Shown: positions 1 through 50,974 of the stretch, in pieces
How positions within the stretch are numbered: position 1 is the stretch's first letter
Layout: each line of letters opens with the position of its first letter
Origin: Tenericutes bacterium HGW-Tenericutes-2
Lineage (GTDB): Bacteria; Bacillota_I; Bacilli_A; Acholeplasmatales; Acholeplasmataceae
Direction: 5' to 3'
DNA: 50,974 nucleotides
Assembly (NCBI GenBank): GCA_002839095.1
Contig: PGXL01000013.1
Coordinates: 1 to 50,974, forward strand
Notes under the pieces: generated by a model
Seen by the model: only the letters and a program-made list of their open reading frames with translations
The model's database searches: none
Told to the model about the DNA's origin: nothing
Translations under genes and position numbers: made by a program

Positions 1-142
1 CCACTTTTTTTGATCGATTTTTCATAGTCACTTATTGTCTTAATAAAGAGCGAATCATACTATTTTTGATAAGTCAATATGTTTAGTCACACCAGATTGC
101 CCTGACCTTTAATGTAAGACTGTCTGTTATCTTGCATGACTT
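1..142 (-). repeat. Degenerate dispersed repeat, copy 1
   Basis: Read on the minus strand, this stretch aligns without gaps to 26236-26372 (plus) at roughly 60 percent identity by eye, with exact shared blocks such as AAACATATT and AATAAGT. Its start (119-142) also matches 26422-26445 at 22 of 24 bases. Translation gives similar but stop-interrupted peptides in both copies, which suggests two decayed copies of one coding element, perhaps a transposase. I could not name the family. No intact gene is seen in 1-187. Confidence 0.55.
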
Positions 143-187
143 ACACTTGAACATACTAAAAGTGATTTTTTAGATAGTCTAAACACT

Positions 188-1285
188 CTAAAGAGTTTTT
201 TCAAGAATATCTGCTATACGTTTACTAGCTAAACCATCACCATATGGGTTACTTGCTTTTGACATTCTAGTGTATTCATCTTTATCATTAAGAAGTTGTT
301 TGAAAGCTTCATATATGGTTTCTTCATTCGTTCCCACTAGTTTTAGTGTTCCAGCTGCAATTCCTTCTGGTCTTTCTGTTGTATCTCTCATAACTAGAAC
401 AGGTTTTCCTAAAGATGGGGCTTCTTCTTGTATACCACCGCTATCTGTAAGTATTAAAAATGATGCATTTAAAAAGTTATGGAAATCAACAACTTCAAGT
501 GGATCAATTATTTTTATGCGATCATTATTTGCTAAAATGCTATTTGCAGTTTCTCTTACAACAGGATTCATATGAATAGGATAAATTGCTTTTATATCGC
601 TATGTTCATTTACAATCCTTTTAATCGCATTAAACATGTGTTTCATTGGCTCTCCGAGATTCTCTCTTCTATGAGCAGTTATCATTATTAACCTTGATCC
701 TGATGCCCAATCAAGCATTGGGTGTGTGTAATCATCTTTTACTGTCGTTTTTAATGCATCGATAGCAGTATTTCCAGTAACGTATATACTATCAGGATTT
801 CTTGACTCATTTAGAAGATTTTGTTTTGCTGTTTCTGTTGGGGCAAAATTGAATTTTGAAATAATAGAAACTGCTTGTCTGTTAAACTCTTCAGGAAACG
901 GTGAGTAGATATTATGAGTTCTTAATCCAGCCTCAACATGTCCAACAGGAATTTGCAAATAGAAACATGCTAAAGAAGTCACAAAAGTGGTGCTTGTATC
1001 ACCGTGAACTAGAACAACATCCGGTTTTTCTAACTCTAAAACTTCCTTGATTTTGTTTAGAATATTAGTAGTAACATCAAACAATGTCTGTTTGTCTTTC
1101 ATAATTGACAAATCATAATCAGGAATAACATTAAAAGTATTGAGCACTTGATCCAACATTTGTCTATGTTGTCCTGTTACACAAACTATGGTCCTTAACT
1201 GTTGTCGTGTCTTTAATTCATTAACTAATGGACACATTTTTATTGCTTCTGGTCTAGTACCAAACACTAGCATTACTTTTTTCAT
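188..1285 (-). CDS. wecB: UDP-N-acetylglucosamine 2-epimerase (non-hydrolysing)
   Basis: This enzyme interconverts UDP-GlcNAc and UDP-ManNAc in the cytoplasm, supplying the substrate for the dehydrogenase encoded just upstream. The 365-residue length is normal for the family. Visible family signatures are FGTRPEAIK (8-16), HGDTST (94-99), VEAGLRT (117-123), TAHRREN (203-209) and DSGGIQEE (281-288). The start follows a GGAG site five bases away. It is the last gene of the polysaccharide operon, 12 bases after wecC. A second 2-epimerase homologue (7155-8282) is in the same operon but belongs to the FnlC branch. Together with wecC it makes UDP-ManNAcA, so the capsule repeat probably contains ManNAcA. 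Confidence 0.95.
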   Translation of the reverse strand: MKKVMLVFGTRPEAIKMCPLVNELKTRQQLRTIVCVTGQHRQMLDQVLNTFNVIPDYDLSIMKDKQTLFDVTTNILNKIKEVLELEKPDVVLVHGDTSTTFVTSLACFYLQIPVGHVEAGLRTHNIYSPFPEEFNRQAVSIISKFNFAPTETAKQNLLNESRNPDSIYVTGNTAIDALKTTVKDDYTHPMLDWASGSRLIMITAHRRENLGEPMKHMFNAIKRIVNEHSDIKAIYPIHMNPVVRETANSILANNDRIKIIDPLEVVDFHNFLNASFLILTDSGGIQEEAPSLGKPVLVMRDTTERPEGIAAGTLKLVGTNEETIYEAFKQLLNDKDEYTRMSKASNPYGDGLASKRIADILEKTL

Positions 1286-1297
1286 GAATTCTCCAAT

Positions 1298-2506
1298 CTA
1301 CAATTTATAAACTCTACCAGATTTTATTATATTTTGAGTGTCAAATACAATTTTACCTTCAAGCTTTGAAATGTTGCTCTTTATCTCATCGTGTTTAACC
1401 ATAATAACTACCAAATCAACATCATTTAGGAAAGTATCAAAATCGAAATATTGATTTTTTGTAATTTTTTGTTTAACCCAGGGATCATATGCTTTTAGTG
1501 GTTCTGCTAAATGCTTCTCTTGACTTTCTAATAATTGGAGAGATGGACTTTCTCTATAGTCATCCACATTTTCTTTATATGTTAATCCATATAATCCAAC
1601 TCTCGAGATATCCTTAAGACCATTGTCTTTCATAATTGACATTATTCTGGATAATACATATTCAGGCATCGATTCATTTATCTCCAGTGCTTCACCTATA
1701 ACCTTTGTCAAAGATGGATAATCACCAACTAAAAACCAAGGATCGACTGGTATACAATGTCCACCAACACCTGGACCTGGATTCAGTATTTTTACTCTAG
1801 GATGCATATTACATATTTTAATAATTTCATAGACATCCATGTTGTCATATCTACAAATTTTTGCTAGCTCATTTGCAAATGCGATGTTTACAGCTCTGAA
1901 TGTGTTTTCGACTACTTTCGTCATTTCAGCAGTTTTTATATCTGTAATGATAACTTCTCCATCTGTAATTTCCCTATAGATTTTGGCAACTCTTTCTCCT
2001 ATTTCAGACGAATCTGCTCCAATTGTTCGTGAATTATGTGCTAATTCATACACCATATTTCCAGGAATAATTCGTTCAGGTGCATGAACTAAATGAACTT
2101 TCTTATTAAATTTTTCAACAAGTGGTCTTATGAAACTATCAGTTGTTCCTGGAGAAACAGTAGATTCAATAATAATAACTGCATCTACATTACAGACCTC
2201 TAAAGTCCTAGTTACTGCATTTATTACATATGAAGGATCGATTTTTTTACTAATTTTATCATATGGTGTCGGAACTGCAATTAGATATATATCTGCATGC
2301 TGATAATTCACACTGAACTGCACACCATTTTTTACTGCATCTATATATAATTCTTCTAATCCTTTTTCCTCAAAAGTTACACGACCAGAATTTAGCTGTT
2401 GCACCAAATTTACATTATAATCTGTTCCCACAACTTCAATACCTTTTGCTGAAAATGCAAGTGCTGTTGGTAAACCAATGTATCCCAAGCCAATAATGTT
2501 AATCAT
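1298..2506 (-). CDS. wecC: UDP-N-acetyl-D-mannosamine dehydrogenase
   Basis: This enzyme oxidises UDP-ManNAc twice with NAD+ to UDP-ManNAcA, a precursor of acidic surface polysaccharides. The N-terminal Rossmann motif GLGYIGLP is at residues 6-13. ESTVSPGTT (114-122), APERIIPG (142-149) and the central helix around KVVENTFRAVN are typical. The catalytic cysteine is C251 in GVGGHCIPVDP. The 402-residue length is normal for the family. An AGGAG site precedes the start. It pairs with wecB downstream. UDP-Glc and UDP-GalNAc dehydrogenases are close relatives, but the adjacent 2-epimerase argues for the ManNAc substrate. Confidence 0.93.
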   Translation of the reverse strand: MINIIGLGYIGLPTALAFSAKGIEVVGTDYNVNLVQQLNSGRVTFEEKGLEELYIDAVKNGVQFSVNYQHADIYLIAVPTPYDKISKKIDPSYVINAVTRTLEVCNVDAVIIIESTVSPGTTDSFIRPLVEKFNKKVHLVHAPERIIPGNMVYELAHNSRTIGADSSEIGERVAKIYREITDGEVIITDIKTAEMTKVVENTFRAVNIAFANELAKICRYDNMDVYEIIKICNMHPRVKILNPGPGVGGHCIPVDPWFLVGDYPSLTKVIGEALEINESMPEYVLSRIMSIMKDNGLKDISRVGLYGLTYKENVDDYRESPSLQLLESQEKHLAEPLKAYDPWVKQKITKNQYFDFDTFLNDVDLVVIMVKHDEIKSNISKLEGKIVFDTQNIIKSGRVYKL

Positions 2507-2546
2507 AATATCTCCTTTATATTTTAAATTTTTCTTTTTATAATAA

Positions 2547-3737
2547 TTAATAAATAAAATAAATAATTATTTTTGGTATTGATATAAAAAATGTAACAAG
2601 CATAAAGATGCCTATAGTTCTCAAATTTGTCTTTAAAATAGAGATTTTTGCAATTCGTAAAAGATACGAATTTAAACCTAACACAATTAAAACTCCGGAT
2701 AAAGAATAGACCAATACTGCAATATATGGATCATTGTATATAGTGTAGGTTAAAAGTAATGATGAAATTTTTGTTACAAAAAAAATTATGTTGAAGACTA
2801 AATTATATTTTTGCTTACTCACAACATTGAACAAATGTGTTAATGGAGATGAAACAAACGTCAATAAAAATAGTGGAGACAATAACTGAGCAAACTCACC
2901 TGCAGTCTCCCAATTACTTCCTAAAACTATTCTAAATAAATCATTTCCATATACCATGATTATGCAGAGTGGGATTGAACCAATTAATAATAAATACTTA
3001 AATGTTGATGAAACTAATGTATTAAATTTCTGCTCATTATTGCTTTTGTAATAATCTGTAGCATATTTAAAAAACACATTGCCTATTGCTGCACCAACTA
3101 AAGCTATTGGAATACTTACAATTCTAACTGTCATTGAATACTGTCCTGCAATTTCACTCGAATATAAAAAAGCAAACATAACTATTGGCAATTGAGATGA
3201 TGCAGAGTTTAAGAATGTAGACAATATGTTAAATTTCGGATAAGCAATGTTTGTTTTTGCTTGTTGAATTAATAAACTGATGTCCCAATTATGTTCAATA
3301 TAATTAGGTTGTTTTTTTAATATGAAATATAAATATATTAGTTGAACTAGATGGCTTAAAATGAAACTGTATATTAGACTCAATCCTGATGGTGAGATTA
3401 ATCCTAATGACATAGCAAATAGACCATAAGAAATTCCATATAACATTTGACCTCTGGCCATTTTTTTGAATAGCTCTAGTTTATTCATATAAACATTAAT
3501 AGTTATAACTAAACTATATATGATTATACTGAATAACAAAAGAAATAAAAAAAATAAATCTATATGATTGTTTTTAAATAATTCGGATTTCAAGAAAAAC
3601 AAAGCAAGTAGAAAAATACCTATTGAAGAAGTAATTGTAAAAAAATTGCTTAAAATATAAGTGCCTTTAGATTGCCTGTGATCAGTTTCGTTCATTATTG
3701 CCATATCATATTTAAAGTTTGCAATGGCACCAATCAT
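2547..3737 (-). CDS. Wzx-type polysaccharide flippase (start uncertain)
   Basis: This is a polytopic membrane protein of the MATE/Wzx superfamily, expected to flip lipid-linked repeat units across the membrane. Ten or more hydrophobic segments are visible in the 396 residues from the first in-frame ATG at 3737. That ATG is almost certainly not the true N terminus. The same frame stays open upstream to 3947 and encodes a typical first membrane helix, including a run like LIIRSIVVLIGGAVF. No ATG, GTG or TTG occurs in that extension. CTG at 3917 or ATT at 3893 could start it, adding 60 or 52 residues and overlapping the end of the acetyltransferase gene. A 5-prime mutation is the alternative. 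Confidence 0.8.
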   Translation of the reverse strand: MIGAIANFKYDMAIMNETDHRQSKGTYILSNFFTITSSIGIFLLALFFLKSELFKNNHIDLFFLFLLLFSIIIYSLVITINVYMNKLELFKKMARGQMLYGISYGLFAMSLGLISPSGLSLIYSFILSHLVQLIYLYFILKKQPNYIEHNWDISLLIQQAKTNIAYPKFNILSTFLNSASSQLPIVMFAFLYSSEIAGQYSMTVRIVSIPIALVGAAIGNVFFKYATDYYKSNNEQKFNTLVSSTFKYLLLIGSIPLCIIMVYGNDLFRIVLGSNWETAGEFAQLLSPLFLLTFVSSPLTHLFNVVSKQKYNLVFNIIFFVTKISSLLLTYTIYNDPYIAVLVYSLSGVLIVLGLNSYLLRIAKISILKTNLRTIGIFMLVTFFISIPKIIIYFIY

Positions 3738-3903
3738 TATTGAAATAGCACTGAAAGTAGAAAAATATCCAAAAGCAACTGGAGAGTAGATTCTTGAAAG
3801 TATCGGAGAAATTATAATAGGTAATGCTTGTGCAAAAACTGCTCCACCTATTAAGACGACAATACTTCTTATAATTAGATTCTCTTTTAGAATTTTTTTA
3901 AGA

Positions 3904-4512
3904 TTAAAGTTTTTCAGAGATGTCCACTTCCATTCTTCTATTTGAATCTATATCAAGATGTTTAATTACACGAGCAGGAACTCCAGCGATAACACAATTT
4001 CCTTGCTCAAAACTTTTAGTTACAATAGAACCCGCTCCAACAATTGTATTAATACCTAATGTAACTCCAGGTAATATTACTGAGTTCATTCCAATCCATG
4101 AATTATCACCGATTGTAATATCCTTTCCACAAACATGTTTTGCAGGATTATAGATATCGTGATTGGTAGTAATGATTCCAACATTCGGTGCAATATGAAC
4201 ATTTTTTCCAATTCTTATTTTCGCATCATGAGATTGATAATAAGTACCAAAGCTTTGGAAAATATTAATGCTATCAGGATGAAACTCTATATTTCTAAAG
4301 TTTGAAATGGTACAGTATTTGCTTACTGGCCAGGGAACTTTTCTGTTCTTTCCAATCAAGCGACTTGGTAATCCCTTAAATGCCCATAACCAACCCATTC
4401 TTTTTTCATAAAAGTATTTACCTTTCAAATGGCTTTTATCGTAAAAGATAGACATAAATGCACTTATTAACCACAAGAAAACTCTGGAATAAACTATTTT
4501 CTTCATATGCAA
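3904..4512 (-). CDS. Left-handed beta-helix acetyltransferase
   Basis: This is a 202-residue hexapeptide-repeat acyltransferase of the WcaB/maltose-acetyltransferase type, probably O- or N-acetylating the polysaccharide or one of its sugars. Imperfect hexapeptides run from about residue 95, with IGKNVHIAPNVGI, TTNHD, DITIGDNSWIGMNSVIL and the C-terminal IVGAGSIVTKS and AGVPARVIK, the usual end of the family. The N-terminal 20 residues are hydrophobic. The start drawn is TTG at 4512, 11 bases after AAAGGGA; ATG at 4506 is also possible. It lies between the polymerase and flippase genes, so it belongs to assembly of the same polymer. The acceptor cannot be read from sequence. Confidence 0.85.
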   Translation of the reverse strand: MHMKKIVYSRVFLWLISAFMSIFYDKSHLKGKYFYEKRMGWLWAFKGLPSRLIGKNRKVPWPVSKYCTISNFRNIEFHPDSINIFQSFGTYYQSHDAKIRIGKNVHIAPNVGIITTNHDIYNPAKHVCGKDITIGDNSWIGMNSVILPGVTLGINTIVGAGSIVTKSFEQGNCVIAGVPARVIKHLDIDSNRRMEVDISEKL

Positions 4513-4547
4513 TCACATGCGAATCCCTTTCAATTGTATTTTTAATT

Positions 4548-5966
4548 CTATGATTTCTTAACTATTATTTTTCCTATTGTTTTATTTAAAAGATAAACTA
4601 ATCCTAATGACATAAGTGTTAGAGAAACAGCATTTAATATGCTTGCTAAATTGCCTATAATTATTGGGGAAGATAATCTTATTAGTATATAACTATAGAT
4701 GTATTTAAGTTCAATTGAATATGTTTTCCTATATAGATTTTCAATAATTAATCCGAAAATTAAGAATAGAACAGATAATAATGGGGACAGAATAAATCCC
4801 ATATATATATATCCATGTGCAGTTATAGGAAGCAAATGACCAGATTGCACATTACTTCCATATAGTCGCAAGTTGAAAATTTCACTTGTTGTCAACATTA
4901 GATCTTTTAATAGAAAGTTAAGCCCAATAATAGATCTACCAAAGTCATAGAATAGCCTACCAATTGGTTGTGATGAAACATCACTAATACCTAATCCATG
5001 AGCCACATTAAACGGACCTAACAAGTAAATCTGCATCGTTGATGCAATATTTTTAATATCGAAAGCAATTGACTCAATAGCATCAAAATAAGATGAATAA
5101 AGGAATACATAGGCATGCTTATATACTGTCATCCCTAAAAGTACACCTCCACCAACTATACCTGTTACCAATAGAATTTTGATTTTTTGTTTGGGAAACA
5201 ACATTAGTAAAAGAGACATCACTGCAAACATGGTATATATTTGAGTCGATCTTCTCTCCCCTATAATTACTGATAAAATCAATGCAGATGCTGTCAATGC
5301 AATTGCAATATATGTAGTTCTTCCGTATTTATTATATAACTTTCTGGAACGATCAATAACTATAAGAAAGCTAAATGTAATTGCAGAAATAAATATTTGT
5401 CTAGTCAAAAGTTCGACTGTGCTTAATGATTCATCAACTCGGTCACTTGATGAGTTCAAAATAAAAAAGTTTATAAATAATCTTGAATCTTTATAGATCA
5501 CAAATATTAACAGGGCGATTAGTATTATGATATAGTAAACAATTTTTCCGTGTAAAAAAGTTGGATATGGTATCTTTTGTTCTGATTTCATTCGTCTCTT
5601 ACTAAAATATTCTACGAAAAAAGCCAGTAAAAAAGATGAAACAAAAAGTTCGTATCCCATAAGCAAAATAGATTTTACGATAAGGTTGCTATCTGGAGTG
5701 AGTAATTGACCAATGTATTTATCATCTGAGACTGAAAGAAAGAAAACCAATAAAACATACCTTAGAAAAGAGGAAACCCAGAATATAGTTGCAACAATTG
5801 ATTTCTTTTTTAAAACCATATTCTGAAAAAAAAGAATATTACATAAAATAAAAATCAATGGTAAAATAGGAAGCCACTCATAGCCATCTTTATTATTGGG
5901 AAGAATTAAAGATACAATAAGAGTTAATATAGATGTAATATAAATGAATATGTTTAGTTTTCTCAT
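4548..5966 (-). CDS. Polysaccharide polymerase-like membrane protein (Wzy type)
   Basis: This roughly 472-residue protein has about a dozen hydrophobic segments and one large loop in the second half (about residues 290-380). That is the layout of O-antigen or oligosaccharide repeat-unit polymerases. Such proteins are too divergent for firm recognition from motifs, so the call rests on topology and on its position between a glycosyltransferase and the acetyltransferase and flippase genes. AAGGAG lies seven bases before ATG 5966, preferred over the TTG one codon earlier. No other gene in the operon is a better candidate polymerase. Confidence 0.75.
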   Translation of the reverse strand: MRKLNIFIYITSILTLIVSLILPNNKDGYEWLPILPLIFILCNILFFQNMVLKKKSIVATIFWVSSFLRYVLLVFFLSVSDDKYIGQLLTPDSNLIVKSILLMGYELFVSSFLLAFFVEYFSKRRMKSEQKIPYPTFLHGKIVYYIIILIALLIFVIYKDSRLFINFFILNSSSDRVDESLSTVELLTRQIFISAITFSFLIVIDRSRKLYNKYGRTTYIAIALTASALILSVIIGERRSTQIYTMFAVMSLLLMLFPKQKIKILLVTGIVGGGVLLGMTVYKHAYVFLYSSYFDAIESIAFDIKNIASTMQIYLLGPFNVAHGLGISDVSSQPIGRLFYDFGRSIIGLNFLLKDLMLTTSEIFNLRLYGSNVQSGHLLPITAHGYIYMGFILSPLLSVLFLIFGLIIENLYRKTYSIELKYIYSYILIRLSSPIIIGNLASILNAVSLTLMSLGLVYLLNKTIGKIIVKKS

Positions 5967-5980
5967 CAAAAATCTCCTTA

Positions 5981-7063
5981 TTAATCGTCAGTTACCAAAA
6001 AAGTCTTGAATTGATCTTGAAACTCAAGATTTTCTTCTTCTATTTTTTTACATAGCATTTCACAATTTTCAATATATTTTTGATAGTTTAGATTTCTGTA
6101 CCAATCAAATATACAGTCGGATAAATTATCAATATTCCAATCGATAGATAGACCCACATCATATTTTTTGATTAGATCCTCCATATATGTGTTAGAATCA
6201 ACTAGAATTGGAATTTGATAAGATATAGAATAATAAAACTTAATTGATATGGCGGTATCTAGTTCAATTTTTCCTGATCCATACAAATTATTTATGATAT
6301 CTGTTTGCTCCAAAAAATTGAGAGTCTGGCTTTTGTCAAATCGCCCATGGAAATTCACATTTTTTATACCATTCTCTTCACAATATTTCTGAAGTTTATC
6401 ACTACCTTGGCCAAAATATTGAATCACAAATCTTGCATCGTTACCTAAAAGATTTATTAATTTAATATCATTTTCGTAAAATCGAACATATCCTATAAAG
6501 CTAATTCTAATTGGTTTAAAATCATCTCTTTTTTCATTTCTTTTTTCTATGTTTTTAAGCAATGACGCATTCATGCTATTAACAAAAATATAGTTATGTC
6601 TAGGCAAAAATCTTTTGAAACCATTTGATGAAACGGTTGTGAAAAAAGAATTTTTAATTACTTTTTTCATTATTAAGTAAACTGGTAAAAATTTTTCCAG
6701 AGAATAATCACGAATGTTTAGAACAAACTTTTGCTTATATTTTTTTGATAAAAACGATGAAAATAAAATAGCAGTATAACTATTCCAAACGACTATATAC
6801 TCATATTTATTATTAAGTATCAAATTGATTGCATATTTTTTAAAACCATAATATTTTCTTAATTTTTTCAGTTTTGTCCAATTGCTATCAATAACTATTC
6901 GATAAGGATATATTCTATTCGCATTATTATCTTCGAATTGACCATATTTATCTATATGAATGATGTCATATTCTATGTTATTGATCTCTAAAAAATCTGT
7001 ATATAAACTAATCAGAGTCATGTGGATCAAATTAACTGTACTTAAAATACATATTTTAGGCAA
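5981..7063 (-). CDS. Glycosyltransferase, GT-B fold (GT4-like)
   Basis: This 360-residue protein has the alternating beta-alpha pattern of a GT-B glycosyltransferase. The C-terminal half holds ISFIGYVRFYEN (about 185-196), a conserved-looking HGRFDKSQ loop and a KIELDTAISIKFY segment where GT4 enzymes bind the sugar nucleotide. It probably adds one sugar to the lipid-linked repeat unit on the cytoplasmic face. The start is TTG at 7063, supported by GAGGTGAG six bases upstream; no nearby ATG is better placed. Sequence is diverged from well-known families, so donor and acceptor are unknown. Confidence 0.75.
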   Translation of the reverse strand: MPKICILSTVNLIHMTLISLYTDFLEINNIEYDIIHIDKYGQFEDNNANRIYPYRIVIDSNWTKLKKLRKYYGFKKYAINLILNNKYEYIVVWNSYTAILFSSFLSKKYKQKFVLNIRDYSLEKFLPVYLIMKKVIKNSFFTTVSSNGFKRFLPRHNYIFVNSMNASLLKNIEKRNEKRDDFKPIRISFIGYVRFYENDIKLINLLGNDARFVIQYFGQGSDKLQKYCEENGIKNVNFHGRFDKSQTLNFLEQTDIINNLYGSGKIELDTAISIKFYYSISYQIPILVDSNTYMEDLIKKYDVGLSIDWNIDNLSDCIFDWYRNLNYQKYIENCEMLCKKIEEENLEFQDQFKTFLVTDD

Positions 7064-7154
7064 ATTTTCTCACCTCAAACTTTCTATTATATCAATACTG
7101 TTTTTCGTATCAATACAATTAATCAAAGTAAATATACTTGCATATGCTAAAGAT

Positions 7155-8282
7155 TTACTCACTACTCCAGACAACTCTTTTTACATAGTCGTGATAGCTG
7201 ATTAAAATTTTTAGGATTTTTTCAGAAACATTAGGAACCATGTAATCATTCACTGACATTAGTGTATTTTTTTGCATGGTTTCAAGTATCTTAAGAGCTT
7301 GAAGAATTCGTTCTTTTTTTAAACCGACCATCATCACAGCAGCTTCTTCCATTGCTTCAGGTCTTTCATGAGTTTCTCTTATATTCAAAGCTACAAAATT
7401 TAATATTGATGATTCTTCACTTATTGTTCCTGAATCACTTAAAACACATTTTGATTCAATTTGAAGCTTATTATATTCGATGAATCCAAGTGGTCTTAGT
7501 ATTTGAATGAGCGGATTAAATTTTATTTCTTTAGATTCTATCATCTTTCGTGTTCTAGGGTGTGTTGAAAAAATTATTGGTAGTTGATAAATTTCTGCAA
7601 TAGTATTTAAAGTTTCAACGAGATCAAAGAAATTATCAGAATTAATGTTCTCTTCTCTATGTGCTGATACTAAAAAATATTTTCCTGATTCTAATCCTAA
7701 TCTTAGTAACACATTAGAGTTATCAATTTCAGTCTTTTTATTCATTAATACTTCATACATTGGACTACCTGTTTTAATTATTCGATCTGCTGGGAATCCC
7801 TCTTTTAACAGGTATTCTCTTGCAATACTACTATAAGGTAGATTTATATCAGAAATGTGGTCTACAATCTTTCTATTGGTTTCTTCGGGTACTCGTTGAT
7901 CAAAGCATCTATTGCCAGCTTCCATATGGAATATTGGTATATGGCGGCGTTTAGCTGCGATTGCAGTTAAACAGCTATTGGTATCACCTAATACCAAAAA
8001 GGCATCTGGTTTCACTTCTTCTAGAATTGGATCAATCTTTATCAAGATGTTACCAATCGTTTCAATCGCTGTCCCAGTTGCTGCATTCAGGAAGTAATCT
8101 GGTTTTTTTAAATTGAAATCTTTAAAGAACACTTCATTTAACTCATAATCATAGTTTTGTCCAGTATGAACTAACACATGTTCAATGGCTTCAGAGTTAT
8201 TCAGTCTGTGAATAACTGCTGAAAGCCTAATGATTTCTGGTCTAGTTCCTACTACAGTCATAACTTTTAGTCTCTTCATCAT
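7155..8282 (-). CDS. fnlC: UDP-L-FucNAc-forming 2-epimerase (FnlC/CapG)
   Basis: This 375-residue member of the UDP-GlcNAc 2-epimerase family catalyses the last step to UDP-N-acetyl-L-fucosamine by epimerising the talose intermediate at C2. It has VVGTRPEIIR near the N terminus, VLGDTNS, FHMEAGNRCFDQRVPEE and SAHREENI. The MEAGNRCFDQR form, rather than VEAGLRT, is the version typical of FnlC/CapG. It overlaps the upstream fnlB by one base (TAATG) and has GGAGGT before its start. The contiguous fnlA-fnlB-fnlC order is the known L-FucNAc set, which makes this more reliable than homology alone. Confidence 0.92.
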   Translation of the reverse strand: MMKRLKVMTVVGTRPEIIRLSAVIHRLNNSEAIEHVLVHTGQNYDYELNEVFFKDFNLKKPDYFLNAATGTAIETIGNILIKIDPILEEVKPDAFLVLGDTNSCLTAIAAKRRHIPIFHMEAGNRCFDQRVPEETNRKIVDHISDINLPYSSIAREYLLKEGFPADRIIKTGSPMYEVLMNKKTEIDNSNVLLRLGLESGKYFLVSAHREENINSDNFFDLVETLNTIAEIYQLPIIFSTHPRTRKMIESKEIKFNPLIQILRPLGFIEYNKLQIESKCVLSDSGTISEESSILNFVALNIRETHERPEAMEEAAVMMVGLKKERILQALKILETMQKNTLMSVNDYMVPNVSEKILKILISYHDYVKRVVWSSE

Positions 8283-9391
8283 TATACCTCCACGAAAATT
8301 GTATCTGGTCTTTCAGGATCAAATGTTTCATTCGCCCACATTACTGTGACCATGTCTGTATCACCTAGGTTTTCAATATTATGCGTATACCCTGGCGGGA
8401 TATCCACTACTTGTAGCTTATCACCACTGACGTGATATTCAATGATATTTTGGTCATCTATCTTTCTAAAACGAATGACACCAATTCCACTCACCACTAA
8501 AAACTTCTCGTTTTTAGTATGATGCCAGTGATTGCCTTTGACAATTCCTGGTTTGGATATGTTAATTGATACTTGTCCTCTATCAGGAGTCTTAAGAAAT
8601 TCAGTGAATGAACCTCGATAATCAACATTCATTTTTAAGTCATAACTAAACTGGTCAATAGGTAGATAGCTTAAGTAATTGGCGTATAATTTTTTGGTAA
8701 AAAGATCTTGGGTATTTGGAATGAAACGGTTGTTTCTGCTCTCTTTAAATGAGTATAACAAATCAACAATCTCACCTAATTTAACAGTATAGACTGGTTC
8801 AACATAACAAAACTCATCTATTCTATTTTCATGGTTTTTTAAAGCGTTAATGAGCTCTTTGACTAAGTCGTCAATGTAGATTAAGTTCATGACAACATTT
8901 CGATCATTAATTGCAATCGGTAAATCATTGGCGATATTATATGAGAAGGTTGCTACAGCGCTGTTATAATTAGGTCTGCACCATTTTCCAAAGACATTTG
9001 GAAAACGGTAGACGAACACTTTCGCATGTGTTTCTTTATTGTATCTGAGTAATAAATCCTCACCAGCTTTTTTACTGATACCGTATGGGTTATCTAGTAA
9101 TGCTTGAATTGATGAAGCAAGCATTATGGGAGATTTGTTTTCAAATCTTTTAAGATTGTCTATAAGAACTGAAGTAAAACCGAAGTTGCCCTCTAGAAAC
9201 TCTTTTTGGTCTTTTGGCCTATTGACTCCTGCTAAATGAAATACAAATTCACAATCCTTAGAATAGTTTTCTAATTCTTCGAGTGTTGAATCCATATCAT
9301 ATTCATAGATATCAGAATACTTTTGATTTTTTAGTTCAGTAATTAAGTTTTTACCGATAAAGCCTTTAGCACCTGTAACTAGTATTTTCAT
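8282..9391 (-). CDS. fnlB: Bifunctional L-FucNAc pathway reductase/epimerase (FnlB/CapF)
   Basis: This 369-residue two-domain protein acts in the middle of UDP-L-FucNAc synthesis. The N-terminal SDR domain (about 1-240) has GAKGFIGKN (7-15) for NAD(P) binding and YGISKKAGE, the YxxxK catalytic site. The C-terminal cupin (about 250-369) carries GNHWHHTKNEKFLVV, with His residues that bind zinc in CapF. The cupin epimerises the FnlA product and the SDR domain reduces it. It lies 12 bases after fnlA and overlaps fnlC, consistent with translation as a unit. Confidence 0.93.
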   Translation of the reverse strand: MKILVTGAKGFIGKNLITELKNQKYSDIYEYDMDSTLEELENYSKDCEFVFHLAGVNRPKDQKEFLEGNFGFTSVLIDNLKRFENKSPIMLASSIQALLDNPYGISKKAGEDLLLRYNKETHAKVFVYRFPNVFGKWCRPNYNSAVATFSYNIANDLPIAINDRNVVMNLIYIDDLVKELINALKNHENRIDEFCYVEPVYTVKLGEIVDLLYSFKESRNNRFIPNTQDLFTKKLYANYLSYLPIDQFSYDLKMNVDYRGSFTEFLKTPDRGQVSINISKPGIVKGNHWHHTKNEKFLVVSGIGVIRFRKIDDQNIIEYHVSGDKLQVVDIPPGYTHNIENLGDTDMVTVMWANETFDPERPDTIFVEV

Positions 9392-9403
9392 AATATACCT
9401 ACC

Positions 9404-10405
9404 TTATTTAAATAAGTCTAGTTTGAGCAATAGCTGTTTCATACCTTCAACATCCAGTCTTGTTGTATTATGTGAATGGTATGAATCCGCTAAAACAAGT
9501 TCTTTACTACCCTTTTCAATGAATTTATCGTAATTTAAATTTCTATTATCTGCTGGTATTTTGAAGAATCCACCTAAATCAATAGATTTGTTCATTTCCT
9601 CTTGTGTTACTAAAACCTCATACAATTTTTCTCCGTGTCTTGTCCCAATGTAGACTGGTGCAATAGGACAGTTTGTTAAATCGAGTATCGCTTTTGCGAG
9701 AACATCAATGGTTGCTGCAGGAGCTTTTTGAACAAATAAGTCCCCTTGATCGCCATGTTCAAATGCATATAAAACCAAATCAACTGCGTTTTCTAATGTC
9801 ATCATAAATCGAGTCATTTCAGGATTTGTAATTGTGATTGGTTTTTTTGAGTGAATTTGATCTAAGAATAGTGGGATAACTGAACCCCTTGAAGCCATAA
9901 CATTTCCATAACGGGTTAAGCATAAGACAGTATCATTTATTCGTAATTGTCTTGATCTTGCTATGACATTTTTTTCCATAATTGCTTTGCTCATGCCCAT
10001 CGCATTGATAGGATAAGCTGCTTTATCTGTCGATAGAAAAATTGCCTTTTTTATGCCATTTTTTACACAAGCACTAATGACATTGTCACTGCCTAATATA
10101 TTAGTTTTTACTGCTTCCATTGGGTAGAATTCACATGAAGGGACTTGCTTCAAAGCTGCAGCATGGAAAACATAATCTACGCCAATAAATGCTCCTTCAA
10201 TTGAACTATAATCTCTAACGTCTCCTATGTAGTATTTCAACTTGTCATTATTATAGAATTTACGCATATCTTCTTGTTTTTTTTCATCTCTGGATAATAT
10301 TCGTATTTCTTTGACAGACAAATCCAAAAATCGTCTAACTACAGCATTACCAAAAGAACCTGTCCCTCCAGTTATTAATAAAACACTATTTGATAGGTTT
10401 TCCAT
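9404..10405 (-). CDS. fnlA: UDP-GlcNAc 4,6-dehydratase/5-epimerase (FnlA/CapE)
   Basis: This enzyme starts UDP-L-FucNAc synthesis by removing water from UDP-GlcNAc and inverting C5. The 333-residue SDR has TGGTGSFG (12-19) for cofactor binding. It carries STDKAAYPINAMGMSK (125-140), which contains the TDK site and the MxxxK variant that replaces YxxxK in this family. PEMTRFMMT near residue 197 is also typical. It is followed directly by fnlB and fnlC. CapD/PglF-type 4,6-dehydratases are related, but length, the MxxxK motif and the neighbours favour FnlA/CapE. Confidence 0.93.
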   Translation of the reverse strand: MENLSNSVLLITGGTGSFGNAVVRRFLDLSVKEIRILSRDEKKQEDMRKFYNNDKLKYYIGDVRDYSSIEGAFIGVDYVFHAAALKQVPSCEFYPMEAVKTNILGSDNVISACVKNGIKKAIFLSTDKAAYPINAMGMSKAIMEKNVIARSRQLRINDTVLCLTRYGNVMASRGSVIPLFLDQIHSKKPITITNPEMTRFMMTLENAVDLVLYAFEHGDQGDLFVQKAPAATIDVLAKAILDLTNCPIAPVYIGTRHGEKLYEVLVTQEEMNKSIDLGGFFKIPADNRNLNYDKFIEKGSKELVLADSYHSHNTTRLDVEGMKQLLLKLDLFK

Positions 10406-10409
10406 ATCG

Positions 10410-11630
10410 TTATCTCCTTAGGTCTTCAAATATACGTATATATTTTTCAATTTGAATATCAGGTGAAAAGTTTTCAACAGCAAAATTTCTTGTGTTGCCT
10501 TTAAATTGTTGAACCAACAACCTATTATTATAGAGTAATTCAATTGACTTGATGAAGCTATCTGAATCATCAGCACTTGTAAAAACACCAAGTTTATAAT
10601 TAATAATTATTTCTTCTAGTTCTGTGTTATTGTCAAATGATGCCAGTATTGGACATCCTGTTGATAGTATCGACATCGTTTTGCTTGGTAATGAAGTTTG
10701 CCCAAAACCCTTCTTGCAAGTTACTAAGCCCACATCTGCCATAGAGTATACAAGATTGGCATTTTCATAAGGTTCTGCTGGAAATATTAAAATATTAGCC
10801 ATTTTTTTTTCTAGCACCAAACTACTAAATTCATTTACTTTGTTTCCAAATCCAAATATCAAAAACAAGACATTATCTAAGTGCTTAGACTTTTCAGCAG
10901 ATTCAATTATCAAATCAATATTCTGTGCTTCACCTAAGCTTCCGGCATAAAGAAATATGAATTTACTCTTATCTATTGAATACTTATTGAATAGAGGGTT
11001 TTCTATTCTACTAATATATGTAAAATGGTTTATATCAACCCAATTTGAAATAACATGAATCTTGCTTTTATTATTAATTCTATTTCTTAGATTTTTTTCC
11101 ATATCTGTAGAGATAAGAATCAACTTATCGTTATACCTATAAGTCTTTTTTTCTATGTATTTACTTAATTTGAAAATTATACTATTTTTGGAAGTCAATC
11201 CGGAATGCAATAACGAATCAGGAAATACATCTTGAATGTTATAAACAGACTTTATGCGCTTTAATTTAGACAATAAACCAATAAGTATCCCTTGAGTGGG
11301 AGGAGTGCTCATTGAAAATAGTACATCAGTTTTACTAAAGAGACCGATAAAAAAATATATAAAATTCATCAAGAGATATCTTAGTGCTCTTAATATTTTG
11401 TTATTATGTTCTTTTGGAAGCCAAATTCTTTTAATAATTAATTTGCCTTCAAATAATACTTCTTTGTGTTTTGATTTTGAATTTATTGAATTAACATTTC
11501 TGGTTGGTTTAGGGGTTATAAACTTTACATTGTATCCATTTGATACCAGATGTTCATTAAGACTAGTCATAAGATAGGTGCTTGCGACTTGCTCAGGAAA
11601 ATAATATGCTGATAATATAAGGATTCTCAT
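10410..11630 (-). CDS. Glycosyltransferase family 4, WbuB-like
   Basis: This is a 406-residue GT-B glycosyltransferase. The N terminus (ILILSAYYFPEQVAST) and the mid-protein NIQDVFPDS resemble WbuB-type transferases, which commonly accompany fnlABC and add L-FucNAc. The C-terminal nucleotide-sugar half has FLYAGSLGEAQNID and GQTSLPSKTMSILSTGCP. Transfer of FucNAc to the undecaprenyl-linked primer is an inference from similarity and context. The gene ends 5 bases before fnlA and overlaps the GNAT gene by ATGA, so it is tightly embedded in the operon. Confidence 0.85.
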   Translation of the reverse strand: MRILILSAYYFPEQVASTYLMTSLNEHLVSNGYNVKFITPKPTRNVNSINSKSKHKEVLFEGKLIIKRIWLPKEHNNKILRALRYLLMNFIYFFIGLFSKTDVLFSMSTPPTQGILIGLLSKLKRIKSVYNIQDVFPDSLLHSGLTSKNSIIFKLSKYIEKKTYRYNDKLILISTDMEKNLRNRINNKSKIHVISNWVDINHFTYISRIENPLFNKYSIDKSKFIFLYAGSLGEAQNIDLIIESAEKSKHLDNVLFLIFGFGNKVNEFSSLVLEKKMANILIFPAEPYENANLVYSMADVGLVTCKKGFGQTSLPSKTMSILSTGCPILASFDNNTELEEIIINYKLGVFTSADDSDSFIKSIELLYNNRLLVQQFKGNTRNFAVENFSPDIQIEKYIRIFEDLRR

Positions 11631-12361
11631 TTATCTCTCCAAACATGAAAAACGGAAGAAACATCAGAAATTCTAAACTCACTATTACAATAGAAATTAA
11701 TAGCTTTATAATTGTGAGACTGTGTATAAACTGTAATAGATTCTATGCTTTCCTTCTGGGCAGTATAAAAGAGGCAATTTAGTAAATTTTTCCCGATACC
11801 TTTTCCTCTGCTTTTCTCATCAACTGCAATTAAATCGATATTGATATTGCTATCATTATAAGTATAAACTAGAAAACCTTCATATCTATCGTGATAAATT
11901 ATATTATTATTCTCTTTGATTGAATTTAGCAACCATTTTTCATAAAGATTGGATGCTTGTTCATTAGAAATATTTAAATCCCGATAGAATCTACCTTCTG
12001 TGAACGCGTTACCAGAAATAGTAATAAGTTTAGAAAGATTTTTGTCTAGATCATGATGAACTGTTGAATTAAATCTTTGCACATTTTCAAATTTATATAA
12101 CTTGTGTGAATCTATTTTTTTCACTAGTTTGCAGGGCATATCCGCAAGAAATGAATTTTTTAGCTTGCTGATGAGAAATATGTTTTTTGCATTAGTGCTC
12201 ATATGAATGGATGTGAACTTATTTAAGTCACATTTTGCATCAATATCAGATAGTACTAAACTATTAATTTCATTTAAAACTAAAATTTTCCCACAATTAA
12301 AGCCAAAATAATCAGTATCCCACAAAAGTCTCTCATATCTGAAAGTATCAGTATCAATCAT
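11627..12361 (-). CDS. GNAT N-acetyltransferase, WecD-like
   Basis: This 244-residue protein has a C-terminal GNAT domain (about 150-240). IDLIAVDEKSRGKGIGKNLL is the acetyl-CoA pyrophosphate-binding stretch and SHNYKAINFYCNSEF the usual last helix and strand. The N terminus, RYERLLWDTDYFGFNCGKI, resembles WecD, which acetylates the 4-amino group of dTDP-fucosamine. A likely role is N-acetylation of an amino sugar produced by the operon's aminotransferase. It overlaps the sugar transferase gene by eight bases and the next glycosyltransferase by four. The exact substrate is unknown. Confidence 0.85.
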   Translation of the reverse strand: MIDTDTFRYERLLWDTDYFGFNCGKILVLNEINSLVLSDIDAKCDLNKFTSIHMSTNAKNIFLISKLKNSFLADMPCKLVKKIDSHKLYKFENVQRFNSTVHHDLDKNLSKLITISGNAFTEGRFYRDLNISNEQASNLYEKWLLNSIKENNNIIYHDRYEGFLVYTYNDSNINIDLIAVDEKSRGKGIGKNLLNCLFYTAQKESIESITVYTQSHNYKAINFYCNSEFRISDVSSVFHVWRDK

Positions 12362-12944
12362 TTCTATATACCGATTCCTTTTTCAATACTCTATAAATCG
12401 TTCTAAAAAATATTTTTATATCCATAAGTATATTTATATTTTTAGCATAGAATAACTCGTACTGATTTTTTTTCTCAAGTGGTAGTGTATTACGGAAATA
12501 TGCTTGTGTATAACCTGAAATACCGGGTTTGATACTATATTTTTCTCTAGTCTTAACATCTAATTTTTCATACCATTCAATAGGATCTGGTCTTGGACCT
12601 AGAACACTCATTTTGAAAAACAATACATTAATGAATTGAGGTAACTCATCTATGCTAGTAGTTCTTATAAATTTCCCGATCTTTGTTAATCGATCATCAT
12701 TAACAGAACTATATGTTGTGCCATCTAGATTTCTTAAATCTACAGAATTCACCTTCATGCTTCTTAATTTATACATTTTAAAAGGTTTCCCATTTTTACC
12801 TAACCTAAGTGAAGTATAAAAGATACTTCCTCCATCTTCAAGTTTTATAAGAATTCCAAAAATAATCAATATTATTATTAAAAACGGTAAGATCAATAGT
12901 GTAAATACAAAATCGAACAATGGTTTTATAATGTTTACATACAT
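12354..12944 (-). CDS. Initiating phosphoglycosyl transferase (bacterial sugar transferase)
   Basis: This enzyme moves a sugar phosphate from a UDP-sugar to undecaprenyl phosphate, starting the repeat unit. The 196-residue size is the minimal PglC-like form. It has one N-terminal re-entrant or membrane helix (about 10-32), FKMYKLRSM (55-63), the catalytic Asp-Glu pair D99-E100 in SIDELPQF, and SVLGPRPDP followed by KPGISGYTQAYFRN. It is the only initiating transferase in the operon. The PglC-like size, with an aminotransferase and acyltransferases nearby, suggests a modified amino sugar as first residue. Confidence 0.92.
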   Translation of the reverse strand: MYVNIIKPLFDFVFTLLILPFLIIILIIFGILIKLEDGGSIFYTSLRLGKNGKPFKMYKLRSMKVNSVDLRNLDGTTYSSVNDDRLTKIGKFIRTTSIDELPQFINVLFFKMSVLGPRPDPIEWYEKLDVKTREKYSIKPGISGYTQAYFRNTLPLEKKNQYELFYAKNINILMDIKIFFRTIYRVLKKESVYRND

Positions 12945-12948
12945 GTTT

Positions 12949-13608
12949 TTATCCTCTTTTTGTTTTTCTTATTGTCATGAATGACTCAGCATATTCCATA
13001 AAAACTTGATTTCCTGTATAAGTGGATAGGTTTTTTAATGACCTAAGAGATCTTGGATGGGGATATGCTTTTAGTTCACTTATATATTCAGCAAAAGCAT
13101 TTAGCTTTACTTCAATAGTTGAAGAAATATCAATCCAAGTATCAGGATTAAATAATCTAGGATACCCCCATTCACTGCTTCCAACAGTATAATAAGCATA
13201 AATTTCCTCAATGTAGGTTTCAATCGGTCTAAGTGCAACTAAAGAAGCTTCAAACACAATTTTATGATCGCGATTTATATCTCCACCGTACTGTAAATAT
13301 ATGATGTTTGGTTTCAACTCACGAACAACTTTTTCAATTGGGGTAATAATGTCAACCAATGAAAATGTATCTAATCTTTGATCAGGAAATCTAAGATGAA
13401 AGTTTTTTTTCACACCTAAAATATCTCCAGATTTTTTAATGTAAACTGATTGGTCAATGTTTTGACCCTGATACCTTAGGGACTCACCCTCGCAAACAAT
13501 CAATGTATATACTTCATCTCCGCTAAGTGCATGCTTTGCAATGGTACCACCACATCCAAGTAGTTCATCATCTGGATGTGCAGCAATAACTAATATCTTA
13601 TTCATCAT
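12949..13608 (-). CDS. PIG-L family zinc deacetylase
   Basis: This 219-residue LmbE/PIG-L protein probably removes an N-acetyl group from a sugar or sugar-lipid. The signature AAHPDDELLGCGG (9-21) supplies zinc ligands His11 and Asp14 and the catalytic Asp13. A later RDHKIVFEASL supplies the third histidine. It overlaps the LpxD-like gene by ATGA. The pairing suggests that an acetyl group is removed and another acyl group added, which is inference. No signal peptide is seen, so it acts in the cytoplasm. Confidence 0.88.
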   Translation of the reverse strand: MMNKILVIAAHPDDELLGCGGTIAKHALSGDEVYTLIVCEGESLRYQGQNIDQSVYIKKSGDILGVKKNFHLRFPDQRLDTFSLVDIITPIEKVVRELKPNIIYLQYGGDINRDHKIVFEASLVALRPIETYIEEIYAYYTVGSSEWGYPRLFNPDTWIDISSTIEVKLNAFAEYISELKAYPHPRSLRSLKNLSTYTGNQVFMEYAESFMTIRKTKRG

Positions 13609-14504
13609 TTACCTCTTTCGAACGGTCTTGCAGGATTCCCGATTACAGTTACACCATTTGCTACACTCTTCGTTACAACTGCTCCCATTCCTACAGTTAC
13701 ATTGTCACCTATGGTAATTTGATCACGGATGCAGCTTGTTGAAATCCAACAGTTTTTCCCGATAGTGACACTTCCATAAATATAAGTACCTGGAATAATT
13801 ATTGTGTTTGATCCTATATTACAGTTGTGAGCTATATGAACGAGGTTATCGATTTTAACATAATCATCGATTATCGTATCATCGATTGCACCTCGTGCTA
13901 TACATACATTGGCACCTATGCTGACATGGTTTCCTATTCTAACTCCACCAAAATGAGGTGCATGTTGCAAATTCCCATTTTCATCCTTTAAATATGCGAA
14001 TCCATCTTCACCTATAATTGTTCCTGATTGGATTTTTGTAAATTCTCCAATAGTTACATTACCTAGAATAGTCACATTATTACCAATTACTGTGTTTCGT
14101 CCTATTTTTACGTTTGGTCCAATATATGAGTAGTCACCAACTGTGACATTAACTCCTAAATTTCCCAAATCACTTATTCTAGCATTGTTTGATATGCCAT
14201 GTAAATCATATTCTGATTTAAAGAATACTTCGAGTATATGAAAGAAAACTTTTTTGGGGTCATCAACTAAAATAACAGTTTTATATGTAAGGCTTTCAAT
14301 ATTTAGGTCTTTACAACCGATCAAAAGTTGATATGATTTTTTTTCGATATTTTCAAAGGAATTATCATTTCTTGCCCAGGTAATAGTGTCAGACTTATAA
14401 TTTTTTAAACTAGAAAATCCGATGAATTCGACATCCTTGTTTCCGATTAATACGTAGTTAACCGACTCTTTTATTAATAGTTTTTCTATATCATTAGTAT
14501 TCAT
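13605..14504 (-). CDS. LpxD-like N-acyltransferase (hexapeptide repeat)
   Basis: This 299-residue protein has an N-terminal alpha/beta domain (about 1-100) and a long left-handed beta-helix (about 105-285) of hexapeptide repeats. This is the architecture of LpxD, the lipid A N-acyltransferase. GEDGFAY, HFGGVRIGNHVSIGANVCI and VHIAHNCNIGSNTIIIPG closely follow LpxD, including the catalytic-type histidine. Lipid A is not expected in a Gram-positive-type organism and no other lipid A gene is nearby. More likely it acylates an amino sugar of this polymer, after the PIG-L enzyme or aminotransferase exposes an amine. It ends the PIG-L gene by a 4-base overlap. Confidence 0.88.
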   Translation of the reverse strand: MNTNDIEKLLIKESVNYVLIGNKDVEFIGFSSLKNYKSDTITWARNDNSFENIEKKSYQLLIGCKDLNIESLTYKTVILVDDPKKVFFHILEVFFKSEYDLHGISNNARISDLGNLGVNVTVGDYSYIGPNVKIGRNTVIGNNVTILGNVTIGEFTKIQSGTIIGEDGFAYLKDENGNLQHAPHFGGVRIGNHVSIGANVCIARGAIDDTIIDDYVKIDNLVHIAHNCNIGSNTIIIPGTYIYGSVTIGKNCWISTSCIRDQITIGDNVTVGMGAVVTKSVANGVTVIGNPARPFERGK

Positions 14505-14510
14505 TTCTTT

Positions 14511-15722
14511 CTATTCACCCTTTCTGTATTGATTGAGAAGATCACATATATACTCTACGTCTATTTTAGATAATAAAGTATGCAAAGGTAGAGTGATTTC
14601 ATTTTTATATTTTTCGTGTGCATTTGGATAATTTTCAATTTTGAAACCCAAGTTTTTATAAGCAGTAAATAATGGTAGTGGTTTATAATGAACATTAGTA
14701 GATACACCATTATCTGCTAAATATTGAATCATTTTGTTTCTTTCGTTTTCTGAGTATCCAACAAGGTTTAACAATAGCAAATGTCCAGAGCTTCTAAACG
14801 AATCATCTACATGGTGCAATAAATCGAATTTTTTAGCATCCAATAAATCATTATATATTTTTATAAGTTCAAAACGTTTACTTAATAAACCATCATATCT
14901 TTTGAGTTGCACTAAACCTACTGATGCCAAAATATCTGTCATATTACATTTGAATGCTGGATATATGATGTCATATTCCCATGCACCTTTTTGCATTTTA
15001 GAAAGAGCATCCTTGGATTGTCCATGTAAGCTTAAAAGCATGTATTCTTTGTACATCTCTTCATCTGTCATACCAAATGTTTTTGTCCAAGTAATGGCTC
15101 CACCTTCGGCTGTAGTTAAATTCTTAACCGCGTGAAATGAAAAACAAGTAATATCTGCGACTTGTCCTGCATTCATTCCATTCCTATTGGCTCCGAATGA
15201 ATGAGCAGCATCTGAAAGTATAGTGACTCTACCTATGGTTTCTTGTCTTAAGTTGTTTGGTCTGAATAAATGCTTCTTATTTTCGACAGCTTTAAATATA
15301 CGATCATAATCACACATTACACCAGCAATATCGACTGGGATAATGACTTTAGTCTTTTCAGTGATTGCTTCTTCCATCTTTTCATAATCCATTTCAAATG
15401 AACCAGGAGCTGTGTCGATCATTATGATTTTGGCACCAACGTGATGAATGACTGCAGCCGAAGCTGAATATGTGTATGCAGAAGTAATAACTTCATCTCC
15501 AGGACCGACACCAAGTACATGTAAGGATAATTCCATAGCTGCTGTTGCAGAGTTTAAACAAACAGATTTTTTTACACCCACATACTCAGCGATTCTTTTT
15601 TCAAACTCTTTGGTTCTTGGTCCTGTTGTTATCCAGCCAGAACGCAATGCATTTGCAACCTCTACGATTTCTTCCTCGGTAATATCTGGTGGGGAAAATG
15701 AAATATTTCTAATCTTTGACAT
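14511..15722 (-). CDS. DegT/DnrJ/EryC1-type sugar aminotransferase
   Basis: This 403-residue PLP enzyme converts a keto-sugar nucleotide to an amino sugar. LRSGWITTGPRTKEFEKRIA (27-46) and NSATAAMELSL (57-67) are family signatures. SDAAHSFGA (170-178) contains the PLP-pyridine Asp171. The Schiff-base lysine is K200 in CFSFHAVKNLTTAEGG. HYKPLPLF lies near the C terminus. It needs a 4-keto-6-deoxy UDP-sugar. FnlA makes such an intermediate on the L path, but no dedicated PglF/CapD-type dehydratase is in the window. The product could be acylated by the LpxD-like or WecD-like protein. Confidence 0.93.
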   Translation of the reverse strand: MSKIRNISFSPPDITEEEIVEVANALRSGWITTGPRTKEFEKRIAEYVGVKKSVCLNSATAAMELSLHVLGVGPGDEVITSAYTYSASAAVIHHVGAKIIMIDTAPGSFEMDYEKMEEAITEKTKVIIPVDIAGVMCDYDRIFKAVENKKHLFRPNNLRQETIGRVTILSDAAHSFGANRNGMNAGQVADITCFSFHAVKNLTTAEGGAITWTKTFGMTDEEMYKEYMLLSLHGQSKDALSKMQKGAWEYDIIYPAFKCNMTDILASVGLVQLKRYDGLLSKRFELIKIYNDLLDAKKFDLLHHVDDSFRSSGHLLLLNLVGYSENERNKMIQYLADNGVSTNVHYKPLPLFTAYKNLGFKIENYPNAHEKYKNEITLPLHTLLSKIDVEYICDLLNQYRKGE

Positions 15723-15739
15723 TTAATTAATCCTCTCTC

Positions 15740-16363
15740 TCATACATCAAAAAAATTAAAGACTTTAGTTAAACTATAATTTTGCTCTTGAAGATTTTTT
15801 AACATTTTATTATTATTTATGTAACTGGAAATCAAAATTCCATCATGAACATAATCAATAATCTGATTTCGATTAATGATCATTTTATTATTCAATGCAT
15901 TTCCTTGCTTATTAGGATCATCATCAATTATAGCAAGAACATTAATCTTAGAGTTAACTCTAGTTTCTATAGAATGTAGAAGTATTTGTGCTACTTCTCC
16001 AGCACCATATAATAGTATATTTTGAAATTTCTTGTTTTCAATTTGAACAAGAAAACTCTCAATATTTTCTTTTGCAGAATTGTATAAATGTTGTGATGCA
16101 TTTAAATATCCAATATTTAGAACCTTTCTTCTTTCAGTCCCCTTCTTAGTGACAAAATACTCTACTGTTTTCGTAGAGTGTTTTTTTCTTTTAACTAATC
16201 CTTTATTTTCATACTCACTAATGTGATCATTTATCATTGAGACTGCTATCCCTATAGCTTTGCTCATTTCTCTTTGAGTAATATTAGGATTTTTTTCAAT
16301 CATGTCTAATATCATATACTCTTTGTATAATACAGTTGGTTTAAAGAATTGATTATCACTCAA
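15740..16363 (-). CDS. Winged-helix regulator fused to Rossmann-like sensor domain
   Basis: This 207-residue protein joins an N-terminal winged helix-turn-helix (about 12-75; NPNITQREMSKAIGI is the recognition region and ENKGLVKRKKHS the wing) to a C-terminal nucleotide-binding-like domain (about 110-205). That domain has ILLYGAGEVAQILL and VLAIIDDDPNKQGN, as in the N-terminal part of sugar-nucleotide dehydratases and PglD. It is the first gene of the capsule operon and may sense a sugar nucleotide to control it; that role is inference. The start is TTG at 16363, preceded by GGTGA at good spacing. Confidence 0.82.
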   Translation of the reverse strand: MSDNQFFKPTVLYKEYMILDMIEKNPNITQREMSKAIGIAVSMINDHISEYENKGLVKRKKHSTKTVEYFVTKKGTERRKVLNIGYLNASQHLYNSAKENIESFLVQIENKKFQNILLYGAGEVAQILLHSIETRVNSKINVLAIIDDDPNKQGNALNNKMIINRNQIIDYVHDGILISSYINNNKMLKNLQEQNYSLTKVFNFFDV

Positions 16364-16402
16364 GTTTATTCACCATCCATTGTTCGATTATTGAATAATT
16401 TT

Positions 16403-16431
16403 ATTCTACATCATTTATATATCAATTACAA
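16403..16431 (-). promoter_or_regulatory. Promoter of the polysaccharide operon
   Basis: On the minus strand TTGTAA (16426-16431) and TAGAAT (16403-16408) are separated by 17 bases. The expected start of transcription is near 16396, giving a leader of about 33 bases before TTG 16363. It is the only good promoter upstream of the first operon gene. Confidence 0.6.
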
Positions 16432-16502
16432 GGCAAATCACGTAATTTGTTTGTAAAACGAACATACTTTTTATATTACCAGTTCAAAATGCACTATTTT
16501 CA

Positions 16503-16524
16503 AAAAAACGGGCTTCCGTTTTTT
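16503..16524 (-). terminator. Rho-independent terminator after the integrase operon
   Basis: A perfect nine-base stem AAAAAACGG/CCGTTTTTT closes a GCTT-type loop and has A and T runs on both sides, so it can work on either strand. It lies downstream of the minus-strand DUF4373 gene and upstream of the capsule promoter, which would insulate the two operons. Confidence 0.65.
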
Positions 16525-16911
16525 GTTTGCCCTCCCGTACGGTACCCAAGCTTGTGCTTCTTATTCGAATGGGGGGGGGGTTAAAATAAATAAAATCATA
16601 GAACTTTTCTAGAGTGAATTATTCTATAATTTCTTCTGATAATGCAAATTCTTCATAACCTCTCAAAAAATTATTAAGCTTATAAATAGATCGTCAACTA
16701 GTAAGTATTAATATTTTCCTATCTAGATTAACTGAAATTGTTTACCAGTTGAACTTTTTCAGACTTCGATTTATATCTAATGATACAGAAATTGATCTCA
16801 TAGATTCCATAGACTTTTTAACATTCTATTCAAGACTATGCATAAACTATCATTATCGCTGCAACCACTTACACTCTCTATACATTCACTCACACTCACA
16901 ATGATTAGTAT
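16525..16911. other. Intergenic region with poly-G tract and gene scar
   Basis: This gap holds a GC-rich patch (16528-16555) containing CGTACG and GGTACC palindromes, then ten consecutive G (16571-16580). On the minus strand near 16618-16692 there is a stretch of about 24 codons ending in a stop, with RGYEEFALSEEIIE at its end. It reads like the tail of a truncated gene, but I could not identify it. No intact gene, tRNA or rRNA is recognised. Confidence 0.5.
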
Positions 16912-17718
16912 TTATAACATTCTTTTACTGTCGAGTTCTTCCATAATCTCTTTGACTGATCTATTATCTATTGGTCTCGTCGTTATCATTTGTAGGTTCT
17001 TTTTAATCGCTGCTTCAAAGTAGCGATATTTGTCATCCACTTCGGTTATAAGTTTTTTATAATACTTTGCTAAGTACCTGGTCGCTTCTTGAACAAGACG
17101 ATACCCATACTCATCTATCAACCTTTCAAAGAGCTCATTAAACTTATAGATATCTACTGAATGACTACTGATATATTCTTCTTCAATGATAGCTATTGTT
17201 AAGTGATGTTTCTGCGGTGCTTTCTCTTCGATATCAACCATTCTTTGTTCCTTGCGCTGCTGTTTCTTTGTTAGCTTGGGTTCATTACCCTCTTTAGGTT
17301 TATCATCTCGTACAAGCTCTTTAACGATGGAATCGATTAACCAATAAGGATAATCTTCTGCTTGCTTCCGTTTCTTTGCAGCTATTTCAAACATCTCTTG
17401 AATCTCTATCGAAGTGAAGACATGTTCTTCATAAAGCTTCTGATCAAAGAGATCGATTGAAACCATATAATTTATCATTTCTTGAAGCTTATCTTTTCCA
17501 CTAATGAATTTAGCAGGAATGTATTTTAATACTAAATATGCTGCAGTTGTTAGATCATAATTCACAAAATAGCCTTTTGAATAGATATGCGAGAGTAGGA
17601 CCATATAGGTCATGTAACCTAATGGTCCATACTTATGCACAAGATTTGAGATTCTTGGTTCCGTAAAGTGATCGACATCAACACTAAAGAACTCGATGCC
17701 TTTAATCTTTGCTGGCAT
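16912..17718 (-). CDS. DUF4373-type (Lin1244/Lin1753-like) replication-associated protein
   Basis: This 268-residue protein begins with the DUF4373 pattern: EFFSVDVDHFTEPRISNLVH followed by KYGPLGYMTYMVLLSHIYSKGY (about 9-50). This N-terminal domain occurs in phage and integrative-element proteins that resemble replication initiators and bind DNA through a winged helix. A charged linker (about 130-170) leads to a second helical region. It is the last gene of the XRE-integrase-excisionase operon, one base after the excisionase-like gene. Function in replication is inferred from family context. Confidence 0.8.
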   Translation of the reverse strand: MPAKIKGIEFFSVDVDHFTEPRISNLVHKYGPLGYMTYMVLLSHIYSKGYFVNYDLTTAAYLVLKYIPAKFISGKDKLQEMINYMVSIDLFDQKLYEEHVFTSIEIQEMFEIAAKKRKQAEDYPYWLIDSIVKELVRDDKPKEGNEPKLTKKQQRKEQRMVDIEEKAPQKHHLTIAIIEEEYISSHSVDIYKFNELFERLIDEYGYRLVQEATRYLAKYYKKLITEVDDKYRYFEAAIKKNLQMITTRPIDNRSVKEIMEELDSKRML

Positions 17719-17719
17719 C

Positions 17720-17893
17720 TTAACCTACTCGCTTTTCTAGGACTTGAATATAGTTCTTGATCTGTTGCTCTGTGAAACGCCATTTATTACCTAGCTTAAT
17801 TCCTTTTAAATGACCTTCACTTAAGTGCTTATATACGGTTCTAGGTCTAATCTTTAAAAAGTTTGCAATGTCTTCTAGCGTGTAAAATCTCAT
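17720..17893 (-). CDS. Excisionase-like helix-turn-helix protein
   Basis: This small MerR/excisionase-type DNA-binding protein contains YTLEDIANFLKIRPRTVYKH and KLGNKWRFTEQQI, the helix-turn-helix and wing of the HTH_17 family. The preferred start is ATG 17893, giving 57 residues. An in-frame ATG at 17914 would add seven non-conserved residues and overlap the integrase stop by four bases. Position between a tyrosine integrase and a replication-type gene suggests it directs excision of the element or activates the downstream gene. Confidence 0.85.
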   Translation of the reverse strand: MRFYTLEDIANFLKIRPRTVYKHLSEGHLKGIKLGNKWRFTEQQIKNYIQVLEKRVG

Positions 17894-17910
17894 TGAATGA
17901 TCTTCTAATA

Positions 17911-18882
17911 TCATATGTTGTTCTTCTCCTCTTTATTGGTTTCAAATAATTGATTGGTAATGCGCTCTACAGTATCATCTTTAAGTCTATTTAAATGATG
18001 TGCATAGATTAATGTGGTTTCGATGTTTGCATGCCTTAGAAGCTGTTGTGTCGCTTCTAATGTATTACCACTTTTAAGTGATAAGGTTGCACAGGTATGT
18101 CTTAAGGAATGCACAGAGATTCTTCTATTGCTACCAAGGCAGTCATCAATGAGTTTTTTCATGGAGTGTCTGACAGTATCGACTTTTATGGGTTCTAAAT
18201 TAATTGAAAAGTTATGTGACACAAACAAATATTTATTATCATCTGCTCTCCAATATAAATAATCCTTAATTGCTTGATGAACAGGAACGGATAGCTTAAC
18301 AAAGTTGTCTTTCCCATCTTTACCTTTACCTTGAATATATAAGACTTTAAAATCATTGATCGTATCAATATCAGATATCTTAGCTCTAGCAATTTCAATC
18401 GTTCTAAGTCCTGTAGTCAGCATTAAGAGTAATATTGCATAATTTCTAAAGTCTGAAAGTGATATCACATCAGATACAACCGGTTTACTATAACTCATCA
18501 GCATCTTTGCTTGTTCTAAACTTAATGCTTCTTTACGATATCTCTTTTCTATCTTCGCTCCCTTAATTCCTTCAGCAACATCCTTCTTATAAACATCTTC
18601 TTCGAATCCATAACCTAGTCCGTTATGGATTCTGATCCACTTATAGAAGTTCTTAAGAACAACCATTTGTTTTTGAATCGTTGTTGCTTGTAATCCATCC
18701 TTCCACATCGAATCACGATACCCAATGATATCTGAACGTTTGGCATAACGGATATTATGTCTTTTCAGATAGTTAATATAACGGTCTATTAAAAGACCAT
18801 AATCTTTAATACTCTTATGCTTCAAATCCAGATTCTCTAAGTAAGTATCTTTGATTTCTTCAAGTGGATGGTATTTAATCAT
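17911..18882 (-). CDS. Tyrosine recombinase/integrase
   Basis: This 323-residue phage-integrase family protein has an N-terminal SAM-like core-binding domain (about 8-95) and a C-terminal catalytic domain. Catalytic residues are all present: R160 in TTGLRTIEIAR, a lysine in the beta-hairpin near 187, H258 and R261 in HSLRHTC, H284 in LLRHANIETT, and nucleophile Y293 in IYAHH. It overlaps the upstream XRE gene by eight bases. It probably catalysed integration of the element. Its cognate attachment site was not found. Confidence 0.93.
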   Translation of the reverse strand: MIKYHPLEEIKDTYLENLDLKHKSIKDYGLLIDRYINYLKRHNIRYAKRSDIIGYRDSMWKDGLQATTIQKQMVVLKNFYKWIRIHNGLGYGFEEDVYKKDVAEGIKGAKIEKRYRKEALSLEQAKMLMSYSKPVVSDVISLSDFRNYAILLLMLTTGLRTIEIARAKISDIDTINDFKVLYIQGKGKDGKDNFVKLSVPVHQAIKDYLYWRADDNKYLFVSHNFSINLEPIKVDTVRHSMKKLIDDCLGSNRRISVHSLRHTCATLSLKSGNTLEATQQLLRHANIETTLIYAHHLNRLKDDTVERITNQLFETNKEEKNNI

Positions 18883-19117
18883 TTAATCTAATCTTTCCCT
18901 TCTTTAATAAGTATTGGTATTCATACCTATAGAGATCTTCTAATGTAATTCCATAAGCTCTAGCTAGTCTTGCCATCATCATAAAGGATGCTTGATCTCC
19001 TTGATGACCATTTTCAATATTTAGGATGTAGTTATAGCTCACTTCACTTAAGCTTGCCATTTCTTCAAGACTTAAATCTCTGGATTCTCTTAAAGTCTTT
19101 AAATAGATTCTTTTCAT
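18875..19117 (-). CDS. XRE-family transcriptional regulator
   Basis: This 80-residue Cro/CI-type DNA-binding protein is one helix-turn-helix domain: LKTLRESRDLSLEEMASLSE then SYNYILNIENGHQG, followed by MMARLARAYGITLEDLYRY. It is the first gene of the minus-strand integrase operon and overlaps the integrase by eight bases, so it probably autoregulates the operon from the 19118-19844 control region. Its ribosome site is weak; only GG-containing sequence lies about 12 bases upstream of ATG. Confidence 0.88.
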   Translation of the reverse strand: MKRIYLKTLRESRDLSLEEMASLSEVSYNYILNIENGHQGDQASFMMMARLARAYGITLEDLYRYEYQYLLKKGKIRLND

Positions 19118-19844
19118 GGTGCATATACCAAGCGCGCACGCGCCTTTATCAAATTTATCAATTTATCTTTTTTTCTTTCCTTTCTCTATAACTATCCTTT
19201 AGTCATTTAATACAAACAATCGTTTATAAAATCTTGATTTCATGAAATGCAAAAAAGTTGATTCTCATCAACTAGCTTTCAAGTATATAGGACTTTTCTA
19301 TGCCATCTCAAACCTATCGTTATCTATATCTAGACATAGATAAACACATTTTCGAACACGGTATTTAAGACGTCATTCATAGACAAGACCTTATTGTTTT
19401 GGTGAAGAACAAGGGCGGTAGAAGACATCTGTACTGTTTTTAAAATGGATAAGTAGGTAATAGGGATTCTCCTCTACTCTACTAACTAGCCAATGAATTT
19501 GTTGGCCTACTCCAATTCTATCATTTAAGGTTATGTGCCTTATTTTTACTTAAAATATCGTATAAAATGACAAAAAATTAGAAAAACAAGTTCAAAAAAT
19601 ACCTTCATAATTAGCCATATTTACAATCAAATTTTGCAATTCATTCAACTTGACACATACTTGACACTATGTTGATGATGTTTTATTTCCGAATAACTAT
19701 CAAATCCACGAAAACTCTAAAAATTATGGAATATATTGTAATAAATTATGCTTTGAGCATGATTGACAAATTGAAATGTATAAGAAATTCCCTTCGCGTG
19801 ATACAATACTCTCTGACTGATAAAATAAGTAAAGGAACTTCACC
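19118..19844. promoter_or_regulatory. Divergent control region between the two recombinase modules
   Basis: This 727-base gap separates the minus integrase operon from the plus serine-recombinase operon, each headed by a regulator. It contains a Z-DNA-like alternating tract GCGCGCACGCGC (19132-19143), a 47-codon open frame with one internal stop (19300-19443), and a short inverted repeat GCCAA/TTGGC near 19488-19505. It also has two direct copies of ACTTGACAC (19648-19656 and 19659-19667). An extended -10, TGATACAAT (19799-19807), is the likely promoter for the plus operon. Confidence 0.5.
19300..19443 (+). pseudogene. Small open frame with one in-frame TAA
   Basis: From ATG 19300 the frame reads 47 codons, broken once by TAA at 19366-19368. 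The first half reads MPSQTYRYLYLDIDKHIFEH and the second half contains RQDLIVLVKNKGGRRHLYCF. Both halves look like real protein sequence. An AGGA site lies six to seven bases before ATG. It may be a small mobile-element gene killed by one base change. I do not recognise a named family. Confidence 0.4.
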
Positions 19845-20522
19845 ATGCAAACCGATAAAAGATTTATTCCACTTGGAAAGAAATTAAGAGATCGTCTAAA
19901 CCTATCTAGAGAAGACGTAATTGAGGAATTATTAAAATATGGTACAGAGATCAGTACCTACACATTAAGAAATTATGAAACAGGTACTCAAGATATGCCA
20001 CTTACGATCATGCATCATCTATGCCATATCTATGATTGCACCATCAATCAATTTCTAGCAGAACGTAATCAACAAGATGATCGTTTTAAGAAAGCTGACT
20101 ATGTAACTTATGATTTAACAAAGAATTACAAGCTTACCGTCAATAAGCATCAAGAAAAAGCATATGACATCAAATCGAATATCAAAGATGATCAAGAGAT
20201 CTACGCACATGCGATATTAGGTTATGATTGCCCAAATACCTTATTACCTGAAGGATCAAGACTGATCTATCAAGCAAGTGATAAATATCAGATTAAACTA
20301 AAACAAACGTATGATTACTATATTATCTCAAAGACAGAAGTTATCAACGGCAAATCATACGAAAAAACATACGTAACCAAAGCCAAAGAAATCGAGGATT
20401 CAACAAGACCTAAACTTGTTCAATTCTTCTTTGATGGTAAAGTGGAACATATCTCATCCACTGCATTTCTTAAAATGGTTGAAGGTTTAGTTGTTAAAAT
20501 CATCATTGATATTAAAAAGTAA
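19845..20522 (+). CDS. XRE-type regulator with C-terminal ligand/oligomer domain
   Basis: This 225-residue protein has an N-terminal helix-turn-helix (about 8-75: GKKLRDRLNLSREDVIEELL, then TLRNYETGTQDMPLTIM). The C-terminal domain (about 95-225) resembles in outline the S24-type beta domain of phage repressors: YDCPNTLLPEGSRLIYQ corresponds to the region before the catalytic serine. I see no convincing Ser-Lys dyad, so self-cleavage is doubtful. AAGGAA lies before the start. It heads the serine recombinase operon and probably represses it. Confidence 0.8.
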   Translation: MQTDKRFIPLGKKLRDRLNLSREDVIEELLKYGTEISTYTLRNYETGTQDMPLTIMHHLCHIYDCTINQFLAERNQQDDRFKKADYVTYDLTKNYKLTVNKHQEKAYDIKSNIKDDQEIYAHAILGYDCPNTLLPEGSRLIYQASDKYQIKLKQTYDYYIISKTEVINGKSYEKTYVTKAKEIEDSTRPKLVQFFFDGKVEHISSTAFLKMVEGLVVKIIIDIKK

Positions 20523-20748
20523 TGAAAATGCATAAATACCCACAACTGTTGGTTGTAAGCGAATATTAAATTCGTTATACTGATAGCGGTGAAGACAAGA
20601 AGGTGGACAAGACACTCTTAATTGAGGGGATTGTTCATTTTCTTTTTTTATTTATCCCCTTAACCCTTAAAGAGTACCACATTGACTTGCTAATACTTCT
20701 ATTACTAGTTAACATGTGTACTAAGAAAACTAACTGGAGGTCTTCACC
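20523..20748. promoter_or_regulatory. Leader of the serine recombinase genes with inverted repeats
   Basis: The gap has two adjacent small hairpins near 20541-20575 (ACAAC/GTTGT and CGAAT/ATTCG). A larger inverted repeat follows, GGGGAT (20626-20631) and ATCCCC (20654-20659), around a T-rich loop. The recombinase start has GGAGG and the same CTTCACCATG context as the upstream regulator gene. The large repeat could be an RNA hairpin or a recombinase site. Confidence 0.4.
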
Positions 20749-22446
20749 ATGAAACAAACCGTTGAAATCATTCAACCCAAACCAAAGTATAAAGATATCT
20801 TCACCAATCAAGTGATTCGAAAGAAAAGAGTCGCAGCCTATGCCAGAGTCTCAACCGATGAGACAGACCAGTTAAACAGTTATCAAGCACAAATTGAAGA
20901 GTTCACAAGAAGGATTAATACAAATCTCGAATGGGAATTTGCAGGCATGTTCTGTGATGAAGGCATCACAGGAACTAACATGCTTAAACGCCCTGGATTC
21001 ATGAAAATGATTGATGCTGCTAAAGGTGGTCATATTGATTTAATCTTAACAAAGTCAATCTCTCGCTTCTCTCGTAATACAGTCGATATCCTAACCACCA
21101 TTAAAGAACTCAGATCCGTTGGTGTTGAAATCTTCTTCGAAAAAGAAAACATCACATCAGTGGACCCAAAGATCGACTTTGTCTTAACGATTATGTCATC
21201 GATGGCTCAAGAGGAATCACGCTCCATATCAGAGAATACCAAATGGGGTATTCAAAAGAGATTCCAGCAAGGTAAGCTTATCATGTGTACCAGAAACTTC
21301 TTGGGCTATGACATGAATGAACTTGGTGACTTAATCATTAATAAAGAACAAGCAGAAACGGTTAAATACATCTTTAAATGTTATATCAATGGCATGTCAA
21401 CTTCAAAACTTACCAACCACCTAAAAGAGATGCAAATCAAGAATGGTCGAGGGGTTGTCAATTGGTTTCCAGATACCGTTAAAGAGATTTTAATCAATGA
21501 GAAATATGTTGGTGACCTTCTTCTACAAAAGACGGTCACGGTCGATTATTTAAGCCATGAGAGTAAAATCAACGATGGCTACGCAACCAAGTATTATATC
21601 AAGAATGCGCATGAAGCAATCATCGAACGTGAAGTGTATGACATCGTTCAAACGATGATGCATGCAAGACATTTAATTGTCTCTGTAGACTCCAAAGAAC
21701 GATTTAAACACTTAGCTCAAAAGCCAATGAAAGGTTTAGTTTATTGTGGCCAGTGCAAACGCATGTTTAACTCAAAGATGCACAACTCAGGAACAACATT
21801 CAAAAAGAGTATGCTGAAGTGTCATACATCAAGGAATAACCCAATGGCGTGTGATAATCACTCCATTCATGAACCACTCCTAGAACGCGCAACACTTCAT
21901 GTTGTTGAGACGATGACGAAAACTAAAGATATGCAAGATAGCATTTTATTCTATATGGAACAAACCCTTAAAAAGAATAATTCACATGAACAACTTCAGA
22001 GCTTAAAACTAGATCGTGTTGATCTAGGAAATAAACTGAAAGCACATGTGAATAACCGAATACACAGTTCATTATCTGATAGTGATTATAAGAAAGAATA
22101 TCAACGCTTAGAAATCGAGTATAACAGCATTACAAAGCATATTGAAGCATTGACTCAAGACATCACCAAAGAACACTTAATGAGACGCAGATTCTACGCA
22201 TTAAAGAGCTTTATCGATACCAACTACCAGGATACAAGCATCATTAAGAGCTTCTTTGGTATCGTTTTAATGATGGGACAAAATCACGTGAGATATGTGA
22301 TTGATGATACCTTCATTACGATTGATGAATTGCATGAACAGATGGACAATTTAAAAGCACTCCCTATCTTAATGAAGGGAACTTACTATGATTTAAATAC
22401 AAGAGAAAATATATACTACGAGGTGGTTATTTATGAAAGAAATTAA
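20749..22446 (+). CDS. Large serine recombinase with zinc ribbon
   Basis: This 565-residue site-specific recombinase has the resolvase catalytic domain (about 24-165) with YARVST, placing nucleophile Ser35, and ISRFSRNTVDIL carrying the conserved arginines. The recombinase domain spans about 195-300. A zinc ribbon (about 332-375) has CGQC and later cysteines. A coiled coil and C-terminal domain follow. It could excise or integrate the element. It overlaps the next recombinase gene by 14 bases, so the two are made together and may form a heteromeric pair. Confidence 0.93.
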   Translation: MKQTVEIIQPKPKYKDIFTNQVIRKKRVAAYARVSTDETDQLNSYQAQIEEFTRRINTNLEWEFAGMFCDEGITGTNMLKRPGFMKMIDAAKGGHIDLILTKSISRFSRNTVDILTTIKELRSVGVEIFFEKENITSVDPKIDFVLTIMSSMAQEESRSISENTKWGIQKRFQQGKLIMCTRNFLGYDMNELGDLIINKEQAETVKYIFKCYINGMSTSKLTNHLKEMQIKNGRGVVNWFPDTVKEILINEKYVGDLLLQKTVTVDYLSHESKINDGYATKYYIKNAHEAIIEREVYDIVQTMMHARHLIVSVDSKERFKHLAQKPMKGLVYCGQCKRMFNSKMHNSGTTFKKSMLKCHTSRNNPMACDNHSIHEPLLERATLHVVETMTKTKDMQDSILFYMEQTLKKNNSHEQLQSLKLDRVDLGNKLKAHVNNRIHSSLSDSDYKKEYQRLEIEYNSITKHIEALTQDITKEHLMRRRFYALKSFIDTNYQDTSIIKSFFGIVLMMGQNHVRYVIDDTFITIDELHEQMDNLKALPILMKGTYYDLNTRENIYYEVVIYERN

Positions 22447-24070
22447 AATCATTGAATCCAATAAAACAAAACAAGCAAGTAAAGGCAAAAAAAGGGTTGC
22501 TGCATATGCTAGAGTATCCACTAAACAAGAACTTCAGGAATCATCTTTAGATATCCAAATTGCACATTATGTTAAAGAGATAATATTTAATATAGACTAT
22601 GCATTTGCTGGGATCTATTATGATCATGGTAAATCAGGTACTTCGATGAAGAAGCGTGATGGACTGCAAACATTACTTAAGAAGATAGACGAAGGTAGAA
22701 TTGATCTTGTCTTAGTTAAATCCTTATCTAGGTTTGCTAGAAACACCATAGATGCATTAAATGTCATTCAAGACACTAGAAAAAAAGGTGTTGAGTTCTA
22801 TTTTGAAAAAGAAAACATTTCAAGCCTAGATACTACTATTGATATGATACTGACGATGATGGCTGGTATGGCTGAAGCTGAATCACAATCGATGTCTCAA
22901 AACATCTCATGGGGTCATCAGAAAAGAGCTGAGAAAGGTGTAGTTCCTCTTAGACCAGTCTTTGGTTATGATATTACCAAAGATAGACAAATGATTATTA
23001 ACTCATTAGAAACTGAAGTTATCCAAGTTATCTTTGATATGACCATAAAAGAGTATCCAATGAAAAAGATTGTTGAATACGTTAAAAGTCTAGATGTGAA
23101 GACTAAACAAGGTAGACCTATCAATAAATATACTCAAATTAAAAACATGCTTACAGATATTAGATATACAGGACAAATCATACGAGGAAAGACTTATACA
23201 AAAATAGAAGGCTTAGAAAAGACTAGAGCCATCAATGATGGCGATAGACCACTTTACGTGATTAAGAACCATCATCCTGAAATCATTGATTTAGCAAAGT
23301 TTGATAAAGTTCAAGAAATATTAAGTCAATCTAAACAGGCTTACATCAAAAGACCATCTAGAACCATAGACTTAAAAAACTTCATCTTCTCGCTAAACCA
23401 TGAAGCATATCTTTATCGTAAACAGATCGATGTAGATAATAGTGACTACGATTTACTTGAGAATGAATACCAACGAAAAAGCGATTCTCCAAGGCTTTAT
23501 ATGAAGACTGCTAAACACGTTCTTAAAAGAGCAATGAACTCGTTAGGACGCAATTTTAGCGACTTGGAAGCCAAGTACGACAAACAAGTGAAACTACTTC
23601 TTAAAGAATATGATCTCGAACTAGAATTAATCACATTGGCTAACCTGGTAGCTGGTTATAAGCAAGAGTATTATAAGATCAAAGAAAAGAAAATTCTGGA
23701 TTCTTCTGATACAGCATTGATGTTTCAACTTGAAGATGTGATTACAAAATTCAGTGTTGAGTATGTACAATTAGAAGATAAGTATTTTGAGAATAGGGAA
23801 ATGTATAAATATCCTGAGATGCTAAAAAAGTTGATTTCATCTTACGATTATCCAATTCAGGAGATTGATCCTGATATGGTTAAAAGCATATTCAGTAATC
23901 TTGTTATCGTAGATCCAGAAAACTATGTGTTCATCATTAATGTTACTAATAAAAAGTTAACGATGGACGATATGAAAAAAGCAGCGACTATGAAGCCGTT
24001 GCTTGAAAGCAAATGTGTTTCTATGAATAAAAACATTGAAACAGTTAATTATAAGATTGTGTTATTTTGA
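22433..24070 (+). CDS. Large serine recombinase lacking a zinc ribbon
   Basis: This second large serine recombinase has 545 residues. AAYARVST places nucleophile Ser29, and LVKSLSRFARNTIDAL and the E-helix region AGMAEAESQSMSQNISWG are intact. The recombinase domain (about 185-290) is present. Where the partner has paired cysteines, this protein has none (IDLKNFIFSLNHEAYLYRK). That suggests it cannot make the usual zinc-dependent DNA contacts and may need its partner. Codon start overlaps the upstream gene by 14 bases. Its 3-prime end overlaps the convergent SEC-C gene by nine bases. Confidence 0.92.
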   Translation: MKEIKIIESNKTKQASKGKKRVAAYARVSTKQELQESSLDIQIAHYVKEIIFNIDYAFAGIYYDHGKSGTSMKKRDGLQTLLKKIDEGRIDLVLVKSLSRFARNTIDALNVIQDTRKKGVEFYFEKENISSLDTTIDMILTMMAGMAEAESQSMSQNISWGHQKRAEKGVVPLRPVFGYDITKDRQMIINSLETEVIQVIFDMTIKEYPMKKIVEYVKSLDVKTKQGRPINKYTQIKNMLTDIRYTGQIIRGKTYTKIEGLEKTRAINDGDRPLYVIKNHHPEIIDLAKFDKVQEILSQSKQAYIKRPSRTIDLKNFIFSLNHEAYLYRKQIDVDNSDYDLLENEYQRKSDSPRLYMKTAKHVLKRAMNSLGRNFSDLEAKYDKQVKLLLKEYDLELELITLANLVAGYKQEYYKIKEKKILDSSDTALMFQLEDVITKFSVEYVQLEDKYFENREMYKYPEMLKKLISSYDYPIQEIDPDMVKSIFSNLVIVDPENYVFIINVTNKKLTMDDMKKAATMKPLLESKCVSMNKNIETVNYKIVLF

Positions 24071-24904
24071 GCCTTCAAGTTTGTCAATTATACTCATGAA
24101 ATAATCTCGAAATTCTTTCTCAAAAGCATTATGTCTTTCCCATATTTTTTGAATTTCATTCGCTATAGGTTGAGATAAAGTTCTATTAAATCTTTTGACA
24201 AACAATGGTTTAAGACAACAGTCTTTGAATGGCTTGTTTGATCCGCACATGCATACACCATTTAAATTTAAAAAATCTATTTTATTCTCAGGTGGAATTA
24301 CATCACTTGCTGGAGCAATCCATGGTGAATGATATTTGATAATTTTTAAAAAGACCCAAATGGCGTGTTTTAACAGCCATATTGTTGATTGTTGAACAGT
24401 ATAGACAACTTTCTCATCCATAGATTTATGTTTAAAGAATTCATAGTCACCCGTATAACAAATTGTTGTTGGTATCAGGTTTGAACTGTACCCGTTGATA
24501 TGAGGATGGTCAGGATATGAATCGAAATTTATATAAGGGTTAATGACAAATACCAAAGGTTGCCCATTAAGTACATTTTGTCCTGTTTTCATATCTAAGT
24601 ACGGGGCTTTAATCATTAGAGTATACTCTTGATTGAAAAATTCTTCTGGGGCTTCCATAAGTATTTTCTTAAGTTCGCGATTTACATGGTGTGATGGGTT
24701 ACCACACTCATCATAATGTTCAACCTTACAGTTAGGTGTGATGTGTACTTTTTTTTCTAGCATTAAATCACTTACTACTTTAATTAATTCTTCTTTTATA
24801 GGAATTGGATTTACCTTTACATAATACCAAGTTCCAGTATATTCTTTTGTGAACTCACTATTCACACGTTTAACATTGTAAAACTCGCTCTTAACATTGC
24901 TCAT
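24062..24904 (-). CDS. E2-like (ubiquitin-conjugating fold) protein with SEC-C zinc motif
   Basis: This 280-residue protein has no certain named family. Near its C terminus CMCGSNKPFKDCCL (218-231) is a textbook SEC-C metal-binding motif with Cys218, 220, 229 and 230. The middle (about 93-200) has features of bacterial E2-like proteins: beta strands ending in YPDHPHING (130-138), a candidate catalytic Cys149 in TTICYTGD, then a helix TVQQSTIWLLKHAIWVF and KYHSPW. This matches in outline the iCLy...tv.W..WL.hyE.W pattern of E2 proteins in short type II CBASS. No E1, CD-NTase or JAB gene is adjacent. GGGTGA precedes the start. It follows the 42-residue peptide gene and is probably accessory cargo. 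Confidence 0.55.
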   Translation of the reverse strand: MSNVKSEFYNVKRVNSEFTKEYTGTWYYVKVNPIPIKEELIKVVSDLMLEKKVHITPNCKVEHYDECGNPSHHVNRELKKILMEAPEEFFNQEYTLMIKAPYLDMKTGQNVLNGQPLVFVINPYINFDSYPDHPHINGYSSNLIPTTICYTGDYEFFKHKSMDEKVVYTVQQSTIWLLKHAIWVFLKIIKYHSPWIAPASDVIPPENKIDFLNLNGVCMCGSNKPFKDCCLKPLFVKRFNRTLSQPIANEIQKIWERHNAFEKEFRDYFMSIIDKLEGSK

Positions 24905-24915
24905 TTTAAATCACC

Positions 24916-25044
24916 CTACGGTAGTAAGGCATGCGGTCTAGCAGGTGTTACTGGCACCTGTTTTTCTGGCCGCTTGTCACTATCGTTACCTTTATCAGGT
25001 TTAGGGTCTGTGCCTGGTATGTGCTTAGACTTTTCATCCTTCAT
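24916..25044 (-). CDS. 42-residue Lys/Pro-rich peptide
   Basis: This small gene runs from ATG 25044 to TAG 24916 and has an excellent GAGGTGA site six bases upstream. The product is hydrophilic and probably disordered: KHIPGTDPKPDKGNDSD in the first half and VPVTPARPHALLP at the C terminus. It lies 11 bases before the E2-like gene, clearly in the same transcript. No family is recognised. It could be a substrate, modifier or small partner of the E2-like protein; that is a guess from position. Confidence 0.6.
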   Translation of the reverse strand: MKDEKSKHIPGTDPKPDKGNDSDKRPEKQVPVTPARPHALLP

Positions 25045-25265
25045 AGATAATCACCTCGAATAATGTGTAAAATGAGTTGTGTCTTTGCGAAAGTTTATGC
25101 TTGGTATTTACATTGAGCGAGTTTTTCAGAACAATGTTAATTTAATATAAATATTTATCCATGCAAACTTGGTATTAGTGTTCACTTTCTGACACACCTA
25201 TATTATACCATTCATGCTTATTTATAACCACAACAATTACCAAAACCCGATATAAAGGATATGTA
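25045..25265 (-). promoter_or_regulatory. Leader and promoter of the peptide/E2-like operon
   Basis: An extended -10 element TGGTATAAT lies on the minus strand, its TATAAT at 25202-25207. Transcription would start near 25195, giving an unusually long leader of about 150 bases. The leader holds two copies of ATACCAAG. No clear -35 is seen. The promoter lies about 60 bases from the divergent promoter at 25266. Confidence 0.5.
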
Positions 25266-25294
25266 TTGACAAATAAAGTAAAATTTGATAAAGT
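25266..25294 (+). promoter_or_regulatory. Strong promoter for a short plus-strand RNA, with tandem repeats
   Basis: TTGACA (25266-25271) and TAAAGT (25289-25294) are spaced by exactly 17 bases. Two perfect 13-base direct repeats ATAAAGTAAAATT (25273-25285 and 25288-25300) cover the -10 region with a 15-base period, like an operator. Confidence 0.6.
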
Positions 25295-25300
25295 AAAATT

Positions 25301-25370
25301 GCTTTCATTTATGGAAGGCTTAGACAGTAAAATGAGAAAAGTCCAGCTGGTAACTGGACTTTTATTTTTT
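25301..25370 (+). ncRNA. Candidate small RNA of about 70 nt
   Basis: The unit runs from the promoter at 25266-25294 to a terminator with a perfect ten-base stem AAAAGTCCAG/CTGGACTTTT (25337-25363) and a T-rich tail. An ATG at 25311 opens a 22-codon frame that runs through the terminator, but no ribosome site precedes it. I therefore favour a non-coding RNA. It is divergent from the peptide/E2-like operon and convergent with the 143-residue gene. Function is unknown. Confidence 0.45.
25337..25370 (+). terminator. Rho-independent terminator
   Basis: A ten-base perfect stem closes a seven-base loop and is followed on the plus strand by TTATTTTTTT-like sequence. On the minus strand the tail is weaker, but it could also end the convergent gene at 25467. 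Confidence 0.75.
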
Positions 25371-25466
25371 TCAAAGTGAATATAACGAATTTTTGCGAAT
25401 CAATCAGGTACTTATCAAATCTACTTTTACCTACCACTTGTAGTTTTCAAGTTTCAACCTAGTCGT

Positions 25467-25898
25467 CTATTTGTAACGATTTAACTTATTGATCCACTGA
25501 ATAAACTCTTTTTTTGAATTTGATCCGAACACTTGAGTTTTGAAGTCATTTAATCTGTCAAATACCGAGTAACGACATTCATTTGCTCTATTATCTATTT
25601 GAATAACTAACAATGTTGAATCTGAATTAATGTCAGTAATTCTAAAATCATCATAAAGTGGTCCATCAAGAGGACAGTTGTTCTTAAACCATACATAACT
25701 ACTCTCAAGATCTACTTTACCACCTGGTTTGATCTGTTTAATAATGTTACCCATTCTTTTTGTCTTATTTGCTAAACTACTATCTTTACAAAACCAATCA
25801 TACCATCCAGCTTCAATCTGCGTTTGTACATCACTAGATTCGTATATGCCGTCATTGAATCGTTCGACCCATTCTCTTATGCTTATTTCCTTTCTCAT
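25467..25898 (-). CDS. Hypothetical protein, 143 residues
   Basis: I do not recognise a named domain. The soluble protein begins with REWVERFNDGIYESSDVQTQ and has a striking aromatic AGWYDWFCKDSSLANKT stretch (about 30-46) and YVWFKNNCPLDGPLYDDFRI (about 69-88). These look like strongly conserved segments of a small family found in mobile DNA. A GGAAGGTGA-type site precedes ATG 25898. It lies about 420 bases upstream of the peptide/E2-like operon on the same strand, with the small-RNA unit between them. No membrane segment or signal peptide is present. Confidence 0.75.
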   Translation of the reverse strand: MRKEISIREWVERFNDGIYESSDVQTQIEAGWYDWFCKDSSLANKTKRMGNIIKQIKPGGKVDLESSYVWFKNNCPLDGPLYDDFRITDINSDSTLLVIQIDNRANECRYSVFDRLNDFKTQVFGSNSKKEFIQWINKLNRYK

Positions 25899-26164
25899 GC
25901 TTAAATCACCTTCCTTTGTATATATCTTTGGTATGTATATATATCACTCAAAAGCCGATATTAATCAAGTGAAATCCTTCATTCTCGTGAACTCATTCTT
26001 TTATCGGAAATAACTTGTAATGATTATGTAGTGAGTTGACATACTTTTTACAAAATCTCATTTTTTTGAAAACCTCATATAGGCTTCATGGTGCTGTGAA
26101 GTTAACAAGTTGTTATGTAAAATAAAACACTAAATGGACAAAACAGTTCAAAACGATAAAAAAA

Positions 26165-26183
26165 GATAGGATTTTGTCCTATC
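26165..26183 (-). terminator. Rho-independent terminator
   Basis: GATAGGA (26165-26171) pairs with TCCTATC (26177-26183) over a five-base loop. On the minus strand the stem is followed by seven T. It could end long transcripts of the galactose operon, whose last gene stops about 490 bases upstream. Confidence 0.6.
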
Positions 26184-26235
26184 AAGGTTAATTCTTCAAT
26201 TTAGGGTGTAACAGATGTTAACTCACTGTATTCAC

Positions 26236-26372
26236 ATGCCAAATCATCGACAGTTCTAGTATAGAGGTGGCGGTGACCTTGTATATGGAAACATATTAGC
26301 ATATCGACGAAAGTGATATGTTTTCTTAGGTAAGAGAATAAGTAACTATAAAAAGTTCAAGAAAAAACACAA
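26236..26372 (+). repeat. Degenerate dispersed repeat, copy 2
   Basis: Ungapped similarity to copy 1 (1-142, opposite orientation) extends for about 125 bases. The plus-strand translation contains YRGGGDLVYGNILAYRRK and ISNYKKFKKK, which match YIKGQGNLV, LNILTYQK and ISDYEKSIKK of copy 1. Stops interrupt both. Both copies look like decayed pieces of one coding element of unknown type. Confidence 0.55.
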
Positions 26373-26421
26373 CTTTTTTATTCAATGTTAACTCATGAAT
26401 GATATTCAGCACTCTTATGTC

Positions 26422-26446
26422 AAGTCATGCAGGATAACCGACAGTT
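26422..26446 (+). repeat. Dispersed repeat, partial copy 3
   Basis: The 24 bases from 26422 match minus-strand 142-119 at 22 positions, including GTCATGCA and GATAAC. Similarity ends after GACAGT. It lies about 190 bases after copy 2 in the same orientation, so this edge may have received the element more than once. Confidence 0.45.
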
Positions 26447-26674
26447 GTAAAGATCTTGTTTCTGTGTTATTGATATATACTTTCAAAATCAAGATAAATA
26501 TTTCATTTCTGTCCTTTTTTAAGAACACTAGCCGATTCAATAGATGTATAGGAATTAAACCTATCTTTTTAAAAATGGTTTCCTAATCCACTCAGTTAGA
26601 TTCATCAATAAAGAAGCTAACTAATCAAATACTAAGTCTAATGATATATTTAAATATTTTCAGTAATTACTTGA

Positions 26675-28141
26675 TTACAGTATGATAGAAAAAATAAATT
26701 GTTTCATTGCTTCTATGCCACTCAAATCTTGTTTAAAAACACCTGCATCTATTAAGACACGTTCAAACTTCTTTCCCACTTCTTCACGTAATTGTATATC
26801 ATCAATTTTTTCATAAGATTGAATTAATTGGTTTATCCATACTTTATGTTTATCCAGATTAGATGATAACAATCCTTTATTATTAATCACATGTTCAATT
26901 TCTTCAAGTTCTTTTTTTAATCTACCAGGTAAAATAGCTAGACCCATGGCTTCTATTAAACCAATGTTCTCCTTTTTGATGTGTTGTACATCAGCGTGTG
27001 GATGAAAAATTCCATCAGGGAAAGCATCACTCGTTCTATTATTTCTAAGAATAATATCTACTTGATATGAATCCTTAATTTTTCTGACAATGGGTGTAAT
27101 TGTATTGTGTCTAACTTCTAGAGTATTTGCTAGAATGTCTAATTTTTTATTCGAATAAACCATCCAATGTTCTCTAATCTTATTTGCACATTTTTTTATG
27201 GTTTGAGCATCAGATGAAGTGAGTCGAATCGTTGATAAAGGCCACTTCAGATGCTCAATCTTGATGTTTTCAAGTTTGATTTGATAGATGGTTTCAGCTT
27301 TTTCAATTGGAAAATGATATTTACCCGCTTGGAAATGATCGTGATTCATAATTGATCCACCTACAATCGGTAAATCAGCATTAGAGCCAATAAAATACTC
27401 AGGAAACAGATCAATAAAATCAAGTAAGTAACTAATGGTTTTTTCTGTGATCTTCATAGGTCTATGGAAATCATGCAATATAATAGCGTGTTCATCATAA
27501 TATTGATAAGGTGAATATTGAAAATGCCACAGCTCTTGACCTAATTGAATAGGTACAATTCTTAAATTCATACGTGCATTATCATAGTTTTGTTCATTTT
27601 CTTTACAAATGACACAAAGAGGTTTATTTTCTTCTTTGACGATTTGTTTTAGTAATGCTTTTTCTATATCCTTTGGATCTTTTTCAGGTTTAGCAAGATT
27701 AATGGTCATCATTAATTTTCCAAATGATGAATGATAACTCCAACTCATGTTTTCTTTCAGTCTTTTTACCTTGATATAATTAACATTTTGCGAGAGTTTA
27801 TATAAATAATCAGTTGCGAGATTAGGATTGATAGATTGCAATTTGAGGAATTTCTTTTTGACTTCCTTAGGTTCTGGCATCACTAAATCTATTAATTTTG
27901 CTTCAAACGCATCACGTTCTTCGATTGTGTCTGGTTCAAAAATATTCTTTTCATATGCATAAAAAAGCAGATTGTCCATGATTTCTTCATAGCTTAACTC
28001 ACGTTTTTCTAATAGTTTTTCTTCATATACACCTAAAAATGACAACACTTTCTGTTCAAATAAAAAAGAATCACTGGAGTCAATGAGTTCATGTTTGACA
28101 GCATATTCAATGAATGCTTGAATAACAAAAGCGATATTCAT
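26675..28141 (-). CDS. galT: Galactose-1-phosphate uridylyltransferase, Gram-positive type
   Basis: This Leloir enzyme exchanges UMP between UDP-glucose and galactose-1-phosphate in the cytoplasm. The length, about 488 residues, fits the long Firmicutes-type GalT. The active-site region is IVGGSIMNHDHFQAGKYHF with the HxHxQ-like histidines. ATG 28141 is preferred because GAGGAG lies seven bases upstream; an ATG at 28156 would overlap the galM stop and give five extra residues. It is the last gene of the sugar operon. UDP-galactose formed here needs GalE, not present in the window. Confidence 0.93.
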   Translation of the reverse strand: MNIAFVIQAFIEYAVKHELIDSSDSFLFEQKVLSFLGVYEEKLLEKRELSYEEIMDNLLFYAYEKNIFEPDTIEERDAFEAKLIDLVMPEPKEVKKKFLKLQSINPNLATDYLYKLSQNVNYIKVKRLKENMSWSYHSSFGKLMMTINLAKPEKDPKDIEKALLKQIVKEENKPLCVICKENEQNYDNARMNLRIVPIQLGQELWHFQYSPYQYYDEHAIILHDFHRPMKITEKTISYLLDFIDLFPEYFIGSNADLPIVGGSIMNHDHFQAGKYHFPIEKAETIYQIKLENIKIEHLKWPLSTIRLTSSDAQTIKKCANKIREHWMVYSNKKLDILANTLEVRHNTITPIVRKIKDSYQVDIILRNNRTSDAFPDGIFHPHADVQHIKKENIGLIEAMGLAILPGRLKKELEEIEHVINNKGLLSSNLDKHKVWINQLIQSYEKIDDIQLREEVGKKFERVLIDAGVFKQDLSGIEAMKQFIFSIIL

Positions 28142-28152
28142 CAGTGGACTCC

Positions 28153-29172
28153 TCATACTTTTTTAATAAATCGATATAAAATATAATGTTCATAACATTC
28201 ATTTCTTAATAAAATCCCAGAGTGCAAATAGTCATGATGAATCCCACCAGGCTCATATTGACACTCGAGCGTAAAGCTAGAGTGAATACCATGACCTTTG
28301 ATTGGATTAAGCTTATGTTGAACAGGGAAATTATGTGTATAAATAACAACACTAGGATAGCTTGTATCAACAACTAATTTAACTAGTGAAAAAGGCTCAT
28401 CTATTTCAATTTGGTTATTTTTTCTATTAAAAATCCAAGTGTGATCGAAACCTCTAAAAGGCGTATCAAGCATTTGCTTTATGCTCTCACCTAAATGACT
28501 CACCTGATTGAAATCGAAGGGTTTATCATAAACTTTTTCTTTTGATTTAACAATCATCTCTTCATTGATATCTAGATAGTGATCAGCATGTATGACTATA
28601 TGATGATCTAAAATAGTCTCTTTTTCAGTTACTAAATTGAAATAAGCATGATTTGTCAGATTACATAATGTGTCTTGATCTGATTTTGAGACAAACTCAA
28701 TTAACAAACCTAAATTTAAATCGAGTGTGTAAATCACTTTCAATTCTAAATTTCCTGGATATTCTTCTTCCATATCTTGACTTAAATATGAAAAAACAAC
28801 AGACACTTGATTCGTGTCAACTTTGATGGAATCTACTTGAAAGTGTTGGAATGCAAATCCATTTTTACCACCATGCAGTTTTACATTTTTTCCTCCAAAT
28901 GATGATATTGGATAAGTTTTATCATTAATCTTATAAGAAGGAAGTACTAATCTTCCACTTGTTCTACCAATTGTTTTCCCATAAAAAAATGGTGATTTTA
29001 AAAAATCCTCCAAATCCTTTGGTTGAACCGTTACACATTGATCTAAAACATTTATTTCAAAAATAGCAGCTCCATAAGAGGTTAGTTTAACTTCCATATC
29101 AGGTGATCTTAGTGTGATTAGCTCAATATTTCCTAAACTTGTTGGAACTGTTTTTTTATCATAGTTAAGCAT
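28153..29172 (-). CDS. galM: Aldose 1-epimerase (galactose mutarotase)
   Basis: This enzyme interconverts alpha and beta anomers of galactose before phosphorylation. The 339-residue protein carries GKTIGRTSGRL (about 69-79), KLHGGKNGFAFQ with the substrate-binding histidine, NLTNHAYFNL with the catalytic histidine, and a C-terminal SFTLECQYEPGGIHH with the probable catalytic glutamate. The gene overlaps galK by eight bases. Position between galK and galT supports a role in galactose use rather than another sugar. Confidence 0.94.
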   Translation of the reverse strand: MLNYDKKTVPTSLGNIELITLRSPDMEVKLTSYGAAIFEINVLDQCVTVQPKDLEDFLKSPFFYGKTIGRTSGRLVLPSYKINDKTYPISSFGGKNVKLHGGKNGFAFQHFQVDSIKVDTNQVSVVFSYLSQDMEEEYPGNLELKVIYTLDLNLGLLIEFVSKSDQDTLCNLTNHAYFNLVTEKETILDHHIVIHADHYLDINEEMIVKSKEKVYDKPFDFNQVSHLGESIKQMLDTPFRGFDHTWIFNRKNNQIEIDEPFSLVKLVVDTSYPSVVIYTHNFPVQHKLNPIKGHGIHSSFTLECQYEPGGIHHDYLHSGILLRNECYEHYILYRFIKKV

Positions 29173-30331
29173 TATCTATAATGTGTACTCCTTCTTCAAA
29201 TGTTACTTGATAGAAATCAGGTGTAATTCCAGTAAGTTCTAGATATTCTTTTCCAACTTGATCTATGAGTTGTTTGATTAATCCTATTTCGACTAATGCG
29301 ACTGCACATCCACCAAATCCAGCTCCTGTCACTCTAGCTCCAATTGCACCATACTTAAGTGCTTTTTCAACAAGTAGATCTAAATGAAGTCCTGTGACTT
29401 CATAATCATTTTTAAGTGATTCATGTGACGCATTTAAAAGTGATCCAAACCATTTTGCATCACCATTTTTCATAGCAATCATTGCAGTAATTACTCTATC
29501 TTGTTCTGTTACGACGTGTTTGACTCGGTTGAATAGTGTTTTATCTTTAACTATCGTTTCTATTTTCATCAATTGTTTTGGATTTAAATCACATAAGTAA
29601 TCTATTTGAAAATGATTCTGAATTTGCTTTAATGCAGTACTGCACTCACACACACGCTCATTATATTTAGAATCTGTTGTCTTACGTTTGTAATTCGTAT
29701 TCATAATAACGATTTCATAACCATCAAATTTAGCCCTTGATGGAGTCATTTCAAGCGTTGCAGTATTCATTAGTAATGCATGATCTTTAATTCCACATGC
29801 AATAATGAGTTGGTCCATAAGTCCGCAATGCATCCCCATATAGTCATTTTCTACACCTTGAGCAAGTAATGCCATTTCCACTCTAGTTAGTCCTAATTGG
29901 TATAAATCATTCGCGATAAACGAAATTAAGACCTCAAGTGAGGCTGATGAGGATAAACCAGATGCGGTTGGTAAATCGCCTTCTACATAAAGATTGAATC
30001 CAAAAGGTATTTGATAGCCTCTTTCAATTAGTTCATCTAAAATTCCCTTTGCGTAATTTGCCCATCCGTGCTCTTTCTGAAATGATAAATCTGATAAGCT
30101 TATTTTGAAAACACCTTCGAGAGGATAATTAGCAGAAAACAAATGAATCATGCGATCATTTCTTTTTCCTACAATACCATGTGTTCCAATACTAATTGCA
30201 GCAGGAAAAACCAAACCACCATTATAATCTATATGTTCACCGATTAAATTGACTCTACCCGGAGAATAATAATGCTTAACTTCATCTTGTGATTGAAAAA
30301 TATTGTAATATTTTCTAGCTAATTCATTCAT
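29165..30331 (-). CDS. galK: Galactokinase
   Basis: This GHMP-family kinase phosphorylates alpha-galactose with ATP at C1. The signature GRVNLIGEHIDYNGG lies near the N terminus, the ATP-loop LPTASGLSSSASLEV is intact, and the C-terminal GARVTGAGFGGCAVAL is typical. The preferred start is ATG 30331, about 388 residues, because AAGGATG six bases upstream is its ribosome site; the ATG at 30340 lies inside that site. It overlaps the preceding GH43 gene, so coupling is likely. Confidence 0.95.
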   Translation of the reverse strand: MNELARKYYNIFQSQDEVKHYYSPGRVNLIGEHIDYNGGLVFPAAISIGTHGIVGKRNDRMIHLFSANYPLEGVFKISLSDLSFQKEHGWANYAKGILDELIERGYQIPFGFNLYVEGDLPTASGLSSSASLEVLISFIANDLYQLGLTRVEMALLAQGVENDYMGMHCGLMDQLIIACGIKDHALLMNTATLEMTPSRAKFDGYEIVIMNTNYKRKTTDSKYNERVCECSTALKQIQNHFQIDYLCDLNPKQLMKIETIVKDKTLFNRVKHVVTEQDRVITAMIAMKNGDAKWFGSLLNASHESLKNDYEVTGLHLDLLVEKALKYGAIGARVTGAGFGGCAVALVEIGLIKQLIDQVGKEYLELTGITPDFYQVTFEEGVHIIDNA

Positions 30332-31250
30332 GTGATTCATCCTTACCCAATGTTGGTCCTTCGATAACTAGTTTATCATTATTAAAACTGATTTTATCAA
30401 TGAAAACCTGTCGATTTTGACTTGGTTCATTGATAAACGTATGTACATGATAAATACAATATAATTGATTATCAGGACCGACAATCACTGAATTATGTCC
30501 AGGTCCTGAAACTTTTCCAGGTATTGTTTTTAAAATTGGATTTTCTTTAGCTTTCATAAAAGGACCTAAAGGGTTTTTTGATATTGCGTATCCGATTGAA
30601 TATGTTTCTGAAGCATAGAATCCAGATGAAAACATCAAATAGTATAGGTCTTTCCGTTTAAAAACAAAGGCTCCTTCATTCCATCGCCAATCTCCAGTTT
30701 TAAGTTCCCATGGTTGTTCTGGTTTAGCAATAAGAATCGGAGAAGTTATTCTTTTCGTATATGTTTCATCCATCTCAGCTACATAAATGTGTGATTCATG
30801 ATTTTCATTATATATATATTCAGAGCAATCACGATTATAATAAAAATATTTTTTACCATCATCATCGATAAAAACATGCCCATCAATGACAGCGTAGTGA
30901 TCATCAAACATCGGTTCTTGGTCATAAACATCTACAAATGGACCAAGCGGTGATGATGATATTGCCACTCCGATACGAAGTGAATGATTTTTACTCCAGC
31001 GTGCTGAGTAATGCATTATAAAGTGATTGTTTTGAAAAATGACTTCAGGAGCCCAAAAATCTTTATATCCAAAACTTCTTTCTGATTTCTTATAGACTTG
31101 TACGGGTTTACTCCAATTCATAAGATCTGTAGAAGTATAGCAATTAAATCCATCAATGAAAGAAGTGGCATATAAATAGTACATATTATCATGTTTTAAG
31201 ACAAAAGGATCACCGATATTTGTTATACCTATGGGATTTTTTATAATCAT
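30324..31250 (-). CDS. Glycoside hydrolase family 43, cytoplasmic
   Basis: This 308-residue five-bladed beta-propeller hydrolase has no signal peptide, so it acts on imported oligosaccharides. The catalytic trio is visible: base D14 in NIGDPFVL, D123 in VIDGHVF, and acid E192 in WNEGAFVF. SGPGHNSVIVG is also typical. GH43 members cleave arabinosides, xylosides or beta-1,3-galactans. The neighbouring gal genes and GH2 gene suggest arabinose- or galactose-containing oligosaccharides, but the linkage cannot be read from sequence. Confidence 0.9.
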   Translation of the reverse strand: MIIKNPIGITNIGDPFVLKHDNMYYLYATSFIDGFNCYTSTDLMNWSKPVQVYKKSERSFGYKDFWAPEVIFQNNHFIMHYSARWSKNHSLRIGVAISSSPLGPFVDVYDQEPMFDDHYAVIDGHVFIDDDGKKYFYYNRDCSEYIYNENHESHIYVAEMDETYTKRITSPILIAKPEQPWELKTGDWRWNEGAFVFKRKDLYYLMFSSGFYASETYSIGYAISKNPLGPFMKAKENPILKTIPGKVSGPGHNSVIVGPDNQLYCIYHVHTFINEPSQNRQVFIDKISFNNDKLVIEGPTLGKDESHE

Positions 31251-31260
31251 GTTTAACTAC

Positions 31261-33006
31261 CTACTTTTTATTCATTTTTAATATATTTTTTAAATCTACT
31301 TTGGGATTACGATATGGATCTAACAATCCATTCACCTCTTGTTCAACATCTGTTGTTTGCGTCAAGCAATATCCACTCACATCTTTGATTTCTTTAATTG
31401 CTTGTGTTAAACCACTTAATCTATTTATAAATTCTTCTTCCGTCTTAACTTGATCTCCATAACCCCACCCTGACTTACTTTCAAAAGCGATTCCACCATA
31501 CTCTGAAATGATAATTGGTTGATTTTGATAGAAATAACCTTCTGCAAAAACTAATCTTGCTTGTGCATCTTTGACAAACTCATTGCTCAATATTTTATCC
31601 ATATTTTGGTAAGCTTTTGCTAAATCATCTTGATAAGGAAGATAGCTATGAATGGTTATCAAATCACTTAAGGTGTGTTCCCACCCATCATTTGAGATTA
31701 TAAAACGAGATGAATCAATTGCTTTGGTTAAATGATAGAGTCCAACTGTAAAATCTTGTTGATCTTTTGAGCTGATAATTGATGGTACTCCCCATGACTC
31801 ATTAAATAGCACATACGCCATAATAGATGGAAAATGATAATGTGACTTTAATATAGCTTGCCATTCACTGGTTACTCTTTCCATCATGATTTGATTAAAC
31901 TCATATGCACTAGGCATTTCTAACCATACATATAAGCCTAGAACATCACAAAAGTAATAGAAACGATCATCTTCTATTTTTTGATGTTTACGAATTCCAT
32001 TAAATCCCATTTCTTTCGTTAAGATAATATCTTTAATGATATCTTCTTCACATGAAGGAGTTAATCCACTATTTGGCCAATATCCTTGGTCAAGTAGCAT
32101 TTTTAAATAAATGGGTTGATCATTTAAATAAATACCTTTGTTCAAACTTTTCCATTTAGCAACACCAAAATAAGATAAAACTTCATCATAAGTTTTGACT
32201 TTATCCTTAATTGTAATTTTGACATCATACAGATTTGGATGTTCAGATGACCAAGTTTTTATCTTAAACTGATCTTCAATCGTAGAAATTGAAATCGTTG
32301 CCTTATCTCTTATTCTGATTAGCTTTTGTTCGAACTCTGAAACAATTTGATTGTTATATTCAACTACAACTTCAATTACTAAATCACTTTTTAAACGATT
32401 GCATTCAAATTCAACAGTTAATGATCGTTGATCTAAATTAGCATTCAACTTCAAATCCTTTAAATAAAATTGATCGACCAATTCAACCCAAACCGATTTC
32501 CAAATACCTGTCGTTTCATGATACCAACAACCAAAATTTTCACTCTTCCAGCGTTGTTTACCTCTAGGTTTATCCGTTCTAAAATTATCTTCTACACGTA
32601 TGACGATGATATTTTGATCACTTTGAAGCGCATGAGTAATATCAAAGCTAAATCTATCATAACCACCTGAATGATCTCCTATAAATATTCCGTTAACCCA
32701 AATCATTGTATAATCATCAGAGCCTTCAAAATGAAGTATATGATTTAGTGATGATTTTTTTTCATAGGTTCGTTGATACCAAACAACATCAACCTTCCTT
32801 TGAATATTAATCTGACTTTCCAAAGTTAAATACGAAAAAGGAACCTTGATTTCATATTCTTTTTTAAATCCTTTGCTCCAATTTTTATCTAAACCAATAT
32901 TTTCTTCATCAAATCGAAAATCCCACATTCCATTGAGTAACAAAAAAGAGTTTCTTACTAAAGAAGGTCTTGGGTAGTCTTTAATATAACTTTTTGTATA
33001 GTTCAT
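31261..33006 (-). CDS. Glycoside hydrolase family 2
   Basis: This is a 581-residue retaining hydrolase of the beta-galactosidase/beta-glucuronidase clan, with no signal peptide. A jelly-roll domain (about 10-180), immunoglobulin-like domain (about 180-285) and TIM barrel (about 290-580) follow in order. Acid/base E403 lies in YVLFNESWG and nucleophile E502 in IISEYGGIAFES. HETTGIWKSVW (about 163-173) is a family signature. The adjacent galKMT genes suggest release of galactose, so beta-galactosidase is the best guess. AAGGAG precedes the start. Confidence 0.92.
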   Translation of the reverse strand: MNYTKSYIKDYPRPSLVRNSFLLLNGMWDFRFDEENIGLDKNWSKGFKKEYEIKVPFSYLTLESQINIQRKVDVVWYQRTYEKKSSLNHILHFEGSDDYTMIWVNGIFIGDHSGGYDRFSFDITHALQSDQNIIVIRVEDNFRTDKPRGKQRWKSENFGCWYHETTGIWKSVWVELVDQFYLKDLKLNANLDQRSLTVEFECNRLKSDLVIEVVVEYNNQIVSEFEQKLIRIRDKATISISTIEDQFKIKTWSSEHPNLYDVKITIKDKVKTYDEVLSYFGVAKWKSLNKGIYLNDQPIYLKMLLDQGYWPNSGLTPSCEEDIIKDIILTKEMGFNGIRKHQKIEDDRFYYFCDVLGLYVWLEMPSAYEFNQIMMERVTSEWQAILKSHYHFPSIMAYVLFNESWGVPSIISSKDQQDFTVGLYHLTKAIDSSRFIISNDGWEHTLSDLITIHSYLPYQDDLAKAYQNMDKILSNEFVKDAQARLVFAEGYFYQNQPIIISEYGGIAFESKSGWGYGDQVKTEEEFINRLSGLTQAIKEIKDVSGYCLTQTTDVEQEVNGLLDPYRNPKVDLKNILKMNKK

Positions 33007-33014
33007 ATGTCTCC

Positions 33015-33857
33015 TTATTTTATGCCTGTTCTAGCTACACCTTCAATAATCTTATCTTGTAAAAATGCATAAACAATGACAACAGGAACTATCGCTAAAA
33101 TAGCTGCAGCCATTGATAAACCGTAATCATAATTATATGTCCCAACAATTTTTGATAAACCAACTGGTAAAGTCCATGACGATGCTTCTGTACCGGATAA
33201 AATGATTTGTGGCCATAAATAGTCATTCCAGTTTCCCATAAACGAGAATAGTGCAGCAACTAAAAATGCAGATCTTGATAACGGCACTACAATCTTAATA
33301 AATATACCAAAATTACCTAATCCATCAATTTTTGCGCTTTCGATAAGTTCAGTTGGAATACCTAAGAAAAATTGTCTTAGTAAAAACAACCCAAATACTC
33401 CACCTAAACCTGGAATAATTAAAGGTAACCATGTACCAAACCAACCAAAATCAATCATCATTGTAATCAGTGGTACTAAATTGATAACTGTAGGTATCAT
33501 TGTAGTTCCCAAAATAAACCAAAATATCTGATCTCTAAACTTAAACTTCATCACGCTAAATGCATATGCAGCCATGGAGGCAATAATTAAATATAAAACT
33601 GTATGTACGGATGCTATGATAAAACTATTAAGCATCCATTTTAATACTGGAGTATCTACGCGAGTAAATAAAGAGTCATAATGTTGAAACGTAAATTCTT
33701 TAGGGAATAAGCTAGTTGTATTAAGAGAAATATCAATTGGAGTTTTAAAAGAAGTCGCAAAGCCCCATACAAGAGGTATAATCCATAAAAAACTAACAAT
33801 AGCTAAAATGATAAAACTCATTCTTTTTCGTTTTTTAACAACTGAACGAATCGCCAT
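33015..33857 (-). CDS. Sugar ABC transporter permease, MalG type
   Basis: This 280-residue inner permease has six predicted membrane helices. The EAA loop that contacts the ATPase is ESAKIDGLGNFGIFIKIVVP (about 186-205). It overlaps the partner permease by one base (TAATG), with GAGGTGA before the start. Together with the MalF-type permease and the binding protein it forms a CUT1 importer, probably for oligosaccharides released by the secreted GH43. No ATPase gene is adjacent; a shared MsmK-like ATPase elsewhere is likely. Confidence 0.94.
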   Translation of the reverse strand: MAIRSVVKKRKRMSFIILAIVSFLWIIPLVWGFATSFKTPIDISLNTTSLFPKEFTFQHYDSLFTRVDTPVLKWMLNSFIIASVHTVLYLIIASMAAYAFSVMKFKFRDQIFWFILGTTMIPTVINLVPLITMMIDFGWFGTWLPLIIPGLGGVFGLFLLRQFFLGIPTELIESAKIDGLGNFGIFIKIVVPLSRSAFLVAALFSFMGNWNDYLWPQIILSGTEASSWTLPVGLSKIVGTYNYDYGLSMAAAILAIVPVVIVYAFLQDKIIEGVARTGIK

Positions 33858-34789
33858 TATGCATCACCTCTTCTTTTAATTATTTTCGCTTGTACAATAC
33901 TAATAACAATCATAATCATCCCCATGGATACTGCCATCGCAGTAGCAACTCCAGGATTAGATTGTGGTCCAATAGCTAAAGGTCTTATACGCATCATTAA
34001 AACGGTTGTTGTGAATTCAGGACCGCCACTAGTAAGCAATTGTGGCTGTCCATAGATACTAAACGATGCTAGTACAGTCATAATCATAACAATTAACATT
34101 TGTGGTGCTAATGAAGGTAGTGTTATATATCTAAATGTTTGTGCATAATTGGCTCCATCAATTGATGCAGCTTCATATAATGTCCGATCAATATTTTTTA
34201 AACCCGCACCAAAAATTACCATGTTTGTTCCCATTGTCCACCAAATTGTCACAACAATAATTGATATCCAAGCCCATGGTTGTGCTACCAAAAAGGGTAT
34301 TTCTTCAAAACCAAATTGTAATAAAAGCGAGTTAATAAATCCACCATTTGTATTCAGTTGCCAACGCCAAACCAAAATGATTGATGAAATAGAGAGAACT
34401 GTTGGCATAAATAAAATAGTTCTAAAGAACTTAAAGCCTCTCGGTTCATTATCAATTAAAATCGATAAGAACAAAGGAACAATGACTAGAAAAGGTATAG
34501 AAAAAATCACAAATGTTAATGTGTTTTTAAGCCCTGACCAGAAATATAAATAATAGATTGAATCATCTTGGAACCAGATTTTTCTGAAGTTTTCAAAACC
34601 AATAAAAACAGTGTCTTCAGGAGAAAATATGCTCCAATCAAATAAACTAATAATCAATCCATAAATAAATGGAAAGATGAAAAAAATGGAAAATATCAAT
34701 AGATATGGCAAAAGAAATGAATAAGCTGCTAAATTATCTTTCAAAATTCTTTTTCTTCTACTTTTTTTTCTTTCAAGGGAAAATTGCAT
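33857..34789 (-). CDS. Sugar ABC transporter permease, MalF type
   Basis: This permease has about 310 residues and six or more membrane helices. The EAA motif is YEAASIDGANYAQTFRYITL (about 205-224). ATG 34789 is preferred, with AAAGGAG six bases upstream; ATG 34819 would overlap the binding-protein gene by 17 bases and add ten polar residues. The basic N terminus (RKKSRRKR) fits the inside-positive rule. It is the second integral subunit of the importer and precedes the MalG-type gene. Confidence 0.94.
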   Translation of the reverse strand: MQFSLERKKSRRKRILKDNLAAYSFLLPYLLIFSIFFIFPFIYGLIISLFDWSIFSPEDTVFIGFENFRKIWFQDDSIYYLYFWSGLKNTLTFVIFSIPFLVIVPLFLSILIDNEPRGFKFFRTILFMPTVLSISSIILVWRWQLNTNGGFINSLLLQFGFEEIPFLVAQPWAWISIIVVTIWWTMGTNMVIFGAGLKNIDRTLYEAASIDGANYAQTFRYITLPSLAPQMLIVMIMTVLASFSIYGQPQLLTSGGPEFTTTVLMMRIRPLAIGPQSNPGVATAMAVSMGMIMIVISIVQAKIIKRRGDA

Positions 34790-34802
34790 CAATTTCTCCT
34801 TT

Positions 34803-36101
34803 CTATCCTCTAGCTTCATTTAGTAACATAATTGCTTCAGAAACAGCTTGAGATAATAAAGTTGAAGCATTATAATTTGGATTTGACATTGCAGCGGTTA
34901 CTCTAGAATAAACAGGAGAGAATGCTTGATGAAAATAAGGAGATTGTGCTGATACTCTAAAATTATTAACATTTCCAAATCCGTCATGATATGGTAAATT
35001 TTGATATTCGGTTGTTGCTCTAGCTATATTGGATGCTGGAATTTGTCCTGCAGTCGCCCAAACAAATGAATTATCATTCATATACTTAATAAATGTCATA
35101 ATAGCAAGTTCTTTCTCTAATGTGAGTTCTCTTCCTGGTTTAGGAACAACAAATGTATGTGATCTTACTGGAATTTGAGCAGATGTATTTGATGGTTCAT
35201 TTGTAAACATATTGGATACAGGTAAAACTCCAAAATTAATATCATAATCTTTCATACTATTCAGCATCCAAGAACCTTGGATATGAAATAATGCACGTCC
35301 CGTTTGGAACATAATTAAATCTTGATCAACACCCACATTAAGTGGTGAAATTCCTTCTTTGTGAATTAAATCAGCAACTGCTTCAAGCGCTTTTATACCT
35401 TCTGGAGAACTATATGCAGGATTGCCTTCTTGATCAATTTCCAATCCTCCATTTTGATAAAGTGATGCTGTAAAAGTCCATTCAGAGGGCCAAACAGTTG
35501 ATAATGGGAGTCCCCAAAAATTACTATTCGTTACCTTCTCACCCGCTTGAACAGTTTTTGCTGCAGAAATGAGTTCAGCACGATTTGTAGGAACTTGTAA
35601 TCCATATTTCTCAAGTAAAGTTTTGTTGTAATAAATACCTATCGTATGCACGTCTAGGGGCACACCATAGAGCTTATTTTCAAAGTAAAGTGAGTCGAAA
35701 ATATCTGTAATATAATCTTCTCTTTTAATATCAATACCAGAGTTGGTAATCATATCTTCTATTGGTACGATTATTCCACTATTTGCATAACTTTGTACCA
35801 AATAAGAATGCATAATCATAACATCTGGACCCTTTTTTTGAGGAACCAAGTAATTGATATTTGAATAATAATCTACTTCATTATTAAATGTCTCAAAAAC
35901 TTCAATTTCGTCTACATGCTCGGCATTAAATTGTGCAACAAGTTGTCTCATCACAGACCCATCAGCTCCAGTTAAGGAATTCCAATATTTTAGACTGATC
36001 TTTCCTGTTACAGTATCTTCAGGTGTGTCACTACCACCTCTACATGCTGAAATTATAAATAATAATGATAATACTGTGAATAATAAAAACAATTTTTTCA
36101 T
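34803..36101 (-). CDS. Sugar ABC transporter substrate-binding lipoprotein
   Basis: This family 1 extracellular solute-binding protein has about 432 residues. The N-terminal signal ends in a lipobox, LLFIISAC, so it is lipid-anchored on the outer face. The mature part has YWNSLTGADGSVMRQLVAQF, typical of MalE-like CUT1 proteins. ATG 36101 is preferred; TTG 36113 lies within the GGAGG ribosome site. That site can pair with TCCTCC just upstream. It delivers oligosaccharide to the two permeases encoded next. Confidence 0.94.
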   Translation of the reverse strand: MKKLFLLFTVLSLLFIISACRGGSDTPEDTVTGKISLKYWNSLTGADGSVMRQLVAQFNAEHVDEIEVFETFNNEVDYYSNINYLVPQKKGPDVMIMHSYLVQSYANSGIIVPIEDMITNSGIDIKREDYITDIFDSLYFENKLYGVPLDVHTIGIYYNKTLLEKYGLQVPTNRAELISAAKTVQAGEKVTNSNFWGLPLSTVWPSEWTFTASLYQNGGLEIDQEGNPAYSSPEGIKALEAVADLIHKEGISPLNVGVDQDLIMFQTGRALFHIQGSWMLNSMKDYDINFGVLPVSNMFTNEPSNTSAQIPVRSHTFVVPKPGRELTLEKELAIMTFIKYMNDNSFVWATAGQIPASNIARATTEYQNLPYHDGFGNVNNFRVSAQSPYFHQAFSPVYSRVTAAMSNPNYNASTLLSQAVSEAIMLLNEARG

Positions 36102-36105
36102 CGTA

Positions 36106-36140
36106 TCCTCCAAATAGGAGGAAGGACTGTTCGCCCTTCC
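36106..36140 (-). promoter_or_regulatory. Two competing RNA hairpins over the binding-protein ribosome site
   Basis: In the mRNA GGAAGG (36140-36135) pairs with CCTTCC (36125-36120). TCCTCC (36122-36117) pairs with GGAGGA (36111-36106), which is the ribosome site of the next gene. The two stems share three bases, so only one can form fully at a time. The structure lies between the GH43 lipoprotein and binding-protein genes and could set their expression ratio. Confidence 0.5.
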
Positions 36141-36145
36141 TAAAT

Positions 36146-37231
36146 TTATTCTGTTATTGGGGCGTTACGCTCGTTATTAGACGGCATAGAGCCTAATGTA
36201 GAAGGCCAGCCTTCTTCATTCCAGTGTAGTAAATCAATCATTAGTGAACGTCTTGGCGAGTTGCCATATGCAGGTGATTCACTGGTATTAAATGCATGAT
36301 ATAAAATATAATAATCTCCGTTTAAATCTTGAATAATACTGTTGTGTCCGGGTCCAGCAAAATAACTGCTACCCATTAACACTTGATATCCTCTATAGGT
36401 GCCTAGTGCAGAACGATTTTCGTGATCACTATATGGTCCTAATGGCGACGTCGATCTAACAACACGTACATTATAAGAACTATTGTGTCCATCGCAACAT
36501 GTCCCAGAAGATAAAAACATATAATAGTAATCATCTTTTTGCAAGACATAGGGTGCTTCATAAGTAGCTGCATTCCAGTTTGTTGAAGTATCAAGACCAG
36601 CAACTAGAACTTTGGTGTTAGCTGCATTTACTCCATCCTTTAAGGATAGACCATCAGCCGTTAATTCAACACCATATATTCCTCTAAAACTTCCCCATAC
36701 CATATAGACTTTCCCCTCAGCTTCGAATACCGAGGGGTCAATAGAATTATTGACCCCAATCGATAAACTTCGGAGGACAGGTCCATGATCAGTCCATGGA
36801 CCCAATGGATGACTTGCAGTTGCAACCCCAATACCGGGATCGGGATCTCCCCATGTAGATAGGGAATAGTAATAATTAAATGTATTACCTATCTTAATAA
36901 TATCAGGAGCCCAAATACCCGCATTTGGTGTTCCCCAGAATGGACGACTTGCAGGAGCAAATACGCTACCTGCAAATGTCCAATCAATTAAATTGGTTGA
37001 TGATAAAATTGGACCATATTTTACACCATATTCATCACCCCATTGACCATAATCTTGTGTACCATATGCATAATAGACTCCATCATGATATATAACTGAA
37101 GGATCTGCTAACACAGGTTCAAAAACAGGATTAGTGTAAGTGAGTATATCTTTTGTAGGTTCTTCTTTTTCGCACCCCATCATGACAAATATTGAAAGGG
37201 TAATGACGATTAATGTGGTCAATTTTTTCAT
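36146..37231 (-). CDS. Secreted GH43 lipoprotein, arabinanase-like
   Basis: This 361-residue lipoprotein has a signal peptide ending IFVMMGC, with Cys20 as lipid site. The catalytic five-bladed propeller has D43 in LADPSVIYHD, D165 in NSIDPSVF and E225 in TYEAPYVL. FLSSGTCCDG and FAGPGHNSII resemble endo-1,5-alpha-arabinanases and related arabinofuranosidases of GH43. Anchored outside, it would cut arabinan-like polymer for the adjacent ABC importer. The exact bond is uncertain. It lies 14 bases after the carbohydrate-binding lipoprotein gene. Confidence 0.88.
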   Translation of the reverse strand: MKKLTTLIVITLSIFVMMGCEKEEPTKDILTYTNPVFEPVLADPSVIYHDGVYYAYGTQDYGQWGDEYGVKYGPILSSTNLIDWTFAGSVFAPASRPFWGTPNAGIWAPDIIKIGNTFNYYYSLSTWGDPDPGIGVATASHPLGPWTDHGPVLRSLSIGVNNSIDPSVFEAEGKVYMVWGSFRGIYGVELTADGLSLKDGVNAANTKVLVAGLDTSTNWNAATYEAPYVLQKDDYYYMFLSSGTCCDGHNSSYNVRVVRSTSPLGPYSDHENRSALGTYRGYQVLMGSSYFAGPGHNSIIQDLNGDYYILYHAFNTSESPAYGNSPRRSLMIDLLHWNEEGWPSTLGSMPSNNERNAPITE

Positions 37232-37245
37232 GAAATCTCCTAAAA

Positions 37246-39186
37246 TTATTCTTGATTTGTAATATCTGTAACTGTAAAGTAATCAACTGTCACGGTATGA
37301 TCATCAGTCATACCTGCTGCACCTAACATGATAACATATTTAGCATTTGTTGTTACTCTTGCTTCATCAACTGTGAACGTATAAGTTAAAATTGTCCAAA
37401 TATCTGTTTCTAAATGTACGAATGTATTTTCTCCTGTAGCAATCCCAAAGTAACCATTATTTGGGTCTTCAACCCACACACGGATATCTCTAGCAACACT
37501 TGCTTTTAGACGAACTTCAACTTCATAAGTGTGTCCTAATACTAGCTCACTACCTGAAGTTTGGTAAAGTTGATTATTCCATGGATCATTTCCAGCAGTT
37601 TTCGTACTATCAAATGTAACAACGATGTTTTCATCTACGATTTCTGCGTTAATGTTATCTAATACCCAAGGTTCGATAACTGAACTGAAACTTTCATTAA
37701 ATGGTGAATACTTATAAACAGTTAATTCATCAACAGTAAATGTAACATTACTTGGTTGCATTCCATCAACATTTCCTAATAATAAACCAAGTTTTGCATT
37801 TGTGTAATCTTGATCAGCTGTAAAATGAATTTCATAGGTTACAAATTCAGTACCTATCACTGCTCCCTCAAGTGTTGGTGCGATTTGAGCAAATCCACCA
37901 TCAGGATTAACAACTTCAACAATGACTTTTCTTTCGATGTCTGCTTTTGCTACTAAACGTACAACATATGATTCACCTTGTTTAAAGGTAATTCCAGATT
38001 GTTGTAATTGAATATGCCAACCTGCATCAGAAGGATTTGTTACTAATATATTAACTGTACCATCACCATTACTAGTGAATGTAGCTTCGCCTGTACCTTG
38101 TGTTTGAATTACATCTTGAGTCCAACCTGTTAATCCATTTGTAAACTTACCATTTATAGGTTGATATTCAAAATCTCTAGGTAGAGCAACATTAAATCTA
38201 CGTGTTGCAAATCCTACTGTTCCGTTGCTAAGTTCTACAACATAAGTTAAATAATAGGAACTTGGAACTTTGACATCTATTGGAAGTTCTCCTAATACAG
38301 TAATATTGCTTGTTACACTTGTTGTTCCATTTACTGCAGTAACATCTAGTAATGGATCAATATCGAAATCACCACTAATAACTGTTTGTTCATCTAAGCC
38401 TTCAAAACCGATATTAACTTTTGTTACCTTAGAAATATTAATTGTTTTAATTAAAACTGTATGAGAAGTGTCACCGACTTCATCTTGGTCAAGTTGGTGA
38501 CCTAAGTAAACAACAACTTTAACATTGCTATAATTTTCTAAAGCGGTATAATACATTTCATATGTTGTATCAGTTGTTCCCAAAGTCATTGGCATGAATC
38601 CTGGATTTAGCATTGCGAATCCATTATTAGGATCTTCAAAACCTACCGATAATGAACGTCCTTGAGGTGAAGAGGCGACAACTGTCACTTTGTATGTTTC
38701 ATTTGTCTTGAATACAACATTTTGTTGGATTAATTGAATACCCCACCATGAATTTCCAGCATTTGAAATTGTAACAGTTGCTCCAGTTGCTGCATATACA
38801 ACAGAAGCATTTCCACCTGGAGTATCAAGGGTCCAATTGATTGCACCAAGTTCGAAATTGCCGTTTGCAACATTATGACCGACAACAACATTGAAATTCT
38901 TAGTTTTTTCTTCAACAACACCACTTTCATTTGATGCTTCGAAAATGACTGCATAACCACCAGCTAAGTGAGTTGAAAAATCACCATCATCTTTGACAGT
39001 AACCGTAAGATTACCATCAATTGAATCCGTTGCTGTAACTCCTTCGAGTAAATCAATCATATCACCACGAGTGATTGTCTGATCTTCTAAACCAGTCCAT
39101 GTAATTACTGACACTTCTTCTTTTTGACAAGCAGTCAATAATACCATAGCAATTAATAAAATCACTAAACTTATAATTTTTCTCAT
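37246..39186 (-). CDS. Multidomain carbohydrate-binding lipoprotein
   Basis: This 646-residue surface lipoprotein (lipobox VLLTAC, Cys20) has no recognisable catalytic domain. An immunoglobulin-like domain (about 25-103) is followed by a CBM4/9-like jelly roll (about 105-255), another immunoglobulin-like domain (about 257-338) and two more jelly rolls (about 345-488 and 490-642). The three jelly rolls share a GxxxW/GWxIQL pattern, a VRLxA-type strand and a DPNNGF/NPDGGF turn, so they are repeats. It probably tethers polysaccharide at the cell surface beside the GH43 enzyme. GGGAG precedes the start. Confidence 0.82.
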   Translation of the reverse strand: MRKIISLVILLIAMVLLTACQKEEVSVITWTGLEDQTITRGDMIDLLEGVTATDSIDGNLTVTVKDDGDFSTHLAGGYAVIFEASNESGVVEEKTKNFNVVVGHNVANGNFELGAINWTLDTPGGNASVVYAATGATVTISNAGNSWWGIQLIQQNVVFKTNETYKVTVVASSPQGRSLSVGFEDPNNGFAMLNPGFMPMTLGTTDTTYEMYYTALENYSNVKVVVYLGHQLDQDEVGDTSHTVLIKTINISKVTKVNIGFEGLDEQTVISGDFDIDPLLDVTAVNGTTSVTSNITVLGELPIDVKVPSSYYLTYVVELSNGTVGFATRRFNVALPRDFEYQPINGKFTNGLTGWTQDVIQTQGTGEATFTSNGDGTVNILVTNPSDAGWHIQLQQSGITFKQGESYVVRLVAKADIERKVIVEVVNPDGGFAQIAPTLEGAVIGTEFVTYEIHFTADQDYTNAKLGLLLGNVDGMQPSNVTFTVDELTVYKYSPFNESFSSVIEPWVLDNINAEIVDENIVVTFDSTKTAGNDPWNNQLYQTSGSELVLGHTYEVEVRLKASVARDIRVWVEDPNNGYFGIATGENTFVHLETDIWTILTYTFTVDEARVTTNAKYVIMLGAAGMTDDHTVTVDYFTVTDITNQE

Positions 39187-39231
39187 TTTTTTCTCCCTTA
39201 TTTTTTCATAGCTTTTTGCTATGTTATGAGT

Positions 39232-39247
39232 ACATTAACGTTAATGT
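39232..39247. promoter_or_regulatory. LacI-family operator upstream of the sugar operon
   Basis: ACATTAACGTTAATGT is a perfect 16-base palindrome with the central CG typical of LacI-family sites. It lies in the promoter region of the first structural gene of the operon. The same core occurs upstream of the lacI-type gene at 40306-40321. Confidence 0.75.
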
Positions 39248-39256
39248 TAAAACAAG

Positions 39257-39281
39257 ATAATATTGGCAATGCCAATATTAT
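39257..39281. terminator. Terminator hairpin after the lacI-type gene
   Basis: ATAATATTGGC pairs perfectly with GCCAATATTAT across a three-base loop. It lies 10 bases after the regulator's stop. On the plus side the stem is followed by seven T; on the minus side the tail is weaker (CTTGTTTT), so termination may be partial. Confidence 0.6.
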
Positions 39282-39290
39282 ATTTTTTTG

Positions 39291-40283
39291 TTAAGCAGAT
39301 TTTCGAGAGACCAATTTAGCACTGTTGACAAGCTTAACTAAAGGTTGTTCAAATGATAACATTCTCATTTTTAGAGTCTGAATCACTTTTTGAGTAAGTT
39401 CTTGTTTATTTGAGTCTATTGTTGTTAAGTATACTGGTAAATGAATATATTCTTCTAGGTTATCATATCCAGCTACTGCAATATCCTCAGGTACTTTTTT
39501 TCCTCTTTGATTTAGTAATGTGATTGCTTCGTAAGCCATGGTGTCATTAAAACAAAAGATTGCCGAAACTTTTTCATTTAATAAATCATCAATGACCTGT
39601 TCAAGTGATAAATCACCATGAATTAAAAACTTATCCACTGTAGGTTTACTTTCAATTTTTTGCTCAATCAAATATTTCCTAAGTCCTTCTAATCTTTTGA
39701 TTGAACATAAAATATCTGTAGGAGCACCAATGTAACCAATATTTCGATGGCCTTTCTTAAACAGGTATTCACCTATTTGATAGCCTCCTAATAAATCATT
39801 TGTATAGATTGAATCAATTCCAATATCGTCACCTTCGCGTCCTAAAATAACGAATGGAACTTTATTATCTTTGATTGCTTTTACAACTTCAATTGTCGGT
39901 TTCAAGAAACTGATAATCCCATCGATTCGACGAGATATAATTTTATGAAAACTACCAATATCAAATTTGGCATGATCACCAGAAGCTGTAAAGATCATCA
40001 TTTCATAACCATCTTTTTTTAATTCTTGGTGAATTAGATTGGTCATGATCATATAATATGGATTTGCAATATTATCAAACATAATACCAATGGTTTTCGT
40101 ATACCCACTACGCAGACTAGATGCGACTACATCCGGTATATACCCCATATCTAATGCAAGCTTTTGAACATATTCTCTTGTAGCTATAGAAATATCATCT
40201 TTATTTTTTAATGCGCGCGATACAGTATTGATGGTTAAATTAGATGCTTCTGCAATATCTTTAAGCAAAACTCTTTTCTTCAT
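39291..40283 (-). CDS. LacI-family transcriptional regulator
   Basis: This is a sugar-responsive repressor of about 330 residues. The N-terminal helix-turn-helix reads LLKDIAEASNLTINTVSRAL, with the hinge helix near PDVVASSLRSGYTKTIG, then a periplasmic-binding-like ligand domain. ATG 40283 has GGAGG six bases upstream; ATG 40286 is an alternative. An upstream in-frame ATG at 40334 lies beyond the operator and can be excluded. It probably represses both itself and the 39186-26675 operon through the two palindromes, with an arabinose- or galactose-containing sugar as inducer. Confidence 0.93.
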   Translation of the reverse strand: MKKRVLLKDIAEASNLTINTVSRALKNKDDISIATREYVQKLALDMGYIPDVVASSLRSGYTKTIGIMFDNIANPYYMIMTNLIHQELKKDGYEMMIFTASGDHAKFDIGSFHKIISRRIDGIISFLKPTIEVVKAIKDNKVPFVILGREGDDIGIDSIYTNDLLGGYQIGEYLFKKGHRNIGYIGAPTDILCSIKRLEGLRKYLIEQKIESKPTVDKFLIHGDLSLEQVIDDLLNEKVSAIFCFNDTMAYEAITLLNQRGKKVPEDIAVAGYDNLEEYIHLPVYLTTIDSNKQELTQKVIQTLKMRMLSFEQPLVKLVNSAKLVSRKSA

Positions 40284-40305
40284 CATATTCCTCCGTAAGC
40301 GCTTT

Positions 40306-40321
40306 ACATTAACGTTAATAT
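40306..40321. promoter_or_regulatory. LacI-family operator upstream of the regulator gene
   Basis: ACATTAACGTTAATAT shares the 12-base palindrome ATTAACGTTAAT with the operator at 39232-39247. It lies just upstream of the ribosome site of the regulator, which suggests autorepression. Confidence 0.75.
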
Positions 40322-40419
40322 TAGTATATATCAATCAATTTTAAATGTCAATACATTAATTAACTACTCTCACCATTTAATGAAAATCATTAGAAATGGT
40401 GTGTCTTGGGTAAAAAAGA

Positions 40420-40735
40420 TTAGTGTCTATTACTTCGCGAATCTATTGCGTCTGTTCCATTCTCTTTTTTAACATATATAGGTAGACCTTGAACACCAAT
40501 GTCAATTGAGGCATTTAAGTCTATATCCATCTCGTATTCGCACATACGGCCTACGTCCGCTCAAAGAGCTTCATATCTTTCTCTTTTCCACATAGACTGC
40601 AAGTTTTTATTGATGGATGATATTTGTCAATCTTGACTAAGGTTTTTCCAACATCCACCACTTAATTCTTTGAAGAGGGAGTTTTCTGAAATTTATAGAT
40701 AAAGCATTGAAGTAAAAATGCCGTCCTCTTTTGTC
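40420..40735 (-). pseudogene. Decayed IS605-type tnpB C terminus
   Basis: The minus strand, in pieces of different frame, reads like the end of TnpB: GKTLVKIDKYHPSIKTCSLC with the first zinc-ribbon cysteines at about 40590-40650, then MKLFERT and stop, then DIDLNASIDIGVQGLPIY, the last RuvC and Asn-Ala region. The second CxxC and the reading frame are broken. No tnpA or intact ends are seen. The remainder of the 40335-40865 gap shows no other gene. Confidence 0.75.
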
Positions 40736-40865
40736 AAATTTCCTTATGTTTATCTCCATATGGAAATAATTCTATTTATAACCTAGTTTATAATCTCTTA
40801 TAACATTACTTCAGTTTACCTTCTATCATTGGTATAATGACCTCGTACTAAAGGAGGTATTCATA

Positions 40866-41093
40866 TTGAACAAAATTAATATCAATCAAAGCATACAATC
40901 TATCGTGTTGAATCATCCAGATGTCAAAGATATATTATTTGATTTAGGATTCAAAGATATAGTTAAACCAGGTATGCTACAAACTGTAGGAAGATTCATG
41001 ACCATTCAAAAAGGTGCTGAACTTAAAAATATAGCATTAACCCAAGTCAAAGAAACATTTAACCAACATGGTTATGAAATAACGGAGGAATAA
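40866..41093 (+). CDS. DUF1858 domain protein
   Basis: This 75-residue protein is a single DUF1858 domain: INQSIQSIVLNHPDVKDILF then LGFKDIVKPGMLQTVGRFMT. The fold appears in proteins linked with iron-sulfur or redox functions, but its role is not established. The start is TTG with AAAGGAGG eight bases upstream. It ends four bases before the DUF438 gene, with which it is commonly associated. Confidence 0.85.
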   Translation: MNKININQSIQSIVLNHPDVKDILFDLGFKDIVKPGMLQTVGRFMTIQKGAELKNIALTQVKETFNQHGYEITEE

Positions 41094-41097
41094 AAAA

Positions 41098-42312
41098 ATG
41101 AGTGAATTTATTAATAATGTTGAACATAGACAAAGACTTCTAAAAGAAATCATTAAAAGCTTACATGATGGTAAAAATCTTGAAGAAGCTAAAAAAGAAT
41201 TTAAAAAGCATTTCAATGAAGTCTCTACTGCTGAGATCTCTATGATGGAGCAAGCTCTCATCAAAGAAGGTATGGCAATTGAAGAAGTTCAAAATCTTTG
41301 CGACGTGCATGCTGCAGTCTTTGATGGATCGATATCTGATATCCATCCAACCAAAGACCATACCAAAGTGCCTGGTCATCCAGTACAAGTCTTTCTAGAA
41401 GAAAATGAAAGAATTGAAAAGCTAATCAAGGAAGAAATAGAACCATATCTATCAGAGTCAGGTAAAACAGCTGAATTAATGCTTAGAGTAGGCTATGATA
41501 GACTATCAGAGATTCATAAGCATTATGCAAGAAAGGAATACCTCTTCTTTCCTAATCTAGAAAAGAAGGGAATTGACGCTCCACCAAAGGTCATGTGGGC
41601 AGTGGACGATGAGATAAGAAATGAGATTAAAGCAATCCTAAATGATCTCGGTCAAGCAAATCATAATCTAGATCTAACTAAAACAAACATAACTAATAAT
41701 CTTAAAAAGATTAGAGATATGATATTCAAGGAAAACAACATCTTAATCCCACTTCTTATTGAAACATTAGCATTCTTTGATTGGGTAATCGTAGATAGCT
41801 CATCCGATGAAATCGGCTATTTCATCGATAAGCCTAAACAAAAATGGACCGATAAAAAAAATAACGATCCAATAGTTGAAGAAAAACCTATTAAGGATAT
41901 TATTTCTGGTGAGGTTTCATTTGATGCAGGAAGCCTTAACCCTGAAGTCTTAAATCAATTATTGAATACTCTTCCCTTTGATATGACATTTGTTGATAGT
42001 GAAGGGTATGTTAAATACTTTACCCAAGGAAAAGAGCGAATCTTCGATCGTCCAATGACAATCATTGGAAGACACGTCTCGATGTGTCATCCACCAGCAA
42101 GTGTACATATCGTGGAAGATATTATAGAAAGCTTTAGAAGTGGTAGAAAAGATAATGAAGACTTTTGGATAAAGATGAAGGATATGTTTGTTCATATTCG
42201 TTATTTCGCAGTTAGAGGTAAAGACGGTAGTTACTTAGGTACTTTAGAGGTTACACAAAACATTAAACCAATCGTTGAGCTTGAAGGCGAGAAAAGATTG
42301 GTCTCTAAATAG
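41098..42312 (+). CDS. DUF438-hemerythrin-PAS protein
   Basis: This 404-residue cytoplasmic protein has three domains. DUF438 (about 1-80) reads RQRLLKEIIKSLHDGKNLEE. A hemerythrin-like four-helix domain (about 95-225) contains HPVQVFLEENE and IHKHYARKEYLFFPNLEKKG, whose His and Glu residues could bind two irons. A PAS domain (about 285-395) has MTFVDSEGYVKYF and GRHVSMCHPPASVH. The combination suggests sensing or handling of oxygen, nitric oxide or redox state in an anaerobe; that is inference. It has no output domain. Confidence 0.88.
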   Translation: MSEFINNVEHRQRLLKEIIKSLHDGKNLEEAKKEFKKHFNEVSTAEISMMEQALIKEGMAIEEVQNLCDVHAAVFDGSISDIHPTKDHTKVPGHPVQVFLEENERIEKLIKEEIEPYLSESGKTAELMLRVGYDRLSEIHKHYARKEYLFFPNLEKKGIDAPPKVMWAVDDEIRNEIKAILNDLGQANHNLDLTKTNITNNLKKIRDMIFKENNILIPLLIETLAFFDWVIVDSSSDEIGYFIDKPKQKWTDKKNNDPIVEEKPIKDIISGEVSFDAGSLNPEVLNQLLNTLPFDMTFVDSEGYVKYFTQGKERIFDRPMTIIGRHVSMCHPPASVHIVEDIIESFRSGRKDNEDFWIKMKDMFVHIRYFAVRGKDGSYLGTLEVTQNIKPIVELEGEKRLVSK

Positions 42313-42314
42313 TC

Positions 42315-42674
42315 ATGCGTATCCTATTTGTTGTCTTAGGTACTATATCTCTTGGTATAGGTATTGTTGGTATTGTTTTACCTATTCTACCAACAACACC
42401 CTTTCTTCTTCTTACCACCTATCTTTATGCGAAAAGCTCAAAAAGATTTCATGATTGGTTTATAAGCACAAAAATCTATAAGAAGCATTTAGAATCATTT
42501 GTAGAAACTAAATCGATGACTAAAAAACAAAAATGGACTTTAATGATTTTTGTTGATACAATGCTAATGATTTCATTCTTTTTAATTGATAGTCTAGCTG
42601 TAAGAATATTGATTATTTTAGTGATTATTATAAAGCATATCTACTTTCATACACAGGTAAAAATAATAGGTTAG
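42315..42674 (+). CDS. DUF454 (YbaN-like) membrane protein
   Basis: This 119-residue inner-membrane protein has three to four hydrophobic segments. GIVGIVLPILPTTPFLLLTT (about 18-37) followed by YLYAKSSKRFHDWF is the DUF454 signature. Function is unknown in the family. It starts two bases after the DUF438 stop, so it is in the same operon. Confidence 0.88.
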   Translation: MRILFVVLGTISLGIGIVGIVLPILPTTPFLLLTTYLYAKSSKRFHDWFISTKIYKKHLESFVETKSMTKKQKWTLMIFVDTMLMISFFLIDSLAVRILIILVIIIKHIYFHTQVKIIG

Positions 42675-42771
42675 AGATTATATTTTCAGATTAAAATTTT
42701 GAAAAAAAATCGTACATCCAATTTATGTTTTTTTAATCACGATATTGTACAATAAAATTGTCAGTTGTGAA

Positions 42772-42787
42772 GTGATTTTAATCACTG
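42772..42787. promoter_or_regulatory. Palindrome upstream of the DUF2784 gene
   Basis: AGTGATT and AATCACT are separated by two bases, about 20 bases before the gene's start. This could be an operator. No matching copy was noticed elsewhere. Confidence 0.35.
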
Positions 42788-42805
42788 TTGCTGATGGTGT
42801 TCTAG

Positions 42806-43228
42806 GTGTTTGTAAACTTAGGATTTAGTTCAGAAATTTTATATTTTCTATCGAGAGTTGTAGCTCTGTTACACTTGCTTTATGTTTTATTTGTCTTTTT
42901 GGGATTGTTCTATATTTACATAGGATTTATGTTCAAAATTAAACTAATTCGTAACGTATATTTCAGAGTAATACACTTGATTGCTATGATAGTAGTTGCT
43001 ATACAACAATATTTTCTAGTCAACTGTCCATTGACAGTATTAGAGAAGAAACTATTGACTATGGCAGGTAAGCCAACCTATAGTGGTGCATTTGTTGCAA
43101 ACATGATGAATAAATATAGTATAAACATTCCAACAGATTATTATCTTTATTTATATGTCTCTTTGAGTCTATTGTTTATTGCATCATTTATACTAATACC
43201 ACCAAAAATTAAAAGAAAATGCCTATAG
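42806..43228 (+). CDS. DUF2784 membrane protein
   Basis: This 140-residue protein has about four membrane helices. LLHLLYVLFVFLGLF, HLIAMIVVAIQQYFLVNCPL and the short polar stretch before the last helix are typical of DUF2784. The conserved NCPLT with a preceding Gln is visible. Function is unknown. The start drawn is GTG 42806 with only a weak ribosome site, so the first residues are uncertain. A terminator follows directly. Confidence 0.8.
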   Translation: MFVNLGFSSEILYFLSRVVALLHLLYVLFVFLGLFYIYIGFMFKIKLIRNVYFRVIHLIAMIVVAIQQYFLVNCPLTVLEKKLLTMAGKPTYSGAFVANMMNKYSINIPTDYYLYLYVSLSLLFIASFILIPPKIKRKCL

Positions 43229-43242
43229 AAAGGCATTTTTTT
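43216..43242 (+). terminator. Rho-independent terminator after DUF2784 gene
   Basis: AAAATGCCT pairs with AGGCATTTT across a six-base loop and is followed by a T run. It lies between convergent genes and may serve both strands. Confidence 0.8.
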
Positions 43243-43268
43243 CTTAATAGATAATTGAATATTTAAGT

Positions 43269-43958
43269 TTAAACTAGACTTCTACCACCATCATAAACAA
43301 TAATGGATCCTGTCATATACTGATATACATCATCAGTTAACTGATAAACAACCTTAGCTATTTCTTCAGGTGTAAAGATATGCTTCATCGGAACTTTATT
43401 TTTCGCATCCTCTAATTTTTTCTGATCCTTATCAAAGACTTGATTCATTGGTGTATGCGTCGCACCAATATTTAATTGATTGACTCTAATATTTGGTGCT
43501 AGCTCTAAAGCTAGTTCCTTTGTCATCATTTCTAATGCTGCCTTTGACATATCATAGGTCATTTTATTGATTCTAGGAATTGTTCCATGAATAGAGCCTA
43601 AATTAATGATTAATCCATTTTTACTCATTTTAGGAATGATTTTATGGGTTAATGCCAATGTTCCAATAATATTGGTTTCAATTACATCTTGAATAGAATC
43701 AATTGAGCTATTGATAAATGGCTCTTCGATTTGGATTGCTGCGTTATTAATTAGGATATCGATAGATTCCATGCTATTCGCATATTTTGCTACTGCCTTA
43801 TAATCTCTTAGATCAAGCATTTTAAAAGATATGCTTTGATCAAGATCCTTTGGTTTTTTTATATCGATCGTATAGACTTGATATCCATTTTGGCTAAATA
43901 TCTGACATAATGCATATCCAATACCACCAGATCCGCCTGTTATCAATACCTTTTTCAT
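43269..43958 (-). CDS. Short-chain dehydrogenase/reductase
   Basis: This 229-residue classical SDR oxidoreductase uses NAD(P)(H). The cofactor motif is TGGSGGIG (7-14). NNAA is at 71-74, and the catalytic residues are S122, Y135 and K139 in NLGSIHG and TYDMSKAALEMM. YDGGRSLV at the end is typical. Substrate is unknown. It is a single-gene unit with AAAGGTGA before the start. Confidence 0.9.
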   Translation of the reverse strand: MKKVLITGGSGGIGYALCQIFSQNGYQVYTIDIKKPKDLDQSISFKMLDLRDYKAVAKYANSMESIDILINNAAIQIEEPFINSSIDSIQDVIETNIIGTLALTHKIIPKMSKNGLIINLGSIHGTIPRINKMTYDMSKAALEMMTKELALELAPNIRVNQLNIGATHTPMNQVFDKDQKKLEDAKNKVPMKHIFTPEEIAKVVYQLTDDVYQYMTGSIIVYDGGRSLV

Positions 43959-44063
43959 AGAGTCACCTTTTCATTTACTAAATATAGTAATATAATCTAC
44001 TTTCATTATATCTAAGAATTGGTGATTATACTTAAAAAGAATGATTTCATTTGAATAATAGAT

Positions 44064-45167
44064 TTAGTCATCGTCTTCTTCTGTTTCTTCTTCATCCTCA
44101 AATTCATCTTCATCATCGTCGTCATCACGATCTGTTTCATATTCATATGGATCGTCATCATCTGGATCTACATAAAATAAATAGGAAGTCTTTCCTGTAA
44201 TTGAATCGACAACGACTCTAACTGTCATTTCACCCTTGGTTGTTACATTATTGATTTTTGTTTCAAATTCAATATGAATTAAATCAATTTCATTTTCAGT
44301 AACGAATTCAAATTCAAATTTTCCTTCATTATTACCTTCTTTAAACTCTAATTTGACCTTGATTTCATCAGCATCATATTCGATTTCAAATTTGGTTTCT
44401 GATATGACCTCACCAAATTTGACAACCTTCATTTCAAAGGTTTCCTCTTCAGTTTCTTTAACATATTTCGTTTCAACATAGTTACTATCATTTAGCAGTG
44501 CCTTAAACTTAATGGTTTCTTCATCATCTTCAATTTCCTTTATGCCTTTGACTTGATAAGTTTGATTATTGAGAAGTAAGATACCAGTTAAATAGTATTC
44601 TGATTCTTCATCATTTTGATCAACTAGGAATAAATTATAATGCATGATATAAATTGTCTTATTACCTAATAAGTCAGATGTTTCAAATTCCATAAACGAC
44701 TCATAATCTTCTAAACTAGATTCTCCTGATTTAATATTGAATCCTTCCTTATTGGTAATCATTTGTTCTACAATTTTTAAATAAGGTCTAACATAACCAA
44801 TTAAAGGATTAGGAGTTGTTACTTCCATAAAGGTATTAAATGATACTTGAGTGTTTGTCATTTGTTCTGCAAAGATTGTGATTGTAGAAACTGCTTGATA
44901 GGATATAATCTTTTCTTCACTTGCTAAAAGCTTTGTATAAGGTGTTTGAGGAGTGTTTGGTTGTAATAGAAATCCGACAACCAAACCAATCACTAATACA
45001 CCTAAAACCATAGATAAGCCCTTATAAAGGGTAAATATCGATCTTTTTTGTTTTTCCACTTCGATTGCAGGCTTAACAAACTCAAAGTCTATCTTTGGAG
45101 GATTATTTGGTATGTTTGATTCAATTTGTGATTTAAAGATTCTTTTCATATCTTTATTTTTCATCAT
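44064..45167 (-). CDS. Membrane protein paired with ECF sigma factor (putative anti-sigma)
   Basis: This 367-residue protein has a short cytoplasmic N terminus (about 1-43), one membrane helix (about 46-67) and a large acidic outer domain that ends in an Asp/Glu-rich tail (about 345-367). The gene overlaps the sigma gene by one base, the classic arrangement of an anti-sigma factor. No zinc-type HxxxCxxC motif is present. The outer domain is clearly paralogous to the lipoprotein at 45770-46762: both have NYVE[ST]KY and a VxVVVDxxTGxTSYxxYV stretch followed by an acidic tail. Binding of cations is a guess. Confidence 0.7.
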   Translation of the reverse strand: MMKNKDMKRIFKSQIESNIPNNPPKIDFEFVKPAIEVEKQKRSIFTLYKGLSMVLGVLVIGLVVGFLLQPNTPQTPYTKLLASEEKIISYQAVSTITIFAEQMTNTQVSFNTFMEVTTPNPLIGYVRPYLKIVEQMITNKEGFNIKSGESSLEDYESFMEFETSDLLGNKTIYIMHYNLFLVDQNDEESEYYLTGILLLNNQTYQVKGIKEIEDDEETIKFKALLNDSNYVETKYVKETEEETFEMKVVKFGEVISETKFEIEYDADEIKVKLEFKEGNNEGKFEFEFVTENEIDLIHIEFETKINNVTTKGEMTVRVVVDSITGKTSYLFYVDPDDDDPYEYETDRDDDDDEDEFEDEEETEEDDD

Positions 45168-45676
45168 TATCCCTCATATCCTTTAAGCACCTTGAGTGCT
45201 TCCTGGTAAATCCACAAGACTGTGCCTAGTGGTTTATCAACCACCTTGGCAATGTCCTTAAATTTCATTTGATCTACAATCTTTAATAAGACAATCATGC
45301 GTTGATCATCATCTAAAATAGAGATCATTCTCTCAAATTGTTCCTTTTCATCTGGACTTTCTTCCTGAGTTGCCATTAGGTTATCATAATCAGTTTCTTC
45401 TAGTGGAACAAATTTCTTTGATCTTCTATAGTAATCAATTGTATGATATTTAGCCATTTGAAGTAACCAATTGTTAAAATTGGTATTTTCTTGAAATTGA
45501 TCAATTGATTTCATCATCTTCATATAGACATCTTGCATCAAGTCTTGGGTTTCTGCATGGTCCTTTACAATCGAAAAGATGATTGAATAAACCCCTCGCT
45601 TGGTTTCATGGTAAACATATTCGAATGCTTTCTCATTTTTCGCTTTGAGCTGTCTAATTGTCTTTTGATCAACCAT
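45167..45676 (-). CDS. ECF-type RNA polymerase sigma factor
   Basis: This 169-residue sigma-70 family protein lacks regions 1 and 3. Region 2 (about 15-85) has AETQDLMQDVYMKMMKS and NFNNWLLQMAKYHTIDYYRR. Region 4 (about 108-165) has DDQRMIVLLKIVDQMKFKDI and GTVLWIYQEALKVLK as DNA-binding helix. It probably directs transcription of its own operon and the paralogous lipoprotein in response to an envelope signal. An extended -10 lies upstream. Confidence 0.93.
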   Translation of the reverse strand: MVDQKTIRQLKAKNEKAFEYVYHETKRGVYSIIFSIVKDHAETQDLMQDVYMKMMKSIDQFQENTNFNNWLLQMAKYHTIDYYRRSKKFVPLEETDYDNLMATQEESPDEKEQFERMISILDDDQRMIVLLKIVDQMKFKDIAKVVDKPLGTVLWIYQEALKVLKGYEG

Positions 45677-45727
45677 TAATATGTTACCTCCATCTTATAA
45701 ATATAAGGAGAACAATATCCTCCCTAT

Positions 45728-45736
45728 ATTATAACA
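45728..45736 (-). promoter_or_regulatory. Extended -10 promoter of the sigma operon
   Basis: TGTTATAAT on the minus strand is a perfect TATAAT with a TG extension, about 52 bases before the sigma gene's start. A clear -35 is not seen. A GGAG/CTCC hairpin can form in the leader. Confidence 0.5.
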
Positions 45737-45769
45737 TGTGTTGTCTATTCGTTTTTTAAGATGAGTATG

Positions 45770-46762
45770 TTATTCTGTTGGTTCAGAATCATCGTTATCA
45801 TCTGAATCTTCATTATCATCTTCATCATCAATGTCACGATCTTTATCTACTTCATATGCATCATCATCTTCTGGTTCTACATATAATTTATAGCTTGTTT
45901 CTCCAGTTACTGGATCAACAACAACTAAAACCTTAATTTGACCTTTAGATTGAACACCGTCAATTTCTACATCAAATTGAATCTTTAGAATGGACTCGCC
46001 ATCTTCATCTTCATACTTAAACTCATAAGTACCCTTAGAATCTCCAGATAGGAATTCTAATTCAACTTTAAACTCATTATCTTCATCTTCAATCTTAATG
46101 ATTGTTTCTGAAACAACTACACCATTTAATACTGTTTTGGTTTCAAATTTAACTTCATCATCTTCAACTTGATATTTGGATTCAACATAGTTGTTGTCAT
46201 CAAGCTTAGCGATAAATTGAATTTTATCTTCATCTTCTTCAACTTCACGCTTACCTGTTAAAACGTAAGTGACGTCATTAACGATCATGATTCCATCAAT
46301 TGCATATTCTTTTTCATCATCATCGTCATCTTCTTCAGTTAGTGTCATATTATAATGAATTGTATAATACTGAGTTTCACCCTGAAGTGTCTTTGTTTCA
46401 AATGTCATCATGAATTCATAATCTTCAAGATTAGAATCAGTAACAACTACACTTAAACCGTTATTTGAGCCTAAGAACTTTTCAACAAGTTCAATATATG
46501 GATCAATAGAGTCTGTAAGTGGATCAGTATTTGTTACTGGATCAACTTCAAGTGATTGATAAGATGATAAAGTACTTGAGCCTTGTTGGCTAAGTGTTGT
46601 ATCAGTACTTTGACTTGATAAAATAGAAACTGCAGTTAATGCTTGAAAGGATAGTATTTCTTCATCTGAACCAAATAGTCCAGTATTCGTTTGAAAGCCT
46701 CCTGTACATGCCGTTAGCAATGCTATGGATAATATTGCAATACCTAAAAATAGTTTTTTCAT
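45770..46762 (-). CDS. Acidic surface lipoprotein, paralogue of the sigma partner
   Basis: This 330-residue lipoprotein has a signal ending in lipobox ALLTAC (Cys19). The mature protein is rich in Asp and Glu and ends in a nearly pure acidic tail (about 300-330). It shares its outer domain with the membrane protein at 44064-45167, for example DNNYVESKY versus DSNYVETKY. It sits immediately upstream of the sigma gene on the same strand. It may compete for or present the same signal as the membrane protein. No known domain is recognised. Confidence 0.75.
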   Translation of the reverse strand: MKKLFLGIAILSIALLTACTGGFQTNTGLFGSDEEILSFQALTAVSILSSQSTDTTLSQQGSSTLSSYQSLEVDPVTNTDPLTDSIDPYIELVEKFLGSNNGLSVVVTDSNLEDYEFMMTFETKTLQGETQYYTIHYNMTLTEEDDDDDEKEYAIDGIMIVNDVTYVLTGKREVEEDEDKIQFIAKLDDNNYVESKYQVEDDEVKFETKTVLNGVVVSETIIKIEDEDNEFKVELEFLSGDSKGTYEFKYEDEDGESILKIQFDVEIDGVQSKGQIKVLVVVDPVTGETSYKLYVEPEDDDAYEVDKDRDIDDEDDNEDSDDNDDSEPTE

Positions 46763-46821
46763 TGTTTTTTTCCTCTTTTCTTTTTTCTTACACTATATAA
46801 ACGAATGAACTTGAATTTTTA

Positions 46822-46850
46822 TTGGAAAAAAGTAAAAAAGAATGTATAAC
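46822..46850 (+). promoter_or_regulatory. Promoter of the oad operon
   Basis: TTGGAA (46822-46827) and TATAAC (46845-46850) are 17 bases apart. Transcription would start near 46857, giving a leader of about 65 bases before ATG 46923. Confidence 0.5.
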
Positions 46851-46922
46851 TATGTTAAAATGTTTTATGGAAACCCTTACATACCTTTTTTTATGCACAA
46901 ATATATAGAAGGAGACGATTAT

Positions 46923-48317
46923 ATGTCAATCAAAATAGTTGAGACTTCACTACGTGATGGTCATCAATCATTACTCGCAACAAGAATGACGACGAAAGAA
47001 ATATTAGAAATCATTCCAGATTTAGATAAAGCAGGCTTTCATGCCCTCGAGGTTTGGGGTGGTGCAACCTTTGATGCATGCCTACGCTTCTTAAATGAAG
47101 ATCCATGGGAAAGACTTCGAGAAATAAAGAAATTAGCTCCAAACACGAAGTTACAAATGCTATTTCGTGGTCAAAATATTCTAGGATATCGTCACTACGC
47201 TGATGATATCGTTGATATGTTTGTTAAAAAATCAATTGAAAATGGAATTGATATTATTCGTATCTTTGATGCGTTAAATGATATTAGAAATTTAAAGTCT
47301 GCAGTAGACGCGACCAAAAAGTATGGAGGTCACTGTCAAATTGCCTTAAGTTATACGACATCACCTGTGCATACAGTCGATTATTTCGTTAAACTTGCTC
47401 AAGAGGTTGAAAAGATGGGTGCTGATTCCTTGTGTATTAAGGATATGGCAGGTATTCTTCTTCCAAGTGATGCATATGATCTCATTTCTCAATTAAAGAA
47501 AAATACAAAGCTTCCAATTAATCTGCACTCGCACGCGACTGCAGGTATTATGGAAGCGACTTACCTTAAAGCGATTGAAGCAGGTGTCGATATCATCGAT
47601 ACCGCACTCTCTCCTTTATCTGGAGGTACTTCACAGCCAGCAACAGAATCATTTCACTACATTCTTCAAAATACAGAATATAATCCTAAACTAAATATCA
47701 AGCATTTAAATCATGCAGCTCAAAAGCTAACCATTATCAAAGATAACTATCTAAAGAGTGGAACCTTGAATCCAAAGGCACTTACATCCAATCCTAGCAT
47801 CCTAGAGTATCAGGTCCCTGGCGGAATGCTATCCAATCTCATGAGTCAGCTTAAAGAACAAAATCAGATGGATGACTATGAGGAAGTTCTAAAGGAAATT
47901 CCAATTGTCAGAAAGGATTTAGGATATCCACCTTTGGTCACTCCTATTTCTCAAATGGTTGGTACACAAGCAGTGATGAACGTGATCACTGGAGAACGCT
48001 ATAAAATCGTACCAACTGAAGTGAAAGAATACCTACATGGTTATTACGGTCTAGCTCCTGCTCCTGTAAACCCTCTAGTGCTCGCTAAGATCATCGGAAA
48101 TGACAAAGTAATTACACATCGTCCAGCAGATGATATAAAATCTGAGTTCGAGGAATTAAAGAAAAAGTATAGCTATATCGCAAAGGATGATGAAGATATA
48201 CTATCGATTGCACTCTTTGGAAAGGTTGCTTTAGATTTTCTTGAAAAGAAATATCAAGATAAACCTAAGACTCAAGTTTTCGCCTTTTCTGTAACTGTAG
48301 GAGGTAAATCATCATGA
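46923..48317 (+). CDS. oadA: Oxaloacetate decarboxylase alpha subunit (carboxyltransferase)
   Basis: This 464-residue carboxyltransferase moves CO2 from oxaloacetate to biotin on the separate carrier protein. The N-terminal TIM barrel starts with VETSLRDGHQSLLATRM and has CIKDMAGILLP and INLHSHATAG, whose histidines bind the metal. The conserved PGGMLSNL is present in the C-terminal part. There is no fused biotin domain. ATG 46923 has AGAAGGAGA upstream; an upstream in-frame ATG at 46842 lies in the promoter and is rejected. It is the first gene of the five-gene operon. Confidence 0.93.
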   Translation: MSIKIVETSLRDGHQSLLATRMTTKEILEIIPDLDKAGFHALEVWGGATFDACLRFLNEDPWERLREIKKLAPNTKLQMLFRGQNILGYRHYADDIVDMFVKKSIENGIDIIRIFDALNDIRNLKSAVDATKKYGGHCQIALSYTTSPVHTVDYFVKLAQEVEKMGADSLCIKDMAGILLPSDAYDLISQLKKNTKLPINLHSHATAGIMEATYLKAIEAGVDIIDTALSPLSGGTSQPATESFHYILQNTEYNPKLNIKHLNHAAQKLTIIKDNYLKSGTLNPKALTSNPSILEYQVPGGMLSNLMSQLKEQNQMDDYEEVLKEIPIVRKDLGYPPLVTPISQMVGTQAVMNVITGERYKIVPTEVKEYLHGYYGLAPAPVNPLVLAKIIGNDKVITHRPADDIKSEFEELKKKYSYIAKDDEDILSIALFGKVALDFLEKKYQDKPKTQVFAFSVTVGGKSS

Positions 48318-48601
48318 CAATACTTATCAGTACTTTATCTGAAGGTGTATTTATCTCACTCTTTAGTGTGATGATTGTCTTTATGATTTTAGGGATCATC
48401 GCATTTATCATTCAATCCCTACAATATATCTTTAAAAAACCAGAAAAACCTGAAATCATAAAAAAACCCTATGTTAAACCATTTGAATTAGCAGATATCA
48501 CAGATGATAACATGCTCGTTGCAGGATTAGTAGCTTCCATAGACTACTTCGAAGAAACCAAAGAAAATGTACGCATTCTCTCGATTAAAGAGATCAATTA
48601 A
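48314..48601 (+). CDS. oadG: Decarboxylase gamma subunit (OadG-like)
   Basis: This 95-residue protein has one N-terminal membrane helix (about 8-36) and a charged cytoplasmic tail. That is the layout of the gamma subunit, which holds alpha and beta together. It overlaps oadA by ATGA. The tail contains DDNMLVAGLVASIDYFEETK. Sequence alone is weak; position between alpha and carrier genes decides the call. Confidence 0.85.
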   Translation: MTILISTLSEGVFISLFSVMIVFMILGIIAFIIQSLQYIFKKPEKPEIIKKPYVKPFELADITDDNMLVAGLVASIDYFEETKENVRILSIKEIN

Positions 48602-48619
48602 GCTGAAAGGATAAAAAAC

Positions 48620-48958
48620 ATGAAACTCTATAAAATTAATGTAAACGGAAAAAGCTATGAGGTTGAAGTTGAAAGTGTAACTGAACACGCATCAACTATT
48701 CAACCAGTAAAACCAATTGAAAAAGCACCAGTTCAATCTGATACCAAAACAAACATTCTAGCACCGATGCAAGGAAATATCATTAAGCTCAATGTCATTG
48801 TAGGCAGTGAAGTCAAAAAGGGTGATGTTTTAATGGTGCTTGAAGCGATGAAACTAGAAAATGACATTCTATGTCCTGTAGATGGTTATGTAAGACAAGT
48901 CTTAATTAAAGAGCACCAAAAGGTGGATATCAATCAACTCATGTTGGTTATAGGATAA
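48620..48958 (+). CDS. Biotin carrier protein of the decarboxylase
   Basis: This 112-residue carrier has a short N-terminal segment, a Pro/Ala-rich linker (about 25-45) and a biotinyl domain (about 45-112). The biotinylated lysine is K78 in VLEAMKLEND. Carboxybiotin formed on OadA is passed to OadB. AAAGGA precedes the start. The downstream birA gene would attach the biotin. Confidence 0.94.
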   Translation: MKLYKINVNGKSYEVEVESVTEHASTIQPVKPIEKAPVQSDTKTNILAPMQGNIIKLNVIVGSEVKKGDVLMVLEAMKLENDILCPVDGYVRQVLIKEHQKVDINQLMLVIG

Positions 48959-48962
48959 GCTT

Positions 48963-50126
48963 ATGTGGGAAGCTCTTCTAGATTTTTTTGAAAGTACAGG
49001 ACTCTACTACTTTTTTGAACCTGATGGATGGAAATTCTTTATTATGATTGTTCTATCTCTCGTTCTTCTTTATCTTGCTGTTTTTAAAAAGTTTGAACCC
49101 TATCTATTAATTCCTATTGGGTTTGCGATGTTACTTGTTAACATCCCAAACACAGGCATGTTTGTTGAGACAATAAAAATGGTTGATGGTGTAGAAACAA
49201 CTACCTATAGCGGCCTATTAGGATATCTTTATTATGGTGTTAAATTAGGAATTTATCCACCTTTAATCTTTCTAGGCATTGGTGCAACAACTGACTTTGG
49301 ACCGCTTATTGCGAACCCTAAGAGTATGCTACTTGGTGCTGCTGCCCAAATCGGGATCTTTCTTACATTCATTGGGGCGATAGTTCTTGGCTTTAATGGG
49401 GCAGAATCGGCTTCTATAGGCATTATCGGTGGTGCGGATGGACCAACATCCATCTTACTTGCAAGTCGTCTTGCACCTCATTTATTAGGTGCGATATCAC
49501 TTGCTGCATATTCTTATATGGCATTAGTTCCAATTATCCAACCACCAATTATTAGACTATTAACGACTAAAAAAGAACGTGCAATCAAAATGGAACAGCT
49601 ACGTGTCGTTAATCCAAATGAAAAGATTTTATTTCCGATTGTAGTCACTGTATTATGCCTAACATTTATTCCATCATCAGCACCAATTATTGGGATGCTG
49701 ATGCTAGGTAATTTGATTAAAGAATCGAATATCGTTCCAGGATTAACTAAGATGGCTGGAGATTCATTATTATATATCATTACCATTCTTTTAGGTCTAT
49801 CCATTGGTGCGACAACCATGGGAACCTCATTTTTAAGAGTTGAAACCTTAATGATTATTGGTCTAGGCTTATTTGCCTTTGCACTCGCTACTGCTTCTGG
49901 TGTATTAGGTGGTAAGATTATGTGCAAACTCACTAACGGTAAGGTCAATCCAATGATTGGTGCAGCAGGTGTATCTGCAGTACCAATGGCAGCACGTGTT
50001 GTTCATATTGAAGGTCAGAAGGAAGATCCAACCAATTTCTTATTAATGCACGCGATGGGACCAAATGTCGCTGGTGTGATTGGTAGTGCGATTGCTGCTG
50101 GATTACTTCTAATGTTCTTTGCTTAA
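48963..50126 (+). CDS. oadB: Na+-translocating decarboxylase beta subunit
   Basis: This 387-residue membrane protein has about nine helices. It decarboxylates carboxybiotin and couples this to Na+ export. The signature GIIGGADGPTSILLASRL (153-170) contains the essential Asp. Further typical stretches are LGIGATTDFGPLIANP (104-119) and MGPNVAGVIGSAIAAG near the end. Methylmalonyl-CoA and glutaconyl-CoA decarboxylase beta subunits are close relatives, but the OadA-type alpha subunit favours oxaloacetate. Confidence 0.94.
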   Translation: MWEALLDFFESTGLYYFFEPDGWKFFIMIVLSLVLLYLAVFKKFEPYLLIPIGFAMLLVNIPNTGMFVETIKMVDGVETTTYSGLLGYLYYGVKLGIYPPLIFLGIGATTDFGPLIANPKSMLLGAAAQIGIFLTFIGAIVLGFNGAESASIGIIGGADGPTSILLASRLAPHLLGAISLAAYSYMALVPIIQPPIIRLLTTKKERAIKMEQLRVVNPNEKILFPIVVTVLCLTFIPSSAPIIGMLMLGNLIKESNIVPGLTKMAGDSLLYIITILLGLSIGATTMGTSFLRVETLMIIGLGLFAFALATASGVLGGKIMCKLTNGKVNPMIGAAGVSAVPMAARVVHIEGQKEDPTNFLLMHAMGPNVAGVIGSAIAAGLLLMFFA

Positions 50127-50127
50127 G

Positions 50128-50841
50128 ATGGAAAGATTACATTTTGAGTCCATTGATTCGACCAATAACTATATAAAAAGAAATTATGAATCTTTAAACC
50201 ATCTTTCTTGGGTAACTTCTGAGGTTCAAACCAATGGTAAGGGTAGATCATCAAAATCCTGGTATGGAGATGAAGATTCACTGCTTTGCTCGATATTGAT
50301 TAAAGAACAACTACCAGTAGAAAAAAATCAAATGATTCCTCTACTAGCTGCTAAGTCACTTCATCATGTATTATCTAAATATCATCAATCCATTGAGATC
50401 AAATGGCCTAATGACTTATTAATTCATTCTAAAAAGGTTGCAGGTATTCTTGTTGAATCCGTAGTAATTGAAAATGAATTTAAAGCTGTTATTATCGGCT
50501 TCGGAGTTAATGTGAATCAATTGGATTTCCCTGATTCCATTAAAGACATAGCAACTTCATTATCAATAGATGACATTTATGCACTTGACATCAATCAAAT
50601 ACTAACAGAACTCAATAAAAGGTTTATCAAAGACTATGAAATATTTAAAAAAAACCACATTGAAGTGATTCATTATTGTAATGATTATCTAGCCTATAAA
50701 AATAAAACGATATCCTATGTTGAAGAAAATAAGACACTTCAAGGGAATATCGAATATATTAATAACAATGGGCATCTTGTAGTTAGCAGAAATAAAGAAT
50801 TTATTCCACTCATCAGTGGAGAAATAGCCTTACTAAAGTAA
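50128..50841 (+). CDS. birA: Biotin--protein ligase
   Basis: This enzyme activates biotin with ATP and attaches it to the carrier lysine. The protein has about 237 residues and no N-terminal DNA-binding domain, so it is a ligase only. NGKGRSSKSWYG is the biotinyl-AMP loop; IKWPNDLLIHSKKVAGIL and VIIGFGVNVNQ complete the site. A C-terminal SH3-like domain (about 190-237) follows. ATG 50128 lies one base after the oadB stop. Location at the end of the operon matches supply of active carrier. Confidence 0.93.
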   Translation: MERLHFESIDSTNNYIKRNYESLNHLSWVTSEVQTNGKGRSSKSWYGDEDSLLCSILIKEQLPVEKNQMIPLLAAKSLHHVLSKYHQSIEIKWPNDLLIHSKKVAGILVESVVIENEFKAVIIGFGVNVNQLDFPDSIKDIATSLSIDDIYALDINQILTELNKRFIKDYEIFKKNHIEVIHYCNDYLAYKNKTISYVEENKTLQGNIEYINNNGHLVVSRNKEFIPLISGEIALLK

Positions 50842-50872
50842 AAAAGGAACTATTGCTGTAGTTCCTTTTTTT
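50841..50872 (+). terminator. Rho-independent terminator of the oad-birA operon
   Basis: AAAAAGGAACTA (50841-50852) pairs perfectly with TAGTTCCTTTTT (50859-50870) around a six-base loop, followed by more T. Beyond it, to the window end, no gene is seen. Confidence 0.85.
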
Positions 50873-50974
50873 ATGGGCTCTATAATTATGTTAGGGGTGG
50901 ATGATTTTTAAAAGGGTATTAAAAAAGCATAAGTAAATCTTTATAATAAAGGTAACCACACACTTTAGATAAGG

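Follow-up and report, generated by a model that had tools for sequence, protein, structure and literature searches.

The DNA analyzed here (the window) comprises positions 1 to 50,974 of contig PGXL01000013.1 from Tenericutes bacterium HGW-Tenericutes-2, and it is part of a 2.3-Mb genome that is 99.9% complete. The relatives of this genome include Tenericutes bacterium MO-XQ (CP017948) and a RIFOXYA12 Tenericutes MAG. As listed in Table 1, it was found that a gene for a 280-residue E2-like protein and a gene for a 42-residue peptide lie side by side on the minus strand, convergent with a large serine recombinase gene. An earlier note, made from the sequence alone, had pointed out HPHING (residues 133-138), Cys149, a tryptophan-rich helix, and CxCGSxxxxKxCC (residues 218-230) in the larger protein, as well as the peptide gene 11 bases upstream with its strong ribosome site, and all of these are present at the positions in the table. 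The gap between the two genes is 11 nt, and the ribosome site of the E2 gene (GGTGAT) overlaps the stop codon of the peptide gene. As the earlier note had also stated, no E1-like, JAB, cyclase or signal-synthase gene adjoins the E2 gene.

Table 1. Features of the peptide-E2 locus and its surroundings, in window coordinates.
Feature	Position	Strand	Basis or remark
Large serine recombinase, tandem with the next, of the same element	20749..22446	+	PF00239/PF07508/PF13408
Large serine recombinase that converges on the E2 gene and overlaps it by 9 bp	22433..24070	+	PF00239/PF07508; syntenic in L003, L004 and L006
E2/UBC-like protein with C-terminal SEC-C motif, 280 aa	24062..24904	-	ORF, homologues, UBC/UEV fold matches, SEC-C
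SEC-C motif CMCGSNKPFKDCC, residues 218-230, predicted zinc site	24215..24253	-	Pfam PF02810
Trp-rich helix WLLKHAIW, residues 176-183	24356..24379	-	W176, L177, H180 and W183 invariant
Cys149, predicted catalytic cysteine	24458..24460	-	Invariant; paired with the CBASS E2 Cys in hhalign
HPHxN motif, residues 133-137, at the probable position of the E2 HPN motif	24494..24508	-	Invariant in 7/7 homologues
Peptide of disordered type, 42 aa, constant upstream partner of the E2 gene	24916..25044	-	Orthologue directly upstream at homologous loci with intact upstream sequence
PHA, residues 37-39 of the peptide ([SP]-H-[AS] C-terminal motif), followed by LLP	24928..24936	-	7/7 peptides
DPKPDKGND motif, residues 13-21 of the peptide	24982..25008	-	Counterparts DPRPDKGND in Aneurinibacillus and DPQPNHGKD in Ammoniphilus; compared with shuffles
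Ribosome site GAGGTGA of the peptide gene	25051..25057	-	Sequence
Uncharacterized neighbor, 143 aa, optional cargo	25467..25898	-	Kept in G012 and MO-XQ; not at this place in G013

Is this E2-like protein found in other bacteria? Searches of whole genomes and collections revealed a family that is rare yet widely scattered. The identity to the window protein is 98% in genome G012, 42% in G013 and 38% in MO-XQ, and 25-28% in Halanaerobium kushneri, Ammoniphilus sp. YIM 78166, Aneurinibacillus sp., and a Clostridiales MAG. No close relatives were found in phages, plasmids or IMG/VR. Most of the weak genome matches (E 1e-4 to 1e-6) were SEC-C cross-hits, often in frames of SecA length, and they were rejected as members because the SEC-C region alone was covered. 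Truncated or interrupted copies of the E2-like gene at L049 (G673) and L068 (G822) were also left out as members; they hint that other Bacillota have gained and lost this gene. In G012, the E2 gene (L002/L006, contigs C37 and C47) is split across two contig ends with about 35 bases absent near SEC-C, which is either an assembly break or an insertion.

In the alignment of seven homologues, HPHxN, Cys149, W176, H180, W183, W195 and the SEC-C cysteines 218, 220 and 229 are invariant down to 25-26% identity. CBASS E2s keep PHxY, to which the HPHxN of this family may correspond. The Trp of the Trp-rich helix and its W/F/Y partner are also seen in CBASS E2s. The SEC-C motif (C-x-C-x8-[CH]-[CH], a zinc motif, PF02810) is present in five of the seven members with a best E of 5.8e-5, and the window copy scores 19.2 bits (E 0.0011), just below the cut-off of 20.4. 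Searches of Pfam, PADLOC and NCBIfam with the window protein returned SEC-C and weak E2 matches and nothing more, and no paper joining SEC-C with CBASS or E2-like proteins was found in the literature collection searched. A second Cys/His cluster, H63-x3-C67-x4-H72, lies at 24689-24718 of the window. With the spacing H-x(3-4)-C-x(3-4)-H, this cluster recurs in six of the seven homologues, and it is a possible extra metal site.

AlphaFold2 models were built with the seven sequences (pTM 0.82 for the window protein and 0.79 for the Ammoniphilus protein). Foldseek gave no significant match for either model (best E 0.2-1.4). When the structures were realigned with VIA-align, both models matched UBC/UEV/RWD-type domains, and the top 50 rows for the window model were all UBC/UEV-type domains with Z up to 4.8. 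The Ammoniphilus model is matched best by 8yjy_B, which is the E2 in the CdnG-E2 complex of Serratia marcescens (Z 7.4; 17% identity and 3.3 A over 130 residues), and next below it is the TSG101 UEV at Z 6.0, with UBC structures also listed; a Z below 8 is weak taken alone, and the sequence evidence agrees with the UBC fold. Against a profile of 12 CBASS-type E2s, hhalign placed Cys149 on the catalytic Cys, which is C101 of the Serratia E2 as counted in the alignment (E 1.3e-4, with a probability of only 53%). With the PADLOC CBASS E2 model PDLC00876, a match to the core of the Aneurinibacillus protein was obtained (E 7e-4). The E2 model PDLC00865 had no match in 149 Bacillota genomes, but its controls were equally silent, and this search is thus uninformative. 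A 150-residue protein at locus L050 links the two families, with E-values of 2.2e-8 to the profile of the E2-like family and 8.5e-9 to the CBASS E2 profile PDLC00872.

On the basis of sequence and models, the 280-residue protein is judged to be an E2/UBC homologue with Cys149 at the predicted catalytic position, and its closest relative is the single E2 of E2-only type II CBASS, not Bil. The labels of the earlier note, E2-like and SEC-C, were correct, and the UBC fold and the conserved Cys149 that it had supposed were both recovered. Its reading of the pair as a possible compact conjugation or defense cargo is supported in part.

The partner gene was then compared among the loci. An ORF of 42-53 residues, each with a good ribosome site, lies directly upstream of the E2 gene in every homologue with an intact upstream region, and the constant linkage that the earlier note had considered is therefore real. 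The gap is 9-11 nt in the Tenericutes and 1 nt in the Clostridiales MAG, while the two genes overlap by 4 nt in Ammoniphilus, 20 nt in Halanaerobium and 23 nt in Aneurinibacillus. Among the 43 codons, the window differs from G013 by 15 synonymous and 12 non-synonymous changes and from MO-XQ by 11 and 15, respectively, and a further comparison within the Tenericutes gave 14 of each. The two kinds of change are thus about equally frequent within the Tenericutes, which marks the peptide as being under purifying selection. Across greater distances, the observed similarity score was reached by 2 of 2000 shuffles for window-Aneurinibacillus and by none for G013-Aneurinibacillus and Ammoniphilus-Aneurinibacillus. 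The Halanaerobium peptide had no significant similarity to the Tenericutes peptides in the shuffle test; the peptides are low-complexity, so that the most distant pairs (for example, window-Halanaerobium) are not significant alone. By these sequence comparisons, the 42-residue peptide gene is a real gene.

Two motifs recur in the peptides. DPxPDxGxD lies in the N-terminal half of most of them, but it is missing in Halanaerobium and partial in the Clostridiales MAG. The other motif, [SP]-H-[AS], is found in all seven peptides and leaves 3-4 residues up to the C-terminus (10 in Aneurinibacillus), an occurrence that is expected for each peptide in 0.06-4% of shuffles. Its third position is Ser in three of the seven, and the 3-10 residues that follow it are variable with no conservation. 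The earlier note had described the peptide as ending in Pro, which is true of the window and G012, while the last residue is N, E, R or V elsewhere; GGE or GGQ endings do not occur. Because 81-90% of the residues are polar, charged, Gly or Pro and there is no cysteine, the peptide is regarded as disordered-type.

I searched the host genomes for the usual partners of E2 proteins. For the ThiF/E1 family, only chance matches of 35-48 residues were obtained in the window genome (99.9% complete), G013, and G060 (MO-XQ, complete at 100%), while the same search matched in 12 of 14 control genomes. The JAB family had no match in these three genomes, and a SMODS cyclase (PF18144) was found in none of the seven host genomes. 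As these searches were empty, the Tenericutes have an E2 homologue with no detectable E1, isopeptidase or SMODS cyclase, though a distant E1-like protein may lie under the profile threshold in these hosts. ThiF proteins do occur elsewhere in the genomes of the four hosts outside the Tenericutes. No CBASS effector (phospholipase, SAVED and the like) was seen among the ORFs read around the pair.

What is the nearest known system? The plasmid relatives of the Serratia E2 (L101 and L103-L113, including L105 of Priestia) were taken as the E2-only CBASS comparison set. In these plasmid operons, the CD-NTase gene lies directly upstream of the E2 gene and often overlaps it. All 12 readable CD-NTase tails end with [FYWH]G plus 1-4 residues, as in FYGD, FYGM, FWGN, FYGQ, FFGR, KFHGTEQS and DFHGGRV, which suggests that the cyclase tail may be trimmed to the Gly before conjugation. 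A C-terminal Gly or Ala serves for the conjugation of CBASS cyclases (PMC10097602), and PMC11153139 cites an E2-only system in which cyclase is conjugated to cyclase.

The present pair and the Serratia marcescens CdnG-E2 (PDB 8yjy/8hsb/9kkb) share a homologous single E2 with the catalytic Cys at an equal position, no E1 in the operon, and a partner gene directly upstream with a coupled start. In both, a conserved motif with a small residue lies near the C-terminus of the partner and leaves a few variable residues behind it, and both are found on mobile elements. They differ in that the partner here is a disordered peptide of 42-53 residues instead of a CD-NTase, the motif is [SP]H[AS] instead of F[FYWH]G, the E2 has an N-terminal extension and SEC-C, and neither a SMODS cyclase in the host genome nor a CBASS effector beside the pair was seen. 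The single E2 in the Serratia study (Yan et al.) reportedly both processes the cyclase tail and forms the thioester by itself.

Other systems are more remote. Cap2/Cap3 type II CBASS has E2-type Cys chemistry acting on a non-beta-grasp partner via a C-terminal Gly or Ala (PMC10097602), as is predicted here, but the present pair lacks an E1 domain, a JAB protease, and a SMODS cyclase in the genome. Bil (BilABCD) also has a bacterial E2-like protein, whereas the beta-grasp Ubl (BilA), the JAB (BilC) and the E1 (BilD) have no counterpart here, and the C-E-H-H motif of BilB (PMC11354881) is unlike the E2-like protein of this study. The peptide is too short and polar to be a beta-grasp Ubl. It resembles Pup/UBact as a small, disordered, lysine-containing candidate tag, but its C-terminus is not GGE or GGQ, and the enzyme beside it is UBC-type, not PafA-type. 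Thus, without a cyclase the pair is not CBASS, without E1, JAB and Ubl it is not Bil, and with the wrong terminus it is not Pup.

Since the geometry equals that of E2-only CBASS with a small peptide in place of the cyclase, a corresponding mechanism can be proposed. I put at about even the chance that we see here a minimal ubiquitin-like conjugation module, with an E2 homologue that would work without an E1 and a co-translated disordered peptide that would serve as its partner and tag. By analogy, the best reading is that the peptide takes the cyclase's place as the E2 partner, which would give an E1-free and cyclase-free mini-conjugation module on mobile elements. The attack by Cys149 would fall close to the C-terminal end of the peptide, either at [SP]-H-[AS] or directly behind it; the variable last 3-10 residues would be released, and a thioester would be formed. 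Lysines of the E2 itself, of further copies of the peptide, or of target proteins may then receive the peptide, while the SEC-C zinc motif may hold the peptide or the target. Several points speak against the tag reading: Foldseek alone is not significant, the hhalign probability is 53%, and the tail after the motif is not conserved. The Ser at the proposed site in three of the seven peptides also counts against it because a C-terminal Ser abolished conjugation in the E. coli CBASS (PMC10097602). The low complexity of the peptides, the ThiF proteins of the four hosts outside the Tenericutes, and a possible remote E1-like protein under the profile threshold weigh in the same direction.

That Ser and the variable residues after the motif would be easier to understand if the peptide were a non-covalent partner (an inhibitor, a chaperone, or an antitoxin-like regulator) of an active E2-like enzyme acting on another host or invader protein. 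A small, hydrophilic, charged protein encoded just upstream with coupled translation is typical of a regulator. However, such regulators usually keep a hydrophobic binding helix, while the peptides are only 10-19% hydrophobic; the short C-terminal motif and a free tail are conserved as in a substrate; and the equivalent gene in E2-only CBASS encodes the conjugated cyclase. I regard a non-covalent role as rather unlikely.

A less probable explanation is that a CBASS E2, now decayed or diverged, lost its cyclase, that the peptide is an isolated cyclase tail, and that the module works with a partner or cyclase encoded elsewhere. The nearest structural relative is indeed a CBASS E2, and [ST]-H is likewise found close to the end of CD-NTase tails, namely those of Fibrella and Runella (SHSFYGE and THLFYGD). 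On the other hand, all seven host genomes lack a SMODS cyclase, and the peptides have no F-[FYWH]-G core. The pair has stayed intact over very distant bacteria with invariant catalytic residues, which points to a function of its own rather than decay.

It is equally doubtful that, whatever its chemistry, the pair serves the mobile element itself by regulating excision or the adjoining recombinases, and not defense. The earlier note had placed the pair next to recombinases; the convergent large serine recombinase is conserved in the Tenericutes, where it is always the second of two in tandem. A syntenic block of about 10 kb (window 15960-26376) is common to the window, G012, G013 and MO-XQ. It holds a tyrosine-recombinase-like gene and the two serine recombinases, which are CcrA/CcrB-like by NCBIfam at scores far under the cut-off. 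No obvious terminal repeat was seen in the block, and a comparison of 15.7-17.0 kb with 25.9-26.8 kb gave no simple attachment-site repeat, as the longest word in common has 12 bases. The 143-residue neighbor is about 62% identical in MO-XQ (L004 232-666) and matches no family in Pfam, PADLOC or NCBIfam. Outside the Tenericutes, the neighbors are different, and therefore no single recombinase type is linked to the pair. From the reading of ORFs, the Ammoniphilus pair lies within a conjugative element. In Halanaerobium kushneri, the pair is followed at a distance of about 2 kb by a DRT class I-B defense system (L018 10980-14298; PADLOC E 1e-169 for the ATPase-Toprim and 2e-92 for the RT). In the Clostridiales MAG (L021 6235-8744), genes for an XRE-IrrE protein (PADLOC RmrA-like, 1.2e-34) and a short PIN-like protein are directly upstream of the pair.

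The L021 arrangement resembles that of L050 (1492-3256, equal to L100 7189-9442; G716), where genes for an XRE-ImmA/IrrE protein, a PIN-like protein ending with Ala-Ala, and the 150-residue E2-like protein with SEC-C adjoin each other. Neither a cyclase nor a small peptide is encoded between the genes of this trio, and the PIN-like protein is perhaps another type of E2 partner.

In summary, defense-type neighbors were found at two of the seven loci, and recombinases or conjugation genes adjoin most loci. This is the setting of defense or accessory cargo; it is suggestive and not proof. The pair is likely a mobile-element cargo for defense or for the control of competing elements, and I infer both its conjugation chemistry and its defense phenotype. 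It is very improbable that the E2-like protein is instead a protease or ligase maturing the small peptide into a released signal or toxin in a RiPP-like manner: a precursor-like small gene does lie beside a single Cys enzyme, and processing near the C-terminus is predicted, but no transporter, immunity gene or leader/core organization was seen beside the pair, the peptides are variable and very polar, and E2 homology predicts transfer to lysine.

As far as I know, bacterial systems of the ubiquitin-like type depend on an activating enzyme, or they include a cyclase or a beta-grasp modifier. I would tentatively, and with somewhat less assurance than for the module itself, go further and propose a new class of modifier: a disordered tag of about 45 residues that would be taken by one UBC-type E2 from a peptide bond near the tag C-terminus and attached to proteins with no E1, carried as cargo in the wall-less Tenericutes and scattered Bacillota. 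The two genes, in genomes with no detectable E1, would form a smaller conjugation system than any other I know of, small enough for full reconstitution in the test tube. With such a pair, one could test directly whether a peptide bond in the substrate can be the energy source of an E2 enzyme. If true, the enzyme of E2-only CBASS would be one branch of a wider family with interchangeable partners (a cyclase, a small peptide, and perhaps a PIN nuclease), and E2-only conjugation would be a general device, not a peculiarity of CBASS.
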